This document shows positions 1-64,000 of a stretch of 64,000 nucleotides of DNA, in pieces. This DNA is from Actinomycetospora endophytica. GTDB lineage: Bacteria > Actinomycetota > Actinomycetes > Mycobacteriales > Pseudonocardiaceae. The translations under genes were made by a program, and so were the position numbers. How positions within the stretch are numbered: the first letter of the stretch is position 1; each line of letters opens with the position of its first letter. The stretch spans positions 806,001-870,000 of the forward strand of contig NZ_JAJNDB010000002.1 in NCBI RefSeq assembly GCF_021026375.1, in the 5' to 3' direction. The notes under the pieces are model-generated. The model did not search any database. It saw only the letters and a list, made by a program, of their open reading frames with translations, and was not told where the DNA came from.

Positions 1-993
1 TTCTCCCTGCCCTGCTATCACATGTTCGGCTACGTCGAGGGCCTCATGGCCGCGCTGATGGTCGGCGGCGCGGTGGTCCTGCAGACCGCGTTCGACGCCG
101 GGTGCTACCTCGAGGGCATCGAGCGTCATCGGGCCACCGACATCCTCTGTGTCCCGACGATGACCGTCGCGCTGCTCGAGCACCCCGACGTCCGCACCCG
201 CGACCTGTCCGGCCTGCGCGCGATCCTCTCCGGCGCCGCGCCGGCACCCGTGTGGCTCTGGGAGAAGGTCCGCGACACCCTCGGCGTCGCCGAGATCGTC
301 ACCGGCTACGGCATGACCGAGCAGGGCGGCGCGATGACGCTGAGCCTGCCCGAGGACCCGCTCGAGCGGCTGTCCGAGACGGTCGGCCGGGTGAAGCTGG
401 CAGGTGCCGCCGGGCTGCCGGAGTCCGCAGGTGACGCCGCGGGCGACCTCACCGAGTACCGCACGATCGACGTCCTGGACGGCGAACCGCTGCCGGCCGG
501 CGAGGAGGGCGAGCTCGCCGCGCGCGGCCCGACGAACATGATCGGGTTCTACGCGAAGCCCGAGGAGACCGCGCTGGCGCTCGACGACGAGGGCTGGGTG
601 CGCTCGGGGGATCTCGGCTATGTGCGCGACGACCGCTACATCGTCCTGACCGGCCGGAGCAAGGAGCTCTACAAGTCCGGCGGTGAGCTCGTCATGCCCA
701 AGGAGGTCGAGGACGTCCTCTCGCAGCACCCGGGGGTGAGCCAGGCCTACGCGGTCGGGGTCGCCGACGAGCGCTGGGGCGAGATGGGGGTCGCCTGCGT
801 GGTGGCCAAGGCGGGCGTCGAGGTCACCGCCGAGGAGCTCATCGAGCTCTGCAAGGCGCGTCTGGCCCGGTTCAAGGTGCCGCGTCGGGTGGTCTTCCTC
901 GCCGCGGAGGACCTGCCCACGACCCCGACCGGCAAGGTCCAGAAGTTCCGGCTGGTGCGGATGGCGCAGGAGAGTACGGGCGCCGGGGTCTGA
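1..993 (+). CDS. Acyl-CoA synthetase (AMP-binding), 5' truncated
   Basis: C-terminal 330 residues of an adenylate-forming acyl-CoA ligase; the frame is open from base 1 (FSLPCYHMFGY), so the start lies upstream of the window. Visible family motifs are GYGMTEQGG (adenylate-binding), GWVRSGDLG with the ribose-binding Asp, and PTTPTGKVQKFRL near the C-terminus with the catalytic Lys of the second half-reaction. The family activates a carboxylic acid with ATP and CoA in the cytoplasm. The substrate cannot be read from sequence. It lies 41 bases before the LLM monooxygenase on the same strand, probably one operon feeding a CoA-ester degradation route. Confidence 0.93.
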   Translation, partial: FSLPCYHMFGYVEGLMAALMVGGAVVLQTAFDAGCYLEGIERHRATDILCVPTMTVALLEHPDVRTRDLSGLRAILSGAAPAPVWLWEKVRDTLGVAEIVTGYGMTEQGGAMTLSLPEDPLERLSETVGRVKLAGAAGLPESAGDAAGDLTEYRTIDVLDGEPLPAGEEGELAARGPTNMIGFYAKPEETALALDDEGWVRSGDLGYVRDDRYIVLTGRSKELYKSGGELVMPKEVEDVLSQHPGVSQAYAVGVADERWGEMGVACVVAKAGVEVTAEELIELCKARLARFKVPRRVVFLAAEDLPTTPTGKVQKFRLVRMAQESTGAGV

Positions 994-1034
994 CACCGGG
1001 CGGGAACGCGAGCGGACGACGGCGAGGAGCGACG

Positions 1035-2141
1035 ATGCACGTCGGGATGGGGCTGTTCTTCCAGGGCCTCGAGGACGGACGCGACGACCACGACGTCGTC
1101 CGGGGCAACCTGGCCCTGGGCGACCAGGCCGAACCCCGCGGGTTCGAGTCGATCTGGACGGCCGAGCACCACTTCAGCCGGTACCACATGATGCCGAACC
1201 CGGCCCAGTTGCTGACGTACTTCGCGGGCCGCACCCGCACCGTCGGGCTGGGCACGATGGTCATGGTGCTGCCCTGGCACGACCCGGTGCGGGTGGCCGA
1301 GGAGCTCGCCTGGCTGGACACCGTCTCGGACGGGCGCACGGTGCTCGGGCTCGGCCGCGGCCTCGGGTCGATCGAGTTCGACGGCTTCCGCCTCGAGATG
1401 GGGGAGTCCCGGCAGCGGTTCGTGGAGTACGCGACCGCGATCTCGGAGGCGCTGGAGACCGGCGCCATCGAGTTCGACGGCGAGCTCTACCGCCAGCCCC
1501 GCGCCGAGATCCACCCGCCGGCGGCGCGGACCTTCCGGGGCCGGACGTACGCGTCGGCCGTCTCGCCGGAGTCGGCGAAGATCATGGCTCGGCTCGGCTA
1601 CGGGCTGATCCTGATCGCCCAGAAGCCGTGGGAGGTGACCGTCCGCGAGACCGCCGAGTACCGCGAGCTGTTCCGCGAGATGCACGGCGAGGACCCGCCG
1701 AAGCCCGTGCTGGTCAACTTCACGACCCTCGACCCGGATCCCGGCCGGGCCCGGGAGCTGCACGACGAGTACGCGATGGCCTACGCGCGCTCGACGATCG
1801 AGCACTACGAGTTCACCAACGAGCGCCTCGAGCACGTGCCCGGCTACGAGTACTACGCGGGCCTGCGCCGCAACATCACCAAGCACGGGCTCCCCACGTT
1901 CAACCGCTTCCTGGCCGATCTACAGATGGGCGGGACGCCCGACGAGCTCGTCGAGCAGACCGTGGAGCGCGTGCGTGCCCTCGACGCCGGGGGAGTGGTC
2001 AACCTGTTCTCCTTCGGCGGCATGCCCCAGCACGTCGCGCAGCGCGCGCTCGACGTCTACGCCGAGCAGGTCCTGCCGCGGCTGCAGGCGATCGACGTCG
2101 ACCGCAGCGTCGGCCCGGTCACCGCAGCTCAGAGCGCGTAG
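1035..2141 (+). CDS. LLM-class flavin-dependent oxidoreductase
   Basis: Luciferase-like monooxygenase of 368 residues, full length for the family. The N-terminus has the TIM-barrel hallmarks GFESIWTAEHHF, followed by GLGTMVMVLPWHDPVRVAEELAWLD and VLGLGRGLG. The family uses reduced FMN (or F420) to oxidise small organic substrates, so a partner flavin reductase is expected; none is adjacent. The ATG start is preceded by GAGGAG at a good distance. The 3' end overlaps the convergent SDR gene by 13 bases. Substrate unknown; a role in the same catabolic route as the upstream ligase is inferred. Confidence 0.9.
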   Translation: MHVGMGLFFQGLEDGRDDHDVVRGNLALGDQAEPRGFESIWTAEHHFSRYHMMPNPAQLLTYFAGRTRTVGLGTMVMVLPWHDPVRVAEELAWLDTVSDGRTVLGLGRGLGSIEFDGFRLEMGESRQRFVEYATAISEALETGAIEFDGELYRQPRAEIHPPAARTFRGRTYASAVSPESAKIMARLGYGLILIAQKPWEVTVRETAEYRELFREMHGEDPPKPVLVNFTTLDPDPGRARELHDEYAMAYARSTIEHYEFTNERLEHVPGYEYYAGLRRNITKHGLPTFNRFLADLQMGGTPDELVEQTVERVRALDAGGVVNLFSFGGMPQHVAQRALDVYAEQVLPRLQAIDVDRSVGPVTAAQSA

Positions 2142-2878
2142 CCGCCGTCGACGTCGAGGGTCTGTCCGGTGATCCACCCGGCCCGGGGTGAGACGAGGAA
2201 GGTGACCGCCGCGGCCACGTCGTCGACGGAGCCGAACCGGCGCAGCGCGAGGTTGCGCCGCGCCGTCGTCAGGAGCTCGTCGGTGTAGTCGCCGCGCGCG
2301 ACCAGCTCTGACCACATGCCCTCGCCCTCGACGAGACCGACGCCCACGCAGTTGGCCCGGACGCCGTGGCGGCCCTCCTCGGCGGCGATCCCGCGCACCG
2401 TGGCCGCGATCGACGCCTTCGGCGCGGAGGAGAGCATGTCCTTCTTCGAGTAGCGCTCGATCGCCGGCGTCACCAGCGCGACCATCGATCCCCGCGTCTC
2501 GCGCAGCACCCCGATCGCCGGGTGCAGCAGGTTGTAGGCGGCCACGGTGTCGCCGAGGACCTGCTCGCGGTACTGCTCGGGCGTCACGGCCGAGATGTAG
2601 CGCATCGGGATGTAGGGCCCGGCCGCGTAGATCACGGCTGAGAGCGGCTCGGGCGCCGCGGACCGCACGACGAGAGCGGTGGCCTCGGCGTCGCGCAGGT
2701 CCGTCGCGGCGGTGACCGCCCGCCCGCCGTGCTCCTCGACCGTCGCCGCGGCCCGCTCCGCCGCCTCACGCCCGTTCCGGTAGGTCACGACGACGTTCCA
2801 GCCGTCCTGCGCGAGGTGGGCGCAGACCGCGCCGCCGATCCCGCCCGAGCCGCCCGCGACCAGTGCCCAGTCACCCAT
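2129..2878 (-). CDS. SDR family protein, catalytic Tyr apparently missing
   Basis: Short-chain dehydrogenase/reductase fold of 249 residues: N-terminal NAD(P) motif GGSGGIGGA, later YAAGPYI in place of the usual NAG, and a C-terminal RFGSVDDVAAAVTFLVSPRAGWITGQTLDVDGG that is classic for the family. The active-site YxxxK reads SSAPK here: Lys is kept but Tyr is replaced by Ser. Either catalysis is altered or the protein is a non-enzymatic relative. It overlaps the upstream TetR gene by 8 bases, so the two are translationally coupled. Substrate unknown. Confidence 0.88.
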   Translation of the reverse strand: MGDWALVAGGSGGIGGAVCAHLAQDGWNVVVTYRNGREAAERAAATVEEHGGRAVTAATDLRDAEATALVVRSAAPEPLSAVIYAAGPYIPMRYISAVTPEQYREQVLGDTVAAYNLLHPAIGVLRETRGSMVALVTPAIERYSKKDMLSSAPKASIAATVRGIAAEEGRHGVRANCVGVGLVEGEGMWSELVARGDYTDELLTTARRNLALRRFGSVDDVAAAVTFLVSPRAGWITGQTLDVDGGYAL

Positions 2879-3515
2879 GATCGGTCCCCGGGGCGCGCAG
2901 CGCGTTGTGCACGAGCCGCCGCGCGGTCGCGGCGATCTCCTCGACCGTCCCCTTCTCCGGGTCCCACCAGTCGCTCGCCCAGTTCAGCGCGCCGAGCACG
3001 AGCATCCGCGCGCCGCGCGGGTCGAGCTGCGGGTCGAGCTCGCCGCGGGCGACCGCGTCGTCGAACAGGCCCCGCCACAGCACCCCGTAGCGGGCCTCCT
3101 CGACGCGGCTGGGGGCGCGCAGTTCGTCGGGCAGTTGGGAGACGGTCCGCATCGCCGCCGCCGCCCGGGCGTGGCCGACCAGCACCATCTCCAGGTGCGC
3201 CGTGGCGGCCACGCAGATCCGGTCGAGGGCGCCGACGGACCCGTCGAGGGCCTCGAGCGCGGCGGCGACGTGCTCGTGGGTGGCCCGGACGCCGCTGACG
3301 ACGACCTCGGAGATCAGCTCCTCGCGGGTGGCGAAGTAGTAGTAGACGGCGGGCAGCCGGAGCTCGGCCAGCTCGGCGATCTCGGTGATCCGGGTGCCGT
3401 CGTAGCCCCGGCGCCGCAGGACCGCGGCGGCGGACTCGAGGATCCGCTTCCGGGTCCGGGTCGACTTCCGGTCCTGGCCCGCGGTCCCCGGGGCCTCCGG
3501 ACTGCGAGGGCTCAC
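2871..3515 (-). CDS. TetR/AcrR family transcriptional regulator
   Basis: 214 residues. The N-terminal helix-turn-helix (about residues 18-65) reads RKRILESAAAVLRRRGYDGTRITEIAELAELRLPAVYYYFATREEL, a textbook TetR DNA-binding domain; the rest is a helical ligand-binding domain. GTG start at 3515. It is co-transcribed with the SDR and divergent from the metallo-hydrolase at 3635; the shared region carries a short inverted repeat (3593-3603). It probably represses one or both flanking transcription units and responds to a hydrophobic or CoA-ester effector, which is inference. Confidence 0.93.
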   Translation of the reverse strand: MSPRSPEAPGTAGQDRKSTRTRKRILESAAAVLRRRGYDGTRITEIAELAELRLPAVYYYFATREELISEVVVSGVRATHEHVAAALEALDGSVGALDRICVAATAHLEMVLVGHARAAAAMRTVSQLPDELRAPSRVEEARYGVLWRGLFDDAVARGELDPQLDPRGARMLVLGALNWASDWWDPEKGTVEEIAATARRLVHNALRAPGTDHG

Positions 3516-3592
3516 ACGGGAGATCGTAGGAGATCGACCGCCCCGTCACGCTCGTCACGAGCCCGGCACGCGGGCCCGTGCGGTATGACAAT

Positions 3593-3603
3593 CGAGAATC
3601 TCG
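3593..3603. promoter_or_regulatory. Candidate TetR operator
   Basis: CGAGAATCTCG, an inverted repeat with 5-bp arms around one central base, lies in the divergent region between the TetR gene and the metallo-hydrolase. A second arm pair, GCACG/CGTGC, surrounds GGGCCC just upstream (about 3566-3581). Position suggests an autoregulatory operator; no binding evidence. Confidence 0.4.
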
Positions 3604-3634
3604 TAGAAAGTACCCAAAGCTAATGGAGGTCGAC

Positions 3635-4720
3635 GTGACTCAGGATTCGCCGGGGCAGGCCACGCGCCCGGCCGTGCCGGACCAGCCCGACGACTGGACC
3701 GAGCCCGGCGCCTACCGGGTCCTGGACGACGTCTGGCGGCTCCCGCTGCCGCTGCCCTCGGCCGGTCTGCGTGCGGTCAACGTCTACGTCGCGCGCGCCG
3801 AGGACGGGCTGACCCTCGTCGACTCCGGGTGGGCGAGCCCGGACACCGTGGCCGCGCTCGACCGGGGCCTCGCCGCGCTCGGTCACACCACCGCGGACAT
3901 CCGCCGCATCGTCGTCACCCACGCCCACCACGACCACTACACCCACGCCATCGCGCTGCGCGGGAACGGCGGCGGCCCGGAGGTCCTGCTCGGGCGCGGG
4001 GAGGAACTCACCGTCGACGCCGTGCTGGCCGACCGGAGCGCCGCCGAGCCGGCGATGCCCCAGGCCGCGATGCTGCGCCGCGCCGGCGCGCCCCGGCTGG
4101 CCGAGGCCATGACCGAGTTCGGGCGCGCGATCCGGGCCGCGGACCGCGCGCCGTGGGACCGGCCCGACCAGTGGCTCGACGACGGCCAGGCCGTCGCCGT
4201 CGGCGCGCACCGCGTCGAGACCCGCGCGACGCCGGGGCACACCCGTGGCCACGTCGTCCTGCGCGACGAGGCGGCGGGCGCGCTGTTCGCCGGCGACCAC
4301 GTGCTGCCCCACATCACCCCGTCGATCGGCTACGAGCGCGCGCCCGAGCCGGCGCCGCTGCGCAGCTACCTCGCCTCGCTGCGCCTGGTCCGCGACCTCC
4401 CCGACGCCCTGCTGCTGCCCGCGCACGGCCCGGTCGCGCGCAGCGTGCACACCCGCGTCGACGAGCTGCTGGAGCACCACGAGCAGCGCCTGTCCCTCGC
4501 CCTCGACCTGCTGCACTCCGGCGCGACGACCGCCCACCAGGTGGCCGCGGGCATGAGCTGGACCCGCCGGGAGCGCAAGCTCGACGACCTCGAGACCGAG
4601 CACGCCGCGCTCGCGGTCCTCGAGATCGCCGCGCATCTCGACGTGCTCGTCGACCGGGGGCTGGCCCGCGCGGACGACGGCACCGACGGGGTGCGCCGCT
4701 ATGTGCCTGCCGGCCCGTGA
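3635..4720 (+). CDS. MBL-fold metallo-hydrolase
   Basis: Metallo-beta-lactamase fold hydrolase, 361 residues from the GTG start at 3635. That start is chosen because GGAGG sits 5 bases upstream; in-frame ATGs at 3578 and 3623 exist but lack such a site. The metal ligands are visible: THAHHDHYTH (HxHxDH), GHTRGH, FAGDH, and a distal LLPAHGPV. The family hydrolyses thioesters, lactones or phosphodiesters with two metal ions. The C-terminal 90 residues are helical, as in long thioesterase-like members. It is divergent from the TetR/SDR pair. A CoA-thioester hydrolase role would fit the neighbourhood but is inferred. Confidence 0.9.
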   Translation: MTQDSPGQATRPAVPDQPDDWTEPGAYRVLDDVWRLPLPLPSAGLRAVNVYVARAEDGLTLVDSGWASPDTVAALDRGLAALGHTTADIRRIVVTHAHHDHYTHAIALRGNGGGPEVLLGRGEELTVDAVLADRSAAEPAMPQAAMLRRAGAPRLAEAMTEFGRAIRAADRAPWDRPDQWLDDGQAVAVGAHRVETRATPGHTRGHVVLRDEAAGALFAGDHVLPHITPSIGYERAPEPAPLRSYLASLRLVRDLPDALLLPAHGPVARSVHTRVDELLEHHEQRLSLALDLLHSGATTAHQVAAGMSWTRRERKLDDLETEHAALAVLEIAAHLDVLVDRGLARADDGTDGVRRYVPAGP

Positions 4721-4762
4721 GCAGTAATTGACGCTACGGCGTCAATTTCTGCTCACAGGCAC
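4703..4762. repeat. Palindromic repeat element, copy 1 (bidirectional terminator position)
   Basis: The arm GTGAGCAGTAATTGACGC (4717-4734) faces an 18-base complement at 4739-4756 with one mismatch and a 4-base loop. Outer arms GTGCCT/AGGCAC (4703-4708, 4757-4762) extend it. It lies between two convergent genes and contains both stop codons, so it probably terminates both. A second copy of the same 18-base arm is at 23844-23883, so this is a dispersed repeat rather than a one-off terminator. Confidence 0.8.
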
Positions 4763-5715
4763 GAAGTGCACCTGCGGGACCCGCCCATCCAGCCGGGCAG
4801 ATGCAGGATCTTGATCCCGGGCCCGCCGGCGACGACGGGGACGACGGCCTCCGGGTCCGCCGCGACCGGCGCGCCGAGACGCTCGCCGCCGCGGGTGTAC
4901 AGGGTTTCCTGCAGCGCCCCGATCGACGGGAACGATCGCGCCAGCCGCGCCGCGACCTCCGGCGGCAGCACCAGCGTCTGCTCGGACGCCGCCAGCCGCC
5001 CCGGCACCCCCGCCGCGCGGCCCGGAGCGGCGAGGGCGTCGGCGAGCGGCTCGAGGAGGTCGTCGGGGGCGTCGAGGTCGTCCCGGGGGAGCACCTCGGC
5101 GGTCCCACCGATCGACAGCACGGTCACGGCATCTCCCTCGAGTCCGCGCCGCACCGCGAGCCCGGGGTACGGCGACGACGGCGCCTCGGCCAGGCAGCAC
5201 CCGTAGCGGGCGGGCTGGGCGGTCGTGGCCATCGTCGTGACCCCGGGCATCACACCCCCGACCACGGCCAGCGTCAGCGCCAGGGCCCGCCCCACTGGGC
5301 CGTTCGCGTGCGGCCCGGGCCCCAGCAGACCGGTCGACGACGACAGCCCGATCGCGTCCGCCACCGGGCCGTGCACCACGAGCCCGACGGCGGGGGTGCC
5401 GGTCGTCGTCTGCACGCCGAGCAGGTTGAACTCCGGTTCGGTCGCCGCTCGGGCCGCGGCGAGCACGACGGGCAGGACCCCGGGGCGGCACCCGGCGAGC
5501 ACGCAGCAGCCGGCCGCGACCCGGGCGGTGAGCTCGCCGAACAGCGGTGGGACAGCGGCGAGCACGGCGTCCGGATCGCCGACGCCGTCGAGCATCGCCT
5601 CCCAGCGCGACGCCGTCGGGGGCACCACCGGGAGCCCGTCCCCGATGCCCGCCGCGAGCAGGTCCGCCGTCGTCTCCTCGACGCACGCACCGTCCGCGAC
5701 CGGGGCGAACGTCAC
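4753..5715 (-). CDS. GDGLP-domain protein, paralogue 1 of the selenoprotein operon
   Basis: Unknown-function protein of 320 residues, last gene of the six-gene operon. It is clearly paralogous to the next gene upstream (5712-6722) and to the C-terminal half of the 8118-9821 selenoprotein: GDGLPVVPPT near residue 26, a conserved LAGC (Cys76, next to Cys70-Cys71), a central TATTAQPARYGCCLAEAPSSPYPGL block, and VPVVAGGPG near the C-terminus. The protein ends in CTSCL, a possible extra redox pair. Start GTG at 5715 overlaps the upstream stop (GTGA). No signal peptide or membrane segment. A thiol-linked role with the Sec proteins is inferred. Confidence 0.85.
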   Translation of the reverse strand: MTFAPVADGACVEETTADLLAAGIGDGLPVVPPTASRWEAMLDGVGDPDAVLAAVPPLFGELTARVAAGCCVLAGCRPGVLPVVLAAARAATEPEFNLLGVQTTTGTPAVGLVVHGPVADAIGLSSSTGLLGPGPHANGPVGRALALTLAVVGGVMPGVTTMATTAQPARYGCCLAEAPSSPYPGLAVRRGLEGDAVTVLSIGGTAEVLPRDDLDAPDDLLEPLADALAAPGRAAGVPGRLAASEQTLVLPPEVAARLARSFPSIGALQETLYTRGGERLGAPVAADPEAVVPVVAGGPGIKILHLPGWMGGSRRCTSCL

Positions 5716-6722
5716 CGGCGCACCCGCACCGAGCAGAGCTCGGTGCCCCCGAACGACGGGATCCAGGCCGAGTGCTTCCCGGCGCCACCGGCCACCACGA
5801 TGTGCAGCTGCTCGGGGCCGGTGCTGACGGTGTAGGCGTCCCCGTCCGGCTCCACGCCCCACTCGACGAACTGGCGCCGGTTCCCGGGCGAGATCCGGTC
5901 GAGCGGGATGCGGGCGGTGGCCCACAACCGGTCCCGGATCCCGTCGAGGGTCCACCCGTCCCGGTGCAACGTCGCGGCATGCTCCGGGCCCAGCACGAGC
6001 AGGTGCGGGCCGCGCACGTAGACGTTGTTCGAGCCGGACTCGGCCATGGTCCCGGCCACCGTCGTGAGGATCTCCTCGCCGGTGGTGCTGCCGTGGTCGT
6101 TGACGTTGTGGGGCGGCTCCGCGGCCATCACCGACACCACGCCGTCGTCGGGACCGAAGCCCCGCTGCACCCCCAGGCCGGGCCACGGGCTCTCGTCGGA
6201 CTCGGCGAAGCAGAACGTGTACTTCGCGGGCGAGCCCTGGGTCGAGCGGTCCAGCAGCCCGGGCGTGGCGCCCCCGACGTGCAGGAGCACCAGCGAGAGC
6301 GCACGGCCGAGCGTGGCGTTGGCGCGGTTGCCCGGCCCGAAGCAGTTCCCGCCGCCGTGGAAGCCGGCGCGGGCCGGGCCGGACACCAGCACCATCGGCG
6401 CGCACGGGTGGGTGGTGGCCAGCGAGCCGTGCAGGTTGTACTCCGGGGTCACCACCCCCTCGAGCGCCGTGAGCAGCACCGGCATCAGCCCCGAAGGGCA
6501 CCCCGCCATCACCGCGTTGGCCGCGACGGAGCGCAGCGTCGGCGTGACCCCGCTCGGCGGCAGCGGGGCGAGGACCTTGTCGGCGTCGACGGGCAGGTCG
6601 GCGAGCATCGCCTCCACGCGCTCCTCGGTGGGTGCGACCGTCGGCAGCCCGTCACCCCAGCCGCGGTCGTCGACCCAGTCGTCCCAGACCGCGTCCGGCG
6701 GCACCTCGAGCGTGTCGGTCAT
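5712..6722 (-). CDS. GDGLP-domain protein, paralogue 2 of the selenoprotein operon
   Basis: 336-residue cytoplasmic protein with the same architecture as its neighbour: GWGDGLPTVAPT (residues 21-32), VMAGC with conserved Cys75, GNRANATLGRALSL, KYTFCFAESDESPWPGLGVQRGF, and HIVVAGGAGKHSAW at the end. I do not recognise an enzyme family with certainty. ATG at 6722 overlaps the stop of the UGSC selenoprotein (ATGA), implying translational coupling. Because the same domain is covalently fused to a UGSC domain in 8118-9821, it probably works in complex with, or on the same substrate as, the selenoprotein. Confidence 0.85.
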   Translation of the reverse strand: MTDTLEVPPDAVWDDWVDDRGWGDGLPTVAPTEERVEAMLADLPVDADKVLAPLPPSGVTPTLRSVAANAVMAGCPSGLMPVLLTALEGVVTPEYNLHGSLATTHPCAPMVLVSGPARAGFHGGGNCFGPGNRANATLGRALSLVLLHVGGATPGLLDRSTQGSPAKYTFCFAESDESPWPGLGVQRGFGPDDGVVSVMAAEPPHNVNDHGSTTGEEILTTVAGTMAESGSNNVYVRGPHLLVLGPEHAATLHRDGWTLDGIRDRLWATARIPLDRISPGNRRQFVEWGVEPDGDAYTVSTGPEQLHIVVAGGAGKHSAWIPSFGGTELCSVRVRR

Positions 6723-7246
6723 GTCAGCACCCCCATCGTCCGGAAGGTCTCGACGACCCCGGCGAACGCCGCGTCGATGCGCCCGGCCAGCTCGGCGTCG
6801 GACAGCCCGCCGATCGGGTGCTCGATCACGACGAGGCGCGGGTCGGCCTTCCGCGCCTTCGCCTGCGCCTGCACCAGCGGCAGGAACGAGCGGGTGACGA
6901 CGAGGACGGAGCGGAGGCCGCGGCGCTCCAGCTCCAGCGAGTCGTGGAGACTCCACGACGAGCACGAGCCTCAATCACCGATCGCCACGACGGCGAGGCG
7001 GTACTGCGCGGCGAGGTGGTCGAGCAGCTCCGGGTCGGCGCCGGCGGCCGCGCTGGGCTTGGACGCGAGGTGCATCGGCCCGAGGCCCTGATCGACATCC
7101 AGGCGCTGCCCAATGGTCTCGAGCAGCACCGTCGCGCCGGGCTTGGAGTTCGACAGGCCGCAGAGCCCACCGGTCGCGGTCGTGGTGACGGTGTCCTCGA
7201 CGGTCGTCCCGGGCGCCAGGCCGTGGGTGGGGTCGACGATGCGCAT
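6719..7246 (-). CDS. UGSC-motif selenoprotein (in-frame TGA at 6971-6973 read as Sec92)
   Basis: A 175-residue protein interrupted by one in-frame TGA at codon 92. Reading through gives VVAIGD-U-GSCSSWSLHDSLELERRG, and the frame then stays open for 83 codons to a TGA overlapping the next gene's ATG. The upstream half has LSNSKPGATVLLETIGQRL. I recall a family annotated as UGSC (seleno)protein with this U/C-G-S-C motif; not looked up here. The UxxC pair at the start of a helix resembles a thioredoxin-type redox centre. ATG at 7246 has GGAG upstream, 11 bases after the flavoprotein stop. A perfect hairpin begins 11 bases past the TGA (see 6941-6959). Alternative: a pseudogene, disfavoured because the fusion paralogue has TGA at the same motif position. 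Confidence 0.88.
6941..6959 (-). promoter_or_regulatory. Candidate bacterial SECIS hairpin for Sec92
   Basis: Read on the minus strand: GTCGTGGAGTCTCCACGAC, a perfect inverted repeat that folds as an 8-bp stem with a GUC loop. Counting the T of the TGA as 0, the stem runs from +14 to +32 and the apical G-U is at +22/+23. From memory, the apical GU of the E. coli fdhF SECIS is at the same offset. The bulged U of the E. coli element is not evident. SelB binding is inferred. Confidence 0.75.
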
Positions 7247-7257
7247 GGCCGGGCTCC

Positions 7258-8121
7258 TCAGTCCTCGGTGGCGAGCAGGGTGACGACGGCGAGCCCGGCG
7301 CGGCGGCCGTCGGCGGCCGCGGCCAGCAGGGTCGGTGTCGCGATCTCGGTGTCGACGGCGACGTCCCCGGCGGCGAGCACCCGGGGGTCGCCGTTCGCGG
7401 CGTCGAGCAGCGCGAGGCGCGGGCGGGTCGCGGCGGCGGTGAACAGTCCCGAGGCTTCCAGCGTGGTGCCGTCGTCGAGGTGGACGGCTGCCAGCGTCGC
7501 CGGCCCCTCCAGCCCGGTGACGGCGACCCCGCGGCGGACCTCGATCGCCGCCGAGGCGGCGACCTCGCGCTCCGCCGCCGCGGACCACGTCGTCGTGCCC
7601 GCGACCACGGTGACGTGCGCGGCGACCCCGGCCAGCTCCAGGGCCTCGGTCGCGGACCACTCGTCGCCGCCGAGGACGACGACCTTGTTGCCCGCGTGCA
7701 GCGGCCCGTCGCACGAGGCGCACTCGGACAGGCCCCGACCCTCCCACGCGGCCGCATTCGGGATCGCGGCGTCGTCGGGCGCCAGACCCGTCGCGACGAC
7801 GACCGCCCGCGCCTCGGCCGGGCCTTCTGCGGTGTCCAGCGTGATCGCCGGGCCGGTGCGCAGCCCGGTGACCTCGCCGTAGGCGATCTCGACGCCCGCC
7901 GTCATGGCGTCCTCGAGCAGGGCCCCGGCGAACTCCGGCCCGTTCGGCGCCCCCGCACCGCTCGGCGGCCACGCCCGGACCGCGCCGAGCGAGATGAGCC
8001 GCCCGCCGGGCGCCAGCATGTCGTGCGCGACGGTGCGCAGCCCCTGCTCGGCGCAGGTGCGGGCCGCGGTCAGCCCCGCGATGCCCGCGCCGACCACGAC
8101 GACGTCCCAGGGCTCGGTCAC
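7258..8121 (-). CDS. Thioredoxin-reductase-like FAD oxidoreductase
   Basis: 287-residue flavoprotein. The FAD motif VVVVGAGIAGLTAA is at residues 7-20, the redox-active pair CASC (Cys134, Cys137, in SECASCDGPL) sits where thioredoxin reductases have CATC, and AAGDVAVD near the C-terminus closes the FAD site. The second nucleotide motif is degenerate (LGGDEWSATEALELA instead of GxGxxA), so the electron donor may differ from NADPH. GTG start at 8121 overlaps the selenoprotein stop (GTGA). Sandwiched between two UGSC selenoproteins, it is the obvious candidate to reduce their selenenyl-sulfide; this is inference. Confidence 0.9.
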   Translation of the reverse strand: MTEPWDVVVVGAGIAGLTAARTCAEQGLRTVAHDMLAPGGRLISLGAVRAWPPSGAGAPNGPEFAGALLEDAMTAGVEIAYGEVTGLRTGPAITLDTAEGPAEARAVVVATGLAPDDAAIPNAAAWEGRGLSECASCDGPLHAGNKVVVLGGDEWSATEALELAGVAAHVTVVAGTTTWSAAAEREVAASAAIEVRRGVAVTGLEGPATLAAVHLDDGTTLEASGLFTAAATRPRLALLDAANGDPRVLAAGDVAVDTEIATPTLLAAAADGRRAGLAVVTLLATED

Positions 8122-9821
8122 GGTGTCTCCTCGATCCGACGGCTCACGGGTACCCCCTGGACGTGGTTCTGGACGAAGCCGCGGGACTGGTTGCGGCTCT
8201 CGTTGCCGGCCAGCACGATCCCGAGATCCGCGGCCGGGGCGAGCATCGGGACGAGGCGGTCGGGGTCGGTGCCGCCGTAGCGGTCGTCGAGCTCGCCGCT
8301 CGCGACCTTCGCATCGAGGTCGAAGCTGGTCGACCCGACGTTCCACGCGCACCGGGCCAGCGCCGAGGCGGACACCAGCAGGTGCTCGCCGAGGTGGGCA
8401 CGAAGCGCGTCCTTGTCCACGCCGTGGCGGGCGAGCGCGGCGGCGACCGCGGGCCCGAGCACGAGCAGGGGGTGGAACGCCCCGAACTCGAGCCCGGTGT
8501 AGGCCCACGGCCCGATCGCGTCGGCCATCCCGCGGGTCAGGGCGTCGAGGTGGTCGCGAGCGGTCTCGCCGCCGGAGTAGATCGGGGCGCTGACGGTGAC
8601 CACGCTCTGCACGGTGACCACGGAATCGTCGTCGGCGAACCCGCGGTCGGCCCGGAACGAGGGCCAGCCGAGGTCGGCCACGGCGCGGTCGTTCTCGGCG
8701 AGCGCCACGTGGAACGACGACGCGATCGCTCCCTGGTCGGTGTGCTCCGGCGGGATCCGCAGCCCCGCGACGTTGCGCAGGTAGAGCCGGGTGAAGCGCC
8801 CGACCGCGGTGTTGGTCCGCCGTCCCACCCGCATCGCGCCGGTCCCGCTGTTGAACCCGAGCCGTTCGACGACGGGTCCGGAGACGACGACGAGGGGCTC
8901 CCAGCCCGGCGTCGACCCGGCGTCCTGGACCCGCCAGACCGGGTCGGCGAGGCACTCGACGACGGCGAGCAGCACCGGCATGTGCTCCGGCCGGCAGCCC
9001 GCCATCACCCCGTTGACCGCGACGCTGCGCACCGTCGCCTGCCGCTGCTCGGGTGCCAGGACCCCGAGCACCTCGTCGGGGTCGCGACGGGTGTGCGCGA
9101 GGAACGCCGCCACCCGTTCCGGTGTCGGCGGGACGATCGGCAGGCCGTCGGTCCAGCCCCGCGCCTCGAAGTGCTCGGTGACGGTGTCGAGGTCACCGCG
9201 CACGACGACGGCGTCCCGGGCCGGGTCCGCGTCCTCGGTCGGGGTGTCACCGACGGCCGCGGACCCGGCGACGAGGGCATCGACGACGGCGGGCGCGACC
9301 TGCTCGCGCATCTTGGCGCGGAACGTCGCCGTCTCGTCGGTGAGGATCACGCCCGGGTAGCTCACGATCGGGACATGGGGCACTCCGAGGGAGCGCCCGA
9401 TCGCGCGCCCCATGCCCTCGAACCCCGCTCCGCCGATCGCCACGGCCGGGACCCCGGCGCGCTCGGCGGTGGCCGCTGCCCGCATCACGGCAGGCATGCA
9501 CGAGCCTCAAGCGCCCACCGCGGCGACCACCAGGTCGACGCGGTGGGACCGCAGCAGCTCCGGCAGCGCCTCGAGGACCCGGCGCTCCTCGGCGGCCGAG
9601 GCGTGGAAGTTGCCGAACTCCTCCCAGCCCACGAACTCGACGGCGCCGTGCCGCTCGCGCGCGACCTCCGTGATCACCTCGAACATCTCGGGCCCGCGGA
9701 AGAGCTCGTCCCACAGGTAGGCCACGCGGACGCCGGCCAGTTCCGCGGGCCGCTCGTGCTCGGCGACGTCGCCGGTCACGCGTGGGCCGAGCGGCCACAG
9801 GACCTCGTAGTCGGGTTCCAC
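8118..9821 (-). CDS. UGSC selenoprotein fused to a GDGLP domain (in-frame TGA at 9507-9509 read as Sec105)
   Basis: A 567-residue protein if the TGA at codon 105 is read as selenocysteine. Residues 1-200 match the stand-alone UGSC protein around the motif: DLVVAAVGA-U-GSCMPAVMRAAATAERAGVP. From about residue 220 it matches the two GDGLP paralogues: GWTDGLPIVPPTPERV, VMAGC (Cys276), FHVALAEN. GTG start at 9821 has GGAGGAG upstream inside the MFS gene end. An alternative start, ATG at 9497 just after the motif, would give a separate downstream protein, but it has only a weak ribosome site and would split a domain. The fusion ties the two protein types into one functional unit. Confidence 0.85.
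9476..9493 (-). promoter_or_regulatory. Candidate SECIS hairpin for Sec105
   Basis: On the minus strand CTGCC and GGCAG pair around the 8-base loop GTGATGCG. With the T of TGA as 0, the stem starts at +16 and the loop G-U is at +21/+22, one base from the position in the sister gene. The stem is shorter (5 bp) than at 6941-6959, so support is weaker. Confidence 0.55.
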
Positions 9822-9824
9822 CGA

Positions 9825-11123
9825 TCACTCCTCCGCCGTGATGACGCGACCGGACCGGTCGCGCAGGAACACCGCCGCCACCGTGACGATCGCGGCGCCG
9901 AACACCGCGATGCCGACGGCGATGCCGTAGCCGGACGTGGTGGCGACGATGCCGCCGATGAGCGTGCCGAGCCCGGACAGGCCGCGGCCGATGTTGTAGG
10001 CGGCGGCCGACCCCAGTGACCGGATGCGGGTGGGGAACAGCTCGCCGAACCAGACACCGAAGATGCCGAAGTAGCCCAGGAACAGGCTGGAGAGCAGGTA
10101 GAGCCAGACGAAGCTGCCCAGCCCGCCGCCGGACAGCGCGAGCACGAGCATCACCGCGAACACCACGGTCTGCAGCGCGGCGAAGGCGACGAACACCCGC
10201 CGGCGGTTCACCACGTCGGAGAGCCAGCCGGCGAGGATGAACCCCACGAACGAGATCGCCGAGGCCACGTAGAGCACCGTGCTCGCGGCGCCCTTCGAGT
10301 ACCCGAGGTCGCTGGTGAGCAGCGAGGGCATCCAGGTCGTCGCGGTGTAGGGCACCCACTGGCCACCGAAGGCGACGAGCAGCCCGAGCAGCACGAACGG
10401 GAGGCTGTCGCGAGCGACCAGCTGGCGCCACGGCGAGCGGTCGGTCTTGCGGTCCACCTCCGCCGAGAGCTGCCCGGCCGCCTTCCGGGCCTGCAGCTCC
10501 TCCCACTGCCGCGACTCCCGGCAGGAGTACCGCACCCAAACGCAGCCCAGCGCGGGCAGCACGCCGACCAGGAACGCCCACCGCCAGTCCGGTACCACCT
10601 GCGCGACGAGGATCGCCAGCGCGTAGGCGGGCCACAGCGAGGACTGCACCAGCCCGCCGCCGAGCCCACGCCGTTTCGGCGACCAGGCCTCGTTGAGCCA
10701 CGCGAAGCCGACCGCCCACTCCCCGCCGGTGCCGATCCCGGCGATGACCCGCAGGACGACGAAGACCGCGAAGCTCGGCGCGAGGAACACCAGCCCGGTG
10801 GCGATCGAGTAGATGAGGATCGACCAGATCAGCGTCCGCCGGCGGCCGAAGCGGTCCCCGAGCCAGCCGAACGCCACACCGCCGACCGCCGACCCCACGA
10901 GCTGGCCGACGATCGCGACGCTGAACACGCCGGCCGAGACGCCGTACTCCCGCATGATCGCCGTCGCCAGCAGCGTCGGGAGCATGAAGTCGAAGTACTC
11001 CATGCCCCAGCCGAGGCAGGCCGCGCCCAGGATCCGCCGCCGCTCACCGGGCGTGTACTCCGGCGGCGCCGTGACCACGCTCCCGGTGCCCGGCGCGGAC
11101 GTCGGGGTGTCCTCCGTCGTCAT
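9825..11123 (-). CDS. MFS transporter (aromatic acid/organic acid symporter type)
   Basis: 432-residue major facilitator with 12 predicted membrane segments. The loop motif GWLGDRFGRRRTL follows segment 2, and GTGGEWAVGFAWLNEAWSPKRRG follows segment 4, as in metabolite/H+ and aromatic-acid/H+ symporters. First gene of the selenoprotein operon, ATG at 11123 behind GGGAGG, ending 3 bases before the fusion selenoprotein start. It probably imports the organic acid that the operon and the divergent acyl-CoA genes degrade. The substrate cannot be read from sequence. Confidence 0.92.
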   Translation of the reverse strand: MTTEDTPTSAPGTGSVVTAPPEYTPGERRRILGAACLGWGMEYFDFMLPTLLATAIMREYGVSAGVFSVAIVGQLVGSAVGGVAFGWLGDRFGRRRTLIWSILIYSIATGLVFLAPSFAVFVVLRVIAGIGTGGEWAVGFAWLNEAWSPKRRGLGGGLVQSSLWPAYALAILVAQVVPDWRWAFLVGVLPALGCVWVRYSCRESRQWEELQARKAAGQLSAEVDRKTDRSPWRQLVARDSLPFVLLGLLVAFGGQWVPYTATTWMPSLLTSDLGYSKGAASTVLYVASAISFVGFILAGWLSDVVNRRRVFVAFAALQTVVFAVMLVLALSGGGLGSFVWLYLLSSLFLGYFGIFGVWFGELFPTRIRSLGSAAAYNIGRGLSGLGTLIGGIVATTSGYGIAVGIAVFGAAIVTVAAVFLRDRSGRVITAEE

Positions 11124-11218
11124 CGTCGCCTCCCGCGAGGGGCGGGCGCCGCACCACTGCGGCGGGCCTCACCCGATCGGGAGGTTAGGTGGGTCACAGG
11201 CCGGACGTCCAGAGGGGA

Positions 11219-11228
11219 TTGGATGCAA
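11219..11228. promoter_or_regulatory. Shared motif TTGGATRCRAA, copy at MFS promoter
   Basis: TTGGATGCAA lies between the GntR stop and the MFS start. TTGGATACGAA occurs at 11990-12000 in the other intergenic region flanking the GntR gene. The same short word on both sides suggests the regulator's site; it may be chance. Confidence 0.3.
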
Positions 11229-11248
11229 TTTCGGCTACCACCGTGTGC

Positions 11249-11920
11249 CTAGGACGGCGGCAGCCCCAGCGCGGCGTGCAGGTCCGAGACGGTGAGGTCG
11301 CGGTGGGCGTTCATGAGGGTCACGACGCCCTCGGTGTCGCCGCGGCGCAGCGCGGTGATCATCTTGCGGTGCTCGCGCATCACGCGCCGGCGGCTCTCGG
11401 CGTCGTAGAGGTGCACGGTCCGGTAGGGCTCGCTGCGCCGCCAGAGCCGGTCGATCTCCTCCACCACGAGGTCGAGCCCGGAGTAGCCGAACATCGTGAA
11501 GTGGAACGCCTGGTTCCCCGCGACGATGCCGGCGACGTCGACCCGTTCCACGTCCGCGCCGATGGCCTCGTTCAGCCTGGTCAGCTCCCCGAGCTGCGCG
11601 GACGACAGGCGCGGGAGCGCACGGAGCACCTCGGTCTCGAGGGCCCGGCGCATCAGGTAGACCTGTGCGAGCTCGTCGGCGTTGAGGCGGGTGACGGTGT
11701 AGCCGACGTGCGGCTCGTGGCGCATCACGCCCTCCGCCTCGAGCGACTTGAGCGCCTCGCGCACCGGGATGCGGCTGACCCCCAGCCGGGCGGCCAGCGA
11801 CTCCTGGCGCACCTGCTGGCCGGGGACCAGCTCGCGGGCGCGCAGCATGGCGCGGATCTCCTCGACCACGCGCGCGACGCTCGTGACCCGCCGCGCGGTC
11901 TCCGGTGCGGTCCCGGTCAT
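11249..11920 (-). CDS. GntR family regulator, FCD/FadR subfamily
   Basis: 223 residues: winged-helix DNA-binding domain (about 10-75: GQQVRQESLAARLGVSRIPVREALKSLEAEGVMRHEPHVGYTVTRL) and an all-helical FCD effector domain with metal-ligand candidates (D/H in NQAFHFTMF and MREHRKMI). FCD regulators usually respond to organic acids or acyl-CoA intermediates. It sits between the selenoprotein operon (same strand, 125 bases downstream) and the divergent acyl-CoA operon, so it is the likely local regulator of both. ATG start at 11920. Confidence 0.93.
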   Translation of the reverse strand: MTGTAPETARRVTSVARVVEEIRAMLRARELVPGQQVRQESLAARLGVSRIPVREALKSLEAEGVMRHEPHVGYTVTRLNADELAQVYLMRRALETEVLRALPRLSSAQLGELTRLNEAIGADVERVDVAGIVAGNQAFHFTMFGYSGLDLVVEEIDRLWRRSEPYRTVHLYDAESRRRVMREHRKMITALRRGDTEGVVTLMNAHRDLTVSDLHAALGLPPS

Positions 11921-11989
11921 GCGCCACCTCCGCCCCGGAGCGTAACGAGACCGGCCTCGGGTCGGCGTCGTCCGTCACGGTGCGGATTT

Positions 11990-12033
11990 TTGGATACGAA
12001 ATGTTGTCCGACACCTGCTGAGCTGCCTAGGGT
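11990..12033 (+). promoter_or_regulatory. Promoter of the acyl-CoA operon with candidate operator
   Basis: TTGTCC (12004-12009) and TAGGGT (12028-12033) are separated by 18 bases and the GTG start is at 12040, too close for an untranslated leader, so the transcript is probably leaderless; no ribosome site precedes the GTG. TTGGATACGAA (11990-12000) abuts the -35 and matches the word at 11219. Confidence 0.4.
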
Positions 12034-12039
12034 CCGTCC

Positions 12040-14106
12040 GTGCCGACCGACTGGGACCGGGTCCTGCATCCGCGCTCCGTGGCCCTCGTGGGGGCCTCCG
12101 GCCGCGAGGGCCACCCGATGGCCCGCCCGCTGGCGTGGCTGCGCGACCGGGGCTTCGCCGGCGTCGTCGCACCCGTCAACCCGAAGTACCCGTCGCTCGG
12201 CGGCCTGCCCTGCCACCCGTCACTGGCCGACGTCCCCGGCCCGGTCGACCTCGTCCTCGCGCTGGTCCCGGCCGCGCGAGCCGTCGACACCGTGGAGGAG
12301 GCGGGTGCGGTGGGCGCGGCCGCCGTCGTGGTGTTCGCGTCGGGGTTCGCCGAGGTCGGGGAGGAGGGCGCGGCGCTGCAGGCCGAGCTCGCCGCGGTCG
12401 CGCGCCGCACCGGGGTGCGGGTCCTCGGGCCGAACTGCCAGGGGCTCTACGTCGCGCGGAGCCGGCTCTTCGCCACCTTCACCGCCGCCGGTGAGCGACC
12501 GCTGGAGGGCTCGAGCGGCATCGCCTACGTCGGGCAGAGCGGCGCGATCGGCGGCGCGGTCCTGGACGTAGCGGCCTCCCGCGGCCTCGACCTGACCGCC
12601 TGGGTGAGCACCGGGAACCAGGCCGACGTCGACGTCACCGAGATCGGGCGCGTCCTCGTCGCCGACCCCGACGTGCGCGTCCTCGCCGTCTACACCGAGG
12701 CGCTCCCCTCACCCGAGGACTACGTCCGGCTGGCCGCGGAGGCGCGCGACGCGGGCACCGCGCTCGTCGTGCTGCGCAGCGGACGCACCGACGCCGGGCG
12801 CCGGGCCGCGCTCTCGCACACGGGCGCGATGCTCGCCGACGGGACCGCCTTCGAGCTGGTGTCGCGCGCGTACGGCGTCGTCACCGTCGACGACGTCGAG
12901 GAGCTGCTCGCGGCCGCGACGTTGCTGCGGACCCAGGCGCCGCCGCGGGGCCGCAACGTCGCCGCGGTGACCAGCTCGGGCGGGGCGGGCATCCTCGCCG
13001 CCGACCGCTGCGCCGACCTCGGGCTGGCCGTCCCCGAGCTGGGCGAGGAGACCCGGGAGAAGCTCGCGCTGCGGGTGCCCGCCTTCGGCGCCGTGGGCAA
13101 TCCGGTCGACGTCACCGCCCAGCTGTTCAACGACGGCGGCGGCGCGTTCGGCGAGGTGTGCGCCCTGGTCCGCGCCGACCCGGCCGTCGACGCCGTGCTG
13201 ATCCTGCTGACGATGCTCGTCGGGGACACCGCCACCGCGCTGGCGGCCGATCTGGCCGACACCGTCGTCGAGGGTCCGCCCGGCGGGCCGCCGCTCGCCG
13301 TCGTGTGGATGGCCGGCGAGGACGCGACGGTCGAGGCGCGCGCCGTGCTGCGCGTCGCGGGCATCCCGGTGTTCTCCTCGGTCGCGGTGGCCACCCGCGT
13401 GCTCGCCTCCGTCACGCCCCGACCCGCGCCCCCGGCCGTCGTCGTCGAACCGGCCGTGGCGCCACCCGGTGACGGCTGGGATCTGCTCGACGCCTTCGGG
13501 ATCCCGGTCCCGCGCTCGGCGGCGGTGGTCGATCCGGACGAGGCATCGGGGGCCGTCACCGCCGTCGGGGGGACCGCCGTGCTCAAGGCGGTCGCGGCGG
13601 GCCTCGAGCACAAGACCGAGGCCGGCGGGGTGCGTCTCGGGGTCACGGCTGACACGGCGACCGGTCAGGCTGCGGACCTGCTGGCCGGGGTCGCGGACAC
13701 CGTCCTGGTGCAGGAGCAGGTGGCGCCCGGGGTGGAGCTGCTGGTCGCCGTGGACGGCGGGCGGGACGGGTGGCCGCCGGTGCTCACCGTCGGGCACGGG
13801 GGAACCGGCACCGAGATCCACCGCGACGTGGCCCACGCGCTGGCGCCGGTCAGCCCGACGACGGCCCGGGAGCTGCTGGCCTCGTTGCGCTGCTGGCCGC
13901 TCCTCGCCGGCCACCGCGGCGCGGCCCCGGCCGACGTGGACGCCGCCGTCGACGTGATCGTGCGGGTCGGGCGCGCCGCCGTCGTCCCCGGGCTGCGCGA
14001 GCTCGAGGTCAACCCGGTCGTCGTCGGGACCTCGGGGGCGGTCGCCGTCGACGTGCTGCTCGACCGGGAGGACGCTGCGACCCCGAGCCCCGAGGAGGAG
14101 CGCTGA
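12040..14106 (+). CDS. NDP-forming acyl-CoA synthetase (CoA-binding plus ATP-grasp)
   Basis: 688-residue single-chain acyl-CoA ligase of the ADP-forming acetyl-CoA synthetase superfamily. The N-terminal CoA-binding domain starts LHPRSVALVGAS; a succinyl-CoA-ligase-like flavodoxin domain follows (GPNCQGLY, YVGQSGAIGGAVLD, with the catalytic SHTG at about residue 264); the C-terminal third is ATP-grasp (AVLKAVAAGLEHKTEAGGV, ELEVNPVVV). It converts a carboxylate, ATP and CoA to acyl-CoA. First gene of a four-gene operon divergent from the GntR regulator, it probably commits the substrate to beta-oxidation-like steps. Confidence 0.93.
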   Translation: MPTDWDRVLHPRSVALVGASGREGHPMARPLAWLRDRGFAGVVAPVNPKYPSLGGLPCHPSLADVPGPVDLVLALVPAARAVDTVEEAGAVGAAAVVVFASGFAEVGEEGAALQAELAAVARRTGVRVLGPNCQGLYVARSRLFATFTAAGERPLEGSSGIAYVGQSGAIGGAVLDVAASRGLDLTAWVSTGNQADVDVTEIGRVLVADPDVRVLAVYTEALPSPEDYVRLAAEARDAGTALVVLRSGRTDAGRRAALSHTGAMLADGTAFELVSRAYGVVTVDDVEELLAAATLLRTQAPPRGRNVAAVTSSGGAGILAADRCADLGLAVPELGEETREKLALRVPAFGAVGNPVDVTAQLFNDGGGAFGEVCALVRADPAVDAVLILLTMLVGDTATALAADLADTVVEGPPGGPPLAVVWMAGEDATVEARAVLRVAGIPVFSSVAVATRVLASVTPRPAPPAVVVEPAVAPPGDGWDLLDAFGIPVPRSAAVVDPDEASGAVTAVGGTAVLKAVAAGLEHKTEAGGVRLGVTADTATGQAADLLAGVADTVLVQEQVAPGVELLVAVDGGRDGWPPVLTVGHGGTGTEIHRDVAHALAPVSPTTARELLASLRCWPLLAGHRGAAPADVDAAVDVIVRVGRAAVVPGLRELEVNPVVVGTSGAVAVDVLLDREDAATPSPEEER

Positions 14107-14843
14107 TGGGTGGCATCACGCTGGAGGTGATCGACGCCGTCGCCCTGCTGACCGTCGACGCCCCCGAAGTGCGCAACGCGCTCACCCCGCGGATGGGCCG
14201 CGAGCTCGCGGAGGCGTGCGACGCGGTCGACGCGGACCCGGCGGTCGGCGCCGCGGTGGTGCGCGGTGCGGGCGGCACGTTCTGCTCCGGTGCCGACCGG
14301 CGGACCTGGGATCCGTCCGCGGACCAGGCCGAGGACGCGACCTTCCGCGACACCGGTGCGGTCTACGGCGCGTTCCGCCGGGTCGGCACGCTGGCCGTCC
14401 CGACGATCGCCGCGGTGCGCGGCGCCGCCGTCGGGGCCGGGATCAACCTCGCGCTCGCGACCGACCTGCGCGTCGTCGCCCGCGACGCCCGCCTGCTCGC
14501 CGGGTTCCTGCGCATCGGGCTGCATCCCGGTGGCGGGTTCTTCACCCTCGCCGGACGCAGCGCCGGCCGGGAGGCGACCGCCGCGATGGGCCTGTTCGGC
14601 GAGGAGGTCGACGGGGCCCGCGCGGCCGAGCTCGGGCTCGCCTGGGCCGCGGTCGACGACGCCGAGGTCGAGGACACCGCCCTCGCGCTCGCCGCGGTCC
14701 CGGCCCGCGACCCGGACCTCGCCCGCGAGGCCGTCCGCTCGTTCCGCACCGAGCTCGGGCCGCCCGGCCTGCCCTGGGACGCGGCCCTGGAGTTCGAGCG
14801 CGCCACCCAGATGTGGTCCCAGCGCCGCCGCACCGGGCGCTGA
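14106..14843 (+). CDS. Enoyl-CoA hydratase/isomerase family protein
   Basis: Crotonase-fold protein, 245 residues. Oxyanion-hole segments are visible as GAGGTFCSGADRRTW and AAVRGAAVGAGINLALATDLRV. The first usual catalytic Glu region is LRIGLHPGGGFFTLAGRSAGREA, which lacks the standard Glu pair, so hydratase, isomerase or hydrolase activity is uncertain. ATG overlaps the synthetase stop by one base (TGATG). It acts on the CoA ester made upstream; cytoplasmic. Confidence 0.92.
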   Translation: MGGITLEVIDAVALLTVDAPEVRNALTPRMGRELAEACDAVDADPAVGAAVVRGAGGTFCSGADRRTWDPSADQAEDATFRDTGAVYGAFRRVGTLAVPTIAAVRGAAVGAGINLALATDLRVVARDARLLAGFLRIGLHPGGGFFTLAGRSAGREATAAMGLFGEEVDGARAAELGLAWAAVDDAEVEDTALALAAVPARDPDLAREAVRSFRTELGPPGLPWDAALEFERATQMWSQRRRTGR

Positions 14844-14862
14844 CCCGAGGAAGGACCGACCC

Positions 14863-16002
14863 GTGATCTTCACGCCCACCGTGCTCTCCCCGGCCGAGGA
14901 CGCGCTGCGTCACGAGGTCCGCCGCTGGCTGGACGCGGCCCTGCCCGCCGACTTCCGGCCCGGTCTCGGCCTCGGCGGGCGGCACGACCCGGAGTTCAGC
15001 CGCGCGCTCGCCGCCCAGGGATGGGTCGGGATGTCGATCCCCCGCGAGTACGGCGGCGCCGGGGCGAGCACCGTCGAACGCTTCGTGGTCGTCGAGGAGC
15101 TGCTCGCGGCGGGCGCTCCGATCGCCGCGCACTGGATCGCCGAGCGCCAGACCGCGCCGACGCTGATGCGGTTCGGCACCGAGGAGCAGCGGCGGTGGTT
15201 CCTGCCCCGGATCGCGGCGGGCGAGTGCTTCTTCTCGCTCGGGATGAGCGAGCCCGACGCCGGGTCCGACCTCGCCTCGGTGCGCACCACGGCCACCCGT
15301 ACCGAGGACGGCTGGCGGGTCGACGGCACCAAGGTGTGGACGACGAACGCGCACCTCAACCATTTCTTCGTCGTCCTCTGCCGGACCTCCGCCGCCGACG
15401 ACCGCCACGCCGGGCTCTCGCAGCTGATCGTCGACCTGTCCTCGCCCGGGGTGACGGTCTCCCCGATCCCGCTGATCGACGGCGAGCTGCACGTCAACGA
15501 GGTGGTGCTCGACGGCGTCCACGTGCCCGACGAGCGGGTGCTCGGCGAGGTCGGCCAGGGCTGGGCCCAGGTGACCGCCGAGCTCGCGCACGAGCGCTCC
15601 GGTCCCGACCGCTACCTCTCGGTCCTGGGGCTCCTCCGGGCGTTCCTGGCCGACCACGGGAAGGACCTCGACGACTCCGACGCGGCCGCGTTCGGACGGA
15701 TTGCGGCGCGGCTGTGGTCGATCCGCCAGCTCTCGCTGTCGGTGGCCCGGGCCCTCGAGCAGGGCGAGGCCCCCGCGACGGAGGCGGCGCTGGTCAAGGA
15801 TGTGGGCACGATCTTCGAGCAGGAGGTGGTGGAGACGATGCGTGAGGTCGCCGCGCTCGAGATCGACCCCGAGGGGGAGACGCAGTTCGAGCGGTTGCTC
15901 GCCGAGTGCGTCCTCAACGCGCCGAGCTGGACGCTGCGCGGCGGCACCACCGAGGTGCTGCGCGGGATCGCCGCCAAGGCCCTGACGCGGGCCGCCCGGT
16001 GA
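14863..16002 (+). CDS. Acyl-CoA dehydrogenase (subunit 1 of a likely pair)
   Basis: 379 residues from the GTG at 14863, with GAGGAAGG upstream. Acyl-CoA dehydrogenase fold: N-terminal helices to PREYGGAGAST, the FAD/substrate region FFSLGMSEPDAGSDLASVRTTATR, and the C-terminal LRGGTTEVLRGIAAKAL. The usual catalytic Glu position is not obvious in the C-terminal region, as in many heterodimeric (FadE-type) actinobacterial enzymes. Its stop overlaps the next dehydrogenase (GTGA), supporting a two-subunit FAD enzyme, as known for steroid and cyclic-acid degradation. Confidence 0.92.
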   Translation: MIFTPTVLSPAEDALRHEVRRWLDAALPADFRPGLGLGGRHDPEFSRALAAQGWVGMSIPREYGGAGASTVERFVVVEELLAAGAPIAAHWIAERQTAPTLMRFGTEEQRRWFLPRIAAGECFFSLGMSEPDAGSDLASVRTTATRTEDGWRVDGTKVWTTNAHLNHFFVVLCRTSAADDRHAGLSQLIVDLSSPGVTVSPIPLIDGELHVNEVVLDGVHVPDERVLGEVGQGWAQVTAELAHERSGPDRYLSVLGLLRAFLADHGKDLDDSDAAAFGRIAARLWSIRQLSLSVARALEQGEAPATEAALVKDVGTIFEQEVVETMREVAALEIDPEGETQFERLLAECVLNAPSWTLRGGTTEVLRGIAAKALTRAAR

Positions 16003-17063
16003 GCGCCCCGGCGATCGAGAGCGGCGAGCTGCGCGACGCGGTCGCCGCGGTCCTGCGTGACCGCGTCACCCCGGAGGTGCTCGAGGCGGCCGAGCGGGAC
16101 GGCTGGGCCGCGGGAGTGTGGGAGCCGCTCGCCGACGGCGGGTTCGCGGCCGTCTCCGTGACCGAGGCCGCCGGGGGCTCCGGCGGATCCGTCGCGCAGG
16201 CGTGCGCGGTGCTCGAGGCCGTCGGCGCCGCCGCGGTGCCGGTCCCGGCGGCCGAGACCGGGCTGCTCGCGGGGCGGCTCCTCGCGTCGGCCGACCTGGA
16301 GCTCCCGGACGGTGCGCTCTCCACGACGTCGTCCCCGGGGCTGGCCCTGGGCTCCGGCGGGCTGGCCGGTGCCGTCGCCCGGGTGCCGTGGGCGCGGGCG
16401 GTGTCCGCCCTCGCGCTGCTCGCCGACGGGCCGGACGGACCCGTCGTCGTCCTCGTGGATCCCGGCGCCGCCCGGATCACCCCGGGCCGCAACCTCGCGG
16501 GCGAGCCCCGTGATCACGTCGATCTCGACGGCGTGCGGCCGCTGGTGACCGCGCCCGCCCCGCCCGACGCGGGCGTCGAGCTGCGGCGGCGTGGCGCGCT
16601 GTCGCGTGCCGCCCTCGTCGCCGGGGCGTGCCGGGCGGTCATGGACCTGACCGTGCGCTACACCGGCGAGCGGGTGCAGTTCGGGCGTCCGGTCTCGGCG
16701 TTCCCCGCGGTCGCGACGCACCTGGTCCGGATCGCCGAGCAGGCCGAGACCGTCGCGATGGCCGCGCGCAGCGCGGCGGCGAACGCGGGCGAGGAGGGGG
16801 AACCGGCGCCCCTCGACGTCGCCGCGGCGGCCGTCGTCGCGTCGGAGGCCGCCGGGGCCGTCGCGGCGGCCGCGCACCAGGCGACCGGGGCCATGGGGAT
16901 GACCCGTGAGTTCGCGCTCGGAGCTCTGACCCGGCGGCTCTGGTCGTGGCGCGACGAGTGGGGTGGTGGACGGGTGTGGGCCGCCGACCTGGGCCGCTCG
17001 CTGGCCGCGGGCGGGGCGGACGCGTTCTGGCCGACGCTCTCCCGCGGGCTGGTCATCCCGTGA
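15999..17063 (+). CDS. Acyl-CoA dehydrogenase (subunit 2 of a likely pair)
   Basis: 354 residues; acyl-CoA dehydrogenase C-terminal domain is best preserved: LVAGACRAVMDLTVRYTGERVQFGRPVSAFPAVATHLVRIAEQ and HQATGAMGMTREFALGALTRRLWSWRDEWG. The N-terminal half is degenerate and Ala/Gly-rich. GTG start overlaps the previous stop. Paired with the upstream subunit it probably forms a heterotetrameric dehydrogenase for bulky acyl-CoA substrates. Its 3' end overlaps a convergent membrane-protein gene by 11 bases. Confidence 0.9.
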   Translation: MSAPAIESGELRDAVAAVLRDRVTPEVLEAAERDGWAAGVWEPLADGGFAAVSVTEAAGGSGGSVAQACAVLEAVGAAAVPVPAAETGLLAGRLLASADLELPDGALSTTSSPGLALGSGGLAGAVARVPWARAVSALALLADGPDGPVVVLVDPGAARITPGRNLAGEPRDHVDLDGVRPLVTAPAPPDAGVELRRRGALSRAALVAGACRAVMDLTVRYTGERVQFGRPVSAFPAVATHLVRIAEQAETVAMAARSAAANAGEEGEPAPLDVAAAAVVASEAAGAVAAAAHQATGAMGMTREFALGALTRRLWSWRDEWGGGRVWAADLGRSLAAGGADAFWPTLSRGLVIP

Positions 17064-18156
17064 CGAACCGGGCCCGGTAGCGCTCCACGAGCAGGAGCAG
17101 AGCGAACTCGACGACGACGGCGGAGACGACGAGCTCGGCGTCGAGGTAGCCCAGCGCGACGTTGACCCCGGCCAGCGCGATGACCAGGCCGGCGCGGGCC
17201 GTCGTCGTGCCCCAGCGGTCCCGGCCGAGGACCAGCGCGACGGCCGCGAGGAACAGCAGGACGCCGACGATCGCCTCGCCCGCCGAGGCGACGACCAGTA
17301 GGGGCGGGCGGGAGCCGTGCGGGACCACCTGGTCGTCGAGGATCAGCGTCGTCTCGGGCCCGCCCGCCCAGAGCACGATCAGCACCACCAGGCCGACCAG
17401 GGAGAAGAGCCCCAGCAGCGCGGAGCCCGCGATCAGCGCGAGGCGGTGCACCCACCGCGGGAAGAGCACGTTCTCGGCGCGCAGGACGGCCGCGCGCAGC
17501 GTCCGGGTCCGGTGCCCGGGCGGCTCGACCGGCGCGGCCTCGACGAGCGGACGGGTCGCCGCGGCGTGGGCGGCGAGGTCCGGCCGGGACGGGTCGGCCG
17601 CCATCGCGGTGAGGTCGGCGAGCAGGGCGGTTCGGGCCGCCGGGGTCAGCGGCCCGTCGGCCACCTCCTTGAGCCCGTCGGCCGCCGCGTAGGCGCGGGC
17701 GCGCGGGCCGTCGAGGTGGGTCCGGCGGGCCAGGGTCGCGAGACCGAGGACGGCGAGGAAGACGACGTAGATGATCGGCGCCGCGAGCGGGGTGAAGTAG
17801 TCGTTGGCGGCGGTGATGAACTTGCCGACCTCGTCGACGAAGAGCCCCGAGCCGACGCCCACGCACACCGCCGTCACGTGCTGCACCCAGTGGTTGGCCC
17901 ACAGCAGGGCGAGCAGTCCACCGATCAGCAGGAGCAGCCCACCCCACAGCGCATGGGCCAGGTGGTACTGCCCGCCGCCGATCTGCGGGTAGCCGGTCAG
18001 GGCGAGGTAGAGCCGGGTCAGGACGACGGTGACCCCGAAGCTGACGGCCACCAGCCGCAGGCTGCGGGCACCGTCGGCGCGCTGGACGGGGCCGCGGCTC
18101 CGGTGGGGCTCGGGATCAGCGGTCCCGAGGCCCGTCGTGACCGGGATCGTGCTCAT
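17053..18156 (-). CDS. Multi-pass membrane protein of unknown function
   Basis: 367 residues with about eight hydrophobic segments: four in the first 140 residues (SFGVTVVLTRLYLAL, ALWGGLLLLIGGLLALLWAN, VTAVCVGVGSGLFVDEVGKF, PIIYVVFLAVLGLATLA), a cytoplasmic helical stretch of about 100 residues, then four more. The motif GGGQYHLAHALWGGLLLL and FVDEVGKFITAANDYF looks conserved but I cannot name the family. Convergent with the acyl-CoA operon, so not part of it. Confidence 0.8.
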   Translation of the reverse strand: MSTIPVTTGLGTADPEPHRSRGPVQRADGARSLRLVAVSFGVTVVLTRLYLALTGYPQIGGGQYHLAHALWGGLLLLIGGLLALLWANHWVQHVTAVCVGVGSGLFVDEVGKFITAANDYFTPLAAPIIYVVFLAVLGLATLARRTHLDGPRARAYAAADGLKEVADGPLTPAARTALLADLTAMAADPSRPDLAAHAAATRPLVEAAPVEPPGHRTRTLRAAVLRAENVLFPRWVHRLALIAGSALLGLFSLVGLVVLIVLWAGGPETTLILDDQVVPHGSRPPLLVVASAGEAIVGVLLFLAAVALVLGRDRWGTTTARAGLVIALAGVNVALGYLDAELVVSAVVVEFALLLLVERYRARFVTG

Positions 18157-18361
18157 CGGGGCCCCCTCGGTGCTCGTCGCGCCGACGGTAGCCAGCGGGG
18201 GACGCGATGACCACGAAACACCCGGTCAGGAGCCCACGACGCCCGGTCGGGGGTGCCCATGCACCCGTCTGCGTGCAGGATCACCCGGTCCGTGCGTCTG
18301 CACATGCGTCCGAACGGTGCCAAGATGGCGGCCTGGGACCGAGTTGCGTCGGGAGGCCGTG
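18157..18361. other. Intergenic region before BKACE gene
   Basis: Divergent region of about 200 bases between the membrane-protein gene and the BKACE gene. It holds repeated CCCGGTC words and GGGAGG (18351-18356), the ribosome site of the downstream gene. No further gene or clear operator seen. Confidence 0.5.
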
Positions 18362-19177
18362 GTGCTGCAGTGCTGCCCCAACGGGACGCGCCCCGACGGC
18401 GTGTCCCCGGCCCTGCCGAGCACGGCCGAGGCGCTCGCGCGGGACGCGGGAGCGGTCGCCGCGCTGGGCGTGCGCAGCATGCACGTGCACCCTCGCGACG
18501 GGTACGGGCGCGAGAGCCTCGACACCGAGGTGATCGGGACGACGGTGGCCGCCATCCGCCGGGCCGCGCCGTCGCTGGAGATCGGCGTGCCGATGGCGCG
18601 GTGGGTCGAGCCGAGCGCGTTCCGCCGCACGGTCCTGGTGCAGGAGTGGGCCCGGCTGCCCCGCCATGCGCGCCCGGACGTCGCCGCGGTGAACGTCCAC
18701 GAGCGCGGGTGGGAGACGGTCTGCGAGGCGCTCGCGTCCGTCGGCATGGGGATCGAGCTCGGGGTCTGGACGAGCGGCGACGCGGTGCAGCTCAAGCAGG
18801 CGGGGATCCCGCAGGGCACGGTCCGGGTGACCGCCGAGGTCACCGTCACCGACCCGGACTCCGCCGTGGCCGAGGCGGTGCGCCTGCTCCGCGCGCTGCG
18901 GCCGATGTCGGTGCCGATCCTGCTGCACGGAGAGGAGGGCGGCGCCTGGCCGGTGCTCGAGTACGCCCGCCGCCAGGGCTTCGACACCCGGATCGGCTTC
19001 GAGGACACGCTCACCGGCCCGGACGGCGTGTGGTCGGCGACCAGCAACGAGGAGCTCGTCCGCTACGCGCTCGGGCAGGCGGTGTCGCCCCGCCTCGGGC
19101 CGCGGCGCCGTCCGCGGGGTGGGTTCCTGTCCGGCCGGCTCGGGTTCAGCCGGTCCCGGTCGGCGCACCGTTCGTAG
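18362..19177 (+). CDS. BKACE-family (3-keto-5-aminohexanoate cleavage-like) enzyme
   Basis: 271 residues from GTG 18362, preceded by GGGAGG. The start LQCCPNGTRP aligns with the beginning of the short BKACE proteins, followed by SMHVHPRDGYGRESLD with the metal-binding HxHPRD. The family uses zinc to condense a beta-keto acid with acetyl-CoA, releasing a cleaved CoA ester and acetoacetate. Later motifs GVWTSGDAVQ, VPILLHGEEGGAWP and TRIGFEDTL complete the barrel. Substrate unknown; the C-terminal 25 residues are Arg/Ser-rich and poorly conserved. Confidence 0.88.
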   Translation: MLQCCPNGTRPDGVSPALPSTAEALARDAGAVAALGVRSMHVHPRDGYGRESLDTEVIGTTVAAIRRAAPSLEIGVPMARWVEPSAFRRTVLVQEWARLPRHARPDVAAVNVHERGWETVCEALASVGMGIELGVWTSGDAVQLKQAGIPQGTVRVTAEVTVTDPDSAVAEAVRLLRALRPMSVPILLHGEEGGAWPVLEYARRQGFDTRIGFEDTLTGPDGVWSATSNEELVRYALGQAVSPRLGPRRRPRGGFLSGRLGFSRSRSAHRS

Positions 19178-19196
19178 GGCCTGCCCGGTCCCGTTT

Positions 19197-19326
19197 CTGA
19201 GCGAAGGGCCCTTTCGGTCGATCTAGTCGAGCGAAGGGCACCCTCGCTCGGAATCGGCCGGGCGTCCGGGTTCTGGCCGAGGGCGCCCCTCGCCGATCTA
19301 GTCGAGCGAAGGTGCCCTTCGCTCAG
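19197..19326. repeat. Terminator-like repeat cluster between convergent genes
   Basis: CTGAGCGAAGGGC (19197-19209) is perfectly inverted at 19314-19326. Within lie two direct copies of the 19-mer CGATCTAGTCGAGCGAAGG (19219-19237 and 19294-19312) and a local hairpin GAGCGAAGGG...CCCTCGCTC. The cluster overlaps the last codons of the ABC ATPase gene. Probably bidirectional termination; the duplication suggests a dispersed palindromic element. Confidence 0.75.
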
Positions 19327-20050
19327 AGAGCTGGTCCAGCACCTCCGACGGCGGACCGGACCGGGCGATCCGCCCGTGCTCCAGCACGACGACGGTGTCG
19401 GCCACCTCCCGCGCGAACGCCCGCTCGTGGGTCACCACGACCATCGTCGTGCCCCCACGCGCCAGGTCGCGGAGCACCTCGAGGACCTCGCCGACCAGCG
19501 CCGGGTCGAGCGCGCTGGTCGGCTCGTCGAACAGCATCAGCTGCGGGTCCATCGCGAGCGCGCGGGCGATCGCGACGCGCTGCTGCTGCCCGCCCGAGAG
19601 CTGGCGCGGATAGGCGTCCTCCCGGCCGGCCAACCCCACGCGGGCCAGCAGCGCCCGACCCCGCGACTCCGCCTCCGAACGCGCCACGCCCAGCACCCCG
19701 ACCGGCGCCTCGACGACGTTCGCGAGCGCCGTCATGTGCCCGAAGAGCTGGAACTGCTGGAAGACCATGCCGATCGCGCGGCGCTGCGCGGCGATCCGGC
19801 GCTGGGCCAGTTCACGGAGCCGCTCGCCGTCGCGGCGGTAGCCGATGAGCTCGCCGTCGACGGTGATCGTCCCGGCGTCCGGGGTCTCGAGGTGGTTGAG
19901 GCAGCGCAGCAGCGTCGACTTCCCCGACCCGCTAGGCCCGACGAGCACCGTCACCGATCCGGCCTCGACGTCGAGGTCGACGCCGTCGAGCACCGTCGTG
20001 CCCGCGAAGGCCTTCGTCAGCCCGCGGACCTGCAGCAGCGCGTCGCTCAT
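19298..20050 (-). CDS. Polar amino acid ABC transporter, ATP-binding subunit
   Basis: 250 residues with all ATPase motifs: Walker [10 protein letters not shown]-loop [12 protein letters not shown], signature [15 protein letters not shown], Walker [13 protein letters not shown], and the switch His in VVVTHE. Closest in layout to the HisP/GlnQ/TcyC group. The start overlaps the permease stop (ATGA). Together with the permease and the divergent binding protein it forms an amino-acid importer; sulfur amino acids are suggested by the leader peptide at 21187. The last residues are encoded within a repeat element. Confidence 0.95.
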
Positions 20051-20985
20051 GCCGCACCCCCGGCGACCCGCGCCCGCAGGCGCTGCCACGGCGTCGGCGG
20101 CAACGATCGTTCCGCGCCGCGCGCGTAGTACCGCTCCACGTAGTACTGCCCGACCGAGAGCAGGCTCGTCAGGATCACGTACCAGACGGTCGCGACCAGC
20201 AGGAGCGGGATGATCTCGTAGGTCCGGTTGTAGATCGTCTGGACGGCGTAGAGCACGTCGGTCACCGCGATCACCGAGACGATCGAGGTGCCCTTGAGCG
20301 TCCCGATCACCATGTTCCCGGTCGCCGGGACGATCGAGCGCATCGCCTGCGGCAGCACGATGCGCCGCAGCACGCGGGCCCGGGTCATCCCCAGCGCCGT
20401 CGCCGCCTCGGCCTGGCCGGCGTCCACCCCGAGGATGCCGCCGCGCACGATCTCCGCCGCGTACGCGGCCTCGTGCAGGACGAGCCCGAGCAGGGCGGCG
20501 AGCGTCGGGCCGATCAGGTGGACCGAGTCCGTCGAGCCGAACGACGGCCCGAACGGGATCCCGAGCGACAGGCGCGGGTAGAGGGCGCCGATGTTGTACC
20601 AGAACAGCAGTTGCACCAGCAGCGGCGTCGAGCGGAACAGCCACACGTAGGCCCAGCTCACCGACGAGAGCACCGGGTTGGCCGACAGGCGCATCGCGGC
20701 GAGCCCGATCCCCAGCGCGAAGCCCAGGACCGTCGTCGCGGCGGTGAGCCACAGCGTCGTCGCCAGTCCGCGCAGGACCGCGCCGGTGCCCAGGTACTGC
20801 GCCACGGTCGGCCAGCCGAACGCCGGGTTGAGTGCCACCGAGCGCAACGCCCACAGGACCAGCACGACGACGACGGCGGCCGCGACCCAGCGCCCGACGT
20901 GGCGGGATCCGACGGTGCGCGGTGGTGGTGTCGCGGGGTCCGACGCCGCCGGGGCGGGCTGGCCGGACAGGGTGAGGGAAGACAT
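20047..20985 (-). CDS. Amino acid ABC transporter permease
   Basis: 312 residues from ATG 20985. Five or so membrane helices after a cytoplasmic N-terminus; the permease signature EAATALGMTRARVLRRIVLPQAMRSIVPATGN is the EAA loop that docks on the ATPase. LWLTAATTVLGFALGIGLAAMRLS and LWLFRSTPLLVQLLFWYN are typical of HisM/GlnP proteins. A longer frame upstream exists but shows no family similarity. Translationally coupled to the ATPase; the partner binding protein is divergent. Confidence 0.93.
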   Translation of the reverse strand: MSSLTLSGQPAPAASDPATPPPRTVGSRHVGRWVAAAVVVVLVLWALRSVALNPAFGWPTVAQYLGTGAVLRGLATTLWLTAATTVLGFALGIGLAAMRLSANPVLSSVSWAYVWLFRSTPLLVQLLFWYNIGALYPRLSLGIPFGPSFGSTDSVHLIGPTLAALLGLVLHEAAYAAEIVRGGILGVDAGQAEAATALGMTRARVLRRIVLPQAMRSIVPATGNMVIGTLKGTSIVSVIAVTDVLYAVQTIYNRTYEIIPLLLVATVWYVILTSLLSVGQYYVERYYARGAERSLPPTPWQRLRARVAGGAA

Positions 20986-21380
20986 CAACGGGCTCCGAGC
21001 AGGAGGAGGCGGGCGAGGACGAGATGGCTCCGCCGGGAGCGGCCCGCGTCCCTCAACGCGGGCGGACGGTCGCCACGGGCGACCACTCCGACACGGACCG
21101 TACGTCGGTCGGGTGACGACGTCGAGTCGCGCCCGCCTGATCACACCGGCTTGACCGGGGCCCTCCTGCCTGGTTCTGTCCCGTTCATGGCACCGCTCGG
21201 CACGTTGGTCACCCGTGACCACGTCGACCTGTGCCGTGTCTGGTCCGCGTCCTGTCGCTGAGCGTCCCGCCTCGTCGGATCCGCTCCGCCACCACCTCCG
21301 CTGGACCCACCCCCTCGCCGTGATCAGCGCGTCGTCGCGCACACGTCGGGTCCGGACCGCTCCTCCTCGACAGGACGACC
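20986..21380. promoter_or_regulatory. Divergent control region of the ABC transporter
   Basis: 395 bases separating the permease from the binding protein. It contains a leader peptide gene (21187-21261) and the inverted repeat GGTCAC-CC-GTGACC (21207-21220) inside it. The distance from leader stop to the next start (about 120 bases) leaves room for alternative hairpins. No other gene seen. Confidence 0.6.
21187..21261 (+). CDS. Cys-containing leader peptide (attenuator)
   Basis: A 24-codon reading frame, ATG to TGA, ending LVTRDHVDLCRVWSASCR. Short actinobacterial leader peptides with the core HVDLxR..SAxCR are known upstream of sulfur assimilation and cysteine/methionine genes. The two Cys codons near the end would stall ribosomes when Cys-tRNA is scarce. 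It is 119 bases before the binding-protein gene on the same strand, so cysteine-responsive attenuation of import is the likely function. Confidence 0.75.
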   Translation: MAPLGTLVTRDHVDLCRVWSASCR

Positions 21381-22283
21381 ATGCTCCGACCCGCGCTGCC
21401 GGCTGCGCTCGCCCTCGCCGGCGTCCTGCTGGCCGGCTGTGCCTCGCCGCTCGACGACCTCGACGCCGGGGTGCCCCGCCAGGACGTCACTTCCGCCGTC
21501 GCCCGTGACCCGGCGGCCGCCGCCCTGCTCCCGACCGCCGTGGCGCAGGCCGGGGTGCTCACCGTCGGCGCGAGCGTCGGCGGGCAGCCGGCGGCGTTCA
21601 AGCTCTCCGACGGCGTGACGGTCGTCGGCGAGGACATCGACATGACCGAGGCGGTGGCGCGCACCCTCGGGCTGCGCGTGCAGCGCACCGAGGGCACCTT
21701 CGACGGCATCGTCCCGGGCCTGACCAGCGGCAAGTTCGACGTCGCGACCGGCAACTTCGCCGTCACCGAGGCCCGCAAGAAAGCCGTCAGCTTCGTCACC
21801 TACATCAACGACGGCCAGGGGTTCGCCGTCCGCGCGGACGACCCGCAGCCCCCGATCCACGACCTCGCCGACCTGTGCGGGAAGGCCGTGTCCGTCCTCG
21901 CCGGCTCGACTTTCGAGGCCTCGCTGGCGAAGACCCAGCCGCGATGTCCCTCGGCGGGCCGACCGCCGATCGACGTGCGCAGCTATCCGGACGGCGCCAC
22001 CGCTCAGCTGGCGCTGGCCCAGCGGCGCGCCGACGTCACCATGAGCACGATCAACGGCCTGCGCTACCTCGTCTCGCAGCAGCCGCGCCTGCGGTTCGTG
22101 AACGAGTACCGGCGTCTCGACGTCGGGTTCGCGCTGGCCAAGGACTCACCGCTCGTCCCAGCGGTGCACGCCGCCGTCGAGCGGCTCATGGCCGACGGCA
22201 CGTACGCCCGGATCCTCGCGAAGTGGGGGACACCCACCTCCGCGCTGCGCACCTCGCAGGTCGACCCGCCCGAGACGGCCTGA
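21381..22283 (+). CDS. Amino acid ABC transporter substrate-binding lipoprotein
   Basis: 300 residues. A lipoprotein signal peptide ends LLAGC (Cys21), so the protein is membrane-anchored outside. The SBP type-3 domain is clear: GVLTVGASVGGQPAAFKLSDGVTVVGEDIDMTEAVARTLG, GLTSGKFDVATGNFAVTEARKKAVSFVTY, and a C-terminal ADGTYARILAKWG. Family members bind polar amino acids such as cystine or glutamine. Preceded by the Cys leader and divergent from the permease/ATPase genes. Cystine is my best guess for ligand. Confidence 0.93.
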   Translation: MLRPALPAALALAGVLLAGCASPLDDLDAGVPRQDVTSAVARDPAAAALLPTAVAQAGVLTVGASVGGQPAAFKLSDGVTVVGEDIDMTEAVARTLGLRVQRTEGTFDGIVPGLTSGKFDVATGNFAVTEARKKAVSFVTYINDGQGFAVRADDPQPPIHDLADLCGKAVSVLAGSTFEASLAKTQPRCPSAGRPPIDVRSYPDGATAQLALAQRRADVTMSTINGLRYLVSQQPRLRFVNEYRRLDVGFALAKDSPLVPAVHAAVERLMADGTYARILAKWGTPTSALRTSQVDPPETA

Positions 22284-22316
22284 TCCCTTGCACCTCCCCA
22301 TTTCCAGGAGACAACT

Positions 22317-22529
22317 GTGTCCGAGACGACCACGTCCTTCACCCCGCGCGGCGCCGCCGTCGCGTCGTTCCTGACCCACCTCGACGCCCTCGTGCAGCGC
22401 GAGGTCTCGGCCGTGGACGCCGGCGCCGGGCGGTGGGAGCTCGAGGCCGAGCGCATCGCCGCCGAGGTCGCGGGCGCGTTGGGCTCGCTGCGCCACGACC
22501 TGCAGCGGCACCGGACGGCGTTCGGCTGA
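22317..22529 (+). CDS. Small helical protein, unknown
   Basis: 70 residues, GTG start with CAGGAG upstream, 33 bases after the binding protein and apparently in its operon. Sequence is rich in Ala/Glu/Arg and predicted helical (FLTHLDALVQREVSAVDAGAGRWELEAERIAAEVAGALGSLRHDLQRHR). No motif recognised. Position suggests a transporter-associated or sulfur-responsive accessory protein; that is inference. Confidence 0.65.
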   Translation: MSETTTSFTPRGAAVASFLTHLDALVQREVSAVDAGAGRWELEAERIAAEVAGALGSLRHDLQRHRTAFG

Positions 22530-22587
22530 CGCCATGTGCGTGCGTTTCCGTGCTGGAACACGGAAACGCACGCACGTGGGGCGTCAG
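22526..22587. terminator. Bidirectional terminator hairpin
   Basis: GTGCGTGCGTTTCCGTG (22536-22552) is perfectly inverted at 22559-22575 with a 6-base loop. CTGACGCC/GGCGTCAG (22526-22533, 22580-22587) extends the stem after a small internal bubble. It contains the stop codons of both convergent genes. No U-tract. Confidence 0.85.
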
Positions 22588-23741
22588 TCCCGAAGTCCGC
22601 CGCGTGTGATGAGTTGGCCGGCGATGACGTTGCGTTGGATTTCGTTGGTGCCTTCGCCGACGATCATCAGGGGGGCGTCGCGGAAGTAGCGTTCGACGTC
22701 GTACTCGGTGGAGTAGCCGTAGCCGCCGTGGATGCGTACGGCGTTGAGGGCGACTTCCATGGCGATCTCGGAGGTGAACAGTTTGGCCATGCCGGCTTCG
22801 AGGTCGGCGCGGTCACCGGCGTCGAAGCGTTCGGCGGCGTGCAGGATCAGCGCCCGGGCGGCGGTGATCTTGGTGGCCATGTCGGCGAGGTAGTTCCCGA
22901 TCGACTGGTGGCGCCAGATGGGTTTGCCGAACGCTTCGCGGTGTTGGGCGTAGGCCAGTGAGTCCTCGAACGCGGCGGTGGCGACCCCGAGGGCGCGGGC
23001 GGCGACCTGGATGCGGCCGGTCTCGAGCCCGGTCATCATCTGGGTGAAGCCGCGGCCCTCGACCCCGCCGAGCAGCGCGTCGGCGGGCACGGTCATGTCG
23101 GTGAAGTTCAGCTCGCAGGCTTCGACGCCCTTGTACCCGAGTTTCGAGAGGTCCTTGGAGACCTCCAATCCTGGGCCGTGTTCGACGAGCAGGATGGAGA
23201 TGCCGCGGTGTTGGGGGTCGGCGTCGGGGTCGGTCTTGGCCAGCAGCGCGATCAGCCCGGAGCGGCGGGCGTTGGAGATCCAGGTCTTGGCGCCGTTGAC
23301 CACATAGGCGTCGCCGGTGCGGCGGGCGGTGGTGGTCATGGCCTGTAGGTCGGAGCCGCCGCCCGGTTCGGTCAGCGCCATGGTGGCGCGCAGTTCACCG
23401 GTGGCCATCCGCGGCAGATACTTCTCCTGCTGCTCGGTCGTGCCGAACGCGACGAGCAGTTTGGAGACCACGGTGTGTCCGCCCATGGCGCCGGCCAGGG
23501 ACATCCAGCCGCGGGCGAGTTCGGCGGTGACCAGGGCGTAGCAGGGCATCGAGACCGGGGCCTCGCCCCAGGGCTCGGGGATGGCGAGCCCGAAGATGCC
23601 GAGTTCTTTCATCGCCTCGATCAGCGCTTCGGGGTAGGTGTTGGTGTGCTCGAGCTCGGCGACCACCGGCTTGACGTCCTTGTCGACGAACGCCCGGACC
23701 GTCTCCACGACGAACCGCTCCTCGGACGACAGGTTGGACAC
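22584..23741 (-). CDS. Acyl-CoA dehydrogenase
   Basis: 385 residues, full length. Typical blocks: MALTEPGGGSDLQAMTTTA, YVVNGAKTWISNARRSGLIALLAKT, GIQVAARALGVATAAFEDSLAYAQHREAFGKPIWRHQSIGNYLADM, and NAVRIHGGYGYSTEYDVERYFRDAPLMIVGEGTNEIQRNVIAGQL, with the catalytic base Glu in the VGEGTNE region. FAD enzyme oxidising an acyl-CoA. Codon use has noticeably more GAA, CAA and AAA than its neighbours, hinting at a different history. GTG start. Confidence 0.95.
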   Translation of the reverse strand: MSNLSSEERFVVETVRAFVDKDVKPVVAELEHTNTYPEALIEAMKELGIFGLAIPEPWGEAPVSMPCYALVTAELARGWMSLAGAMGGHTVVSKLLVAFGTTEQQEKYLPRMATGELRATMALTEPGGGSDLQAMTTTARRTGDAYVVNGAKTWISNARRSGLIALLAKTDPDADPQHRGISILLVEHGPGLEVSKDLSKLGYKGVEACELNFTDMTVPADALLGGVEGRGFTQMMTGLETGRIQVAARALGVATAAFEDSLAYAQHREAFGKPIWRHQSIGNYLADMATKITAARALILHAAERFDAGDRADLEAGMAKLFTSEIAMEVALNAVRIHGGYGYSTEYDVERYFRDAPLMIVGEGTNEIQRNVIAGQLITRGGLRD

Positions 23742-23826
23742 GTCGGATCACTCCCACCGGTTGCACGGACGCTCCCGCCATCATGCGGTCCCACGCGCGC
23801 GATGCACGGTGAGCGAGCGGTCACAG

Positions 23827-23900
23827 AGGTGCGCTCCCCGCGTGTGAGCAGTAATTGACGCCATGGCATCAATTACTGCTCACGAGCGCGTAGCGCACCT
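23827..23900. repeat. Palindromic repeat element, copy 2
   Basis: Same arm as at 4717: GTGAGCAGTAATTGACGC (23844-23861) against 23866-23883 with one G-T pair. Outer arms AGGTGCGCT (23827-23835) and AGCGCACCT (23892-23900) are perfect complements. The element spans the 3' end of the GntR gene and the space to the dehydrogenase start. Terminator for GntR, and member of a dispersed family. Confidence 0.8.
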
Positions 23901-24600
23901 ACGAGGCGCTCTCCTGCTCGGCCCAGAGGCCGCTGGTCACGAGCACCTCGATCAGCTCGTCCGCGCCCGCGAGGACGTGCCGGTGCATCAGCTCCCGCGC
24001 CCGGTCCGCGTCACCGCGATGCAGGGCCTCGACCAGCCCGCGGTGGTCCTCGCGGGCCCCGGCCACCCGGCCCGCCATCGACAGGAAGAAGCGCGGGGGC
24101 AGCTGCCGCGCGGCGGCGCCGAGCAGGAAGGCGAGCCGGCGCGATCCCGCGGCCCGATTGATCGCCCGATGGAACGCGTGGCCGAGATCGACCAGCCGCT
24201 GGGACTCGTCGAGCCCGGCGCGCTCCTCGGCGACGAGCACGGCCTCGAGCTGGTCGAGCTGCTCCGGGGTGATCCGGACGGCGGCCCGGGCCGCGAGCTC
24301 GCTCGCCAGCTGGGCCTGCACCCAGAACAGGTCGCGCACGTCCTGCTCGGTGAACGCGGCGGCGACGAATCCCTTGCGGGGCACCAGCTCGACGAAGCCC
24401 TCGCTGCGCAGCGCGAGGAGGCCCTCGCGGACGGGGGTGTTGCTGACTCCGACGGCCTCGGCGATCCGGTCGAGTCGCAGGTACTCACCGGGGCAGACCC
24501 GGCCCGAGATGATCAGCTCGCGGACGTAGGCCGCGACCTCCTCGGGCAGCTGCTGCCGACTTCGTCCGCGATCGGAGATCAGAGTCGCGTCTTGGGTCAT
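23899..24600 (-). CDS. GntR family regulator, FCD subfamily
   Basis: 233 residues. Winged helix at about 20-85 (RLDRIAEAVGVSNTPVREGLLALRSEGFVELVPRKGFVAAAF), then FCD effector domain with GHAFHRAINRAAGSRRL and HRGLVEALHRGDADRARELMHRHV carrying the usual metal-site His residues. Divergent from a broken acyl-CoA ligase across a perfect palindrome at 24683, its likely operator. The neighbouring acyl-CoA dehydrogenase may also be a target. ATG at 24600. Confidence 0.92.
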   Translation of the reverse strand: MTQDATLISDRGRSRQQLPEEVAAYVRELIISGRVCPGEYLRLDRIAEAVGVSNTPVREGLLALRSEGFVELVPRKGFVAAAFTEQDVRDLFWVQAQLASELAARAAVRITPEQLDQLEAVLVAEERAGLDESQRLVDLGHAFHRAINRAAGSRRLAFLLGAAARQLPPRFFLSMAGRVAGAREDHRGLVEALHRGDADRARELMHRHVLAGADELIEVLVTSGLWAEQESAS

Positions 24601-24682
24601 CGCCAGCCCCCCAGCGTCGAGCGCATGACCTACCGGACGGTGCTGTCCATCCCGTGGGCAATACTTCGGAGAGTAGCAGTCT

Positions 24683-24696
24683 TGGACGATCGTCCA
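24683..24696. promoter_or_regulatory. Perfect palindrome, candidate GntR operator
   Basis: TGGACGATCGTCCA is a 14-base perfect palindrome in the 162-base divergent region between the GntR gene and the acyl-CoA ligase. Size, symmetry and position fit an FCD-regulator operator. Confidence 0.65.
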
Positions 24697-24762
24697 GAGA
24701 ACTCGATTTCGCCCACCGGTCGGACCTTCTCGACGACGGCGGCCCGCCCTAGTGTCGCGACC

Positions 24763-26269
24763 GTGCGGCCCGGTTCCCCCACGCTCTACATCGAGGATCT
24801 CCTGACCGTGCTGGCCGCCGCGGGGGAGCGGACCGTGGTGCGCCACGAGGGCCGCGACGTGTCCGGGCAGGCGCTGCTCGCGGCGATCCGCCGTCACGCT
24901 CGGGTGCTGCGCGAGCTCGGCGTCGGGCCCGGGGACCTCGTCGCGATCTACGCCGCCGATCGCCCCGAGAGCCTCGTCGTCCGGTATGCGACGCACCTCG
25001 TGGGGGCCGGCTCGGTCTACCTGTCCGCGCCGCCGGACCCCGCGGTGCGCGCCCGCATGCTGGTCGACCTGGCCCCGCGCCTGCTCGTCGTCGAGCCGGG
25101 CACGGCGCATCTGGTCCCCGACACCGACGTCCCGCTCGCCGCGGTCGGCGGCACGGTGCCCGGCATCGGGCACCGTCTGGACGAGGCGGCCGCCGCGGTC
25201 CCTGCCGACCCCGTCGCCTCCGTCGCACGCCCCGACGACCTCGCGGTGATCATCTCCTCGGGCGGCACCACCGGGGTGCCGAAAGGCAGCGTTCGCGACT
25301 TCACCGCCTGGACCTCGGCCGTGCGGACCACGCCCCGTCCCGAGCGGCGCCAGCTCGCCGACGGCAACCTCGCCTACGTCACCCAGATCCTCGTCGACCA
25401 GACCCTGCTCGGCGGCGGCACAGTGGTCATGCAGGAGGGCGTGGAGCCCGCGACGATCCTGGCGACCGTCGAGGCCGAACGCATCACCGACCTGTTCCTC
25501 GTGGAACCGCAGCTCTTCGAGCTGATGGATCACCCCGACGTCGAGCGCCGCGACCTGAGCTCGCTGCGCGCGCTGACCCCACATCGGCGCGAACGCCGCC
25601 CCGGTCCTGCGCCGCCGGGCCCGCGAGCGCCTCGGCCCGGTCATCGCGCACACCTACGGCGCGAGCGAGATGGGCATCGTCAGCGCGCTCCCGCCCGCCG
25701 AGCACGACCTCGACCACCCCGACCGGTTCACCTGCGCCGGCCACATCGTGCCGGGCGTCGAGGTCCGCTTCCGCGACCCGACCGGCGCAGAGCACCCGTC
25801 GTCGGGACTGATGGAGGTGCGCTCCCCGGCCATGGCCTCCGGGTACCGCCATCGCCCCGTCGAGGAGGCGGAGCACTTCGTCGACGGCTGGTACCACGCC
25901 GGCGACCTGGGGCGGGTCGACGACGAGGGCTACCTCCACGTGCTCGGGCGGGGCGCTGACTGCGAGGTCGTCGACGGCGTTCTCGTGACCCCCGTCGGGT
26001 TGCAGGACACGCTCTGCCGGCTCGCGCAGGTCCGCTACGCGGTGGTCGTGCCGGAGCTCGAGCAGGGCCGGCGTCTCGCCGCTGTCGTCGCCTGGCCCGG
26101 GCACGACGTCGGGTCCGCGGCCTGCGTCGAGGCGGTCCGTCGGGAGTTCGGCGACGACGTCGCCCGGAGCCTCGTCGTGTTCGCCGTCGAACGCGTCCCG
26201 CTCACCGAGCAGGGCAAGCCCGACCGGGCCGCGCTGCACCGGCTGGCGGGCACGGTCGGTCGGTCGTGA
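24763..26269 (+). pseudogene. Acyl-CoA synthetase (AMP-binding), frameshifted
   Basis: Reads as an adenylate-forming ligase from GTG 24763 to about 25576 (SSGGTTGVPKGSVRDF is the P-loop motif; SSLRALT aligns before the break). It then shifts frame and continues to 26269 (MGIVSALPP, GWYHAGDLGRVDDEGYLHVLGRG, LTEQGKPDRAALHRL). Removing one C from the run CCCC at 25577-25580 restores an uninterrupted 501-residue enzyme reading LTHIGANAAPVLRRRARERLG. Either a recent pseudogene or a sequencing/assembly indel in a homopolymer. Substrate unknown; controlled by the divergent GntR. Confidence 0.88.
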
Positions 26270-26376
26270 CGACGGCGTCCAGGCGCCACAGGTCGTGTCC
26301 CGCTCCGCTCGACGAGGGGCACGTCAGGAATTCGTCTGCTCGAGGCGGCCTGGTGTGCTGCTGATCTTCGCGCGGG

Positions 26377-26727
26377 TCAGGCGGGGGCCGCGTCGAGCGC
26401 CACCGTGATGTGGACCTGGCCGTCGTCGGCACGTCGCGCGACGGCGTGGCCGGTGCGGTCGACGCCGTCGAGCCGGATCGCGATCGGGTGGCCGTCCCCG
26501 GTGAAATTGCGCCACCAGGACTTCTGGTCAGGCAGCTCGACCCCGATGTGGACCTCGTCGCCGTCGTGCACGTAGCCGACGGGGATCGTCACGACCCGTC
26601 CCGAGCGCCGGCCGCGGTAGGTGACCAGCGTCAGCGTCCCGCCGACCAGGCGCCGGCCCAGCGGCGACGCGACGAAAGGCCGTACCGCGGCGTTCACCAC
26701 GATCGCCACCCGCTGCAACGCGGTCAC
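26377..26727 (-). CDS. Deazaflavin (F420)-dependent nitroreductase-like protein
   Basis: 116 residues from a GTG at 26727 that has GGGAGG upstream; a longer in-frame start at 26814 has no such site. The split-beta-barrel motif VGGTLTLVTYRGRRSGRVVTIPVGYVHDGDEVHIGVELPDQKSWWRNF matches the DUF385/Ddn family, which uses F420H2 or flavin to reduce quinones and nitro compounds. Stand-alone gene. Activity inferred from family only. Confidence 0.8.
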   Translation of the reverse strand: MTALQRVAIVVNAAVRPFVASPLGRRLVGGTLTLVTYRGRRSGRVVTIPVGYVHDGDEVHIGVELPDQKSWWRNFTGDGHPIAIRLDGVDRTGHAVARRADDGQVHITVALDAAPA

Positions 26728-26856
26728 CGGCCGCCTCCCGTCGTCGTGATCACCGCACGGTAGCCCCGCATCCGATCCCTCGCGTGTGAATTGCGGCCCG
26801 GCGGGCGACCGCATGGCACGCTGCCCTCCGACCCCGAGCAGGCCGGAGGCAGTGTC

Positions 26857-27069
26857 GTGAGAGCCGTGGTGCGTGTGACGGGCCGGACGGCGGCCGACCT
26901 GCGGCGCGCGGCGGTCGACGCGGCGGAGAACTTCGCGAACGGCGAGCCCTACGAGATCGAGTGGCCGGAGGTCGTCGACTCGGAGATCGTGCCGGACGCC
27001 GGCGAGGCGCGGCTGCGGTTCCTCGCCGACATCCGGGTGGTCGTCGCCGACGAGGTGTCGCTGTTCTGA
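26857..27069 (+). CDS. Small conserved-looking protein, unknown
   Basis: 70 residues from GTG 26857 with GGAGG upstream: VRVTGRTAADLRRAAVDAAENFANGEPYEIEWPEVVDSEIVPDAGEARLRFLADIRVVVADE. Alternating strand-helix-strand pattern like a small alpha/beta fold. No family recognised. Faces a small convergent membrane protein, 6 bases apart. Confidence 0.65.
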   Translation: MRAVVRVTGRTAADLRRAAVDAAENFANGEPYEIEWPEVVDSEIVPDAGEARLRFLADIRVVVADEVSLF

Positions 27070-27075
27070 GAGCGC

Positions 27076-27279
27076 CTACAGCGCCGCGAACAGCAGGAGG
27101 GCGAGCACGGCCAGCACCACGACGAGGGCGATGACCAGCGACGGGGTGCCGATCCCGCCCACCTCGGACGGCCGCACGTCCTCGACCGGACCCTGGTCCG
27201 CCGACGACCGGCGCTGTCCCGCCCGCCCGGTCGTGAAGTTGGTGAACGAGTCGCCGCCCATACCCGGTCCGCCGGTCAT
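27076..27279 (-). CDS. Small single-pass membrane protein
   Basis: 67 residues: hydrophilic Gly-rich N-terminus and one C-terminal membrane helix (PSLVIALVVVLAVLALLLFAAL). ATG at 27279 has AGGAGG upstream, an excellent site, which supports it being real. Function unknown. Confidence 0.7.
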   Translation of the reverse strand: MTGGPGMGGDSFTNFTTGRAGQRRSSADQGPVEDVRPSEVGGIGTPSLVIALVVVLAVLALLLFAAL

Positions 27280-27364
27280 GGCGCACCTCCTGTCCGGATC
27301 GTCCTGACCTGAGCCTAACAGTGAAGATCCACCGGAGACAGGGCTCGGGACGGGCGGCGACGGC

Positions 27365-27790
27365 TCACGACGCGGCGTACTCCGCGGCGACGTCGAGGAC
27401 CCAGGTGACACCGAACCGGTCGGTGAGCATCCCGTAGGCCGGGCCCCACGCGGCCGGCCCGAGGGGCTCCCGGATCGTCGCCCCCTCGGCGAGCTTCTCC
27501 CACACCGAGGTGATCTCCTCGACCGTCGCGCCGCGCAGCGAGACGTAGAACGGATCGACGCCCCGGTCCCAGGTGCGGGAGGTCTGCACGTCGTAGGCCA
27601 TCACGTGGAAGCCGCTAGACGACACGACCTGGCCCCACATCACCTCGTCGGCCTGCGCCGGGTCCTCGGGAGCGCCGAGGTCGCCGTAGCGCACGATCGT
27701 CAGCTCGCCGCCCGAGACCGATCGGTAGAACTCGAGCGCCTCGCGGGCGTCGCCGCGGAAGTTCAGGTGGACGACGGTGCTCATGGCCAT
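27365..27790 (-). CDS. VOC (PhnB/glyoxalase-like) family protein
   Basis: 141 residues: MSTVVHLNFRGDAREALEFYRSVSGGELTIVRYGDLG followed by WGQVVSSSGFHVMAYDVQ and WGPAYGMLTDRFGVTWVLDV, the pattern of PhnB-like VOC proteins. AGGAG is 6 bases before the ATG at 27790; a second in-frame ATG is at 27784. Usually of unknown function, sometimes metal-dependent lyases or resistance proteins. It overlaps the upstream region of the divergent WYL regulator, its likely controller. Confidence 0.88.
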   Translation of the reverse strand: MAMSTVVHLNFRGDAREALEFYRSVSGGELTIVRYGDLGAPEDPAQADEVMWGQVVSSSGFHVMAYDVQTSRTWDRGVDPFYVSLRGATVEEITSVWEKLAEGATIREPLGPAAWGPAYGMLTDRFGVTWVLDVAAEYAAS

Positions 27791-27881
27791 GGTGTGCTCC
27801 TTCTCGACGGGGCCTGGTGAGCACCACGATCACAGGGGTAGAGGACAGCTACGGGCCGCTACTCCCGGCAGGATCGACGAC

Positions 27882-28931
27882 GTGCGTGAGACCTCGGCCC
27901 GGCTGCTGTCGCTGCTCTCCTTGCTCCAGGCGCGCCGGGACTGGCCGGGGCAGCTGCTCGCGGAGCGGCTGGACGTCAGTCCGCGCACCGTGCGCCGCGA
28001 CGTCGACCGGCTCCGCGACCTCGGCTATCCGGTGCATGCCACCAAGGGTCCCGACGGCGGGTACCGCCTGGAGGCGGGCGCCGAGATGCCCCCGATGCTG
28101 TTCGACGACGAGCAGGCCGTCGCCCTGGCCCTCGCGCTGCGGCTCGCGACGACGAGCGGGGCCGGCATCGGGGAGGCGGCGGTCCGCGCGCTGACCACGG
28201 TCCGGCAGGTCATGCCCGCGCGGTTGCGTCACCGGATCGACGCCGTCGAGGTCACCGCGGTCGAGCCGTCCGGGCCGCGGACACATCCGGAGGCCGACAC
28301 CGGGGTGCTCACCGCGCTCGGCGCGGCCGTCCGCGCCCATGAGGTGCTGCGCTTCGACCACGCCGGTGGTGAGGGCCCGCCGCGTCGGGTCGAGCCCCAC
28401 GCCGTCGTCACCTGGAGCGGTCGGTGGTACCTCCTCGCCTGGGATCTCGACCGTGAGGCCTGGCGCACCTTCCGCGCCGACCGGATCACCCCGCGGACCC
28501 CCACCGGGCCGCGCTTCACCCCGCGCGAGGTCCCGGGAGGCGACATTGCCGCGTTCGTCGCGAGCCACTTCCAGGGTGGCACGGGCGCGGAGGGCTGGCC
28601 CTGCCGCGGACAGGTGATCCTTCACCGTCCCGCCGGCGAGGTCGCTCCCGTCGTCTCCGACGGCGTGGTCGAGGAGGCCGGGCCGGACCACTGCCGCCTC
28701 ACGCTGGGGTCCTGGTCGTGGGTCGGGCTGGCGGCCTCCGTCGCGCGCTTCGATGCGGATTTCCGGGTCGTCGGGCCGCCCGAGCTCGCCGCGGCGGCCA
28801 TGACCCTGGCCGCGCGGTACGCGGCTGCGACGCCGGTCTCGGTGGCGGAGCCCGGCGACCCGGTCGCTGGTACGTTCATCGGTACTCAAGAGTCCGACGA
28901 AGTACCGATGAGAGTTCGGGAGAGCCCGTGA
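27882..28931 (+). CDS. WYL-domain transcriptional regulator (HTH_11)
   Basis: 349 residues from GTG 27882. N-terminal winged helix RLLSLLSLLQARRDWPGQLLAERLDVSPRTVRRDVDRLRDLGYPVHATKGPDGGYRL, then a WYL ligand-binding domain: VRAHEVLRFDHAGG, VEPHAVVTWSGRWYLLAWDLDREAWRTFRADRI. Divergent from the VOC gene, a common pairing. Its last 50 bases carry a 9-bp inverted repeat (28878-28909) just before the SDR start, which overlaps its stop (GTGA). Confidence 0.92.
   Translation: MRETSARLLSLLSLLQARRDWPGQLLAERLDVSPRTVRRDVDRLRDLGYPVHATKGPDGGYRLEAGAEMPPMLFDDEQAVALALALRLATTSGAGIGEAAVRALTTVRQVMPARLRHRIDAVEVTAVEPSGPRTHPEADTGVLTALGAAVRAHEVLRFDHAGGEGPPRRVEPHAVVTWSGRWYLLAWDLDREAWRTFRADRITPRTPTGPRFTPREVPGGDIAAFVASHFQGGTGAEGWPCRGQVILHRPAGEVAPVVSDGVVEEAGPDHCRLTLGSWSWVGLAASVARFDADFRVVGPPELAAAAMTLAARYAAATPVSVAEPGDPVAGTFIGTQESDEVPMRVRESP
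28878..28909. promoter_or_regulatory. Inverted repeat inside WYL 3' end
   Basis: ATCGGTACT (28878-28886) and AGTACCGAT (28901-28909) are perfect complements with a 14-base spacer, 19 bases before the SDR start codon. Base composition is lower in GC than the surrounding coding DNA. Probably an operator for a separate SDR promoter inside the WYL gene. Confidence 0.55.
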
Positions 28932-29752
28932 GCGCATCGCTGAACGGCCGCACCATCGTCATGTCCGGCGGCAGCCGGGGGATCGGGCTCGCCATCCTGA
29001 TCGCCGCCGCGAAGGCGGGCGCCAACGCCGTCCTGCTCGCGAAGACCGACCAGCCGGATCCGCGGCTGCCCGGCACCGTCCACACCGCCGTCGCGGAGAT
29101 CGAGGCCGCGGGCGGGAAGGCCGTGGCGGTCGTCGGAGACGTGCGCGAGGAGGAGGACGTGCAGCGTGCGGTGTCGACGGCCGCGGACCACTTCGGCGGC
29201 GTCGACATCGTGGTCAACAACGCCTCGGCGCTGAACCTCACCGGGACCCTCGAGCTGAGCCCGAAGCGCTACGACCTCATGCAGCAGATCAACGCCAAGG
29301 GGACCTTCCAGCTCACCCGCGCGGCCCTGCCGCAGCTGTTCGCCTCGGAGGACCCGCAGGTCGTGACGCTGGGGCCGCCGATCAACCTCGCGCCCGAGTG
29401 GCTCGGCAAGTTCCCGTCCTACGCCCTGTCCAAGTACGGGATGACGCTGCTGACCCTCGGCTTCGCCGCGGAGTTCGCCGACCGCGGCGTGCGCGCCAAC
29501 TGCCTGTGGCCCCAGACGACGATCTCCACCGCCGCCGTCGCGAACCTGCTCGGTGGCGACGAGGCGTCGCGGCGGGCCCGCTCGCCGGAGATCCTGGGCG
29601 ACGCGGCGGTCGCGCTGCTGACCGACCCGCGGCGCCCGACGGGTGAGGTCTTCCTGGACGTCGACGCGCTCCGCCGCGCGGGGATCACGGACCTCTCGCC
29701 CTACGGCGGTGGCGAGGAGCTGGAGCTCGACTTCTTCGTCGACGAGTTCTGA
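28928..29752 (+). CDS. SDR family oxidoreductase, HSDL2-like
   Basis: 274 residues. NAD(P) motif SGGSRGIGLA, NNASALNLTGTL, and active-site YALSK. The signature GANAVLLAKTDQPDPRLPGTVHTAVAEIEAAGGKA and SPKRYDLMQQINAKGTFQLTRAALP match hydroxysteroid-dehydrogenase-like protein 2 relatives, thought to act on fatty or isoprenoid alcohols. GTG start with overlapping upstream stop, so partly coupled to WYL. A near-repeat of its final codons (TCGTCGACGARTTCTGACG) follows the stop. Confidence 0.92.
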   Translation: MSASLNGRTIVMSGGSRGIGLAILIAAAKAGANAVLLAKTDQPDPRLPGTVHTAVAEIEAAGGKAVAVVGDVREEEDVQRAVSTAADHFGGVDIVVNNASALNLTGTLELSPKRYDLMQQINAKGTFQLTRAALPQLFASEDPQVVTLGPPINLAPEWLGKFPSYALSKYGMTLLTLGFAAEFADRGVRANCLWPQTTISTAAVANLLGGDEASRRARSPEILGDAAVALLTDPRRPTGEVFLDVDALRRAGITDLSPYGGGEELELDFFVDEF

Positions 29753-29843
29753 CGGGTCGTCGACGAATTCTGACGACGCGGCTCACGGTTGCGCGGGGCC
29801 GCCGACCGGCCATCCCCGGTGCCCGCACACCGAGGAGGGCGTC

Positions 29844-30176
29844 ATGCCGGCAGGAGCGAACGACAAGCGCGAGCGCCAGTACGAGCACATCAAGGACCAG
29901 AAGCTCGACCAGGGCGTCGACGAGGGGCGCGCGAAGGAGATCGCGGCGCGCACGGTCAACAAGGACCGCGCCCAGCAGGGCGAGTCCGAGCAGGCCAGTC
30001 GCGCTTCGACCGACGACGTGTCGCCGGAGCACCGCGGCGGCAAGCGCTCCGGCAACGACATGGGCCCGAACAGCCCGACGAAGCAGCAGCTCTACGCGGA
30101 GGCGCAGCGCGCCGGGGTCCCGGGACGGTCCGACATGACGAAGGAGCAACTACGGGAGGCTCTCGGCCAGGACTGA
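29844..30176 (+). CDS. Small Rho-N/SAP-like domain protein
   Basis: 110 residues from ATG 29844 with GAGGAGG upstream. KRERQYEHIKDQKLDQGVDEGRAKEIAARTVNKDRAQQGES is typical of small actinobacterial stress or plasmid-stabilization-annotated proteins; the C-terminus NSPTKQQLYAEAQRAGVPGRSDMTKEQLREAL resembles a Rho N-terminal/SAP helical nucleic-acid binding motif. Highly charged and soluble. Function unproven. Confidence 0.8.
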   Translation: MPAGANDKRERQYEHIKDQKLDQGVDEGRAKEIAARTVNKDRAQQGESEQASRASTDDVSPEHRGGKRSGNDMGPNSPTKQQLYAEAQRAGVPGRSDMTKEQLREALGQD

Positions 30177-30255
30177 CCGAGAACCGCGCGTAGGCCGTCA
30201 CGGGAACGGTTACACGACCCGTGAGTGGTCAGCTGAACCGATCACGGCGAGAAAC

Positions 30256-30735
30256 GTGACGAGCCGGTCAGGGGGCTTTCCGGTGGACGCGGTCGAGTTC
30301 GAGCGAACCAGCTATCCGGCCGAAGCAGGCGAGAGCGCACGGATCCGTGAGGACCTCCGGGGGTGGATGGACGCGTCCGGGGTGTCGGCGGATGTCGCCC
30401 ACGGTGTCGTGCTCGCGGCCAGCGAGGCGATCGACAACGTCATCGCCCACGCCTACCCGGCCGGAGCGCTCGGTCCGACCACGATCGACCTGACGATGGT
30501 CCTCGACGAGACCGACGTCGTCGTCACGATCGCCGACCACGGCCAGTGGGCGGAGCCGACGAGCACCGACCTCGAGCACGACGCCAGCGGGCACCCGGCC
30601 CGGCACGGCCGCGGGATCATCCTGATGAACTCCCACGTCGACGAGGTCGCCATCCACCACGACAGCCAGGGCACCTCGGTCCTGCTGCGCTCGCGGCGGG
30701 CCGGCGACACCCGCGCGGTCCCCGAGCCGGGCTGA
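30256..30735 (+). CDS. Anti-sigma-factor-type ATPase (HATPase_c_2)
   Basis: 159 residues from GTG 30256 (GTG 30283 also possible, nearer a G-rich site). GHKL ATPase boxes are present: N-box EAIDNVIAHAYP, G1 IADHGQW, G2 ARHGRGIILM. Such RsbW/SpoIIAB-like proteins bind a sigma factor or phosphorylate an antagonist. No sigma factor or antagonist is adjacent, so its partner is elsewhere. Convergent with the beta-lactamase, 8 bases apart. Confidence 0.88.
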   Translation: MTSRSGGFPVDAVEFERTSYPAEAGESARIREDLRGWMDASGVSADVAHGVVLAASEAIDNVIAHAYPAGALGPTTIDLTMVLDETDVVVTIADHGQWAEPTSTDLEHDASGHPARHGRGIILMNSHVDEVAIHHDSQGTSVLLRSRRAGDTRAVPEPG

Positions 30736-30743
30736 GCCACCGG

Positions 30744-31637
30744 TCAGCCGGTCGCGAGACCGCTCAGGACCGCCCGCGTCGCCGCGGCGATCGTCGCCGC
30801 GCCGGTGGCGTTGCGCGGGTCGGCCGGGGCGGTGAACACGGCGACGACGACCGGGGCCCGGCCGGTCGGCCCGACGACGCCGACGTCGTTGCTCTCGCCC
30901 GCCGACCCGCTGCCCGTCTTGTCCGCCACCGTCCAGCCCGCGGGCACCCCCGCCCGGATCTGGGCCGCGCCGGTGGTGCTCGCGCGCATCCAGCCGACGA
31001 GCCGGTCACGCAGCGCCGGCGGCAGGGCGTCCCCGAGCGCGAGGGCCTGCAGCGTGCGCACGAACGCCGTCGGGGTGGTGGTGTCGAGATCGCCGGCGAC
31101 GTCGTTGAGCGTCGGCTCGGTGCGGTCGGCACGGGAGGTGGTGTCGCCGACGCCGCGCAGGAACGCGGTCACCCCGGCCGGCCCGCCGACCTGCGCCGAG
31201 AGCAGGTTCGCCGCGGTGTTGTCGCTGACGGTCAGCGCGGCCGCGCAGAGCTCGGCGACGGTCATCCCGGTGTCCAGTGCGGCCGTGGTCGCCGGCGCGT
31301 GGCTCAGCAGGTCGGCGCGGGTCCAGTGCAGCCGACGGTCCAGCAGGCCAGGGTCGGTGACGCTGCGGCGCAGGACCGCGGCGACCACCGGGACCTTCGC
31401 CGTGGAGCACAGGAGGAAGCGCTCGTCGGCGCGGTGACCGGTCCACCGTCCGGAGCCGGTGTCCAGGGCGGCCACGCCGAGGCGCCCGCCGAACCGGGTC
31501 TCGAGGTCGTCCAACGCTGGAGTGGGTCGGCCCGGGGTGGTCGGTGCGGGCGTCGCACCGCACCCGACGAGAGCCGTCCCGATTCCCGCGAGTCCGGCGG
31601 CGAGAACCCCGCGCCGTCGGAGAGGACGATCCACCAC
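30744..31637 (-). CDS. Class A beta-lactamase, predicted lipoprotein
   Basis: 297 residues. An N-terminal Arg-rich region then LVGCG gives a lipobox (Cys26), probably Tat-exported. Class A motifs: STAK (active-site Ser), SDN, EPTLN (general-base Glu), and KTG in VADKTGSGSAG. Hydrolyses beta-lactams in the envelope. GTG start at 31637. No regulator adjacent. Chromosomal class A enzymes of this kind are common in actinomycetes. Confidence 0.93.
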   Translation of the reverse strand: MVDRPLRRRGVLAAGLAGIGTALVGCGATPAPTTPGRPTPALDDLETRFGGRLGVAALDTGSGRWTGHRADERFLLCSTAKVPVVAAVLRRSVTDPGLLDRRLHWTRADLLSHAPATTAALDTGMTVAELCAAALTVSDNTAANLLSAQVGGPAGVTAFLRGVGDTTSRADRTEPTLNDVAGDLDTTTPTAFVRTLQALALGDALPPALRDRLVGWMRASTTGAAQIRAGVPAGWTVADKTGSGSAGESNDVGVVGPTGRAPVVVAVFTAPADPRNATGAATIAAATRAVLSGLATG

Positions 31638-31698
31638 GGCCGGGAGTCGATCAGGTCGTGGCGGTGGCCACCACTCGGGTCCCCCGCCGAGGCCCGGG

Positions 31699-32106
31699 TC
31701 AGGGCGCCGCGGTGAGCCGCGGCGGGGAGTCCGTCGTCGGTTCGACGGCCGGCGTCTCCGGGCCGACGAGTCCGGGATCGCCGGGCGCGGGATGGGTCGC
31801 GGCGAGCAGCGCCCCGCCGAGCAGGACCACCCCGAGCCCGATCAGCTGCAGGTCGCGGGACGCCACCGGGATCGGCGTCGCCGGGGCGGTGAGGGCCGTC
31901 GCGACGGCACAGACCAGCAGCCCGGCGCCGACGAGCGCCACCGCGACGCCGTGGGTCCGGGCCACCGGCGCGCTCGTCCAGCCCACCCACCAGCGGGCGC
32001 CCCGCCAGGTCCAGCACGACGGCCGTCGGGCCGCCGCGAGGCCCCACGCGACCAGGAACGTGCCGACGGAGATCTCGGCGATGATGCCCAGCAGCCGCAG
32101 CGACAC
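31699..32106 (-). CDS. Small multi-pass membrane protein
   Basis: 135 residues with three hydrophobic segments (IIAEISVGTFLVAWGLAA, GVAVALVGAGLLVCAVATAL, LQLIGLGVVLLGGALLAA) and a Pro-rich cytoplasmic or external tail. No family recognised. 60 bases downstream of the molybdoenzyme gene and on the same strand, so possibly co-transcribed. Confidence 0.7.
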   Translation of the reverse strand: MSLRLLGIIAEISVGTFLVAWGLAAARRPSCWTWRGARWWVGWTSAPVARTHGVAVALVGAGLLVCAVATALTAPATPIPVASRDLQLIGLGVVLLGGALLAATHPAPGDPGLVGPETPAVEPTTDSPPRLTAAP

Positions 32107-32166
32107 GTCGACCTCCGCCGGGTCACGAGCCGGGACGTCGTCGCTCCGGTCTCCCCGCGCCGCCCC

Positions 32167-33753
32167 TCAGAACGCGGTGACGACGACGGTATGCCATCCG
32201 GTGGCCCCGTCGGGGATCGTCGAGGTCAGTGCTTCCGGCTGTGTCGCGCCGGTCGCGTCGGTGGCGCGGACCTGGAGGGTGTGGTCGCCGGGCGCGAGCT
32301 GGAGGACGGTGCGCCACATCCGCCAGGTGTCGATCGAGGCGTCGGCCGCGAGCTCGGCCGTCTGCCAGGGCCCGGCGTCGGCGCGGACCTCGACCCGCGC
32401 GACCCCGCGGTGCTGCGCCCAGGCCGTGCCGGCCACCGTGACCCGGCCGGCGGTCACGGCGGCCTGGGACTGCGGCACGTCGATCCGTGACTGCGTCTTG
32501 ATCGGCCCCATCGCCGCCCAGCCGCGCTGCTCCCAGTAGGGCTGGAAGGCCTCGAACGTCGTGAGCTCGATGTCGGTGATCCACTTGCAGCCGGACACGT
32601 ACCCGTAGAGGCCGGGGACCACCATGCGCACCGGGAAGCCGTGCTCCACCGGCAGCGGCTGCCCGTTCATGCCCAGTGCGAGCATGGCGTTGCGGCCGTC
32701 GGTGCAGGCGGCGACCGGGGTTCCGGTGGTGAAGCCGTCGACGCTGGTGGAGGCGATCTGGGTGGCCCCGGGACGGACCCCGGCCTCGGCGAGCAGGGTC
32801 CGCAGCGGCACCCCGAGGAAGACCGAGTTCGAGATGAGGTTCCCGCCGACGTCGTTGGAGACGCAGCACATCGTGATCGGGGCCTCGACCAGCCCGCGGC
32901 CACGCAGCTGGTCGTAGTTCAGGGTGAGCTCCCGCTGGACCAGGCCGTGGATGCGCAGGGTGAAGTCCGCGGTCGAGACCTGCGGGACCTGCAGCGCGGT
33001 GTCGATCCGGTAGAACTGGTCGTTCGGGGTGAGCCAGGTCGGGGTGCCCGACGCGGCGAAGTCGGCGGCAGGCGGCGGGACGACCGGTGGCCCCGTCGGT
33101 GGCGGCAGGGCGGCGTCCGCCCGGGAGGCCGCGACGTCGGCCGCCGCGGCGAACCGTCGCCCGAGGAACCCGGTGATGCCGGCGCCGGCGAGCGCGACCC
33201 CGAGGCCGAGGAGCAGTCGTCGTCGGCCGGCCGACGGGTCGGTGAGCCGCCTGTCGGGATCGGGCCTCTCGGCGCGCCGCGCCAGGCGGTGCAGGACCGC
33301 GAACGTCGCCGCCCCGGCGACGAGGGCGACGGCGGGTGCGACGAGGTACCCGACGGTGAAGGTCGGCGCCGCGGCCGCGCACGTCGCCCCGACGAGGCCC
33401 AGCACGACGACGAGCGTCAGCCCCGGGACGGGGGTCCGGCGCGAGAGCAGCCCGGCGAGGACCGCGACCGCGGTGATCACCACGGCCATGCCGGCCAGCA
33501 GGACCTGCTTGTCGTGCACCCCGAAGGTGCTGGTCGCGAACTCCTTGAGCGCCTCGGGGGTCAGCCGGATGAATTGGTTGCCCACCGCGAGGAACGGCGA
33601 CGACGGCGCGGCCGCGAAGGCCGCCACGAGGTCCCCGACGCCCAGCGCCACCGCGACCGCGAGGACCCCGATCGCGCCGGCGACCGGCGGTCTCAGGACA
33701 CCGGTCCCGGGATCCGCCGCCGGTGCCGCGGGCGGATCCGTGTCCGTCGTCAT
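32167..33753 (-). CDS. Membrane-anchored sulfite-oxidase-like molybdopterin oxidoreductase
   Basis: 528 residues: about five N-terminal membrane segments (to residue 200), then the oxidoreductase molybdopterin-binding domain. MCCVSNDVGGNLISNSVFLGVPL holds the Mo-coordinating Cys, and YVSGCKWITDIELTTFEAFQPYW is the conserved cofactor region; a C-terminal dimerisation domain follows (VTVAGTAWAQHRGVARVEVR). The active domain is likely extracytoplasmic. Substrate unknown; bacterial relatives oxidise sulfite or reduce S-/N-oxides. ATG at 33753. Confidence 0.92.
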   Translation of the reverse strand: MTTDTDPPAAPAADPGTGVLRPPVAGAIGVLAVAVALGVGDLVAAFAAAPSSPFLAVGNQFIRLTPEALKEFATSTFGVHDKQVLLAGMAVVITAVAVLAGLLSRRTPVPGLTLVVVLGLVGATCAAAAPTFTVGYLVAPAVALVAGAATFAVLHRLARRAERPDPDRRLTDPSAGRRRLLLGLGVALAGAGITGFLGRRFAAAADVAASRADAALPPPTGPPVVPPPAADFAASGTPTWLTPNDQFYRIDTALQVPQVSTADFTLRIHGLVQRELTLNYDQLRGRGLVEAPITMCCVSNDVGGNLISNSVFLGVPLRTLLAEAGVRPGATQIASTSVDGFTTGTPVAACTDGRNAMLALGMNGQPLPVEHGFPVRMVVPGLYGYVSGCKWITDIELTTFEAFQPYWEQRGWAAMGPIKTQSRIDVPQSQAAVTAGRVTVAGTAWAQHRGVARVEVRADAGPWQTAELAADASIDTWRMWRTVLQLAPGDHTLQVRATDATGATQPEALTSTIPDGATGWHTVVVTAF

Positions 33754-33874
33754 GGCAGAACCTTCGGCCGTCGGCTCGACCGGGTTCGGACACCCGATCC
33801 GTCGTGGCGCCGGGCGGCGACCCCGGTCGTTGAACGGCGCACGACGTCAGGTCGGTGTCAGGTGGGTCACCTCC

Positions 33875-34903
33875 TCAGGCGGCCGAGCGCTCGTCGGCCG
33901 GACGGCGGCGCAGCGTGGCGCGCCGGATGGCCGGCGGGTCGTAGGCCATGTCGAGCCGCCCGACGTCCGTGCCGGGCGGGACGATCTCGTCGATCCGGTC
34001 GAGGACCTCGTCGTCGAGGGTGGTCTCGGCGCCCGCGAGGAGGTCGTCGAGGTGCTCCATCGTCCGGGGCCCGAGGATCGCCGAGGTGACGCCCGGGTGC
34101 GCGATCACGAACGCCATCGCGAGATGGGTGAGGGACAGGCCGGCCTTCTCCGCGAGCGGGATGAGCGCCTCCACGACGTCGAGGCGGCGCTCGTCGCGCA
34201 GATGGCCGAAGCCGTAGCGCGATCGCAGCGCATCGGACTCCTGCCCCTTGCGGTAGCGGCCCGTGAGCATGCCCTGGGCCAGCGGGCTCCAGACGAGCGT
34301 GCCCATGCCGTACCGCTCGCAGACCGGCAGCACCTCGCGCTCGATGCCGCGGTCGAGGATCGAGTACGGCGGCTGCTCGGTGCGGAAGCGCTCGAGGCCG
34401 CGGCGCTCGGCGGCCCACTGCGCCTCGACGATCTCCGAGGCCGGGAAGGTCGACGACCCGATGGCGCGGACCTTGCCGCTGTGGATCAGGTCGGACAGCG
34501 CCGAGAGGGTCTCCTCGACGTCGACCGTGGGGTCGGGGCGGTGCACCTGGTAGAGGTCGAGGTGGTCGGTCTGCAGCCGGCGCAGCGAGTTCTCGACCTC
34601 GCGGACCAGCCAGCGCCGCGAGTTGCCCTGCTGGTTGGGGTCGTCGCCCATCGGGAGGTGGGCCTTGGTGGCGAGGACGACGTCGTCGCGACGACCCTTC
34701 AACGCCTTGCCCACGATCTCCTCGGACTCGCCGGCCGAGTAGGCGTCGGCGGTGTCCACGAAGTTGATCCCGAAGTCCAGGGCCTTGTGGATGATGCGGA
34801 TCGCGTCGTCGTGGTCGGGGTTGGCGACGGGTCCGAACATCATCGCGCCCAGGGCGTAGGGGCTGACCTTGATGCCGGTGAGGCCCAGCGTGCGGTAGCG
34901 CAT
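33875..34903 (-). CDS. Aldo/keto reductase
   Basis: 342-residue TIM barrel NADPH oxidoreductase. Catalytic residues: Asp and Tyr in FVDTADAYSAGES, Lys in VLATKAHLP, His in LYQVHRPDP. Cofactor loop AQGMLTGRYRKG; C-terminal substrate loop GPRTMEHLDDLLA. GGGAG precedes ATG 34903. Divergent from a TetR regulator across a strong 11-bp inverted repeat (34960-35003), so expression is probably induced by the aldehyde or ketone it handles. Confidence 0.95.
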   Translation of the reverse strand: MRYRTLGLTGIKVSPYALGAMMFGPVANPDHDDAIRIIHKALDFGINFVDTADAYSAGESEEIVGKALKGRRDDVVLATKAHLPMGDDPNQQGNSRRWLVREVENSLRRLQTDHLDLYQVHRPDPTVDVEETLSALSDLIHSGKVRAIGSSTFPASEIVEAQWAAERRGLERFRTEQPPYSILDRGIEREVLPVCERYGMGTLVWSPLAQGMLTGRYRKGQESDALRSRYGFGHLRDERRLDVVEALIPLAEKAGLSLTHLAMAFVIAHPGVTSAILGPRTMEHLDDLLAGAETTLDDEVLDRIDEIVPPGTDVGRLDMAYDPPAIRRATLRRRPADERSAA

Positions 34904-34959
34904 GGCTCCCTCTCCGTTTCGGCTGGTGGGTGCCGGGGACGACGGGGTACCGTCGGCTC

Positions 34960-35003
34960 AAGCGGAACGCTCCTCCGGAACTATACGGAACCGCGTTCCG
35001 CTT
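34960..35003. promoter_or_regulatory. TetR operator region
   Basis: AAGCGGAACGC (34960-34970) is perfectly inverted as GCGTTCCGCTT (34993-35003). Between lie two further CGGAAC words, giving four half-sites in 44 bases between divergent AKR and TetR genes. Strong candidate operator for the TetR protein at 35021. Confidence 0.75.
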
Positions 35004-35020
35004 TGTCGAGGGAGGTGGAC

Positions 35021-35596
35021 GTGACGGAGCAGCCGGGCCGCCGGGTGCGGGCCGACGCGCGGCGCAACACAGACGCGCTCCTGGAGGCGGCCGCCGCGGT
35101 GTTCGCCACCTCGGGGGTCGACGCCCCGGTGCGGGAGGTCGCGACGAAGGCCGGCGTGGGCGTCGGCACCGTCTACCGGCACTTCCCGAAGCGGTCCGAC
35201 CTCGTCGCCGCCGTCTTCCGCCACAGCGTCGACTCCTGCGCGGACGCGGCTCCCGTCCTGGCCGCCGAGCACGGCCCGGGTGAGGCACTCGCGCTCTGGC
35301 TGCAGCGCTACACGAGCTTCATCGCGACCAAGCGCGGGCTCGCCGCGGCGCTGCACTCCGGCGACCCGGCCTTCGACGCCCTGCCCGCCTACTTCGACGG
35401 ACGCTTCCGGCCGGCGCTCGGCGCGCTGCTCGAGTCCGCGGTCGCGGCGGGCGAGGTCCGCGACGACGTCGAGCCGGGGGACCTCCTGCGCGCGGTCGCC
35501 AACCTCTGCCTGGCCGGCAGCGACGTGGGCCCGGACCACTCCCGGCGCATGGTCGACCTGCTCGTGGACGGACTCCGGTACGGCGTCAGCCCCTGA
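35021..35596 (+). CDS. TetR/AcrR family regulator
   Basis: 191 residues. HTH: DALLEAAAAVFATSGVDAPVREVATKAGVGVGTVYRHFPKRSDLVAAVF. GTG 35021 chosen because GGAGG is 5 bases upstream; GTG 35015 lies within that site. C-terminal domain (CFATKRGLAAALHSGDPAFDALPAYF-like) is of the SbtR-type often found next to oxidoreductases. Probably represses itself and the AKR through the operator at 34960. Confidence 0.93.
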   Translation: MTEQPGRRVRADARRNTDALLEAAAAVFATSGVDAPVREVATKAGVGVGTVYRHFPKRSDLVAAVFRHSVDSCADAAPVLAAEHGPGEALALWLQRYTSFIATKRGLAAALHSGDPAFDALPAYFDGRFRPALGALLESAVAAGEVRDDVEPGDLLRAVANLCLAGSDVGPDHSRRMVDLLVDGLRYGVSP

Positions 35597-35603
35597 TCGC
35601 CGG

Positions 35604-36146
35604 TCAGCCGGCGGCGTCGCGGAGGGCTCGGAGTGCGGCGAGTGCCCCGGCGCGTGCTTCGCGGTCGGTGATCAGGCCGTCGGTCCCGACGGCGTCGCGG
35701 GTCAGCGGGAGCCGCAGGCACGCGGCCTCGACGACGTTCGCGCCGACGTAGCGCATGACCTTCGCCAGCGAGTCGTGCGCGTCGGCGCCCCCGCTCGGCG
35801 CGGCCGGGCCGGAGACGTTCAGCCAGCCGACGGGCTTGGCGTGGATCGAGTCCGGCTCGGCGTCGCCGACGGTCCAGTCGAGCAGGTTCTTGAACGCCCC
35901 CGGCAGCGCACCCGCGTACTCCGGGGTGCAGAAGAGCACCGCGCCGGCCGCGTGGATGCGGGTGCGCAGGCCCGCGACCGCGCCGGGGAGCGGGTCGCGG
36001 TCGTCGTCGGGGTTGAACGCGGGCAGCGCGGCGAGGTCGGTGTGGAGCTCAGTGGTGAGGCCGTCCGCGAGGGCGGCGACCGTCCGGAGCATCGCGGTGT
36101 TCGTCGACGCCGCGCGGGTGCTGCCGGAGATCAACAGGGCGTCCAC
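35604..36146 (-). CDS. NADPH-dependent FMN reductase family protein
   Basis: 180 residues, flavodoxin-like: phosphate loop ISGSTRAASTNT, and CTPEYAGALPGAFKNLLDWTVG that contacts the flavin ring. Reduces FMN, quinones or azo compounds with NADPH. GTG start at 36146, 6 bases after the hydrolase stop, so coupled with it; its ribosome site GAGGGG lies in the hydrolase 3' end. Confidence 0.92.
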   Translation of the reverse strand: MDALLISGSTRAASTNTAMLRTVAALADGLTTELHTDLAALPAFNPDDDRDPLPGAVAGLRTRIHAAGAVLFCTPEYAGALPGAFKNLLDWTVGDAEPDSIHAKPVGWLNVSGPAAPSGGADAHDSLAKVMRYVGANVVEAACLRLPLTRDAVGTDGLITDREARAGALAALRALRDAAG

Positions 36147-36152
36147 GTGCTT

Positions 36153-37046
36153 CTACCCCTCGGCCAGGAGACGCTCGACCTTGTCGGGGAACGACGGGTC
36201 GGAGAGCGCGGAGACGTGGTCGCCGAGGAGGGTCTCGTACCTGCCGCGGGAGAGCGCGTCGGCCAGGGCCTCGGCGGTGGCCGCGTGCCGGGTGTCCCCG
36301 TCGCCGACGAGGACAAGGACCGGGGTGGGGATGCGGCCGAGTTCCTCGGGGACGACCGGCACGTGGCTGTCCAGCACGTGGCGCAGCGCTCGCGGGTCGT
36401 TGCTGCTCGACCGGATCCAGTCGGCGATCCCGGCGGCCGGACCGGGCTCGATCTCGGTGCCCGCGACCAGCCCGTCGAGCGCCTTCCGGTACATCCCGGT
36501 CTGGTCGACCGGCCCGGCGAGGGCATCGAGGCCCTGCCCGCCGACGACCGCGCGGCCGGGCCGGGCCCCGCGCACCAGCACCCGCACCACGACCCGCCCG
36601 CCCAGCGAGTAGCCGGCGAGGTCGTGGGCGGTGGGGTCGTCGTGGTCGATCCCGAGGTGGTCGAGCAGCGCGAGGGCGTCGTCGGCGAGCACGTCGGGCG
36701 GGTACGCGGCCGGGTCGTCGGGCGCGGCGCTGGACCCGTGGCCGCGGAAGTCCGGGACGATCACGCGACGGCCGTGCTCGGCGAACCGGGCGGCCAGGCC
36801 GTTGTCGATCCACATCGCGCCGCTCGCGGTGAACCCGTGGAGCAGGACCAGCGGTCGCCCGGTCCCGTACTCCCGGAACGCCAGCCGGACGCCGTCGCGC
36901 CCCTCGAACCAGCTGTGTTCGACGGAGGTGGTGAACGTCGGCCGGCCGCGCATCGGGACCGTCGGCGGGGTCCCGCCCGGCGGGCTCCAGGTCCCGCCGA
37001 GCCGCTCGGCCAGCCGACCCGTCCATCCCCACGCCATGCGCTCCAT
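36153..37046 (-). CDS. Alpha/beta hydrolase
   Basis: 297 residues from ATG 37046 (ATG 37034 also possible). Nucleophile elbow GYSLGG, oxyanion region LLHGFTASGAMW, Asp in LVLVGDGDT, and His in LLGDHVSAL. About 40 N-terminal residues precede the core (WFEGRDGVRLAFREYGTG). Esterase, lipase or haloalkane-type activity cannot be told apart. Located between the alkylation-repair operon and the FMN reductase on the same strand. Confidence 0.9.
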   Translation of the reverse strand: MERMAWGWTGRLAERLGGTWSPPGGTPPTVPMRGRPTFTTSVEHSWFEGRDGVRLAFREYGTGRPLVLLHGFTASGAMWIDNGLAARFAEHGRRVIVPDFRGHGSSAAPDDPAAYPPDVLADDALALLDHLGIDHDDPTAHDLAGYSLGGRVVVRVLVRGARPGRAVVGGQGLDALAGPVDQTGMYRKALDGLVAGTEIEPGPAAGIADWIRSSSNDPRALRHVLDSHVPVVPEELGRIPTPVLVLVGDGDTRHAATAEALADALSRGRYETLLGDHVSALSDPSFPDKVERLLAEG

Positions 37047-37082
37047 GGTGCTCTCACCGGCCGGGGAGGGGACCCCACGAGA

Positions 37083-37802
37083 TCACCGGGCGTTGTGGAA
37101 GATCACCCCCAGGACGTGGCGATCCCCGGAGTGCACCGCCGACACCCCGTGGCGCATCTGGACGCGGTGGTACCCGCGGGCACCCTGCTTCGGGCGGTGC
37201 CGCACCGGGAAGATCACCGCTTGGCCGAGCCCGGGCCGCGCGACCATCGGCCGCGACTGCTGTCGGGGCCGCTGCTCGACGAACACGCTCTCGCCGCCGG
37301 TGAAGTCGACATCGGGGGTGTTGAGCATGAAGAGCACCTGCAGCGGGAAGGTGAGGTCGCCGTAGACGTCCTGGTGCAGGCAGTTGTAGCCGGTCGGGCC
37401 GTAGCGCAGCACCAGCGGCGTGGGTCGGTGCTGGCCGACCTCCGCGCAACGCTCGACGAGCTCGGCGTGCTCGGGCGGCCACGTCGGCTCGTCGAGGATG
37501 CCGGCCCAGCGGTTCGCGAGCTGCGCCAACGGCGGGTAGAGCCGGGTGCGCAGCGCCGTGACCAGCGGGGGCAGCGGGTCGGCGAAGTAGCGGTAGCGCC
37601 CCTGCCCGAACGAGAGCCGGGCCATGTCGATCGTGGACCGGAAGGCGCCGTCGTCGTCGAACACCTCGATCATCTCCCGGCACTGCTCGGGCGAGAGCAG
37701 CGGCTCGGTCATCGCGAAGCCCTCGGTGTCGAGCGCCGCCCCGATGCGCTCCCAGTCCAACCGCTCGAGCGCGGGCAGGTCGATCCGGTCGACGGCGGTC
37801 AT
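37083..37802 (-). CDS. 2OG-Fe(II) oxygenase, alkylation-repair operon member
   Basis: 239 residues. Iron ligands are His and Asp in NCLHQDVYGD and a later His in GVSAVHSGDRHVLGVIFH. The 2-oxoglutarate Arg would be the one in GDRHVLGV or near it. Overlaps the MGMT gene (ATGA), whose product repairs O6-methylguanine. That pairing, under an ECF sigma factor, suggests oxidative demethylation of alkylated nucleic acid, but it is not a canonical AlkB, and a proline-hydroxylase-like role is not excluded. Confidence 0.87.
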   Translation of the reverse strand: MTAVDRIDLPALERLDWERIGAALDTEGFAMTEPLLSPEQCREMIEVFDDDGAFRSTIDMARLSFGQGRYRYFADPLPPLVTALRTRLYPPLAQLANRWAGILDEPTWPPEHAELVERCAEVGQHRPTPLVLRYGPTGYNCLHQDVYGDLTFPLQVLFMLNTPDVDFTGGESVFVEQRPRQQSRPMVARPGLGQAVIFPVRHRPKQGARGYHRVQMRHGVSAVHSGDRHVLGVIFHNAR

Positions 37803-38374
37803 CGCCCGACCCCCGTCGCGCCCTCGGCGGCGAGCAGCCGCTGCTTGGCCGAGACGCCGAAGATGTAGCGCCCGATCCCGCCGCCGCCGCTGGGGACGAC
37901 GCGGTGGCACGGGATGAGCAGCGGCACCGGGTTGGTGGCCAGCGCCGTGCCGGCCGCGCGCACCGCACCCGGGCGTCCGACCTCGGCGGCGACCCACGCG
38001 TACGGCCGGGTCTCGCCGGCCGGGATGGTGCGGGTCGCGGCGAGCACGTCGCGCTGGAAGTCGGTGATGCCGAGCAGGTCGAGGCGGGGCCGCGCCGTCG
38101 CGTCGCCGTGCAGGGCGGCCTCGAGGTCGTCCGGCACGACGGTCGAGGCCCGCAGCGGGCGCCCGACGCGACGGCGGTACGCGGCGCGGAAGTCCTCCTC
38201 GGCGAGGTCGGCGGTGGTGCGCAGGAAGCTGATCCCGTCGCGGGTGCAGACCACCCGCACCGGGCCGAGCAGGCTGTCGGTGGTGAGCCAGCCGTCGAAG
38301 AGCCGGTCGGTCAGGTCGGGGCCCTCCGCCGGCGCCAGCGCGGCGAGGCGGACCAGGACCGGGTCGGTACTCAT
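37799..38374 (-). CDS. Methylated-DNA--protein-cysteine methyltransferase
   Basis: 191 residues. Acceptor motif IPCHRVV (active Cys about residue 155), helix-turn-helix arginine region AAGTALATNPVPLL, and ITDFQRDVLAATRTIPAGETRPYAWVAAEVGRPGAVR typical of Ogt/Ada C-terminal domains. It transfers O6-alkyl groups from guanine to its own Cys. Overlaps both neighbours by 4 bases. The N-terminal domain retains TRDGISFL. No Ada regulatory Cys4 domain is present; regulation may rest with the upstream sigma factor. Confidence 0.93.
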   Translation of the reverse strand: MSTDPVLVRLAALAPAEGPDLTDRLFDGWLTTDSLLGPVRVVCTRDGISFLRTTADLAEEDFRAAYRRRVGRPLRASTVVPDDLEAALHGDATARPRLDLLGITDFQRDVLAATRTIPAGETRPYAWVAAEVGRPGAVRAAGTALATNPVPLLIPCHRVVPSGGGGIGRYIFGVSAKQRLLAAEGATGVGR

Positions 38375-38964
38375 GGGCGGTCTCCTGTCTCGGCGATCAG
38401 GGTGCGCAGCCGGGCGAGCCCGCGCGACACGTGCGACTTGGCGGTGCCGACCGGGCAGCCGAGCACCTCGGCGACCTCGGTCAGGGGCAGGTCGGTCACG
38501 TGGCGCAGGACGACCGCGGTGCGCTGGGTCTCGGGGAGCCGGGCGAGCAGGGTCGCGAGGTGCTCGGTGACCTCGGCCTGCTCGGCCCGGTCCTCGACGG
38601 TCGGGCCGGGCACGGGCTCGTCGGGCACGGTCGCGCCGTCGGTGCGCGGGCGGCGGGCGGCGTCGCGGACCTGGTTGCGGCTGGTGTTCACGACGATGGT
38701 GAGCAGCCAGGGCCGGGGCACCAGTTCGCGCAGCCAGGCGGGGTCGTGGTCCGCGAGCGAGCGGTAGGCCCGCAGCAGCGCCTCCGCGGCGAGGTCCTCG
38801 GCGTCGGTGCGGTGCCCGGTCGTGCGCAGCGCCACCGCGTACACGAGGCCCTGATAGGTCCGGACGAGCTCGGCGAACCCGTCGTCGAGGTCGTCGGCCA
38901 GCGCGGCCGCCACCCGCTCGCCGTCGGGGTCCGCCCGCGGAGCGGCCTCGGTGGGGGTGCTCAT
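38371..38964 (-). CDS. ECF-type RNA polymerase sigma factor
   Basis: 197 residues with region 2 (DDGFAELVRTYQGLVYAVALRTTGHRTDAEDLAAEALLRAYRSL, RPWLLTIVVNTSRNQVRDAARR) and region 4 (LARLPETQRTAVVLRHVTDLPLTEVAEVLGCPVGTAKSHVSRGLARLR). It directs RNA polymerase to a stress regulon. First gene of the repair operon, overlapping the MGMT start. No anti-sigma gene is adjacent, so control may be transcriptional or built in. Confidence 0.95.
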   Translation of the reverse strand: MSTPTEAAPRADPDGERVAAALADDLDDGFAELVRTYQGLVYAVALRTTGHRTDAEDLAAEALLRAYRSLADHDPAWLRELVPRPWLLTIVVNTSRNQVRDAARRPRTDGATVPDEPVPGPTVEDRAEQAEVTEHLATLLARLPETQRTAVVLRHVTDLPLTEVAEVLGCPVGTAKSHVSRGLARLRTLIAETGDRP

Positions 38965-39001
38965 GTCCGGGTGAACACCGATCCGGCCGCGGGCGTTGCA
39001 G

Positions 39002-40711
39002 CTAGTCGAACCCGACGACGGCCCCCTGCGCGGCCGACCCGACCAGCCGCGAGTACTTCCCGAGCACCCCGGTGCGGTGCTTGGGCGGCGGCGGGGTCCA
39101 ACCGTCCCGACGGCGGGCGAGCTCGTCGTCGTCGATCAGCAGGTCGAGCGTGCGGGCGGCGAGGTCGAGCCGGATCCGGTCGCCGTCGCGGACGAACGCG
39201 ATCGGCCCGCCGTGCGCGGCCTCCGGGGCGACGTGCCCGACGCACAGCCCCGTCGTGCCGCCGGAGAACCGGCCGTCGGTGAGCAGCAGGACGTCCTTGC
39301 CGAGCCCGGCGCCCTTGATCGCGCCGGTCACGGCGAGCATCTCGCGCATCCCCGGCCCCCCGCGCGGGCCCTCGTCGCGGATGACGACGACGTCGCCGGG
39401 CTGCAGACCGTCGGGGCCGGTCGACTCCACCGCGTCCATCGCGCCCTGCTCACCGTCGAACACGCGGGCGGTGCCCTCGAACGACGCCGAGTCGAACCCC
39501 GCCGACTTGACCACCGCCCCGTCGGGAGCCAGCGACCCGCGCAGGATCGTCAGCCCGCCGGTGGGGTGGATGGGGTTGGAGAGCGGCCGCAGGATGTCGC
39601 CGTCGAGCGGCTCGGGTGCCAGCTCCTCGAGGTTCTCCGCGAGGGTCTTCCCGGTGACGGTCAGGCAGTCGCCGTGCACGAGCCCGGCGTCGAGCAGCGC
39701 CTTGAGGACGACCGGCACACCGCCCACCCGGTCGACCGTGTTCATCATCCAGCGCCCGAACGGCTTGACGTCCGCGAGGTGCGGGACCCGGTCGCCGATG
39801 CGGTTGAAGTCGTCCAGCTCGAGCGGGACGCCGGCCTCGCGGGCGATCGCGAGCAGGTGCAGCACCGCGTTGGTGGAGCCGCCGAACGCCATGACGACCG
39901 CGATCGCGTTCTCGAACGCCTCGCGGGTCATCACGTCGCGCGCGGTGTGCCCGCGGCGCAGCATCCCCACGACGGCGTCGCCGGACTGCCGCGCGAATCC
40001 GTCGCGGCGGCGGTCGGCGCTCGGCGGGGACGACGACCCGGGCAGCGCCATGCCCATCGCCTCGGCCGCGCAGGCCATCGTGTTGGCGGTGTACATGCCG
40101 CCGCAGGCGCCCTCGCCGGGGCAGATGGCCCGCTCGATCTCGTCGACCTTCTCGCGCGTGATCAGCCCGCGGGCGCACGCCCCGACGGCCTCGAACGCGT
40201 CGATGATCGACACCTCCTTGCCGTCGACCATCCCCGGCATGATCGAGCCCGCGTAGAGGAACACGCTCGCGAGGTCGAGCCGCGCCGCGGCCATGAGCAT
40301 CCCGGGCAGCGACTTGTCGCAGCCGGCGAGCAGCACGGTCCCGTCGAGGCGCTCGGCCTGCACCACCGTCTCCACCGAGTCGGCGATGACCTCCCGGCTG
40401 ACCAGCGAGTAGTGCATCCCGACGTGGCCCATGGAGATGCCGTCGGACACCGAGATCGTCCCGAACTCCATCGGGTAGCCGCCCGCGTGGTGCACGCCCT
40501 CCTTGGACGCGGTGGCGAGGCGGTCCAGCGAGAGGTTGCACGGGGTGATCTCGTTCCAGCTCGACGCGACGCCGATCTGGGGCTTCGAGAAGTCGTCGTC
40601 GGTCATCCCGACCGCGCGCAGCATGCCGCGCGCGGCGGCCCGCTCCATCCCGTCGGTGACGTCGCGGCTGCGGGGCTTGACGTCATGTCCGGTGGTGGTG
40701 CGGTTCGCCAT
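39002..40711 (-). CDS. ilvD: Dihydroxy-acid dehydratase
   Basis: 569 residues. Iron-sulfur Cys ligands in [23 protein letters not shown] and [14 protein letters not shown]; active-site Ser and Mg ligands in [27 protein letters not shown]. It dehydrates 2,3-dihydroxy-isovalerate and -methylvalerate in valine/isoleucine synthesis. The short actinobacterial form with [30 protein letters not shown] is preserved. Stand-alone gene. Confidence 0.97.
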
Positions 40712-40763
40712 GCCGGGACCGTAACGCGCCGGTCCGACAGCGTCCCGTCGACGACGACGGCCC

Positions 40764-41165
40764 TCAGCGCGGCGTCGCGGCGAACTTCGCCACGGCGGCC
40801 TCGGTGACCGGCTCGAAGAGGTTCACCAGGGCGCCGTCGGGGTCGCGCAGGAGCAGCGACCGGTTGCCCCACGGCATCGTCGTCGGCTCCTGCACGACCT
40901 CGAGATCCCGGAGCTCCGCGAACCGTCCGTCGAGGTCGGAGACGATGAACTCGACGATCGACGAGCGGTTCGCGGCCGGGTCCGCGACACCCGGCCCGAA
41001 CAGCGCGACGGTGCGCGTGCTCCCGATCGCCAGCGTCCCCGACGTCGTGCGCAGCTCGGCGAAGTCGTCGGTCGCCCACGTCGCGGTCACGCCGGTGACG
41101 CGCTCGTAGAACCCGACGAGGCGCGCGACGTCGTCGGTGATGATCCGGACGGACACGAGGTTCAC
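40764..41165 (-). CDS. VOC family protein (glyoxalase/bleomycin resistance fold)
   Basis: 133 residues: [89 protein letters not shown]. This is a complete two-module VOC domain, with the usual Glu in NLFEP as possible metal ligand. Substrate unknown. Confidence 0.9.
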
Positions 41166-41317
41166 GGCGAGGTCCTCTCGATCGCCCCGGCGATTCCGGG
41201 GTTCGGGACGACGCTAGGACCGATACCGGGCAGGACCCGCCCGGTATCGCCGAGGTATCCCGCCGCCCGCTCGCCGGGGCGCACTGCACCGGTGCGGATC
41301 TGTCCCGACGACGGCGG

Positions 41318-42823
41318 ATGCGGTTGGCTGAGGGGTCGTCGGGGGACGCGGAGGTGGCCGTGGGTGCCGTGGTGTCGTCCGGCGAGGTGGAGCGCACGTT
41401 CGAGGTCGCCTCCGTGGCGGTCCTCGCCGCCCTCGATCCCGGCGAGGTGCTGGGGCGCGAGGTGCCCGTCGACCCCGAGGAACGCCTGCTCGAGGCCGTC
41501 TACCACGACACCGCCGACCTGGCGCTGCACGCCGAGGGCGTGACGATGCGCCGTCGCACCGGAGGTCCGGACGAGGGCTGGCACGTCAAGCTGCCTCCGG
41601 TCGGCGACCGTCGGGAGGAGATCCAGGCCCCGCTCGCGCCGGAGGCCCCGGTGGAGCTGCTGGCGCTGGTCCGGGCGTTCACCCGCGGTCGCCCGGTGCA
41701 GCCGGTCGCCCGGCTGCGCACGCATCGCCGCGCGTGGCGGGCCGTCACCGGGGGCGGTGGGCTGGTGGCCGAACTGGTCGTCGACGCCGTGACCGCGTGC
41801 CGGTCCGGGGACCGGGAGGAGCTCGCCTGGACCGAGATCGAGGTCGAGCTCGGTCCCGCCGCCCCGGCGGGCTTCCTCGACGTCGTCACCGAGCGCCTGG
41901 CCGCGCGCGGGATCCATCGCTCGGCGACCCCGTCCAAGGTCGCGAGGGTGCTGGGCGAGCGGCCGGTCTCCGTCCTGCCCGCCCCGGACGGCAGTGCGGC
42001 GGCGGTCGTGCTCGAGTACCTCCGCGGGCAGGCCCGGTCGCTGCGGCGCTGGGACCCGCTCGTGCGGCTCGACCGCGAGGACGCCGTCCATCAGATGCGG
42101 GTCGCGGCCCGCCGGATCCGCAGCGTGCTGCAGTCGTTCCGACGGGTGCTGCACCGCGCCCGGACCCGGACGCTCACCGGCGAGCTCCGCTGGCTGGCCG
42201 GCGAGCTCGCCCCCGCCCGGGACACCGAGGTGATGCACGCCCGCCTCGACGAGCTGCTCGCCGAGGTGCCCCACGAGCTGGTCCTCGGTCCGGTGCACGC
42301 CGAGCTCGCCGCGGCGTTCGCCCGCCGAGCGGCCGCGGCGCGGGACCGGGCGCTCGCCGCCCTCGACGGGACCCGGTACCTCGCCCTGCTCGCGGCGCTC
42401 GACGCGCTGCTGGCCGAGCCGCCCCTCGCCCGCCGCGCCCTGGACGACGCGGACCACGTGCTCCCCGGCGAGGTGGCCCGCGCCCGACGTCGGGTGGACG
42501 CGGCGATCGCGGCGGCGCGGGGGATCGCGCCGGGGGCGGAGCTCGACACCGACCTGCACGAGGCCCGCAAGGCAGCCAAGCGCCTGCGCTACGCGAGCGA
42601 GGCCGCCCGCCCGGTCCTGGACGACTCCGCGCGGAAGGGGATCCGCCGCATGGCGGCCCGGCAGGAGCAGTTGGGCGTCCACCAGGACACCGTCGTCACC
42701 CGCGCGACCCTGCTGGAGCTGGCGGCGGGCGAGGTGGCCCACGGCTTCACCCTCGGCGTCATGTACGCGGCCGAGGTGGCGCTCGCGCGGCGCACCGAGG
42801 CGGCGGTGGCCGCCGGGGCGTGA
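41318..42823 (+). CDS. CYTH plus CHAD domain protein
   Basis: 501 residues. N-terminal CYTH-like domain (residues ~20-215) with a degenerate ExExK entry (VERTFEV), GVTMRRRTGGPDEGWHVKLP and AWTEIEVELG. C-terminal CHAD domain (~235-495) with repeated conserved His-rich helices: DAVHQMRVAARRIRSVLQSFRRVL, DTEVMHARLDEL, LHEARKAAKRLRYASEAARP. CYTH proteins hydrolyse triphosphates; CHAD domains bind polyphosphate. Role in polyphosphate metabolism is inferred. Confidence 0.92.
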   Translation: MRLAEGSSGDAEVAVGAVVSSGEVERTFEVASVAVLAALDPGEVLGREVPVDPEERLLEAVYHDTADLALHAEGVTMRRRTGGPDEGWHVKLPPVGDRREEIQAPLAPEAPVELLALVRAFTRGRPVQPVARLRTHRRAWRAVTGGGGLVAELVVDAVTACRSGDREELAWTEIEVELGPAAPAGFLDVVTERLAARGIHRSATPSKVARVLGERPVSVLPAPDGSAAAVVLEYLRGQARSLRRWDPLVRLDREDAVHQMRVAARRIRSVLQSFRRVLHRARTRTLTGELRWLAGELAPARDTEVMHARLDELLAEVPHELVLGPVHAELAAAFARRAAAARDRALAALDGTRYLALLAALDALLAEPPLARRALDDADHVLPGEVARARRRVDAAIAAARGIAPGAELDTDLHEARKAAKRLRYASEAARPVLDDSARKGIRRMAARQEQLGVHQDTVVTRATLLELAAGEVAHGFTLGVMYAAEVALARRTEAAVAAGA

Positions 42824-42925
42824 CGCAGCTCGCTTGACGCCGGGCCCAACGCGGCGCAATCTCGGACCATGCGGTCCGGGACCGATCGGTCCGTCAACAG
42901 GATCGCCGAGCGGAGGAGGAGCGCC

Positions 42926-44140
42926 ATGCGGGACGCGGTGATCGTGGACGCGGTCCGGACGCCCGTCGGCAAGGGCAAGCCGGGCGGCGCGTACGCCGAG
43001 GTCCATCCGGTGGAGCTGCACGCCCACGCGCTGCGCAGCCTCGTCGAGCGCGTACCGGGCCTCGAGCCGGGCGAGGTCGACGACGTGATCGGCGGCGCGG
43101 TCGGGCAGGTCGGCGAGCAGAGCGGCAACACCACCCGGTTCGCGGCCCTCGCGGCCGGCTTCCCGGAGTCGGTGCCGGGCGTGACGGTGGACCGGCAGTG
43201 CGGGTCGAGCCAGCAGGCCCTGACCTTCGCCGCCCAGGGCGTCGTCGCCGGCGGGTACGACATCGCGATCGCGTCCGGCGTGGAGTCGATGTCGCGCATC
43301 CGCATCGGCAGCCAGACCGAGGTGAACGGCGTCGCGCAGGACGTGGCCGGCCCGTCGGTCCGCGAGCGCTACGCGCCCGGGCTCATCCCGCAGGGGGTCA
43401 GCGCCGAGCTGATCGCGCGGCGATGGGGGCTGAGCCGGACCCAGGCCGACGAGTTCGCGCTGGCCAGCCATCAGAAGGCGGCCGCCGCGTGGCGGGAGGG
43501 ACGGTTCGCCGCCGAGGTCGCGCCGCTCAAGACGACGCGGGCGGACGGCACGATCGCCCAGCTCGAGACCGACGAGACGATCCGGCCGGGCACCACGCCG
43601 GACGCCCTGGCGGGCCTCAAGACGCCCTTTGCCGACGACCGCTGGACCGAGCGCTTCGGCGACATCGACTGGACCGTCACCGCCGGCAACGCCAGCCCCT
43701 ACAACGACGGCGCGGCGGCCCTGCTCGTCACGACCTCGGAGATCGCCGCGGCGCGCGGCTGGACGCCCCGGGCGCGCGTCCACACCGCCACCGTCACCGG
43801 CGACGACCCGGTCTACATGCTCACCGGGATCATCCCGGCGACCGCCAAGGTCCTCGCCCGAGCCGGGCTGACGATCGACGACATCGACGCGTTCGAGGTC
43901 AACGAGGCCTTCGCGTCGGTCGTGCTCGCCTGGCTCGCCGAGACCGGCGCCGACCCGCGGAAGACCAACGTCAACGGGGGCGCGATCTCGATCGGCCACC
44001 CGCTCGGCGCCAGCGGCGCCCGCATCGCGACCACCCTGCTCGGGGTGCTCGACCAGACCGGGGGCCGCTACGGCCTCCAGACCATGTGTGAGGCCGGTGG
44101 CACCGCCAACGCCACCATCGTGGAGAGGATCGCCCGATGA
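42926..44140 (+). CDS. Acetyl-CoA acetyltransferase (thiolase)
   Basis: 404 residues from ATG 42926 with GGAGGAG upstream. Nucleophile Cys in TVDRQCGSSQQA, C-terminal active-site His in GHPLGASGARIATTLL and Cys in TMCEAGGTANA. It cleaves 3-ketoacyl-CoA or condenses two acyl-CoAs. Overlaps the next SDR (ATGA). The pair may catalyse the last steps of a CoA-ester degradation route; substrate unknown. Confidence 0.95.
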   Translation: MRDAVIVDAVRTPVGKGKPGGAYAEVHPVELHAHALRSLVERVPGLEPGEVDDVIGGAVGQVGEQSGNTTRFAALAAGFPESVPGVTVDRQCGSSQQALTFAAQGVVAGGYDIAIASGVESMSRIRIGSQTEVNGVAQDVAGPSVRERYAPGLIPQGVSAELIARRWGLSRTQADEFALASHQKAAAAWREGRFAAEVAPLKTTRADGTIAQLETDETIRPGTTPDALAGLKTPFADDRWTERFGDIDWTVTAGNASPYNDGAAALLVTTSEIAAARGWTPRARVHTATVTGDDPVYMLTGIIPATAKVLARAGLTIDDIDAFEVNEAFASVVLAWLAETGADPRKTNVNGGAISIGHPLGASGARIATTLLGVLDQTGGRYGLQTMCEAGGTANATIVERIAR

Positions 44141-44835
44141 GGATCGCCGGATCGACCGCACTCGTCACCGGCGCGGGCCGGGGGCTCGGGGCCACGCTCG
44201 TCGAGGCCCTGCTCGCCCGCGGCGCCGCCACCGTCTACGCCGGCGCGCGGGACCCGCGCGATGCGGAGAACAAGGACCCGCGCGTGATCCCGCTCCGCCT
44301 CGACGTCACCGACCCGGCCTCGGTCCGGGGCGCCGCCGAGCGGGCGGGCGACGTGGACCTGCTGATCAACAACGCCGGGATCGCCGGCAACGGCTCGCTG
44401 CTGACCGGCGACCCCGAGCGGGCGCGGGCCGAGCTGGAGACCAACTTCTGGGGCCCGGTGACGGTGCTCCGGGCGTTCGCCCCGGTGCTCGCCCGCAACG
44501 GCGGTGGCGCGGTCGTGAACGTCCTCTCCGCGCTGTCCTGGCTGACCTCGCCGCTGACCGGCTCCTACAGCGCTTCGAAGGCCGCCGCCTGGTCGTTCAC
44601 CGGCTCCGCGCGGGCCGAGCTCCGCGGGCAGGGCACCCAGGTCGTCGGGGTCCACCTCGGCTACATGGACACCGACATGGTCGCCCACCTCGACGTCCCG
44701 AAGATCGCCCCGGAGGACGTGGCCCGCCAGACCCTGGACGCGGTCGAGGACGGCGGCGAGGAGGTGCTGGCCGACCTGCCCAGCGAGCGCGCGAAGGTGG
44801 CGCTGTCCGGGAAGCCGGCCGGGCTCGAGCTCTAG
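44137..44835 (+). CDS. SDR family oxidoreductase
   Basis: 232 residues. TGAGRGLGATLVEALL (NAD(P) binding), NNAGIAG, SALSWLTSPLTGSYSASKAA with the full Ser-Tyr-Lys triad. Typical of short SDRs acting on alcohols. Coupled to the thiolase by a 4-base overlap; its stop overlaps the convergent ApbE gene. Confidence 0.92.
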   Translation: MRIAGSTALVTGAGRGLGATLVEALLARGAATVYAGARDPRDAENKDPRVIPLRLDVTDPASVRGAAERAGDVDLLINNAGIAGNGSLLTGDPERARAELETNFWGPVTVLRAFAPVLARNGGGAVVNVLSALSWLTSPLTGSYSASKAAAWSFTGSARAELRGQGTQVVGVHLGYMDTDMVAHLDVPKIAPEDVARQTLDAVEDGGEEVLADLPSERAKVALSGKPAGLEL

Positions 44836-45581
44836 GCGGTGACGGTCGTGGTGGTCCCGTCGTCCCACACGACGAGGCCGCCGCGACCGACCCGTCGTCC
44901 CAGCCACTCTGCTGCCTGCGCCCCGAGGGCGTAGGCGGCGGTGGCGTCGACGTCCGCGTCGGTGAGCGAACGCGCGATCACGGTCACCTGGGCGACCGCG
45001 GCGGGCGCCGTACCGGTGCGGGCGTCGACCAGGTGCGCGCCGCGGTGCGCGGTGCCGCTGGTGGCGACCGCGCCGTCGCGCACGGGCACGACGGCGAGCA
45101 CGCGGCCCGGATCGCGGGGGTCCTCGATGCCGATGCGCCACGGGTCGCCGTCGGAGTGGCAGACCATGTCGCCGCCCGCGGAGAGGCAGAAGTCGGTGTC
45201 GTCGAGGCCGCCCAGGAACGCCGAGGCGCGCTGCACCGCCCAGCCCTTCACGACGCCGCTGGGGTCGAGTCCGCCGTCGCGCCACACCGAGAAGGCGCCG
45301 TCGGTGGCGCGCTCGGCGCGCGCCCCGATGGCGAGCACCTCGTGCACCTCGGCAGGGGCGTCGGCGACGGCGAGCTCGCCGTGGCGGATCGCGGTGACGA
45401 CCGAGTCCTCGCGGTAGGTGCTGAACGTCCGGTCGGCCTCACGCAGCGAGCCGAGCACGGCCGCCCAGGCCGCGTCGGCCTCGGCGTCGTCGGCGTGGCG
45501 GCCGCGCAGCGCGAGGCTGATCGGCATCCCCATCACGTGCTCGACCCGCCGTGCCACCCGGGCCGCCGTGGCCGTCGTCAT
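44832..45581 (-). CDS. apbE: FAD:protein FMN transferase
   Basis: 249 residues from ATG 45581. ApbE motifs: EHVMGMPISLALRG, FSTYREDSVVTAIRHGE, LDPSGVVKGWAVQRA, SAGGDMVCHSD, ATSGTAHRGAHLVDARTG. The enzyme covalently attaches FMN to a Thr of target proteins using FAD and Mg. Its substrate is very probably the adjacent FMN-binding protein (45578-46069) with SGATYTS. Overlaps that gene by 4 bases. Confidence 0.94.
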   Translation of the reverse strand: MTTATAARVARRVEHVMGMPISLALRGRHADDAEADAAWAAVLGSLREADRTFSTYREDSVVTAIRHGELAVADAPAEVHEVLAIGARAERATDGAFSVWRDGGLDPSGVVKGWAVQRASAFLGGLDDTDFCLSAGGDMVCHSDGDPWRIGIEDPRDPGRVLAVVPVRDGAVATSGTAHRGAHLVDARTGTAPAAVAQVTVIARSLTDADVDATAAYALGAQAAEWLGRRVGRGGLVVWDDGTTTTVTA

Positions 45582-46069
45582 GCCACACCGGCCTGGTCGA
45601 GGGCGCTCTGCAGCGACGTCACGTAGCCGTCGGAGGTGTAGGTCGCGCCGCTGACCATGTCGATCTGTGCGCTCTGGGCCGACAGCGTCTCGGAGACCAG
45701 CTGCGGGACGGCGTCGGCGTTGATCTCCTGGTCGCGGCCGTTGGAGTCGGGTTCCTGGACGACGTCGACCGCGGTGATCTTCCCGGCGGCGAGCGTCACC
45801 TTCACCTGCACCGGGCCCCAGCGAGTGTCGGCGGCGGTCCCGGTGACGGTGCCGGTGTAGGTGCTCGAGGTCTTCGCGGCGGCCGAGGTGGTGGCCCCGG
45901 CCGCCGAGGTCGTCGTGCCGGTGGTGGTGCCGGTCGCTGCCGGCATCGTCGAGGAGGTGGACGTGCGGTAGGAGAAGAGCAGCACCACGGTGCTGACGGT
46001 GGTCAGACCCCACAGCGCGATGCGGCGGGCGCCGCGGTCGAAGCGGGCGGGCGGCACGGTGGTCACCAT
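45578..46069 (-). CDS. FMN-binding domain protein, membrane-anchored
   Basis: 163 residues. N-terminal membrane helix (ALWGLTTVSTVVLLFSY), a Thr/Ala-rich linker, then an FMN_bind domain ending DMVSGATYTSDGYVTSLQSALDQA, with the flavinylation motif SGAT[YW]T[ST]. FMN would be attached to the motif Thr by ApbE. Positioned outside the membrane as an electron carrier. ATG 46069 overlaps the ferric-reductase stop. Confidence 0.93.
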   Translation of the reverse strand: MVTTVPPARFDRGARRIALWGLTTVSTVVLLFSYRTSTSSTMPAATGTTTGTTTSAAGATTSAAAKTSSTYTGTVTGTAADTRWGPVQVKVTLAAGKITAVDVVQEPDSNGRDQEINADAVPQLVSETLSAQSAQIDMVSGATYTSDGYVTSLQSALDQAGVA

Positions 46070-47502
46070 CCGAAGGTCTCGGTGTGGATGCGGTCGGCGG
46101 AGGTGCCGGCCGCGAGGAGCGTGCGCTGGACCAGGCCGGTCCAGGGGGTGGGGCCGCAGACGTAGACGTCGCGCTCGGCGATGTCGGGGACCCGGGCGCG
46201 CAGGGCGGCGAGGTCGTCGACCGGCCCGACGCCGGCCCCGAGCCAGGAGTCCGGGCCGCGGCGCCGGCCGGGCAGCGGGACCAGGCCGAGCTGGCGCTCC
46301 CGGGCGAGGACCGCGAACTCGCGGGCGAAGATCGGCTGCGTGGAGAAGCGGTGGAGGACGACGACGTCGCCGTCGAGGGCCTCGGCCAGCGCCCGGAGCG
46401 GGGTGATGCCGACCCCGGCGCCGATCAGCGCGACGCCGGGCCGGGTGCGGGCCCGGGCGGTGAGCCGGCCGTAGGGGCCCTCGATCAGCACCTTCGTCCC
46501 CGGGCGCAGTCCGGGCACCTCCGCGGTGCCGTCGCCGAGGTCCTTGACGGTGATGCGCAGGCTGCGCCCGTCCGGGGCCGCCGAGAGCGAGTAGGGGTGC
46601 GCCCGGCTCCAGCCGCGGCGGGTGAGGAAGCGCCACTGCAGGAACTGGCCGGCCCGCGCCCCGAGCTCGTCGAGGTGCTCGCCGGTCAGGTACACCGACA
46701 CGCACCCGTCGCCCTCGGCGCGCACCGAGGTGACCGTCACCCGGTGACGGAGGCTCCGGGCCAGCGGGAGGCCGACCCGCCAGACGAGGACCGCGCCGGC
46801 GGCCAGGGCGTAGGCCGTCCACCAGAACACCGTGCGGGCGGTCGAGGCGAGGAACTCCTGCCCGGTCCAGAGCTGGTGGGGCAGCGAGAGCCCGACGCCC
46901 AGGTAGGCGTAGAGGTGCAGCAGGTGCCAGGACTCGTAGCGCATCGACGCCCGGGCGGCCTTCATGCTCGTCACGACGACCATGACCAGGCACGCGGTCC
47001 CGGCGACGGCGAGCAGCATGCCCGGGTAGGTGGTGCTCAGGGTCCAGAGCTCGCCGGGGCTGGCGAGCAGGTCCCCGGCGGCGTAGCCCCAGGTGATCAG
47101 CCCGACGTGGGCGATCATCGCGGTGAACGACGTGAACCCGACGAGCCGGTGGGTCATGGCGAGGCGGTCCTGCCCGAAGGCCTGCTCCAGGACCGGCACG
47201 CGGGCCATGAGCAGCACCTGGGCGAGCAGGAGGACCGTCGCGAGCAGGCCGGTCAGCCGGCCCACCGAGGTCAGCCCGGAGGCCCAGCCGCCGAGGTCGG
47301 AGAACCCGCCCCCGGTGGCCCACCAGTACGTGACCAGGGTCAGCGCGACGACGAGCAGCGCCTCGGCTGCCGTACGGATCCAGCGGTCGCGGACGGCGAC
47401 GGGGTTGCGCGGCGTGCTCGGCCGGGCGCTCGGTGGGCTGCCGGCGGGGGCGGCCCGATGGGTGCCCGCGCGATGTGCGGGGCGGTCGGCGAGGGCGGTC
47501 AC
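46063..47502 (-). CDS. Ferric-reductase-like transmembrane oxidoreductase with FAD/NAD domain
   Basis: 479 residues: about six membrane helices (to residue 240) with candidate heme His in THRLVGFTSFTAMIAHVG and MRYESWHLLHLYAYLGVGLSLPHQL; then an FNR-like module with FAD motif AHPYSLSAAPDG, NAD-binding GAGVGITPLRALAEAL and YVCGPTPW. It moves electrons from NAD(P)H across the membrane. Operon with FMN-binding protein and ApbE forms a flavin/heme electron chain. Confidence 0.93.
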   Translation of the reverse strand: MTALADRPAHRAGTHRAAPAGSPPSARPSTPRNPVAVRDRWIRTAAEALLVVALTLVTYWWATGGGFSDLGGWASGLTSVGRLTGLLATVLLLAQVLLMARVPVLEQAFGQDRLAMTHRLVGFTSFTAMIAHVGLITWGYAAGDLLASPGELWTLSTTYPGMLLAVAGTACLVMVVVTSMKAARASMRYESWHLLHLYAYLGVGLSLPHQLWTGQEFLASTARTVFWWTAYALAAGAVLVWRVGLPLARSLRHRVTVTSVRAEGDGCVSVYLTGEHLDELGARAGQFLQWRFLTRRGWSRAHPYSLSAAPDGRSLRITVKDLGDGTAEVPGLRPGTKVLIEGPYGRLTARARTRPGVALIGAGVGITPLRALAEALDGDVVVLHRFSTQPIFAREFAVLARERQLGLVPLPGRRRGPDSWLGAGVGPVDDLAALRARVPDIAERDVYVCGPTPWTGLVQRTLLAAGTSADRIHTETFGW

Positions 47503-48113
47503 GTGAACAGCCCGCCGAGGATCGCGCTCGTGCTCGCGGAGGTGTTGTTGCCCTGGGCGGTACCGGTCTGGCCCTGCCCGGTGCTGGTGTTGCCGCCCGG
47601 CGTCGTGCCGGTGCCGGTTCCGCTCTGCCCGGGCTGACCGCCGGTCCCGCTCTGCCCGGGCTGACCCTGCGCGGCCGCGCCGCCCCGGTCGCCGAAGCCA
47701 CCGGCCGCGCCGTCGTGGTCGCGGTGGTGCCCGGACGTCAGGCCCGGACCGCCGTCCGGCCCGGAGTCGCCGACCGCGTGACCGACGGCGAATCCGCCCC
47801 CGGCCAGCACCACGGCCGCACCGACCGCGGCCGCGACCTTCAGCCCCCGCCGTCGGGGCCGGGCCGGCGCCGCGTCATCGTCGTCGCTCCGGGACGAGGT
47901 CCCCGCGGGCGGCATCGCCGCGGCCGCGGTGGCCGTCGTGTCGCCGGCCTCCTCGGACTGCCCGGCCGGCATCTCCTGCGTCTCCGGGCCGTACGCCGCC
48001 GGAACCTGCGTCTCCGGGTCGTCGGGCTGCGACTCCCAGCGCGAGCCGCTGTGCCCGTGCGCGCCCGCCGTCGCGTCGTCGGCGGGGGTGGGGGAGTCCT
48101 CCTCGCGGTCCAT
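47499..48113 (-). CDS. Single-pass membrane protein with low-complexity tail
   Basis: 204 residues from ATG 48113. Acidic N-terminus, Arg-rich stop (PARPRRRGLK), one helix (VAAAVGAAVVLAGGGFAVGHAVG), then a Gly/Gln/Ser/Thr tail with repeats GQPGQSGTG. First gene of the electron-transfer operon; the exposed tail could be a surface linker or anchor. No homologue family recognised. Confidence 0.75.
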   Translation of the reverse strand: MDREEDSPTPADDATAGAHGHSGSRWESQPDDPETQVPAAYGPETQEMPAGQSEEAGDTTATAAAAMPPAGTSSRSDDDDAAPARPRRRGLKVAAAVGAAVVLAGGGFAVGHAVGDSGPDGGPGLTSGHHRDHDGAAGGFGDRGGAAAQGQPGQSGTGGQPGQSGTGTGTTPGGNTSTGQGQTGTAQGNNTSASTSAILGGLFT

Positions 48114-48437
48114 CGGCCACCTTCTGAGAACGGATCGTGCGCCCGGTGGTCCCGACGGGTGCCGGGCGGGGTGTCGATCTGGTGAGGACCAGAGTGGTCG
48201 GCGTGGGTAACGCGTGTGCCCAGCTCGGTTCGGAAGCCGGTAAGAACCGTGGACCCGCCGTCGCAGGCCCGTCGTCACGCCCTCGCCCGGCCCGCCGGTC
48301 ACCGCCTGGGCCCACCAGGTGTCGGCGGTGCCCCGTTGAAGATCAGGGAGTCGCTACGAGGGTGATCGGAGATCCGGTCGACCCGCAGTGACTCCCTCGC
48401 CCGCGCGAGCGGCGACCGCCCGGACCCGATCGCCCCC
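48114..48437. other. Intergenic region upstream of electron-transfer operon
   Basis: 324 bases between the sdaA stop and the electron-transfer operon start on the same strand. GGGAGTC (about 48347) and GACTCCC (about 48403) are inverted, with a 50-base gap, too far apart for a simple terminator. No gene or convincing promoter word seen. Confidence 0.5.
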
Positions 48438-49811
48438 TCAGCACTCCACGACGTTGAGCGCGAGCCCGCCCCGGGCCGTCTCCTTGTACTTCACCGACAT
48501 GTCGGCCCCGGTCTCGCGCATGGTCCGGATCGCGGTGTCCAGCGAGACGTGATGCGTGCCGTCGCCGCGCACGGCCATCCGGGCGGCGGTGATCGCGGTG
48601 ACCGCGGCGACGGCGTTGCGCTCGATGCAGGGGATCTGCACCAGCCCGCCGACCGGGTCGCAGGTGAGCCCCAGGTGGTGCTCGATCCCGATCTCGGCGG
48701 CGTTCTCCACCTGCTCCGGGGTGCCGCCGAGGACCTCGGCCAGGCCGGCGGCGGCCATCGAGCAGGCCGATCCCACCTCGCCCTGGCACCCCACCTCGGC
48801 GCCGGAGATCGAGGCGTTCCGCTTGAGCAGCTGCCCGACCGCCCCCGCGGTGAGCAGGAAGCGCACCACGTCGTCGTCGCCGAAGCCCGGCAGGAAACGC
48901 GCCGCGTAGGAGAGCACCGCGGGCACGATCCCGGCGGCCCCGTTGGTCGGTGCCGTGACGACCCGCCCGCCGGACGCGTTCTCCTCGTTCACCGCCAGCG
49001 CCACGAGCGTCACCCACTCCATGGCGTGCAGCGAGTCCGGCAGGTCGACCCCGCTCTCGAGACGCCGCCGCAGCGCCGCCGCCCGCCGCCGCACCCGCAG
49101 CCCGCCCGGCAGCACGCCCTCGGTCGTGCAGCCCCGCTCCCGGCACTCGCGCATGACCGCCCACAGGTGCAGCAGGCTCGCGCGGACCTCGGGCTCGGGG
49201 CGCCGGGCGAGCTCGTTGGCCAGCACGACGCCGCTGATCGGCAGGCCCGCGGAGCGCGTGAGGGCCAGCAGTTCGGCGGCCGTGTCGAAGCGGAACGGGA
49301 CCGGGGTCGGGTCCTCGACGAGCACCGCCTGCCCGGTCTCGTCCTCGTCGACGACGAACCCGCCGCCGACCGAGTAGTACTCCCGCTGCTCGAGGAGCAC
49401 GCCCCCGGCGTCGGACGCGACGAAGCGCATCCCGTTGCTGTGGAACTCCAGCCGACGACGGCGATGGAGCACGACGTCGTCGTCGGGCGCGAAGTCGATC
49501 TCGTGCTTCCCGCCCAGCAGCAGCCGGCGGTGCACCCGGGCGTGCTCGACGGCGGGTCCGGCCGCCACCGGATCGACCAGGTGCGGCTGCTCCCCGGCCA
49601 GGCCGAGCACGACGGCGGGCACGCTGCCGTGGCCGTGCCCGGTGGCGCCGAGCGACCCGAACAGCTCGCAGCGCACCCGGGCGGTCCGCTCGAGCAGGCC
49701 GGCGTCGGCCAGGCGCGAGACGAACAGGAAGGCGGCCCGCATCGGTCCGACCGTGTGCGAGCTCGACGGCCCGATCCCGACCTTGAACAGGTCCAGCACC
49801 GACAGGGTCAT
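48438..49811 (-). CDS. sdaA: L-serine ammonia-lyase (single-chain, iron-sulfur)
   Basis: 457 residues, the fused alpha/beta form. N-terminal [19 protein letters not shown]; Fe-S Cys ligands in [16 protein letters not shown] and [30 protein letters not shown]. Converts L-serine to pyruvate and ammonia. A palindrome lies 34 bases upstream of the ATG (49845-49862) that is echoed upstream of glyA. Drains serine from the betaine-glycine pathway into central metabolism. Confidence 0.96.
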
Positions 49812-49844
49812 GGGCGCTCCCGAAGCACCGAGCGAGGCGTACCG

Positions 49845-49862
49845 CGACTAATATATTAGTCG
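49845..49862. promoter_or_regulatory. Perfect 18-bp AT-rich palindrome, GntR operator candidate
   Basis: CGACTAATATATTAGTCG is a perfect palindrome, strikingly AT-rich for this genome, between divergent sdaA and a GntR gene. A variant CTGATATATGAG occurs upstream of glyA (63069-63080). Confidence 0.8.
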
Positions 49863-49897
49863 TCGACGCTAGGGTGAAGGGTTGATGTGGTCGCGGT

Positions 49898-50572
49898 ATG
49901 CTGCTCGCCGTGACCGTCCAGCCACAGGAAGCCGCACCGCTCTCGCTCTCCGAGCGTGCCTACGGCGCGATCCAGGACAAGCTGATCATGTTGGAGATCC
50001 CGCCGATGGCCCCCGTCGACGAGCTCTCCCTCGTCGACGAGCTGGAGGTCGGACGGACTCCGGTCCGTGAGGCGCTCAAGCGGCTCGAGGTCGACCGGCT
50101 GGTCGTGTCCTACCCGCGTCGCGGCACGTTCGCGACGGCCGTCGACATCACCGACCTCGCGTACATCTCCGAGATCCGGACCCAGCTCGAGCCGCTCGCC
50201 GCGCGCCGGGCCGCGGAGGGTGCCGGCGGCACCTCGCTGCGCGCCGGACTGGGTGAGCTCGCGGACGCCACCGAGGCGCTCGACGTCCCGACGCTCGGGC
50301 GCGACGAGCTCATGCGCTGGGACATGCGGGTCCACCGCTCGATCTACCAGGCGTCGGGCAACCCGCACCTCGAGGACACCCTGGTGCGCTACGACAACCT
50401 GGCGACGCGCATCTTCTGCCTGTTCCTCGACCGGATGCCGGACTTCGACCGGCACGTGGGCGAGCACGTGGGGCTGCTGCGCGCCATCGCCGCCGGCGAC
50501 GGCGAGCTCGCCGCGACCCTGTCCCACGAGCACGTCATCGGGTTCGAGAAGGCGGTCCGCGCGATCATCTGA
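49898..50572 (+). CDS. GntR family regulator, FCD subfamily
   Basis: 224 residues; N-terminal winged helix (ELSLVDELEVGRTPVREALKRLEVDRLVVSYPRRGTFATAV) and FCD domain with MRVHRSIYQASGNPHLEDTL and GEHVGLLRAIAAGDGELAATLSHEHV holding the metal-site His residues. Divergent from sdaA. Operator similarity suggests it controls sdaA and the glyA-sox operon, sensing glycine, serine or a betaine-derived acid. GTG at 49910 would also fit (VTVQPQEA). Confidence 0.93.
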   Translation: MLLAVTVQPQEAAPLSLSERAYGAIQDKLIMLEIPPMAPVDELSLVDELEVGRTPVREALKRLEVDRLVVSYPRRGTFATAVDITDLAYISEIRTQLEPLAARRAAEGAGGTSLRAGLGELADATEALDVPTLGRDELMRWDMRVHRSIYQASGNPHLEDTLVRYDNLATRIFCLFLDRMPDFDRHVGEHVGLLRAIAAGDGELAATLSHEHVIGFEKAVRAII

Positions 50573-50589
50573 CCGCGCGTGCCCGGTCG

Positions 50590-51768
50590 TCACGCCGCCT
50601 GCCGGGCGCGCCGCAGGTCGCGGCGGAGCCGGCCGAAGGCCCGGGGGCTCCCCATGCCGAAGACCGCGGTGGTCGCCCCCGAGGCGTCGGTCCAACGGGC
50701 GGTGAACGTCCGGTCCCCGGTGTCGCCGTCGACGATCTCGACCCGGTCCTCGCGCCCCGGGTGCCCCGCCAGCTGCAGGGTGCGCCCGTACTGGTCGGAC
50801 CAGAAGTACCCGGAGGGCCGGAACGCCGTGGTGGTCCGGCCCGCCAGCAGGTTCGTCGCGGCGACGCCCGCCTGCTCGCCCGCGCTCGTCCAGTGCTCGT
50901 GACGGTGCGCGCCGTCCCCGGTCCGGTACCGGGCGACGTCGCCGACCGCGACGACGTTCGGCAGGTCGCACACCATGCCCTCGTCGGTGCGCACGCCGTT
51001 CGCGACCGACAGGCCCGCGCCCTCGAGCCACTCGGTGTTGGGCACGATCCCGATCCCGGTCACGACGACGTCGGCCGGCAGGACACTGCCGTCGTCGAGC
51101 TCGACCCCGGTGACCCGCGGACCGGGGCCGGTGCGCAGCCGGGCCACCGACGTGCCGCGCCGCACCTCGGTGCCGTGGTCGGTGTGCAGCTCGACGCAGC
51201 ACCGCGCGATCCTTTCCCCGAGCAGGGGCTCGAGCGGGAGTGTTGCGGCGTCGAGCACGGTGACCTCGAGGCCCAGGCGGCGGCACGTCGAGGCGACCTC
51301 GGCGCCGATGAACCCGGCCCCGACCACCACCACCCGCGGCGAGCCGTCGTGCAGTGCGGACCGCAGGGCGACGGCGTCGTCGAGGGTGCGCAGGACGTGC
51401 ACACCCTCGACGCCCTCGCTGCCGGGCAGCCGGCGCGGCCGGGCCCCGGTGGCGATGACGACCCCGTCGGTCGGGATCTCGCGGCCGTCGGAACAGCGCA
51501 GCCGGGCCGCGGCGGGGTCGAGGCGCTCCACGCGCACCCCGAGGTGCAGCTCGACGGCGAGGTCGGCCTCGTCCTGTTCGTCGAGCAGGGCGATGTCCGG
51601 GGCGTCGACGGTGCCGGCGAGGAAGTCCTTGGACAGCGGCGGGCGGTCGTAGGGGCGGTGGGCGTCGTCCCCGACGAGGACGAGCCGGCCGTCGAACCCG
51701 GCGTCGCGCAGCGACCGCGCGGCCCGCGCCCCGGCGACGGAGGTCCCGACGACGGCGATGGTCCTCAC
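50590..51768 (-). CDS. Ferredoxin reductase (FAD/NAD, rhodocoxin reductase-like)
   Basis: 392 residues from GTG 51768. IAVVGTSVAGARAARSLRDAG (FAD), RPYDRPPLSKDFL, VVVVGAGFIGAEVASTCRRLG (NAD), GDVARYR and EHWTSAGEQ, then the reductase C-terminal domain PSGYFWSDQYGRTLQLAGHP. It passes electrons from NAD(P)H to a ferredoxin. Overlaps the Rieske ferredoxin by 4 bases; together they are the natural electron chain for the Rieske oxygenase at 52492. Confidence 0.93.
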   Translation of the reverse strand: MRTIAVVGTSVAGARAARSLRDAGFDGRLVLVGDDAHRPYDRPPLSKDFLAGTVDAPDIALLDEQDEADLAVELHLGVRVERLDPAAARLRCSDGREIPTDGVVIATGARPRRLPGSEGVEGVHVLRTLDDAVALRSALHDGSPRVVVVGAGFIGAEVASTCRRLGLEVTVLDAATLPLEPLLGERIARCCVELHTDHGTEVRRGTSVARLRTGPGPRVTGVELDDGSVLPADVVVTGIGIVPNTEWLEGAGLSVANGVRTDEGMVCDLPNVVAVGDVARYRTGDGAHRHEHWTSAGEQAGVAATNLLAGRTTTAFRPSGYFWSDQYGRTLQLAGHPGREDRVEIVDGDTGDRTFTARWTDASGATTAVFGMGSPRAFGRLRRDLRRARQAA

Positions 51769-52112
51769 GCCACGCCGCCCTGCGCGATCGGGGCGAGCAC
51801 CTCGACGCCCGCGTGCTCCAGGTCGGCCCAGACGACGCCGTCGGCGATCATCACGGTGTAGGTGCGCACCGGCTTCTTGGCCGGCGGACCACTGGGTTCG
51901 CCGGTGCGCAGGGAGAAGAAGGCCTCGTGCAGGGGGCACTCGACCCAGCACCCCTCGAGGTAGCCGTCGGAGAGCGAGGCGCCCTGGTGGCTGCACGCGT
52001 CGTCGATGACGAAGACCTCGTCATCGGTGCGGAAGACGGCGACCGCGGTCGGCCCGGCGAAGCGCACGCCCTCGCCCTCGGGGATCTCGTCGACGTCGCA
52101 GAGTCGGATCAT
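51765..52112 (-). CDS. Rieske-type [2Fe-2S] ferredoxin
   Basis: 115 residues from ATG 52112, chosen because GGAGAGAG lies upstream; the longer frame has no family similarity. Cluster ligands CSHQGASL...CWVECPLHEAFF (Cys-X-His and Cys-Pro-Leu-His). Carries electrons from the reductase to the oxygenase. Divergent from the oxygenase across an operator-bearing region. Confidence 0.94.
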   Translation of the reverse strand: MIRLCDVDEIPEGEGVRFAGPTAVAVFRTDDEVFVIDDACSHQGASLSDGYLEGCWVECPLHEAFFSLRTGEPSGPPAKKPVRTYTVMIADGVVWADLEHAGVEVLAPIAQGGVA

Positions 52113-52240
52113 GTCTCTCTCCAGAAGAGATGGGTCGGCGGGAGGCCACGACGTCGTTCCTCCCACCGGACGGGTACTGACGGTGGGTGCACGCGGGGTG
52201 ACTCGGCGTGCCCGAGAACTCAAGAGATCCGAGAGCATCG

Positions 52241-52274
52241 TTGCGTATTGCGCGCCACGATCCTCAATGCGCAA
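52241..52274. promoter_or_regulatory. Spaced inverted repeat TTGCGYATY, copy 1
   Basis: TTGCGTATT (52241-52249) faces AATGCGCAA (52266-52274) with a 16-base spacer, one mismatch. Probably an operator half of a pair serving the divergent ferredoxin/reductase and oxygenase genes. Confidence 0.6.
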
Positions 52275-52402
52275 CGCTCACGGTGGAGCTGACGGCGCCC
52301 GCTGTCAAGAGGTCCGGCAGGTGTGGCCGGGGTTCGAATCGCGTCGGGCACGGCACCGAAGAGGCGCTTGACATGGGGCTCTGCCGTCTTCCATCGTTTG
52401 TG

Positions 52403-52436
52403 TTGCGTATCAAGCAATCTGTTGCGCGATACGCAC
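52403..52436. promoter_or_regulatory. Spaced inverted repeat TTGCGYATY, copy 2
   Basis: TTGCGTATC (52403-52411) faces GATACGCAC (52428-52436), again with a 16-base spacer and one mismatched end; the inner eight bases are perfect. Same geometry as copy 1, and located just downstream of the TTGACA box, as for a repressor. Confidence 0.65.
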
Positions 52437-52491
52437 CACGTAGCACCGCGTACACAGTCGGGGCGATCGGCACATCTAGGAGCCCGCCGTC

Positions 52492-53637
52492 ATGACCACC
52501 AGCGAGCTGTCCGCAGCCGCCGCGAGCGAACCCCTGCCGGCGAGCCTGCGAGAGACGCTCCCGGGCCGCTACTACACCGACCCGACGATCTTCGCCGCCG
52601 AACAGGCGCTGATCTTCGAGACCGGCTGGTTCTGCGCGGTGCTGGCCGCGGACATCCCGACGGCGGGGATGTTCGAGACCGTCGACGTCGGGCGCGAGAG
52701 CGTGATCGTCGCGCGCGGGCGGGCCGGCGAGGTGAACGCCTACCTCAACGTGTGCCGGCACCGCGGCGCCCGGCTCTGCACCGAGGAGACGGGATCGGTG
52801 CGCCGGTCCTTCCAGTGCCCATACCACGCCTGGACGTACAGGCTGGACGGCAGGCTCACGGCGGCGCCGAACCTCACCGAGATGCCCGACATCGACCGCG
52901 TGCGCTACGGGCTGCACCGGGTGCACGTCCGCGAGTGGCTCGGTTACGTCTGGCTCTGCCTCGCCGAGGAGCCGCCGTCGTTCTCCGACACCGTGATCGC
53001 GGACGTGACCGGGCGCCTCGGCTCGCCCGACGCGATCGTCGGCTACCAGGTCGCCGACCTCGCGCTCGGCCGCCGGATCACCTACGACGTGGCGGCGAAC
53101 TGGAAGCAGATCGTCGAGAACTTCATGGAGTGCTACCACTGCGGGACGATCCACCCCGAGCTCACCGAGGTCCTCCCCGAGTTCGCGGACGGTCTGGCGG
53201 CGCAGTACTTCGTCGGGCACGGGGCCGAGTTCGGCGAGGACGTCCGGGGCTTCACCGTCGACGGGTCCGAGGGGCTCGAGCGTCTCCCGGGGGTCGGAGC
53301 CGAGCAGGACCGGCGCTACTACGCGATCACCGTCCGCCCGCAGGTGTTCATCAACCTCGTCCCGGACCACGTCGTGTTCCACCGGATGTTCCCGGTCGCC
53401 GCCGACCGCACGATCGTGCGCTGCGACTGGCTCTACCTGCCCGGCGTGGTCGCGAGCGGCGCCGACCTGGACCGCTCCGTGGAGCTCTTCCACCGGGTCA
53501 ACCAGCAGGACTTCGACGCCTGCGAGCGCTGCCAGGTCTCGATGGACTCCCGCTCCTACGCCCGCGGCGGCGTCCTCGTGCCCAGCGAGCACCACATCGG
53601 CGAGTTCCACGACTGGGTCCGCGACCGCGTCGGCTGA
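52492..53637 (+). CDS. gbcA: Rieske non-heme iron oxygenase, probable glycine betaine monooxygenase
   Basis: 381 residues. Rieske ligands CRHRGARLC...CPYHAWTY; mononuclear iron motif EC-YHCGTIHPELTEVLPEFAD with two His and a later Asp in NQQDFDACERC. Known glycine betaine and stachydrine demethylases share this architecture. Surrounded by ferredoxin, reductase, dimethylglycine oxidase, sarcosine oxidase and glyA, it most plausibly oxidises betaine to dimethylglycine and formaldehyde. Stachydrine or carnitine monooxygenase are alternatives, hence moderate confidence in the symbol. Confidence 0.87.
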   Translation: MTTSELSAAAASEPLPASLRETLPGRYYTDPTIFAAEQALIFETGWFCAVLAADIPTAGMFETVDVGRESVIVARGRAGEVNAYLNVCRHRGARLCTEETGSVRRSFQCPYHAWTYRLDGRLTAAPNLTEMPDIDRVRYGLHRVHVREWLGYVWLCLAEEPPSFSDTVIADVTGRLGSPDAIVGYQVADLALGRRITYDVAANWKQIVENFMECYHCGTIHPELTEVLPEFADGLAAQYFVGHGAEFGEDVRGFTVDGSEGLERLPGVGAEQDRRYYAITVRPQVFINLVPDHVVFHRMFPVAADRTIVRCDWLYLPGVVASGADLDRSVELFHRVNQQDFDACERCQVSMDSRSYARGGVLVPSEHHIGEFHDWVRDRVG

Positions 53638-53675
53638 CCGCCCCACCCACTCCTTCACGAGAGAGCGACGAGCCC

Positions 53676-53855
53676 ATGATCCCCGACGAGTCCGACACCC
53701 CGGACCGCGTGCTCGACGAGCTGGACACGCCGTCGTTCGACGCGGCCTTCCACGTGACCGACCGGCTGGCCGTGCACGGCGCCGAGTGCGTCTGCCCGCG
53801 GTGCGCCGGTCAGCTCGCGGTCCTGCTCGCCGAGCTCGCGCGCGCCCTGGCCTGA
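53676..53855 (+). CDS. 59-residue CxCPxC mini-protein downstream of gbcA
   Basis: Short reading frame from ATG 53676, 38 bases after gbcA. The sequence is acidic with FHVTDRLAVHGAECVCPRCAGQLAVLLAELARAL: CVCPRC is a metal- or thiol-type motif followed by an amphipathic helix. Ribosome site is weak (GAGAGAGCG). Same GC bias as coding neighbours. Function unknown; possibly an assembly or sensing partner of the oxygenase. Confidence 0.6.
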   Translation: MIPDESDTPDRVLDELDTPSFDAAFHVTDRLAVHGAECVCPRCAGQLAVLLAELARALA

Positions 53856-53865
53856 CCCCCAGCCC

Positions 53866-53982
53866 GCACGAGGGGAACCCTCGGGCGCCTAGAGCGGCCG
53901 GATCCTCCCCTCGCGACTGCCGGCGCTCCCCGGCACGAGGGGAACCCTCGGGCGCCTAGAGCGGCCGGATCCTCCCCTCGCG
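53866..53982. repeat. Tandem 50-base repeat, period 67, with hairpins
   Basis: Two identical copies, 53866-53915 and 53933-53982. Each carries CGAGGGGA...TCCCCTCG inverted arms plus inner CCTCGG/CGGCCGG pairing. Sits between convergent operons, so it is likely a doubled terminator, or two copies of a dispersed palindromic element. Confidence 0.8.
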
Positions 53983-54308
53983 GACCCGCGGGTGGCTGAT
54001 CAGCGCACCACCGGCTCGCGGTCGCCTGCGTGGCGTGCCTCCCGGCGACGGCGCCGTCCAGCACCACGCTGGCGGCGTGCCTCCCCGCGCCGGCGCCGTC
54101 TTGTCGCGGCCTCCTGCGGTCGCCGGCCCGCCTTGTCGTTGTGAATCCGAACGACAAGCGAGCCGGGCCGGCGTGGAAGGCCACGACAAGGCGCCGGGCC
54201 GGGCCCTCGCGGCCGGACAGCTGCGTCCACAGCAGGACAGCCGCGTCGGCCGGACAGCAGTGACAGCCGAACACCCCGGAGCGACACGCCCCGGGGTGTC
54301 CGGCCGGC
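53983..54308. other. Non-coding region with hairpins, downstream of the dmg/sox operon
   Basis: 326 bases with no supported gene. GGCGTGCCTCCC occurs twice (about 54033, 54077). CTTGTCGTT and AACGACAAG (about 54131 and 54148) form a 9-bp hairpin with an 8-base loop, and CACGACAAGGCGCC partly repeats it. Terminator or REP-like role. Confidence 0.55.
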
Positions 54309-57404
<3,096 letters not shown>

Positions 57405-57412
<8 letters not shown>

Positions 57413-60179
57413 CGCGGCGGGCTCCTTCCGGGTCGACCAGGACGGACCCGCCGATGCGGGCGGGCACCAGCGCGGTCCCGACCGGGACTCCCACGACCTC
57501 GCCGATCCGCTCGCGCCCGCCCGTGACCAGCGCGAGCGCGAACGGCCGACCGAGCTCGGCGCTGAGGTAGCTCGACGTGACGTGGCCGAGCATCGGCACC
57601 GGGGGCGGCGGGAGCGCCCCGTCGTCGCACCAGGCGACGATCTGCGAACCCTCCGGCAGCTTCGTCGTCGCGTCGGTGGGCAGCAGTGACACCAGCTGCT
57701 TGCGCATCGGGTCGTGGTTCACCGCCCGCGCGAACGAGCGCTTCCCGACGAAGTCGGCCTTCTTCGTCGAGACCGCCCAGCCGATGCCGAGGTCGTGCGG
57801 GGAGACCGTTCCGTCGGTGTCCTGCCCGATGATCGGGAAGCCCTTCTCGGCCCGCAGGACGTGCATCGTCTCGGTGCCGTAGCGGGTGATGCCCTCCGGC
57901 TCGCCCGCGGCGACGAGGTGGTCCCACAGCGCGGACGCGTACCAGGAGGCGACGTTCACCTCGTAGGCGAGCTCCCCCGAGAAGGAGATCCGGGCGAGGC
58001 GGACGTCCACCCCGTCGAGGCCGGTGTCCTGCCAGGTCATGAAGCCGAACCCGGCGTTGGAGACGTTCAGCCCGGGGAACGCGCGGGCGATGACCGCGCG
58101 GGAGCGGGGCCCGACGACGGCGAACACCGACCAGTGCTCGGTCACCGACGTGAGCCGGATCCGCAGGTGCGGCCACTCCGTCTGGAGCCACTCCTCCATC
58201 GAGTCGAGGACGTGGGCGGCGTTGCCGGTCGTCGTCGTGACCAGGAACCGGTCCTCGGCGAGGCGCAGCACCGTGCCGTCGTCGACCACCATCCCGTCGT
58301 GGCCGCACATCACGCCGTAGCGCACGCGCCCGACCTTCAGGCTGCTCATCAGGTTCGTGTAGAGGTGGTCGAGCAGCACCGCGGCGTCCGGACCCTGGAC
58401 GTCGATCTTGCCGAGGGCCGAGCCGTCCATGATGCCGACCCGGGTGCGCACCGCGACGCACTCGCGCAGCACGGCCGCGGTCATGTCCTCGCCCGGCTGC
58501 GGGTAGTAGCGGGGCCGGCGCCATTGGCCGACGTCCTCGAACTCGGCGCCCGCGCGCACGTGCCGATCGTGGATCGCGGTGGTGCGCACCGGGTCGAACA
58601 GCTCGCCGCGCTGGCATCCGGCGAGCGCGGCGAAGCCGACCGGGGTGAACGGCGGCCGGAACGTCGTGGGGCTCAGCGCCGTGATCGGACGGCCGGTGAG
58701 CTCGGCGATGATCCCGGCGGCGAGCATCCCGGAGGTCTTGCCCTGGTCGTGGGCGGTGCCGATGGTCGTGTACCGCTTGACGTGCTCGGGGTGGGTCATG
58801 CCCGCCCCGACCGCGCGGGCGACGTCGGCGACGGTGGCGTCGCGGGCGATGTCGACGAACTGCCGCGACGGGTCGCCGTCGGTGCGCCAGACGACGAGCG
58901 ACGGCGTGCTCGGTTCTTCCGGCGCCGTGGGTGCGTCGTCGCCGCCCGCCTCGCGCAGTGCCGCGGCCAGGCCGAAGGTGCCCTTCGCGGCGCCGACGAC
59001 GTCCACGCCGGCGAGCTGCTCCCCGGGCACGAACGCGCCCAGGGCCTCGTCGTAGGCCAGGGTGCCGCCGACGTGGCTGACCAGGTGCGACGTCGGGGTC
59101 CAACCGCCGCTGACCAGCAGCAGGTCGCACGGCATCTCGGCCCGGTCGTCGCCGACCAGCACGCCGTGGACCCGATGCTCGCCGACGGTGCCGCGCACCG
59201 TCGTGCCCGCGGTGACGGCGACGCCGGCCGCCGCGCAGCGGTCGGCCCAGGACGGCGGCACCTCCGCGCGGGCGTCGAGGACCTGCACCCGGGCGCCGGC
59301 CGCGGCCAGATCCAGGGCCGCCGCGTAGGCGGAGTCGGTCGTGGTGGCAACGACGACGTCGCGGCCGGCCAGCACGCCGTGACGGTGCAGCAGGTCGCGG
59401 GCCGCGGAGGCGAGCATGACGCCCGGCCGGTCGTTGTCCTCGAACACGACGGGGCGCTCGATCGCGCCGGTGGCGAGAACGATCCGTGCGGCGCGGATGC
59501 GGTGGACGCGTTGCCTCGAGCGGCCTGCGGGCGCCTCCGATCCGAGGTGATCGGTGCGCCGCTCGAGAGCCAGGACGAACCCGTCGTCGTAGTGGCCGAA
59601 CGCGGTGGTGCGCTGCAGGTGGGTGACGTCGGGATGCGCGGCGAGCTCGGCGACGACGTCGTCGACGAACGCGAGCGCGGGCTTCCCGTCGATCCGCTCG
59701 GTGCCGGTGAGCGTGCCGCCCGGCGTCGGGCGGTCGTCGACGAGGACGACGCTGCTGCCGTCCCGCGCCGCCCGTCGGGCGGCGGTCAGTCCCGCCGGGC
59801 CGGCGCCGACGACGAACACGTCGCAGTGGGTGTGCCTGCGGTCGTAGCGGGCATGGTCGGGGACCTGGGCGAGCCGGCCCTGGCCGTTGACCCCGCGGGC
59901 GACCAGCCCCTCGGTGATCTCGACGGTGGACGCGAGCAGCATCGGCTCGGGGAACGGCTCCTCGATCTGGACCAGGCCGGTGGGGTCCTCGGTCCACGCC
60001 GCGGTGATCCCGCGGGGGCGGCCGTACTTGACACCGGTCCCGATCGCCCCGACGTCGTGGGCGAGCAGGACCGAGGCGAGGGTGTCGCCGGGGTGACCGG
60101 TGTAGCGCCGGCCGTTCACGGTGACGGTCGACGTGCGGGTGCGGTCGAGGGCATGGCCGTAGCCGTCGATTCGGGTCAC
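57405..60179 (-). CDS. soxA: Sarcosine oxidase alpha subunit
   Basis: 924 residues from GTG 60179. N-terminal HPGDTLASVLLAHDV (ferredoxin-like fold), NAD site VVGAGPAGLTAARRAARDG, then GcvT-like folate domain (RVGIMDGSALGKIDVQGPDAAVLLDHLYTNLMSSLKVGRVRYGVMCG; RISFSGELAYEVNVAS). Binds NAD and folate in the heterotetramer that converts sarcosine, O2 and tetrahydrofolate to glycine, H2O2 and methylene-THF. Operon position glyA-soxB-soxD-soxA-soxG. Confidence 0.96.
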
Positions 60180-60183
60180 GGGG

Positions 60184-60471
60184 TCACCGCCGGGGTGTGG
60201 TCGGGGGCTGGGAGGCGCCGATCGACTCGACGTCGAGAAAGCGGTGGGTCCGGGTGTCGCGGACGGCGGTGAACCACCGCCGGCATCCCGCGGCGTGCGA
60301 CCACCGCTCGGTGAAGGCGCCCTTCGGGTTGGCGCGGACGAACACGAACCGGGCCCACTGCTCGTCGTCGAGCACCGAGGGGTCGTCGGGATAGGGCACG
60401 CCGGCCTCGCCGCCGTAGCAGAACTCGGTCTCCTCGCGGGGACCGCAGTGCGGGCAAAGGATGAGCTGCAT
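60184..60471 (-). CDS. soxD: Sarcosine oxidase delta subunit
   Basis: 95 residues from ATG 60471. Zinc ligands LILCPHCGPREETEFCYGG and HAAGCRRWF, with WARFVFVRANPKGAFTERWSHAAGC conserved across SoxD. Zinc-binding structural subunit. Follows soxB by 29 bases and precedes soxA by 4. Confidence 0.95.
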   Translation of the reverse strand: MQLILCPHCGPREETEFCYGGEAGVPYPDDPSVLDDEQWARFVFVRANPKGAFTERWSHAAGCRRWFTAVRDTRTHRFLDVESIGASQPPTTPRR

Positions 60472-60500
60472 CGGTGTCGCTCCGGTTCGGGGGCGGTGAC

Positions 60501-61751
60501 TCAGTGGGCCACGGCGGCGGCGCCGTGCTCGTCGACGAGGGCGCCGGTGACGAAGCGGTCCAGGCCGAACGGCGCGATCAGCGGGTGCGGGCGGCCGTGC
60601 GCGACGGTGTCGGCGAATGCCCAGCCCAGCCCCGGAGTCGCCTTGAACCCGCCGGTGCCCCAGCCGCAGTTGAGGAAGACGTTGTCGTAGGGCGTGCGGC
60701 CGACGATCGGGCTGGCGTCGGGGGTCACGTCGACGACGCCGGCCCAGCTGCGCAGCAGGTGCGCCCGGGCGAACACCGGGAACAGCTCGACGGCGGCGGC
60801 CATCTGGCGCTCGATGACGTGGAACGCGCCGCGTTGCCCGTAGCCGACGTAGGAGTCGACGCCGGCGCCCATCACGAGCTCGCCCTTGTGGGCCTGCGAG
60901 ACGTACACGTGCACCGCGTTGGACATGACGATCGTCGGGTGCACCGGCTCGAGGAGCTCGGAGACCAGGGCCTGCAGCGGGTGCGACTGCAGCGGCGCGG
61001 CGATCCCGAGCTGGTCGAGCAGCGTCGACGAGTGCCCGGCGGCGCAGAGCGCGAGGGTGCCGCAGGCGATGTCGCCGCGGGTGGTGCGCACGGTGGTCAC
61101 GGAGTCGCCGTCTCGACCTCCCACGTGGAAGCCGGTGACCTCGCAGTGCTGGATGAGGTCGATCCCGGCCTCGTCGGCGCGGCGGGCGAAGCCCCACGCG
61201 ACGTAGTCGTGCTTCGCGATGCCCGCCCGCGGCTGGTACGTCGCGCCCTGCACCGGATAGCGGATGTCGGACGAGACGTTGACGATCGGGCAGACCTTCG
61301 CGACCTCGTCCGGGCCGAGCCACTCGGCGTCGATCCCGTTGAGCTTGTTGGCCTCGACGCGGCGGACGGAGTCGCGCACGTCCTGCTCGGTGTGGGCGAG
61401 GTTGAGCACGCCGCGCTGGCTGAACAGGATCGGGTAGCCGAGGTCCTCCTCGAGCCCCTCCCACAGCTTCAGGGCGTGCTCGTAGATCCCCGCGGACTCG
61501 TCCCAGAGGTAGTTCGAGCGGATCAGGGTGGTGTTGCGGGCCATGTTCCCGCCGGCGAGCCAGCCCTTCTCGAGTACCGCGACGTTCGTGATGCCGTGGT
61601 TGCGGGCCAGGTAGTGCGCGGTGGCCAGGCCGTGCCCGCCGCCGCCGACGATGACGACGTCGTAGGCCTTCTCCGGTTCGGGGCTCCGCCAGAGGAAGTC
61701 CAGGTGTTCGGGCAGGTGCGCGCCGGGGGCGGCGGTGGCGGTGGTCGTCAC
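60501..61751 (-). CDS. soxB: Sarcosine oxidase beta subunit
   Basis: 416 residues from GTG 61751, overlapping the glyA stop. FAD motif [51 protein letters not shown] (flavin attachment region), and C-terminal [32 protein letters not shown]. Holds the oxidising flavins of the heterotetramer. Start region is low in similarity before [11 protein letters not shown]. Confidence 0.96.
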
Positions 61752-63040
61752 GGGAGCAGCTCCGGGTAGAGGGGGTGGCGGTCGGCCAGCGCGGCGACGC
61801 GGTAGCCCAGGGCGTCGAGCTCGATCTCCGAGGCGTCCGGCCGCAGGGCGCGGGCGACGACGTCCGCGACGTCGCGGAAGGCCTCGGCGTCGAACCCGCG
61901 GGTGGCCAGGGCGGCGGTCCCGACGCGGACCCCGGAGCTGACCATCGGCGGGCGCGGGTCGAACGGGACGGCGTTGCGGTTCACGGTGATCCCGACCCGG
62001 TGCAGCCGGTCCTCGGCCTGCTTGCCGTCGAGCTGGTGGTTGCGCAGGTCGACCAGCACCAGGTGCACGTCCGTGCCACCGGAGACGACGCCGACGTCGG
62101 GCTCGGTGAGCAGGCGCTCGGCGAGGATGCGGGCGCCGTCGAGGGTGCGCTGCTGGCGCTCGCGGAACTCGGGGGTGGCCGCGAGCTTGAACGCGACCGC
62201 CTTGGCCGCGATGACGTGCTCCAACGGCCCGCCCTGCTGACCGGGGAAGACGCTCGAGTTGAGCTTCTTCGCGAGGTCCCGGTCGGCGCTGATGATCACG
62301 CCGCCGCGGGGACCGCCGAGCGTCTTGTGCGTGGTCGAGGTGACGACGTGCGCGTGCGGCACGGGGGAGGGGTGCAGGCCCGCCGCGACCAGCCCGGCGA
62401 AGTGGGCCATGTCGACCATGAGCAAGGCCCCGACGTCGTCGGCGATGCGCCGGAACGCCGCGAAGTCCTGCTGGCGGGGGTAGGCCGACCAGCCCGCGAC
62501 GATCAGCTTCGGCCGGTGCTCGTGGGCGAGCCGCGCGACCTCGTCCATGTCGACGCGGTGGTCGTCGGAGCGGACGTGGTAGGCGGCGACGTCGTAGAGC
62601 CGGCCCGAGAAGTTGAGGCGCATGCCGTGCGTGAGGTGGCCGCCGTGCGCGAGGTCGAGGCCGAGGATCGCGTCTCCGGGCTCCAGCAGCGCGGCCATGA
62701 CGGCGGCGTTGGCCTGGGCGCCGGAGTGCGGCTGCACGTTCGCGTACTCGGCGCCGAACAGGTCCTTGAGGCGGTCGATCGCGAGCTGCTCGACGACGTC
62801 GACGTGCTCGCAGCCGCCGTAGTAGCGCCGGCCCGGATAGCCCTCGGCGTACTTGTTCGTGAGCACCGAGCCCTGGGCGGCCATCACGGCCTGGGGGGCG
62901 AAGTTCTCGCTGGCGATCATCTCGAGGGTCCGCTGCTGGCGGAGGACCTCGCGCCCGATCGCGGCATGGACCTCGGGGTCGGTCTCGGCGAGTGATCGAT
63001 CGAGGACGGTGGTTCCTCGGGGGGTGGCGACCAGGGACAT
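61748..63040 (-). CDS. glyA: Serine hydroxymethyltransferase
   Basis: 430 residues. PLP Lys in [83 protein letters not shown]. Converts glycine and methylene-THF (both made by SoxABDG) to serine. ATG 63040 is preferred since GGAG is 8 bases upstream; ATG 63046 is too close to it. First gene of the operon; an AT-rich palindrome lies 28 bases upstream. Confidence 0.96.
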
Positions 63041-63068
63041 CGACATGCTCCACACCGTGTGGCGACAA

Positions 63069-63080
63069 CTGATATATGAG
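63069..63080. promoter_or_regulatory. AT-rich operator candidate upstream of glyA
   Basis: CTGATATATGAG differs from the core of the sdaA palindrome (CTAATATATTAG) by two symmetric positions. Position just upstream of the start, and AT-rich, suggest the same GntR regulator. Confidence 0.6.
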
Positions 63081-63161
63081 CTGGCGCAGACTGTAGACAC
63101 GGCTGTTCTGCAGCGTCAACATGCGTCCTGCAGCCCACGACGAAGCAGGGAGGACGAGGCG

Positions 63162-63383
63162 ATGACACTCGAGGTTGCGGTGGAGCTCGAGGCCGAGATG
63201 ACGCGGCTGGAGCGGCAGTTGGCGGCGCGGGTCGCGCGGGATCGCAAGGTGGGGCTGACGATCTCGGCGGACCACCGCGAGCAGGCGGCGCTCATCGCTC
63301 GGCGTCATGGCTACGAGCTCCACATCGATCGCGTGGAGGAGCCGGGACGGGTGTGGGCGGAGTTCTGGCCGAGGTCGGCCTAG
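63162..63383 (+). CDS. Small charged protein, unknown
   Basis: 73 residues from ATG 63162 with GGGAGG upstream. Long helix ([26 protein letters not shown]) then [38 protein letters not shown] with a beta-hairpin look. Divergent from glyA. No family recognised. Confidence 0.65.
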
Positions 63384-63398
63384 TGCGGGGTCACCCCG

Positions 63399-63425
63399 GT
63401 GTCAGCGATGCGGCGTCGCTGACAC
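63399..63425. terminator. Hairpin after the small gene
   Basis: GTGTCAGCGA (63399-63408) and TCGCTGACAC (63416-63425) are perfect complements with a 7-base loop, 15 bases after the stop. No T-tract. Likely terminator. Confidence 0.7.
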
Positions 63426-63536
63426 TGGGCGTCAGTGGCTCCGCATTCTCGATCGGCCCGCGGCCAGGGCGCTCGCGCCGACGAGTGGCGCCGTTCGCTC
63501 GTCATGGCACAGTGCTGCGGCCGGATCGGCGTTGCG

Positions 63537-63790
63537 GGACGCACACGGCCTGGGTGCGGTTGGGTGTGCGGCCGGGTCGGCGTTGCGCCACGCACACGGC
63601 TGGGCCCGACGCGGTGCGGACCGAACGGCGTTGCGCGACGCACACGGCTCCGGCGGGCGTTTGCTGGACCGGCAGTGCGCGTCACGCGACGACGGTCGAA
63701 CTCGAAGCGCCGCGCGCCCGGGCCGTGTGCGTGGCGCAACGGTGCTCGGGCGCGGAGCACCGCCCGGCCTGGCCGTGTGCGCGGCACACA
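63537..63790. repeat. Degenerate direct/inverted repeats
   Basis: CGGCGTTGCGNNACGCACACGGC appears three times in direct order (about 63537, 63578, 63626), spaced 41-48 bases. Two inverted copies, GCCGTGTGCGTGGCGCAACGG (about 63722) and a more degenerate one (about 63772), follow. Within each copy TTGCG/CGCA can pair. Confidence 0.7.
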
Positions 63791-63902
63791 CGCTGGTTCG
63801 GGTCCGGGGCGGCCGACTCGACGGGCGGGTGAGTGTCGCCCACCGCTCGTCAGATGTCAGCGATGCGCCATTGCTGCAGGCGGGGGAGCGGCCCCCAGAA
63901 GA

Positions 63903-64000
63903 TCAGGCGACGGGCATCAGCGGGTGGATCGCCGGCGGGACCGCGAGGTGCTCACCGGCCACCTCGAGCGCCTTCTGCAGGTGCGGGGTCTGAAGGTGGG
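63903..64000 (-). CDS. 3' end of an unidentified gene
   Basis: The minus strand reads HLQTPHLQKALEVAGEHLAVP followed by PAIHPLMPVA and a stop at 63903-63905, open to the window edge. The HLQTPHL pattern resembles the end of antibiotic-biosynthesis-monooxygenase-like small proteins, but 31 residues are too few for a firm call. Confidence 0.5.
   Translation of the reverse strand, partial: HLQTPHLQKALEVAGEHLAVPPAIHPLMPVA

Follow-up and report, generated by a model that had tools for sequence, protein, structure and literature searches.

Two predicted UGSC selenoprotein genes in one Actinomycetospora operon and their similarity to the selenocysteine domain of glycine and D-proline reductases

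Does a TGA in the middle of an actinobacterial reading frame specify selenocysteine (Sec), and what might the protein carrying it do? The question is raised by a 64,000-nucleotide stretch of the Actinomycetospora endophytica genome (contig NZ_JAJNDB010000002.1, positions 806,001 to 870,000; hereafter the window, in whose numbering all coordinates are given), for which an initial annotation had proposed a selenoprotein gene.

The short UGSC gene and its in-frame TGA

Re-reading the minus strand gave a frame identical to the one proposed: an ATG at 7246 is followed by 91 codons, a TGA at 6971–6973, 83 further codons and a terminal TGA at 6719–6721, which overlaps the ATG of the next gene, COMP (6720–6722), as ATGA. 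Taking the internal TGA as Sec, this short gene (6719..7246, minus strand) encodes 175 residues with Sec92 in the motif GD-U-GSC, which the translation confirmed. The family model PF24696 (UGSC) matches across the TGA (3.4e-34), and the two UGSC proteins that we found in the window score 118.9 and 92.1 bits against a curated cut-off of 25, both with the Sec/Cys-G-S-C motif on a conserved column. In alignment A4 the TGA lies opposite an invariant Cys. Homologues spanning the site, which the annotation had proposed to look for, do exist: 17 were found, 7 of the 12 listed carry Cys there, and the aligned column is invariably Cys or Sec. Three of these 12 listed database proteins (96, 107 and 107 aa) have as their last residue the one that precedes the TGA, just the truncation by gene callers that had been foreseen.

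We then considered 61 genomes, the own genome and 60 relatives. All 32 UGSC matches in them contain exactly one internal stop (30 TGA and 2 TAG), which led us to reject a sequencing error or a pseudogene, and wherever the site was inspected (30 of the 32 matches, as loci) the stop falls on the U of UGSC. For the 9 pairs listed, dN is lower than dS in the short gene both before and after the TGA. The Sec machinery sought in the genome is there as well: selA, selB, selD and a tRNA-Sec(UCA) all lie above their cut-offs, with the selB match spanning model positions 2–341 of 581. The presence of selA discriminates little, being found in 15 of 16 genomes with UGSC vs 28 of 45 without it; the sole UGSC genome with no selA match (G004) is 83% complete. 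In another species of the genus, A. chiangmaiensis, expression of SelA, SelB and SelD and selenium-dependent formate removal have been published (PMC7176365).

The inverted repeat described 3' of the TGA was also recovered. Its sequence is GUCGUGG-AGUCU-CCACGAC, with the first base 14 nt beyond the T of the TGA, and it forms a SECIS-like hairpin (6941..6959, minus strand) with a 7 bp stem and an AGUCU loop that places the apical GU at +22/+23. By itself this hairpin is mildly unusual, with z-scores of -1.2 (42-nt region) and -2.7 (stem), and random synonymous recoding gave equally good folding in 2% of cases. Its conservation is more telling: among 26 sequences, the codons at +4 to +11 are frozen at 7 of 7 testable positions vs 5 of 40 elsewhere (P 1.3e-5). 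Three stem pairs have changed on both sides, and covariation reaches 0.271 vs 0.073 in shuffled alignments (0 of 500 shuffles reach the value), for a stem derived from the same sequences as those tested. None of the 35 Cys forms has the full stem; they are an unmatched control, because their amino-acid sequence differs too. We therefore predict a SECIS hairpin with an apical GU just 3' of the TGA of the short gene. That the TGA is instead a genuine stop, giving a 91-residue product and leaving the downstream frame as a relic or a separate gene, is extremely improbable: an open run of 83 codons would be unremarkable because the DNA is so GC-rich, and the short form is present in databases, but the PF24696 match across the TGA, the TGA/TAG/Cys pattern at the site, the dN/dS values 3' of it, the frozen hairpin codons, the COMP start overlapping the read-through stop and the complete set of Sec genes all speak against it. 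Judging from the sequences compared, it is conservation, and not the length of the frame or the hairpin alone, that puts the observation far beyond chance. Every check that was run supports the selenoprotein reading of the short gene, with Sec as a prediction from sequence.

A second selenoprotein gene and a conserved operon

Upstream of the short gene lies a second predicted selenoprotein gene that was missing from the initial annotation (8118..9821, minus strand). It has a GTG start and encodes 567 aa, with Sec105 in GA-U-GSC; its in-frame TGA (9507..9509, minus strand) is indicated by the reading frame and by TGAs at the same site in relatives. PF24696 covers residues 6–184 (5.6e-26), while the C-terminal part aligns with COMP, so that the gene is a UGSC-COMP fusion. 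Against NCBIfam at E<=0.1, the fusion matched UGSC_fam and gave one chance match. The fusion-type site carries a TGA in 8 of the 61 genomes (own included) and at 10 of the 80 named loci. This soil actinobacterium has, then, two neighbouring genes with an in-frame TGA. The putative SECIS hairpin of the fusion gene (9474..9500, minus strand) is in a different register and is weak: its MFE is -14.5 kcal/mol (z -0.9), and 35% of synonymous recodings fold equally well. Neither the fusion-type nor the C subfamily showed significant codon freezing, with 4 of 6 vs 33 of 90 in the former (P 0.15) and 6 of 7 vs 22 of 45 in the latter (P 0.076).

The two genes belong to an operon with the conserved order MFS, UGSC-COMP, TrxR-like, UGSC, COMP, COMP2, all on the minus strand. 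The cluster also occurs in Actinomycetospora type strains, A. succinea and A. termitidis. The MFS transporter gene (9825..11123; MFS_1 1.1e-40) ends 3 nt before the fusion gene, and a GntR/FCD regulator gene lies at 11249..11920 on the same strand (FCD 1.1e-21, GntR 4.3e-15). The TrxR-like flavoprotein gene (7258..8121; Pyr_redox_2 1.8e-19) overlaps the fusion stop with its GTG start (GTGA). Its product scores below the TIGR01292 (TRX_reduct) cut-off (115.3 vs 343 bits) and has GGDEWSA in place of the normal NAD(P)H motif, vs GGGDSA in loci L092, L097 and L118. It carries a CxxC redox motif, CASCDG in the window; 24 of the 25 close loci have the ORF, each of them with CAxCDG. COMP (5712..6722) encodes 336 aa and matched no Pfam or NCBIfam family. 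COMP2 (4753..5715, 320 aa), whose GTG start overlaps the COMP stop (GTGA), is a divergent paralogue with 35% identity to COMP (alignment A6); neither protein hit an NCBIfam model at E<=0.1.

To place this layout in context we used the 80 loci, in which COMP and COMP2 were identified as stop-to-stop ORFs rather than as called genes. In 77 of the 80, COMP and UGSC are no more than 300 nt apart. A TrxR-like ORF was found in the DNA taken around UGSC in 40 loci (within 300 nt in 25 of them) and was not found in the DNA taken around the other 40. Two kinds of one-frame fusion recur: UGSC-COMP in 11 loci (those caught by the search pattern) and TrxR-UGSC in 14 of 14 TAG loci. G051, a relative from within the same taxonomic order, has TAG at both of its UGSC sites and a CUA tRNA next to selA. 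UGSC-motif selenoproteins have been published in Geodermatophilaceae genomes with UAG-Sec recoding (PMC5330540 and its reference 56), which the TAG loci with their CUA tRNA resemble, whereas the own genome uses TGA and a tRNA-Sec(UCA); the published passages on that recoding contain no TrxR-UGSC fusion (PMC5330540).

On the plus strand, CoA-pathway genes follow. They comprise a CoA ligase gene of the ATP-grasp/Succ_CoA_lig type (12040..14106), conserved in 22 of 25 close loci, an ORF with an enoyl-CoA hydratase-like gene (13770..14843; ECH_1 5.4e-37), present in 21 of 25, and ORFs with two acyl-CoA dehydrogenase genes (14266..17063), present in 21 of 25 (ACAD1) and 14 of 25 (ACAD2); the starts of the hydratase-like and dehydrogenase genes are not settled. 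In the other 55 loci the same four genes were found 0, 1, 0 and 0 times. These neighbours are therefore specific to the close subfamily, and the substrate may differ across the UGSC family.

Similarity of UGSC to GrdB and PrdB

As described in published passages, the UGSC family (PF24696; NF041046) has about 170 aa with Sec or Cys in GD-[U/C]-GSC, and a fusion to a second domain, "Unknown_1", was reported in 2008 (PMC2398784). The window proteins share the UGSC motif, and one of them is fused to a second domain. Neither reaches the 125-bit cut-off of NF041046 (UGSC_fam equivalog), with 109.8 bits for the short protein and 45.5 for the fusion, while the Cys forms at loci L077 (156 bits) and L097 (from Saccharopolyspora, 133 bits) exceed it. 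Unlike the family as described, the window combines two UGSC genes with TrxR-like and COMP genes in a single operon.

By comparing profiles with hhalign, we found that UGSC aligns with the Sec domain of GrdB/PrdB at 95.1% probability (3.3e-8), Sec on Sec; with the motif masked, the values were still 93.7% and 1.8e-7. The GrdB/PrdB profile holds 21 sequences only, and the E-values are those of single pairs. Separate profiles gave 60% for GrdB and 68% for PrdB. As controls, 60 shuffles gave at most 1.1%, reversed profiles at most 0.6% and the COMP profile 1.3%; the TrxR profile gave 0.4%, which rules out UGSC as a member of that family. The likeness extends to two gap-free positions, a Glu at U+15 and a Gly at U+18, present respectively in 44 and 45 of 46 UGSC sequences, in 11 and 11 of 11 GrdB and in 9 and 9 of 10 PrdB. 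PF07355 was not reported for the scanned UGSC proteins at E<=10, with HMMER filters that drop most weak matches; in the absence of a direct match, we do not file UGSC as GrdB or PrdB. At the level of profiles, hhalign with its controls supports homology of UGSC to the GrdB/PrdB superfamily over the Sec domain.

The partner protein is another matter. Compared with a GrdE profile, for which 11 of the 14 loci were used, COMP gave 0.4%; we rejected it as a GrdE relative on this lack of signal, and the partner therefore differs from that of glycine reductase. A search with PF04723 (GrdA) gave a match in no genome, controls included. The operon resembles glycine reductase in that the gene of the Sec subunit adjoins that of a partner, as the GrdB and GrdE-type genes do, and departs from GrdB/PrdB systems in having no direct Pfam match, a COMP that is not GrdE-like and an acyl-CoA dehydrogenase context.

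We also examined the predicted fold. In the thioredoxin fold an antiparallel hairpin forms part of the central sheet, and the CxxC follows the first strand. The UGSC model (pLDDT 89.9, pTM 0.84) consists of five alternating strand-helix units (E28-32 H38-53 E58-62 H72-81 E84-90 H93-108 E112-118 H119-131 E137-141 H150-170) with no beta hairpin, and the motif follows the third strand. UGSC is hence predicted to be Rossmann-like, with Sec where the third main helix begins, and this model contradicts the thioredoxin-like fold proposed for UGSC in 2008 (PMC2398784).

A candidate selenocysteine-dependent reductase

Taking together the reading frames, the conserved hairpin, the Sec machinery, the gene order, the two kinds of fusion and the similarity to the GrdB/PrdB profile, we think that the two UGSC proteins with predicted TGA-encoded Sec, COMP and the TrxR-like flavoprotein on balance likely form a reductase working like glycine or D-proline reductase. 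The most likely activity is Sec-dependent reduction of an organic acid during CoA-linked catabolism, with the TrxR-like flavoprotein recharging the enzyme; the substrate and chemistry we infer. UGSC would hold a small organic acid together with COMP, and the selenolate would attack an activated C-X bond, whereupon the leaving group would depart. The CxxC in the TrxR-like flavoprotein would then reduce the selenenylsulfide left between Sec and Cys95, and CoA-linked beta-oxidation would take up the product. Counting against this reading are the missing PF07355 match, the lower probabilities with separate GrdB and PrdB profiles, the dissimilarity of COMP to GrdE, the abnormal NAD(P)H motif of the flavoprotein, the 40 loci with no TrxR-like ORF in the DNA taken and the weak hairpin of the fusion gene.

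There is a precedent in an operon for which cleavage of the fluoroacetate C-F bond has been proposed and in which GrdB and GrdE relatives are accompanied by a radical-SAM-type oxidoreductase and an MFS antiporter (PMC10838667); the operon described here likewise includes a transporter gene. The SAO and Tso operons also contain several selenoprotein genes each, said to be six and three (PMC13188914), vs two in this operon.

Other divisions of labour deserve weighing against such a reductase. COMP could be the enzyme proper and UGSC its dedicated electron carrier, as thioredoxin is for ribonucleotide reductase. COMP is the larger protein, has many invariant residues, is found fused to UGSC and is widespread (of 7,998 proteins scored, 6,029 reached E<=0.001); GrdB, among the closest profile relatives of UGSC, is described as a substrate-binding subunit (PMC13188914), which argues the other way, and we regard this arrangement as rather unlikely. 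Somewhat less credible still is that UGSC is a thiol-disulfide oxidoreductase of the thioredoxin kind, or a peroxidase-like protein, in an operon that repairs or protects catabolic enzymes. The UxxC motif and the TrxR-like gene around half of the 80 loci would fit, but the predicted model lacks the beta hairpin, the UGSC profiles align to GrdB/PrdB and a large partner, COMP, is conserved alongside. We find it improbable that UGSC acts as a Sec-dependent acyl or thioester transferase, its selenol taking an acyl group from CoA or from a COMP-bound intermediate with no reductive C-X cleavage: the invariant second Cys and the TrxR-like fusions point to a redox cycle, and the CoA ligase, hydratase and dehydrogenase genes frequent at the close loci, which would suit such a transferase together with the CoA-transferase III near UGSC in loci L107 and L089, are missing from the other 55 loci except for one match.

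Returning to the reductase, a broader proposal can be made, which we hold tentatively and at slightly less than even odds. The selenoprotein superfamily of glycine and proline reductases may have in UGSC its third branch, a module found in aerobic bacteria (TrxR-like flavoprotein, UGSC, COMP) whose selenolate would reductively cleave C-X bonds of organic acids in CoA-linked catabolism. COMP, having no relation to GrdE, would then form a new class of partner, and Cys versions of the module would extend across actinobacteria and proteobacteria.

UGSC was among the most abundant selenoproteins of aquatic metagenomes in a 2008 survey, with 255 sequences (PMC2398784), and published passages present it, in agreement with the initial annotation, as a known selenoprotein family whose function is undescribed. 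To this we add the upstream UGSC-COMP gene, the conserved operon, the fusions and the GrdB/PrdB similarity. Standard annotation cuts such selenoprotein genes, here two within one operon. The link to the Sec domain of GrdB/PrdB, the conserved COMP and the TrxR-like donor turn an orphan family into a concrete, testable hypothesis built on three proteins that could be purified. Chemistry of the GrdB/PrdB type is best known from anaerobes; if the hypothesis is true, it would place this anaerobe-associated chemistry in an acyl-CoA catabolic setting.

A short UGSC gene and its in-frame TGA

The short gene at 6719..7246 is very probably a selenoprotein gene of a known, functionally orphan family. The initial annotation had described a minus-strand frame running from ATG 7246 through 91 codons to TGA 6971-6973, and then through 83 codons to a second TGA (6719-6721) that shares bases with the following ATG. 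We recovered exactly this frame, with the GD-U-GSC site at residue 92 of the 175-residue read-through product, and the inverted repeat with its apical GU lies where it had been placed. Residues 3-168 of the product matched the UGSC family PF24696 (3.4e-34). Among the own genome and 60 relatives, 16 of the 61 contained PF24696 matches, and all 32 matches hold exactly one stop codon (30 TGA, 2 TAG). In a draw of 396 genomes from the phylum, with at most eight candidates scored per genome, matches were found in 29; 36 of the 46 hold one TGA and 10 have no stop, some of these ten being partial or weak. One actinobacterial genome of this draw (G419) has five matches, each with one TGA. A search for homologues with Cys at the site had been proposed as a check. 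A protein search returned 17 homologues, and of the 12 examined, seven carry Cys at the site and three stop at the residue preceding the TGA. In our 46-sequence UGSC alignment, the Sec/Cys column, the next G-S-C and F121 are invariant, and dN was lower than dS 3' of the TGA in all pairs listed (nine for the short gene and six for the fusion gene described below).

The suggested search for selA, selB, selC and selD also gave a positive outcome: selB and selA are adjacent, a tRNA-Sec with anticodon UCA lies on the same contig, and selD was found too. The selB match spans model positions 2-341 of 581. The selenocysteine literature that we found for Actinomycetospora is on formate dehydrogenases; in the available portions of one report, SelA, SelB and SelD were detected in the A. 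chiangmaiensis proteome and formate removal was selenium-dependent (PMC7176365). In one of the genomes compared (G051), the tRNA adjoining selA has a CUA anticodon, consistent with the UAG-Sec decoding described for its family, the Geodermatophilaceae, in the accessible text of PMC5330540. This tRNA (L170:1497-1592) scores as tRNA-Sec (64 bits) but is called tRNA-Pyl by ARAGORN, and annotation pipelines may make the same miscall.

The hairpin downstream of the TGA shows constraint at the codon level. Across codons +4 to +11, all seven testable positions use a single codon in 26 close sequences, whereas only 5 of 40 positions outside the hairpin do (P 1.3e-5). The same trend, not significant, is seen in the fusion (P 0.15) and C (P 0.076) subfamilies. 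The frozen Ser codon AGT, present in 26 of 26 sequences at the hairpin, is absent from the seven genes of the window in which codon usage was counted. Over 17 distinct sites, 98.3% of the stem cells pair, and both sides have changed in three pairs. The covariation score was 0.271 versus 0.073 in shuffles, with none of 500 shuffles as high and slid versions reaching at most 0.131; the fusion subfamily was left out of this set because its hairpin sits in another register. The full 7-pair stem was found in none of the 35 Cys forms. Taken alone, the hairpin of the short gene stands out only mildly, as 2% of synonymous recodings fold equally well; for the second gene the figure is 35%, and its hairpin is unremarkable. 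Members of this genus and some of their relatives (L023-L033, L037 and L038) also have a third subfamily of UGSC (AD-U-GSCTSCSVHD), with its own hairpin, GUCGUGC-AGUGU-GCACGAC.

A second predicted selenoprotein gene, the operon and its fusions

A second predicted selenoprotein gene lies on the minus strand at 9821-8118, its frame crossing TGA 9507-9509 to give a 567-residue protein. The Sec sites of both genes share the same 12 bases (TGA GGC TCG TGC). Its UGSC domain matched PF24696 (5.6e-26), and its C-terminal domain is homologous to the gene at 5712-6722, which encodes the partner protein COMP. Eight of the 61 genomes carry both UGSC genes, separated by about 2.5 kb. The minus-strand order is GntR/FCD regulator, MFS transporter, UGSC-COMP fusion, TrxR-like flavoprotein, UGSC, COMP and COMP2, a divergent COMP paralogue. 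From the MFS gene onwards the junctions are 3 nt, GTGA, 11 nt (TrxR/UGSC), ATGA (UGSC/COMP) and GTGA. Given these overlaps, translation of COMP is probably coupled to read-through of the TGA.

COMP matched no family in Pfam or in NCBIfam, the latter a resource to which Haft's group contributes. Its own family is very large: of 7,998 proteins scored, 6,029 match at E<=0.001. The predicted model of COMP (pLDDT 87.3) gave no good structural match.

Scanning genome contigs, we kept 80 loci of 137 relatives. The 72 Sec/Cys sites caught in them by sequence pattern comprise 30 TGC, 5 TGT, 23 TGA and 14 TAG codons. A COMP ORF lies on the same strand within 300 nt of UGSC in 77 loci, and 40 loci have a TrxR-like ORF in the surrounding DNA, 24 of them among the 25 close loci and 16 among the 55 others; this ORF is within 300 nt of UGSC in 25 of the 40 and within 5 kb in 13. 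The order from MFS to COMP2 was found again in ten loci (L052-L060 and L071), seven of them with GntR. In all 14 TAG loci, from Geodermatophilus, Blastococcus and Modestobacter (Geodermatophilaceae; L061-L076 minus L071 and L073), the TrxR and UGSC parts lie in a single frame that is free of stops across 260 codons, the TAG being always at the Sec site; in seven of these loci, the 30 codons preceding the UGSC part include no ATG, GTG or TTG. UGSC and COMP share a frame in 11 loci caught by pattern, among them L073 (P. acaciae) and L089 (a Bacillota MAG). Because UGSC is found fused to each of its two neighbours, gene organization argues for a physical TrxR-UGSC-COMP unit. In another locus, a TrxR that ends in a thioredoxin domain (L092:9516-10835) lies downstream of a Cys-type UGSC-COMP pair.

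Predicted fold and relationship to GrdB/PrdB

A Trx-like fold was suggested for UGSC in 2008 (PMC2398784), and a 2026 review places the family beside Trx-like ones (PMC13188914), both as far as the accessible text goes. The AlphaFold2 model of the short protein (pLDDT 89.9, pTM 0.84) does not agree with such a fold: it predicts five alternating strand-helix units, with Sec92 just before the helix that comes after strand 3, and the structures that match it best are alpha/beta domains of the doubly wound type.

We built a profile of GrdB and PrdB, the Sec subunits of glycine and D-proline reductase, from 11 GrdB-type and 10 PrdB-type Sec domains in 30 loci of a PF07355 search, omitting L132, L148, L149, L152 and L157 (incomplete), L145-L147 (Sec part missing) and L139. 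The UGSC profile gave a probability of 60% (8.8e-5) against GrdB, 68% (4.9e-5) against PrdB and 95.1% (3.3e-8) against both merged, with coinciding Sec columns in all three alignments. With the motif masked, the merged value was 93.7% (1.8e-7). The known relatives GrdB and PrdB gave 99.5% against each other. Reversed profiles stayed at 0.2 and 0.6%, none of 60 column shuffles exceeded 1.1%, and the COMP and TrxR profiles gave 1.3% and 0.4%. A Glu at U+15 is present in 44 of 46 UGSC, 11 of 11 GrdB and 9 of 10 PrdB sequences, and a Gly at U+18 in 45 of 46, 11 of 11 and 9 of 10, respectively. Pfam's PF07355 model was not reported for UGSC proteins at E 10. Hence, on profile similarity, we claim that UGSC and GrdB/PrdB form one superfamily, and not that UGSC belongs to GrdB or PrdB. 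COMP, in turn, does not resemble GrdE, the partner of GrdB. GrdB genes with TGA occur in actinobacteria of the same phylum (L133-L144), and GrdE-type genes adjoin them in several genomes.

A probable catabolic context and a proposed mechanism

The gene neighbourhood of UGSC/COMP looks catabolic. Next to the operon, at 12040-17063, lie genes for a CoA ligase, an enoyl-CoA hydratase and two acyl-CoA dehydrogenases. Among the 25 close loci, these recur in varied arrangements, in 22, 21, 21 and 14 loci respectively, compared with 0, 1, 0 and 0 of the 55 others. Around the few further UGSC/COMP loci that were annotated (L089, L092, L097, L106, L107 and L118), the neighbours include CoA-transferases, TctC, NMT1/ABC and solute-binding transport genes, a LysR regulator, an acyl-CoA dehydrogenase and a TPP enzyme.

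GrdB is described as the substrate-binding subunit and PrdB as its homologue in the available part of PMC13188914, and in a proposed fluoroacetate reductase operon, relatives of GrdB and GrdE are encoded together with an MFS antiporter and an iron-sulphur oxidoreductase (PMC10838667, likewise in part). By analogy with these systems, an imported organic acid would be held with COMP while Sec92 attacks its activated C-X bond; Cys95 would resolve the Sec92 intermediate, and the CxxC of the TrxR-like protein would recharge the Sec92/Cys95 pair. This flavoprotein (7258-8121) keeps its CASCDG motif and has a degenerate pyridine-nucleotide motif, GGDEWSA versus GGGDSA in three distant TrxR-like neighbours, so its electron donor may be other than NADPH.

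In the portions of the UGSC selenoprotein literature covered, the UGSC passages mention no function, GrdB homology or TrxR operon. Haft & Gwadz 2023 and Haft & Tolstoy 2025 lie outside this scope, and we therefore claim no priority against them. We count as new the second gene, a tripartite operon with fusions of UGSC to either neighbour, the predicted non-thioredoxin fold and the putative GrdB/PrdB relationship, which together give UGSC a testable mechanism.
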